Source of the DNA: Candidatus Lithacetigena glycinireducens
GTDB taxonomy: Bacteria; Coprothermobacterota; HKB111
DNA: 5,309 nt
Direction of reading: 5' to 3'
Assembly (NCBI GenBank): GCA_018725485.1
Contig: QLUP01000073.1
Span: 1 to 5,309, forward strand
Under the pieces are notes generated by a model. It saw nothing but the letters and a program-made list of their open reading frames with translations. It did no database searches and was not told where the DNA came from. Made by a program: the position numbers and the translations under genes. This document shows, in pieces, positions 1-5,309 of the stretch (the first letter of the stretch is position 1; each line of letters opens with the position of its first letter).

Positions 1-969
1 ACCCCCTATGCAAGAAGGGTAGCGTTACCAAGTTTTTATCAGTTAAGCAAAAAAAGATTTGGTAAAGCGGGTGAGGAGGGTAAGAATGATTTGAAAGTTA
101 AAAAAAACTTTAAGGTATTACCACGATTTTTTAGTTCTGACCTGTTGACATATCAAGAATTTACTTACCGCTGGGCAAAAGAATGCTTGCGTGTCCTTAA
201 ACCAGGTGGATATTTATTATCATTCGGTGGCACCAGAACTTATCATAGAATGACTTGTGCAATAGAAGATGCTGGGTTTGAGATTAGAGATTGTATTATG
301 TGGGTTTATTCTACAGGATTTCCAAAAAGTTTGAATATAGGGAAGCAAATAGAAAAATGGAAAGGCTGGGGAACCGCACTTAAACCCGCTTACGAACCAA
401 TTGTAGTTACTCGCAAGTCAATTTCAGAAAAAAATGTTGTTCTTAATGTTTTGAAATGGGGAACGGGAGGAATAAATATTGGAGAATGTAAAATTGGAAT
501 TGATGAAATTCAAGTTTATCACGCTCCAAAAGAAACCTTTGCTGGTAGCGAATCAAGAAAATCAGATACTAATTATTACGAAAATCAAGGTCGTTTCCCT
601 GCTAATCTTATTTTAGAATGTATTTGCGATGAAGTGAAAAAGGAAACTGATAAAATTAAAATCCATACTAATCCCGAATGCCCTTGCTATATGTTAGACA
701 AGCAAAGCGGAAAATTAAATAAACGCGGCGCTTCTCGTTTCTTTTATGTAGCGAAAGCGAGTAGGAAAGAAAAAGATATGGGATTACCAGAAGGGCAGTA
801 CAATTTACATCCTACAGTAAAAAGTTTGAAACTTCTCGAATATCTTGTAAAATTAGTAACCCCACCAAATGGAATTGTTTTAGACCCATTTATTGGAAGT
901 GGAACAACGGCTATAGCTTGTAAGAAATTAGGATTTGATTTTATAGGAATTGAAAAAGAAAAAGAATAA
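1..969 (+). CDS. Beta-class site-specific DNA methyltransferase (N4-cytosine/N6-adenine type), 5' partial, C-terminus clipped
   Basis: Transfers a methyl group from S-adenosylmethionine to an exocyclic amino group of a base in DNA. The frame is open from base 1, so the gene begins outside the window. Residues 1-3 read T-P-Y, the likely end of motif IV (D/N-x-P-Y). Numbered from the window edge, LKPGG is at 66-70, then SFGGTRTYHRM, the substrate-side GFEIRD and GFPKSLNIGK segments, WGTALKPAYEP, two CxC pairs (207/209 and 227/229) that could bind zinc, and RFFYVAKAS. HPTVK then precedes the cofactor motif LDPFIGSGTT at about 294-303. Motif IV before motif I is the beta-class order of the N6_N4_Mtase family. 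A TTG at 91 follows a good GAGGAGG, but conserved sequence runs upstream of it, so it is not the real start. The protein stops at GIEKEKE, where relatives continue. No restriction nuclease is visible, so an orphan, host-mimicking or anti-restriction enzyme is likely. Confidence 0.9.
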   Translation, partial: TPYARRVALPSFYQLSKKRFGKAGEEGKNDLKVKKNFKVLPRFFSSDLLTYQEFTYRWAKECLRVLKPGGYLLSFGGTRTYHRMTCAIEDAGFEIRDCIMWVYSTGFPKSLNIGKQIEKWKGWGTALKPAYEPIVVTRKSISEKNVVLNVLKWGTGGINIGECKIGIDEIQVYHAPKETFAGSESRKSDTNYYENQGRFPANLILECICDEVKKETDKIKIHTNPECPCYMLDKQSGKLNKRGASRFFYVAKASRKEKDMGLPEGQYNLHPTVKSLKLLEYLVKLVTPPNGIVLDPFIGSGTTAIACKKLGFDFIGIEKEKE

Positions 970-1027
970 AGAATATTGTGAGATTGCTGAAGCCAGAATT
1001 AAAGCAATTCCAGTTTCTTTACTTTAA
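968..1027 (+). other. Out-of-frame continuation of the methyltransferase C-terminus
   Basis: Just after the stop at 967-969 a second frame reads EYCEIAEARIKAIPVSLL and ends at TAA 1025-1027. Homologues of this methyltransferase family normally end in a helix of the form IE-x-E-x-x-Y-x-x-IAxxRI, so this is the missing tail. Skipping the T at 967 would join the frames as ...EKEKEKEYCEIAEARI. The site is the A-rich run GAAAAAGAAAAAGAATAAAG, where a one-base indel or a short duplication is easy. It may be a true mutation, a sequencing or assembly error, or less likely a +1 recoding site at the stop codon. Confidence 0.75.
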
Positions 1028-1119
1028 AATAAAAAATCCGCCCTTAACAGAAGTGGAACAAAAATTTGACAAAGTAAGTTTATTAGTTTTTTTATATTGT
1101 AGAAGATAAAAACATAATT

Positions 1120-1128
1120 TGTTATAAT
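1120..1128 (+). promoter_or_regulatory. Candidate extended -10 promoter (TGT-TATAAT)
   Basis: A perfect TATAAT (1123-1128) preceded by TG one base upstream fits the extended -10 class, which can work without a good -35. No convincing -35 lies 16-18 bases upstream. The expected start near 1135 would transcribe the small-peptide region. The background is A+T-rich, so chance matches are likely. Confidence 0.35.
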
Positions 1129-1220
1129 ATCAAGAAAAAGATTTTGTTTAAGTTGCGGTAAGAAATTACAAAAGGTAAGAAAAAAATTGGTATTTAGGTT
1201 ACTTATTAAAAGAGCGAAAG

Positions 1221-1231
1221 TTAAAGGTCGA
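1221..1231 (+). promoter_or_regulatory. TTAAAGGTCGA motif, copy 1
   Basis: First of three near-identical motifs. AAAGGTCGA begins 45 bases before the ATG at 1268, exactly as copy 2 does before the ATG at 1836. Its role is unknown: it could be a phage-specific promoter element, an operator or an mRNA signal. AAAGG matches part of the Shine-Dalgarno consensus but lies too far upstream for normal initiation. Confidence 0.5.
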
Positions 1232-1267
1232 TTCGCTCAATAACAATAAAAAAACGAAAATAATTAA

Positions 1268-1300
1268 ATGGCAAAAAAAAAGAGAAAGAAAAAGAAATAA
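1268..1300 (+). CDS. Ten-residue poly-lysine micropeptide MAKKKRKKKK
   Basis: A 10-codon frame encoding MAKKKRKKKK, placed 45 bases after the TTAAAGGTCGA motif and 5 bases before a terminator-like hairpin. It is almost pure cation and could neutralise or bind nucleic acid if made. It resembles the MAKRRKK start of the zinc-finger protein at 1582, so it may be a degenerate or reduced copy of such a protein. No Shine-Dalgarno is present, and in A-rich DNA a lysine-rich frame is easy to get by chance. Position is the main support. Confidence 0.3.
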   Translation: MAKKKRKKKK

Positions 1301-1305
1301 AAAAA

Positions 1306-1323
1306 GCGGGTTTAACCGCCCGC
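1306..1323 (+). terminator. Hairpin GCGGG/CCCGC, terminator-like
   Basis: Arms GCGGG (1306-1310) and CCCGC (1319-1323) with an 8-base loop. A run of seven A's precedes it. It is followed only by CTTAAATTTT on the + strand but by TTTTTTT on the - strand. It can therefore end transcription in both directions, more convincingly leftward. It sits just after the lysine-rich micropeptide. Confidence 0.5.
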
Positions 1324-1351
1324 CTTAAATTTTACTTGCCAAATAAAAACT

Positions 1352-1432
1352 ATGATTTATCCAAAATTACAAGAAGAAGTTGAAACTGTAGAGGAAGAAT
1401 TATCAGAAGAGGAAGAGGAAGAGGAAGTTTAA
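1352..1432 (+). CDS. Acidic micropeptide (26 residues)
   Basis: ATG to TAA encodes MIYPKLQEEVETVEEEL followed by S and seven glutamates before a final V. It is strongly acidic, the opposite of the lysine-rich peptide just upstream and of the zinc-finger protein downstream. It could be a DNA mimic or a partner of the basic proteins, but nothing in the sequence proves it. No Shine-Dalgarno is seen; the leader is A-rich (AAATAAAAACT). A nested hairpin begins 8 bases after its stop. Function is unrecognised. Confidence 0.4.
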   Translation: MIYPKLQEEVETVEEELSEEEEEEEV

Positions 1433-1439
1433 ACCCAAA

Positions 1440-1509
1440 AAGCTGGCCAATTCATGATTTCTTAATCTTATTTAGCTTTAGATTGAGAAAGACATCGGTT
1501 GGCTGGCTT
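1440..1509 (+). other. Nested two-stem hairpin, possible structured RNA
   Basis: The outer stem pairs AAGCTGGCCAA (1440-1450) with TTGGCTGGCTT (1499-1509), 11 pairs with two adjacent G-U wobbles. The inner stem pairs TTTCTTAATCT (1458-1468) with AGATTGAGAAA (1480-1490), 11 pairs with one wobble, closing an 11-base loop. It is too ordered for filler and has no tRNA hallmarks. There is no T run after it on the + strand; on the - strand GCTTTTTGG follows, so it could terminate leftward transcripts or act as an RNA processing or regulatory structure. Confidence 0.45.
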
Positions 1510-1543
1510 GATTAAAAAATAAAAGAACTATAAAATAATAGTT
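1508..1543 (+). promoter_or_regulatory. Candidate sigma70-type promoter with dyad over the -10
   Basis: TTGATT (1508-1513), a 17-base spacer and TAAAAT (1531-1536) give a reasonable promoter with a start near 1543, about 40 bases before the zinc-finger gene. An inverted repeat AACTAT (1526-1531) / ATAGTT (1538-1543) covers the -10 and could be an operator. The A+T-rich background lowers certainty. Confidence 0.4.
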
Positions 1544-1581
1544 AAGGGGGAAAGAGAAAGAAGATAAAATTGATTTTCTCC

Positions 1582-1785
1582 ATGGCAAAAAGAAGAAAAA
1601 AATGGGGATATGCTAGATGTAAAATTTGTGGAAAAACGATTAGATACAAACCAGGTTATGTGAGAGTGAATGGTATAGAGCCTGGAAGACTAAAGGCAAT
1701 TAGACGCCATTGGTCAAAAAAACATCCAATTTTGTGGAAGAAAGCAATTCAGCGAGGAACAAGAAAAAGAAGATTAAGAAAATAA
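1582..1785 (+). CDS. Small basic C2H2-type zinc-finger protein
   Basis: A 67-residue protein starting MAKRRKKWGYARCKICGK. C13 and C16 (CKIC) and H43 and H48 (RHWSKKH) form a C-x2-C-x26-H-x4-H pattern. The spacing between the pairs is long compared with classical fingers, but similar solitary fingers occur in small virus and plasmid proteins. Both ends are very rich in Lys/Arg (last residues RGTRKRRLRK), which fits nucleic-acid binding. A TTG at 1570 would add MIFS; I prefer the ATG at 1582 because the basic MAK start resembles the peptide at 1268. Neither start has a well-placed Shine-Dalgarno; AAGGGGG at 1544-1550 is distant. It is probably a viral transcription regulator or genome-binding protein. 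Confidence 0.7.
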   Translation: MAKRRKKWGYARCKICGKTIRYKPGYVRVNGIEPGRLKAIRRHWSKKHPILWKKAIQRGTRKRRLRK

Positions 1786-1788
1786 TAA

Positions 1789-1799
1789 TTAAAGGTCGA
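1789..1799 (+). promoter_or_regulatory. TTAAAGGTCGA motif, copy 2
   Basis: Identical to copy 1 over 11 bases and lies 3 bases after the stop of the zinc-finger gene. AAAGGTCGA starts 45 bases before the ATG at 1836. The downstream GAATAAAATAA resembles the AAAATAAAA after copy 3. Confidence 0.5.
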
Positions 1800-1835
1800 G
1801 AATAAAATAATTGTTAAATTATCAACTTCTACACT

Positions 1836-2105
1836 ATGGTAACAAAAGGAGAACTCGAAAAAGAAAATGCAAAATTATTAAGGAGGATTAAAACTTTGGA
1901 AGCAAAAATAGAAGAATTAGAAGCAGAAATAGAGGAGTTGAAAGCAAAGGAGGAGAAGAAAATAGAAGAAGAGATAGAAAAGTTGGGAAAAGAAGAGGAA
2001 AAGGAAAAGGAAGAAGAAAAGGAAAAGGAAGAAGAAGAGGAAAAGGAAGAGGAAGAGGAAAAGCAAGAAACCGCATCTCCTGTTACGGGAACTCCGATTC
2101 CGTAA
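1836..2105 (+). CDS. Leucine-zipper protein with Glu/Lys-rich tail
   Basis: An 89-residue protein with a near-ideal parallel coiled coil at its N-terminus: Leu at 7, 14, 21, 28 and 35 (d positions) and Asn11, Ile18, Ile25, Ile32 (a positions). Ile at a, Leu at d and one Asn at a is the pattern of dimeric zippers such as GCN4. Residues 36-77 are nearly all Glu and Lys (about EEKEKEEE repeats) and should form a long charged single helix. A short SPVTGTPIP tail ends it. There is no basic DNA-contact region before the zipper, so it is more likely a scaffold, oligomeriser or partner of a basic protein. The start has no Shine-Dalgarno but follows the TTAAAGGTCGA motif. Function unrecognised. Confidence 0.7.
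   Translation: MVTKGELEKENAKLLRRIKTLEAKIEELEAEIEELKAKEEKKIEEEIEKLGKEEEKEKEEEKEKEEEEEKEEEEEKQETASPVTGTPIP
1985..2063 (+). repeat. 79-base uninterrupted polypurine tract with an 18-base tandem repeat
   Basis: From 1985 to 2063 the + strand has only A and G. AAAAGGAAAAGGAAGAAG occurs twice in direct tandem (1999-2016, 2017-2034). It encodes the Glu/Lys tail of the zipper protein, so replication slippage could change tail length. Such tracts can form triplex DNA. Confidence 0.85.
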
Positions 2106-2112
2106 CCCCCTC

Positions 2113-2141
2113 TTGATAGCGATTTTTGGATGTTATATAAT
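2113..2141 (+). promoter_or_regulatory. Strong sigma70-type promoter for the structural operon
   Basis: TTGATA (2113-2118), a spacer of exactly 17 bases and a perfect TATAAT (2136-2141). This is the best promoter in the window. The expected start is about 2148, at the foot of the large hairpin at 2146-2201. It would give a leader of about 140 bases before the membrane-protein gene at 2288. Confidence 0.7.
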
Positions 2142-2145
2142 AAAA

Positions 2146-2201
2146 AAGCCACCAAATTAAGCTTTCCTTTGGGGTTTCCCCCGAAGCTTATTTGGTGGCT
2201 T
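2146..2201 (+). other. Large hairpin at the predicted 5' end of the structural mRNA
   Basis: AAGCCACCAAAT (2146-2157) pairs perfectly with ATTTGGTGGCTT (2190-2201). After one bulged T, AAGCTT (2159-2164) pairs with AAGCTT (2184-2189), and GGGG-TTT-CCCC sits at the tip. On the + strand only TTCTTAATT follows, a weak terminator tail. On the - strand TTTTTTATTATAT follows, a good one. Given the promoter just upstream, it may be a 5' mRNA-stabilising stem, a terminator for the zipper gene, or a terminator for leftward transcripts. Confidence 0.75.
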
Positions 2202-2207
2202 CTTAAT

Positions 2208-2231
2208 TGAAGCTCACTCAAGTGAGCTTCA
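2208..2231 (+). promoter_or_regulatory. 24-bp near-perfect palindrome, operator-like
   Basis: TGAAGCTCACT (2208-2218) and AGTGAGCTTCA (2221-2231) are exact inverted repeats separated by two bases. The short centre suits a DNA site for a dimeric regulator; as RNA it could form a second hairpin with a small loop. It lies about 60 bases after the predicted transcription start. Confidence 0.6.
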
Positions 2232-2247
2232 CGGGACACCCCAAAGA

Positions 2248-2257
2248 TAAAGGTCGA
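2248..2257 (+). promoter_or_regulatory. TAAAGGTCGA motif, copy 3
   Basis: Ten-base match to copies 1 and 2. AAAGGTCGA begins 39 bases before the ATG at 2288. It is followed by AAAATAAAAAAATAA, similar to what follows copy 2. Here it would lie inside the mRNA leader if the promoter at 2113 is used. Confidence 0.5.
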
Positions 2258-2287
2258 AAAATAAAAAAATAACTTTCTGAAAATAAT

Positions 2288-2575
2288 ATGGAGGGATTTC
2301 GCACAGGCATAAGAGAAACATTCCAGGTAAAAACTCTGGTGATGTTATTAGCAGCTGTTATTGGTTATATGGCAGCTCGACTTCTTCAGCAGCATGTTTT
2401 GAGAAGAATAGATTTTCTGGCAAGAACTCCAGAGGTTTCTGACCTTCTTGTTATGGTTTTAGGTGCTGGTTTTATAAGGGGAGATAACGGAACAGCAGTA
2501 GTAATTGGTGCTGGTATTTCGTTGGTAAATAATCTTGGAACAAGATTTAGAATTGATTGGTTGCGTGTTGGATAA
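2288..2575 (+). CDS. Small membrane protein, putative virion membrane component
   Basis: A 95-residue protein with a likely transmembrane helix at about 16-33 (TLVMLLAAVIGYMAARLL) and a second Gly/Ala/Val-rich hydrophobic region at about 52-80 broken by FIRGDNGT, perhaps a helical hairpin. Positive charges (R5, R9, R31, R39, R40) flank the segments. No enzyme motif is visible. It is the first gene after the strong promoter and lies directly before the two beta-rich structural candidates. That fits a minor membrane protein of a lipid-containing virion; a holin is the main alternative because lysis-type genes lie downstream. The ATG at 2288 has no Shine-Dalgarno before it. Confidence 0.65.
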   Translation: MEGFRTGIRETFQVKTLVMLLAAVIGYMAARLLQQHVLRRIDFLARTPEVSDLLVMVLGAGFIRGDNGTAVVIGAGISLVNNLGTRFRIDWLRVG

Positions 2576-2580
2576 AAAGG

Positions 2581-2613
2581 TTAGGTTAGAAGTTTTTGAA
2601 AACGATAACCTAA
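2581..2613 (+). other. Intergenic hairpin between membrane and first capsid-like gene
   Basis: TTAGGTTA (2581-2588) pairs with TAACCTAA (2606-2613), and inside it GTTT/AAAC can pair around TTGA. It lies 10 bases before the ATG at 2624 and has no T run. An mRNA processing or translation-tuning role is more likely than termination. Confidence 0.4.
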
Positions 2614-2623
2614 TTCACCAAAA

Positions 2624-3163
2624 ATGAGAAAAGAAAATATACATCAAGGTTATGCTTTCGTAACACTCACACCAAACATTGCCCGCGCTGATTCTCCTAT
2701 TGCCACATTGACAGTTCCAGCAGGTAGGGTTTTCCGAATGCAGGATGCCACTCCTTTAGTTCTCAAATTATTCAGGTCTGACGGTGTTGAAATTTCAAGA
2801 GATTCAGAGGTTTATCTGGCTTGGCAACCCCCAGTTGGTAAAACTATTTACCAAGCGGGAAGAACAATGAATTACGGAATATTTAGAAGAATTCCTATTA
2901 CCGAACAGGAAAACATTAACACCCAAGCAAGGAGATTGATTGAATTTGATGATGAGGAAATTCACAGAGCTCAAAGAGGAGAAGCAAGCCTTATTACTGG
3001 TCTAACCTCTAACTACAGAGTTTTACTAATGTTGAGGTCACCCGATGTGGTTGATTGGGCTAACCCTGCTTCTGAATTTAACTTTGAGATGATTGTTTTG
3101 ACTGAGAGTGAATTCGTTGCTGAACAAGGAGTAGGACAAGAGCAATTAGGACAAGAACAATAG
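2624..3163 (+). CDS. Putative small major capsid protein (single beta-barrel type)
   Basis: A 179-residue soluble, beta-rich protein without signal peptide. After an N-terminal arm, alternating strands appear: ATLTVPAGRVFRMQD at 27-41, PLVLKLFRSDG at 44-54, EVYLAWQPP at 62-70, NYRVLLMLRS, and EFNFEMIVLTESEF near the end, like a closing jelly-roll strand. A helical stretch (about 92-119) and a Gln/Gly/Glu tail (GVGQEQLGQEQ) are present. It shares IAxxxVPAxR...LKL with the next gene. Its size is close to the small capsid proteins of P23-77 (VP16) and SH1 (VP7), and like them it lies next to a larger partner. I did not recognise it by direct sequence memory; the capsid call is inference. A minor virion or adhesion protein is possible. 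Confidence 0.5.
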   Translation: MRKENIHQGYAFVTLTPNIARADSPIATLTVPAGRVFRMQDATPLVLKLFRSDGVEISRDSEVYLAWQPPVGKTIYQAGRTMNYGIFRRIPITEQENINTQARRLIEFDDEEIHRAQRGEASLITGLTSNYRVLLMLRSPDVVDWANPASEFNFEMIVLTESEFVAEQGVGQEQLGQEQ

Positions 3164-3206
3164 GGTAGTCGGTCAAAAATACGGGTTACCTTATTAGTAA
3201 AGAACT

Positions 3207-3950
3207 ATGGAGAAACTTACTATTTCTCGAAAATTTGCTCGGTTAGAAACGAAAGATTTTACCATTTTCGCTAACCAAAGAGGTTATGAGAGCGAGATAG
3301 CGGAATATGTTGTCCCTGCCAAGAGAATGATTGAAATTCCAAATGACTTTATCGGTTTGAAGTTAATGACAGGAGATCGGTTTACCTTTACTACTGGTGT
3401 TGGGGAAACAACCAGAGCTCTTGTCCTAACTTATCCGATTGCCAGAGATAGCTTAATTCCATTGGTAGGTCAGAATGTGATTGTCGTTCGTCGAACCCCT
3501 GCTCCAGTAATAGAGTGGACTACTTTTTCCGTTACCGAACCGAGGACAGTAACATTAACAGGGTTATTAGCGAGCACTGCTTATGTTTTTGATGTTTACT
3601 ACTTGTTTGGAGTAGGAAGTGTAAATATCACGGTTATTTCTGCTGACGAAACTGCCAGGACAAAGATTTTAGAAAGCGCAATCAGGAAGATAAATATGCT
3701 AAATCAAGAAGATGTTAGAATGGGTTTAAAGCCTGGAATGGTTGGTTTGTGTATTCCAGAAAGATACAAAATCCAAGTTAGAGTTAATACCCCAGCTCCT
3801 GTCATCCTTTTTGACCCAGTTGTTGACGCTGGAGCAAGGAGTAGATTTGCCAGAGAAAGCTTTATTGAATTACCTGTAAATGTTTCCGATTTATTGCAGT
3901 GGCCTGAAGATATTGAACGATACGCTAAACAGCAACTAATGGCGCTTTGA
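3207..3950 (+). CDS. Putative large major capsid protein with beta-sandwich insertion
   Basis: A 247-residue beta-rich protein. Residues 31-57 (IAEYVVPAKRMIEIPNDF, then GLKL) match the motif in the preceding 179-residue protein. Residues about 90-145 look like a fibronectin-III-like sandwich (RTVTLTGLLASTAYVFDVYY at 113-132). A helix follows at about 150-166, then strands return (GLCIPERYKIQVRVNTPAPV at 180-199). The hexapeptide TPAPVI occurs twice (97-102, 195-200). A barrel interrupted by a tower domain would fit the large capsid proteins of P23-77 (VP17) and SH1 (VP4), of similar length. The gene follows after 43 bases and ends before a long hairpin, so the pair forms the end of one transcription unit. 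Capsid function is inferred, not recognised. Confidence 0.5.
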   Translation: MEKLTISRKFARLETKDFTIFANQRGYESEIAEYVVPAKRMIEIPNDFIGLKLMTGDRFTFTTGVGETTRALVLTYPIARDSLIPLVGQNVIVVRRTPAPVIEWTTFSVTEPRTVTLTGLLASTAYVFDVYYLFGVGSVNITVISADETARTKILESAIRKINMLNQEDVRMGLKPGMVGLCIPERYKIQVRVNTPAPVILFDPVVDAGARSRFARESFIELPVNVSDLLQWPEDIERYAKQQLMAL

Positions 3951-3975
3951 TTTTGGAAAGGATAGGTTTACTAAT

Positions 3976-4018
3976 CAAAAACAAGGTTAGACCAAGAAAT
4001 TGGATAACCTTGTTTTTG
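3976..4018 (+). terminator. Long GNRA-capped hairpin, intrinsic terminator of the structural operon
   Basis: CAAAAACAAGGTTA (3976-3989) pairs perfectly over 14 bases with TAACCTTGTTTTTG (4005-4018). Inside, CCAA (3992-3995) pairs with TTGG (4000-4003) around a GAAA tetraloop, with a small GA/A internal loop. Five T's (4013-4017) form part of the right arm. It lies 25 bases after the large capsid-like gene. Because the U run is inside the stem it may terminate only partly, allowing read-through to the hydrolase. Confidence 0.75.
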
Positions 4019-4029
4019 GAAAGGAAGAT

Positions 4030-4083
4030 ATGACTGAAAACGCTGAAAGGAAGAAACCAAATAATTTAAAAGACAGAATTTAA
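4030..4083 (+). CDS. 17-residue leader-like peptide upstream of and in frame with the hydrolase
   Basis: ATG after a good AAGGA (4021-4025) encodes MTENAERKKPNNLKDRI and stops at TAA 4081-4083. It is in the same frame as the hydrolase that starts 21 bases later. It could be a translational-coupling leader or a former N-terminus cut off by a stop mutation. Arms GACAGA (4072-4077) and TCTGTC (4086-4091) put its stop codon in a hairpin loop just before the hydrolase ribosome site, so translation of the leader would open that hairpin. Confidence 0.45.
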   Translation: MTENAERKKPNNLKDRI

Positions 4084-4091
4084 ACTCTGTC

Positions 4092-4096
4092 AGAGG
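4092..4096 (+). promoter_or_regulatory. Ribosome binding site AGAGG deciding the TTG start of the hydrolase
   Basis: AGAGG ends 8 bases before the TTG at 4105 and 20 bases before the next in-frame ATG at 4117. It therefore supports the TTG start. Its first base adjoins the arm of the hairpin at 4072-4091. Confidence 0.55.
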
Positions 4097-4104
4097 TTTT
4101 AATT

Positions 4105-4719
4105 TTGAAAAAAAATATGTGGATTGAGCACGTAAGACCATTTTTTCGTTTAAGTCCTCTACAATTGATTTGTTTGACCGCCTACGGAGAGGCAAGGGGA
4201 GAAGGGCGTAGAGGAATGCAAGCGATTATCAATGTTATTCATAACCGTAGATTACACCCAATACGGAGATTTGGAGATTTAGAGATATTAGAAGAAACTC
4301 GCTCACCTTATCACGCAGTTATTTTAAAAAGATGGCAATTTAGCGTATTTAATTTAGATGACAGAAATAGGGGAATAATGCTAAGATTATCTAACCCACG
4401 CATTTTCGAAGGCGAAGCCAGAAATAATAATTACCTGAAAATAGCTGTTGAATTAGGAGAATTATTAAGGAGAGGGACATTAGTAGATATTACAGGAGGA
4501 GCAGACCATTATCTCAGATTTGATCTTAGACGAGAATGGACAAGAGGAATGGTTTTCCGAGGTAGAATAGGTAACCATGTGTTTTGGTCGGAACCACCTC
4601 ATTATTTTCAATCTCCCCAAATTTACCATCCTGAAATAGATTATGTTAGACCAGCGCCAACTCCTCCTGAAGCATTGCCAATTCTTGGAGTAGGAGGTTT
4701 AATTATTGCTGGTGGTTAG
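4105..4719 (+). CDS. SleB/CwlJ-family cell-wall hydrolase
   Basis: Cleaves peptidoglycan; the spore protein SleB of this family is a lytic transglycosylase. A 204-residue protein. Residues 25-47 carry TAYGEARGEGRRGMQAIINV and HNR, with E29 the likely catalytic glutamate. WQFSVFN is at 77-83, GADHYLRFD at 132-140 and IGNHVFW at 155-161, in the order typical of Hydrolase_2 domains. There is no signal peptide. The C-terminus ends in a hydrophobic Gly/Ile run (LPILGVGGLIIAGG, 191-204) after a proline-rich linker, perhaps a short membrane-associating tail. Translation probably starts at TTG 4105 because of AGAGG at 4092. It ends in tandem stops TAG TAA, and the LysM gene starts 6 bases after the first stop, so the two are cotranslated. 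It is likely an endolysin or a virion-borne penetration enzyme. Confidence 0.88.
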   Translation: MKKNMWIEHVRPFFRLSPLQLICLTAYGEARGEGRRGMQAIINVIHNRRLHPIRRFGDLEILEETRSPYHAVILKRWQFSVFNLDDRNRGIMLRLSNPRIFEGEARNNNYLKIAVELGELLRRGTLVDITGGADHYLRFDLRREWTRGMVFRGRIGNHVFWSEPPHYFQSPQIYHPEIDYVRPAPTPPEALPILGVGGLIIAGG

Positions 4720-4725
4720 TAAAAT

Positions 4726-5309
4726 ATGGTTAAAGATTTAAAATTAAAAAAAAGAACAATTAAGTATCTTGTTTTAGGTGGCGTTGCTTTAGCTATTTTG
4801 TTGTTAAGTAGAAGAAAGCCTGATGAGGCTGTTAAAGCAGTAGAATTACCGCCTCCAATTGAAGAGATTTCCAAGGTAACCCCATCTCCAAGAAGACTTC
4901 CTCAACCTCCAGCTCTGCAAGCCAACACAGAGTATTATAGAGTTCGGAAAGGAGATACCCTCTGGAAAATAGCGGAGAGGATTTTCGGAGCAGAGCAGGG
5001 AAGAAGGTGGGTAGAAATACACAGATTAAATCCTCAAATTCTTAACCCGAATAAACTTTATGAAAATCAAATAATTTTAGTTCCCAGAGTATCACCTATT
5101 CCCCCAACTCCTCAACCTACTCTTCCAACTCCTCAACCTTCAATCAAAGCTGCTACCGCCAAAGAAATAACTCGTTTCAGAAGAAGATTAAACGAAGAAA
5201 TTGATAAACTTTACAGAGGAGTTTACGGCAGAGCTTGGGCACGGGAAAGAGTTATTGAGGTTCTTAAAAGGGAGTTTCCTAATATTGATGTTGCTCGTGC
5301 TGTTTATAC
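4726..5309 (+). CDS. Membrane-anchored LysM peptidoglycan-binding protein, 3' partial
   Basis: The frame is open from ATG 4726 through the right edge (194 whole codons). After a basic start, residues 14-28 (YLVLGGVALAILLLS) form one transmembrane helix followed by RRK, so the bulk may lie on the side opposite to the N-in rule and cannot be oriented with certainty. A proline-rich linker (41-63) precedes a LysM domain at about 70-121: YYRVRKGDTLWKIAERIFG, then RRWVEIHRLNP and ending NQIILVPR. A second Pro/Thr/Gln linker (PTPQPTLPTPQPS) spans 127-139, followed by a helical Arg/Glu-rich region that runs off the window. LysM binds N-acetylglucosamine chains of peptidoglycan. Directly downstream of the hydrolase, it probably anchors wall degradation at a membrane, virion or cell. 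GGTGG at 4711-4715 is a possible ribosome site. Confidence 0.88.
   Translation, partial: MVKDLKLKKRTIKYLVLGGVALAILLLSRRKPDEAVKAVELPPPIEEISKVTPSPRRLPQPPALQANTEYYRVRKGDTLWKIAERIFGAEQGRRWVEIHRLNPQILNPNKLYENQIILVPRVSPIPPTPQPTLPTPQPSIKAATAKEITRFRRRLNEEIDKLYRGVYGRAWARERVIEVLKREFPNIDVARAVY

Follow-up and report, generated by a model that had tools for sequence, protein, structure and literature searches.

We find that a 5309-bp metagenomic contig is very probably a piece of a tailless icosahedral double-stranded DNA virus of helvetiavirus type that contains an internal membrane, or of the provirus or plasmid form of such a virus. The stretch analysed here, hereafter the window, is the whole of contig G000:C176 (36% GC), which belongs to the bin of a 1.24-Mb metagenome-assembled genome that is 83% complete, and all of its clear genes lie on the + strand. 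An earlier note had proposed that a membrane protein and two beta-rich proteins encoded side by side in the window include the two-protein capsid of a membrane-containing virus. The three adjacent open reading frames were confirmed: a putative major virion membrane protein of 95 amino acids (2288-2575), the predicted counterpart of SH1 VP12 and SNJ1 VP6; a predicted small major capsid protein of 179 amino acids (2624-3163), corresponding to P23-77 VP16, SH1 VP7 and SNJ1 PB7; and a predicted large major capsid protein of 247 amino acids (3207-3950), corresponding to SNJ1 PB2, P23-77 VP17 and SH1 VP4. The genes are separated by gaps of 48 nt and then 43 nt. Homology to P23-77-, SNJ1- and SH1-like counterparts was found for all three genes, in agreement with the proposed capsid pair, and the likeness in size and order that had been pointed out for P23-77 and SH1 extends to SNJ1. 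The window cassette (95-179-247 amino acids) is in fact fitted even better by those of SH1 (VP12, 94; VP7, 185; VP4, 232) and SNJ1 (VP6, 97; PB7, 158; PB2, 239) than by that of P23-77 (VP15, 138; VP16, 173; VP17, 291).

The strongest evidence comes from the small capsid protein. In open searches the only Pfam family reported for the 179-residue protein was PF22024 'VP16-like' (E 0.12), the only PHROG was phrog_32692 (E 0.094), which is the P23-77 VP16 family, and the top match among 177,635 PDB sequences was VP16 (3zmo, E 0.43); a weak match to Tsatsa MCP1 was also found. As results of open searches these Pfam, PHROG and PDB matches all fall short of significance; VP16, however, had been named beforehand in the earlier note, so the single-test E-value is the relevant measure. 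Against a VP16 HMM built from P23-77, IN93 and Tsatsa, the protein scored 16.1-16.8 bits, with single-test E-values between 2e-7 and 4e-7 (3.8e-7 at 16.1 bits), a score reached by 0 of 2000 and 0 of 3000 shuffles. A three-family HMM raised this to 25.4 bits over residues 3-96 (single-test E 5.5e-10; 0 of 1000 shuffles), with the runner-up among about 1750 ORFs at 5.8 bits. Pairwise comparison gave a nearly full-length alignment with SNJ1 PB7 (Z 5.2) and a local alignment with VP16 (Z 8.0). Taken at the level of sequence, the case for homology of this gene to the helvetiavirus small capsid genes is strong.

The large capsid protein is recognised chiefly through the SNJ1 family. An HMM of SNJ1-like PB2 proteins matched the 247-residue protein with 12.0 bits (single-test E 4.8e-6; 0 of 1000 shuffles), the runner-up ORF scoring 6.5 bits. 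This match consists of two collinear blocks nearly in register (residues 10-71 with 15-76, and 166-224 with 167-223), and the two proteins are almost equal in length. A three-family large-capsid HMM gave 8.0 bits (E 1e-4), and neither the P23-77-like VP17 HMM nor the SH1 VP4 profile, each used alone, gave a significant score. When the SNJ1 family was omitted from the three-family profile the E-value rose to 0.03, and with significance thus lost, the match rests mainly on that family. We also added the 247-residue protein to two-family profiles and scored the family that had been held out. The score of the SNJ1-like large capsid proteins rose from 4.0 to 16.2 bits, a gain equalled by 0 of 60 shuffled copies (maximum 9.9); that of the VP17 proteins rose from 6.3 to 21.3 bits, a gain equalled by at least 1 of 60 shuffled copies (maximum 21.8); and that of the SH1-like family rose unremarkably, from 15.1 to 19.2. 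Structure prediction with AlphaFold2 reached a pLDDT of 33 for the protein alone and of 40 with about 7-8 distant sequences in the alignment. The latter model had VP17 (3zn6, 3zmn) as its top PDB match (E 0.02, TM 0.24-0.31), with VP17 itself in the input alignment, and SH1 at rank 13; the single-sequence model (pLDDT 33) returned meaningless matches only, none to VP17. Because VP17 was part of the input and confidence was too low, the structure matches were set aside as evidence either way. From the profile comparisons, there is good reason to regard this gene as homologous to the helvetiavirus large capsid genes.

The 95-residue protein, called a membrane protein in the earlier note, is hydrophobic and has two stretches that are likely to span the membrane. 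A profile of SNJ1 VP6 and SH1 VP12 matched it with 8.6 bits (single-test E 1.2e-4; 0 of 1000 shuffles) and ranked it first among 1748 ORFs. Since background ORFs reach 6.7 bits with this profile, and a wider profile that includes P23-77 VP15 places the protein only third among about 1750 ORFs, this is the weakest of the three matches, and homology to the VP6 and VP12 genes is weakly to moderately indicated. With the exception of that wider profile, the profiles of the three positions each rank their own window gene first among about 1750 ORFs, and the family profiles give clear matches only on the window gene in the corresponding position. After correction for 90 comparisons the values are about 5e-8 for the small capsid protein, 4e-4 for the large one and 0.01 for the membrane protein. 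The small capsid gene is followed directly by the large one in the window, and the same order is found at loci L006, L096 and L097. The motif that the two capsid proteins had been said to share is present as letters (TVPAGRVFRM...LVLKL and VVPAKRMIEI...IGLKL), but their pairwise similarity is not significant (451 of 2000 shuffles scored as high). The shared motif is, however, the very region in which the small-capsid profile gives the 247-residue protein a score better than expected by chance (10 of 3000 shuffles). It is the match of each gene to its own helvetiavirus family that clearly exceeds chance. Overall, homology of the capsid pair is well supported.

By analogy with P23-77, SH1 and SNJ1, we infer a jelly-roll fold for the 179- and 247-residue proteins. 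They would act as major capsid proteins of the single-jelly-roll type, the former as the small and the latter as the large one, and would assemble into pseudo-hexameric capsomers built from the two chains. The 95-residue protein would be the major protein of a membrane under the shell. Downstream of the capsid genes lie two genes whose products may act on the peptidoglycan of the host, opening it or binding to it, when the virus enters or lyses the cell. A SleB-type cell-wall hydrolase of 204 amino acids (4105-4719; PF07486 at 29.7 bits, where the cut-off is 27; endolysin phrog_938, E 1.8e-10) is a putative lysis or entry enzyme. The membrane-anchored LysM protein that follows (4726-5309, its 3' end cut by the contig end; Pfam LysM, 32.9 bits; endolysin phrog_380, E 1.1e-13) has an N-terminal hydrophobic stretch and is a putative peptidoglycan-binding virion or lysis protein. 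Between the large capsid gene and the hydrolase gene we observed a perfect 14-bp inverted repeat at 3976-4018, directly 3' of the former, and after it a 17-codon ORF (4030-4083) with a good ribosome-binding site. Upstream of the cassette the window encodes an N6/N4 DNA methyltransferase (1-969, its 5' end cut by the contig end; PF01555, 124.5 bits; phrog_67, E 7.7e-53), a small BED-zinc-finger-like protein (1585-1785), whose Pfam score lies just below the cut-off, and an acidic coiled-coil protein (1836-2105). Similarity of the methyltransferase to a gene on contig G008:C257 proved to be an ordinary family match (31%).

The capsid operon is preceded by a leader (2113-2287) that contains a good sigma-70-like promoter (2113-2141, 11/12 match), two large inverted repeats (2139-2208 and 2167-2246) and then the sequence TAAAGGTCGA at 2248-2257. 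The region 2113-2257 looks like a structured leader or attenuator; an Rfam search with it gave no match. TAAAGGTCGA occurs in three exact copies on the + strand of the window (1222-1231, 1790-1799 and 2248-2257), which lie 40-46 nt upstream of the ATG codons at 1268, 1836 and 2288, the first copy thus preceding a small basic ORF. Three copies were obtained in 0 of 200 shuffles, even allowing one mismatch, and the sequence is found nowhere else in the 1.24-Mb bin. No Shine-Dalgarno sequence was seen at any of the seven starts inspected in the window. Our simplest guess is that TAAAGGTCGA is a replicon-specific regulatory or initiation signal. The basic ORF (1268-1300) encodes the 10-residue peptide MAKKKRKKKK, and a second tiny ORF (1351-1431) encodes an acidic 26-residue peptide with a glutamate run at its end; a terminator-like hairpin lies between the two.

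Comparison with the three named families shows that each shares different features with the window. The Thermus phages of the Matshushitaviridae (P23-77, IN93, Tsatsa) have adjacent small and large capsid genes, encode lytic enzymes and infect bacteria, the kind of host proposed for the window, and their VP16 is the strongest single-family match of the small protein. They differ in their high GC content, in an identity of only about 21-26%, in the greater length of VP17 (288-293 amino acids against 247) and VP15 (138-142 against 95), and in the ATPase gene that P23-77 carries one or two genes upstream, which is not the case in the window. The cassettes of the Simuloviridae (SNJ1, HJIV1, NVIV1; 91-97, 158-163 and 239-245 amino acids) are nearly equal in size to that of the window, PB2 is the best single-family match of the large protein and PB7 is aligned by the small protein over almost its full length; these viruses, however, have haloarchaeal hosts, an identity of about 20% and an ATPase gene just upstream of the cassette. 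The Sphaerolipoviridae (SH1, PH1, HHIV-2, HCIV-1) share the order VP12-VP7-VP4, in which VP12 is the major membrane protein (PMC5332951), but infect archaea, carry a run of further virion genes downstream and match the window weakly in sequence (E 0.003 for the small protein, none for the large protein alone). VP16-like proviruses have also been described from Archaeoglobus veneficus (ArcVen-P3) and Dehalococcoides sp. CBDB1 (PMC4158269). Compared by description only, these resemble the window in having a divergent VP16-like gene outside Thermus and the haloarchaea, one of them in a bacterium, and differ in that a packaging ATPase is reported for them and none is seen in the window; conversely, no detectable VP17 is reported for ArcVen-P3, whereas the window has a large capsid gene. 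The Huracanviridae, uncultured viruses of ANME-1 archaea with single-jelly-roll capsid proteins related to Helvetiavirae (PMC9894754), again compared by description only, differ in their archaeal hosts.

Identity of the window proteins to known members is only 13-26%, which argues for a new deep branch outside the named families, as had been suggested. Capsid similarity of the level found within families was seen with none of the Matshushitaviridae, Simuloviridae or Sphaerolipoviridae. Rough trees place the window apart from the three named clades, its branch measuring 1.4-1.6 substitutions per site, with a topology that is unreliable owing to poor alignment. By homology of its predicted proteins the window is a helvetiavirus (Helvetiavirae / Halopanivirales, realm Singelaviria) that belongs to no described family; its branch equals the three named families in depth and would count as a new one at family level.

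Identity this low, together with a strongest single-family block of just 42 residues, might suggest chance similarity of short beta-rich proteins; however, the single-test E-values of 5.5e-10 and 4.8e-6 are reached by no shuffle and three genes occur in the correct order, so that coincidence is very unlikely. It is also very unlikely that the beta-rich proteins come from the head, neck or tail of a phage of the tailed kind. In keeping with a tailless virus, Pfam and PHROG detected no terminase, portal, tail or HK97-fold capsid gene within the window. The same bin does hold a contig, C141 (L010), with a tailed-phage head module at 1436-8147 that comprises a large terminase, a portal and scaffold-like and capsid-like genes, and which gave a weak 28-residue match to the 247-residue protein, raising the possibility that the two contigs derive from one genome. 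Against this, each cassette protein finds its match in a helvetiavirus family and none among the families of tailed phages, and the two contigs differ in several respects: Shine-Dalgarno sequences precede 6 of 7 inspected starts on C141 (read by eye) against 0 of 7 in the window, GC content is 40% against 36%, and the codon usage of the window correlates less well with C141 (r 0.68) than with the bin chromosome (r 0.85). Because of these differences, and since TAAAGGTCGA is absent from C141, the two are unlikely to be the same replicon.

A virus fragment of the helvetiavirus kind is likewise preferred over a domesticated or defective element, in which the capsid genes would be kept in a plasmid or chromosome and no virions made. 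The window contains three of the four conserved cassette genes, in the right order, and the contig ends without the fourth, the packaging ATPase. No FtsK/HerA-type packaging ATPase is present on this 5.3-kb contig, whose ends are cut, and none is recognisable elsewhere in the bin, where the P-loop matches are to host FtsK, FtsE, ABC and other proteins. The unseen ATPase and the small size of the fragment would fit a domesticated element, but the cassette ORFs are intact and lysis-type genes adjoin them, and we consider this explanation unlikely.

The FtsX of the bin shares 84% identity with its counterpart in Ca. Psychracetigena formicireducens, and on this protein, the sole basis of the assignment, we would place the bin in Lithacetigenota, taking Ca. 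Psychracetigena as a member. Lithacetigenota were described from the serpentinizing springs of The Cedars and Hakuba Happo (PMC9751293). The cell-wall hydrolase and the LysM protein indicate a peptidoglycan-bearing host, which excludes most archaea. Dehalococcoides lacks peptidoglycan and is therefore also excluded; its provirus is among the few bacterial relatives described before (PMC4158269). The host is thus probably bacterial, and only possibly a member of Lithacetigenota. Viral contigs of 5 kb are often mis-binned, and that the window is a helvetiavirus fragment from another organism of the spring, bacterium or archaeon, falls just short of an even chance; this would change the assigned host and leave the main reading intact. 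Mis-binning is favoured by the fact that no spacer-like match to the window was found in nine genomes of the phylum, and by codon usage: host subsets of equal size mostly show r of at least 0.92, and the window, at 0.85, lies outside their range, which means that its style is not that of the chromosome. On the other hand, the codon usage, the low GC content and the sparse Shine-Dalgarno use of the bin are all compatible with this host, and the peptidoglycan hydrolase speaks against an archaeal source, as it does against Dehalococcoidia if these lack peptidoglycan like Dehalococcoides.

Helvetiavirae, of which very few are known, have formed the core of their own realm, Singelaviria, since 2025 (PMC12714852). 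Their narrow host range (haloarchaea and Thermus) has been taken as an argument for a recent offshoot (PMC8328091), and in an opposing view they arose independently, out of proteins of cells (PMC8812541). That hyperalkaline serpentinizing water holds a fourth deep lineage, and this in a bacterial context, speaks for a wide and old distribution. We propose tentatively, at somewhat below even chances, that the window derives from a virus of the uncultured serpentinite-spring phylum Lithacetigenota that would be the founding member of a family, or of a taxon of higher rank, new to Singelaviria. If so, the hosts of viruses with two-jelly-roll capsids include bacteria that are distant from Thermus, low in GC and equipped with peptidoglycan, and these viruses have a far greater age and spread than their known host range suggests. 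The large protein of the window also provides a bridging sequence: its inclusion in profiles improves the mutual recognition of large capsid proteins across families, which could make further viruses of this kind easier to detect in metagenomes.

Our searches for relatives covered several collections. Neither peptide-pattern scans of IMG/VR and GTDB contigs nor tblastn of phages and plasmids recovered close relatives of the capsid proteins, and in a GTDB scan whose query combined the small capsid protein with part of the host FtsX, all noteworthy matches were to FtsX. Profiles were also run against 398 genomes from the phylum to which a Clostridiales MAG belongs and 379 from the phylum of a Parcubacteria MAG, and the single match obtained was weak and at the level of chance. 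The search with the cell-wall hydrolase found no close relative, and that with the LysM protein a single match of 27% in the LysM domain (L082). When the bin was searched for the rest of the virus, no contig with the window's ends or TAAAGGTCGA was found. Apparent matches to the leader on contig C217 of G008, the sister genome, were dismissed as A+T-rich chance similarity, C217 carrying ordinary genes. Two IMG/VR contigs (L088 and L090) carry P23-77-like capsid genes, which were missed by the VP17 pattern scan and found by a VP16 motif scan.
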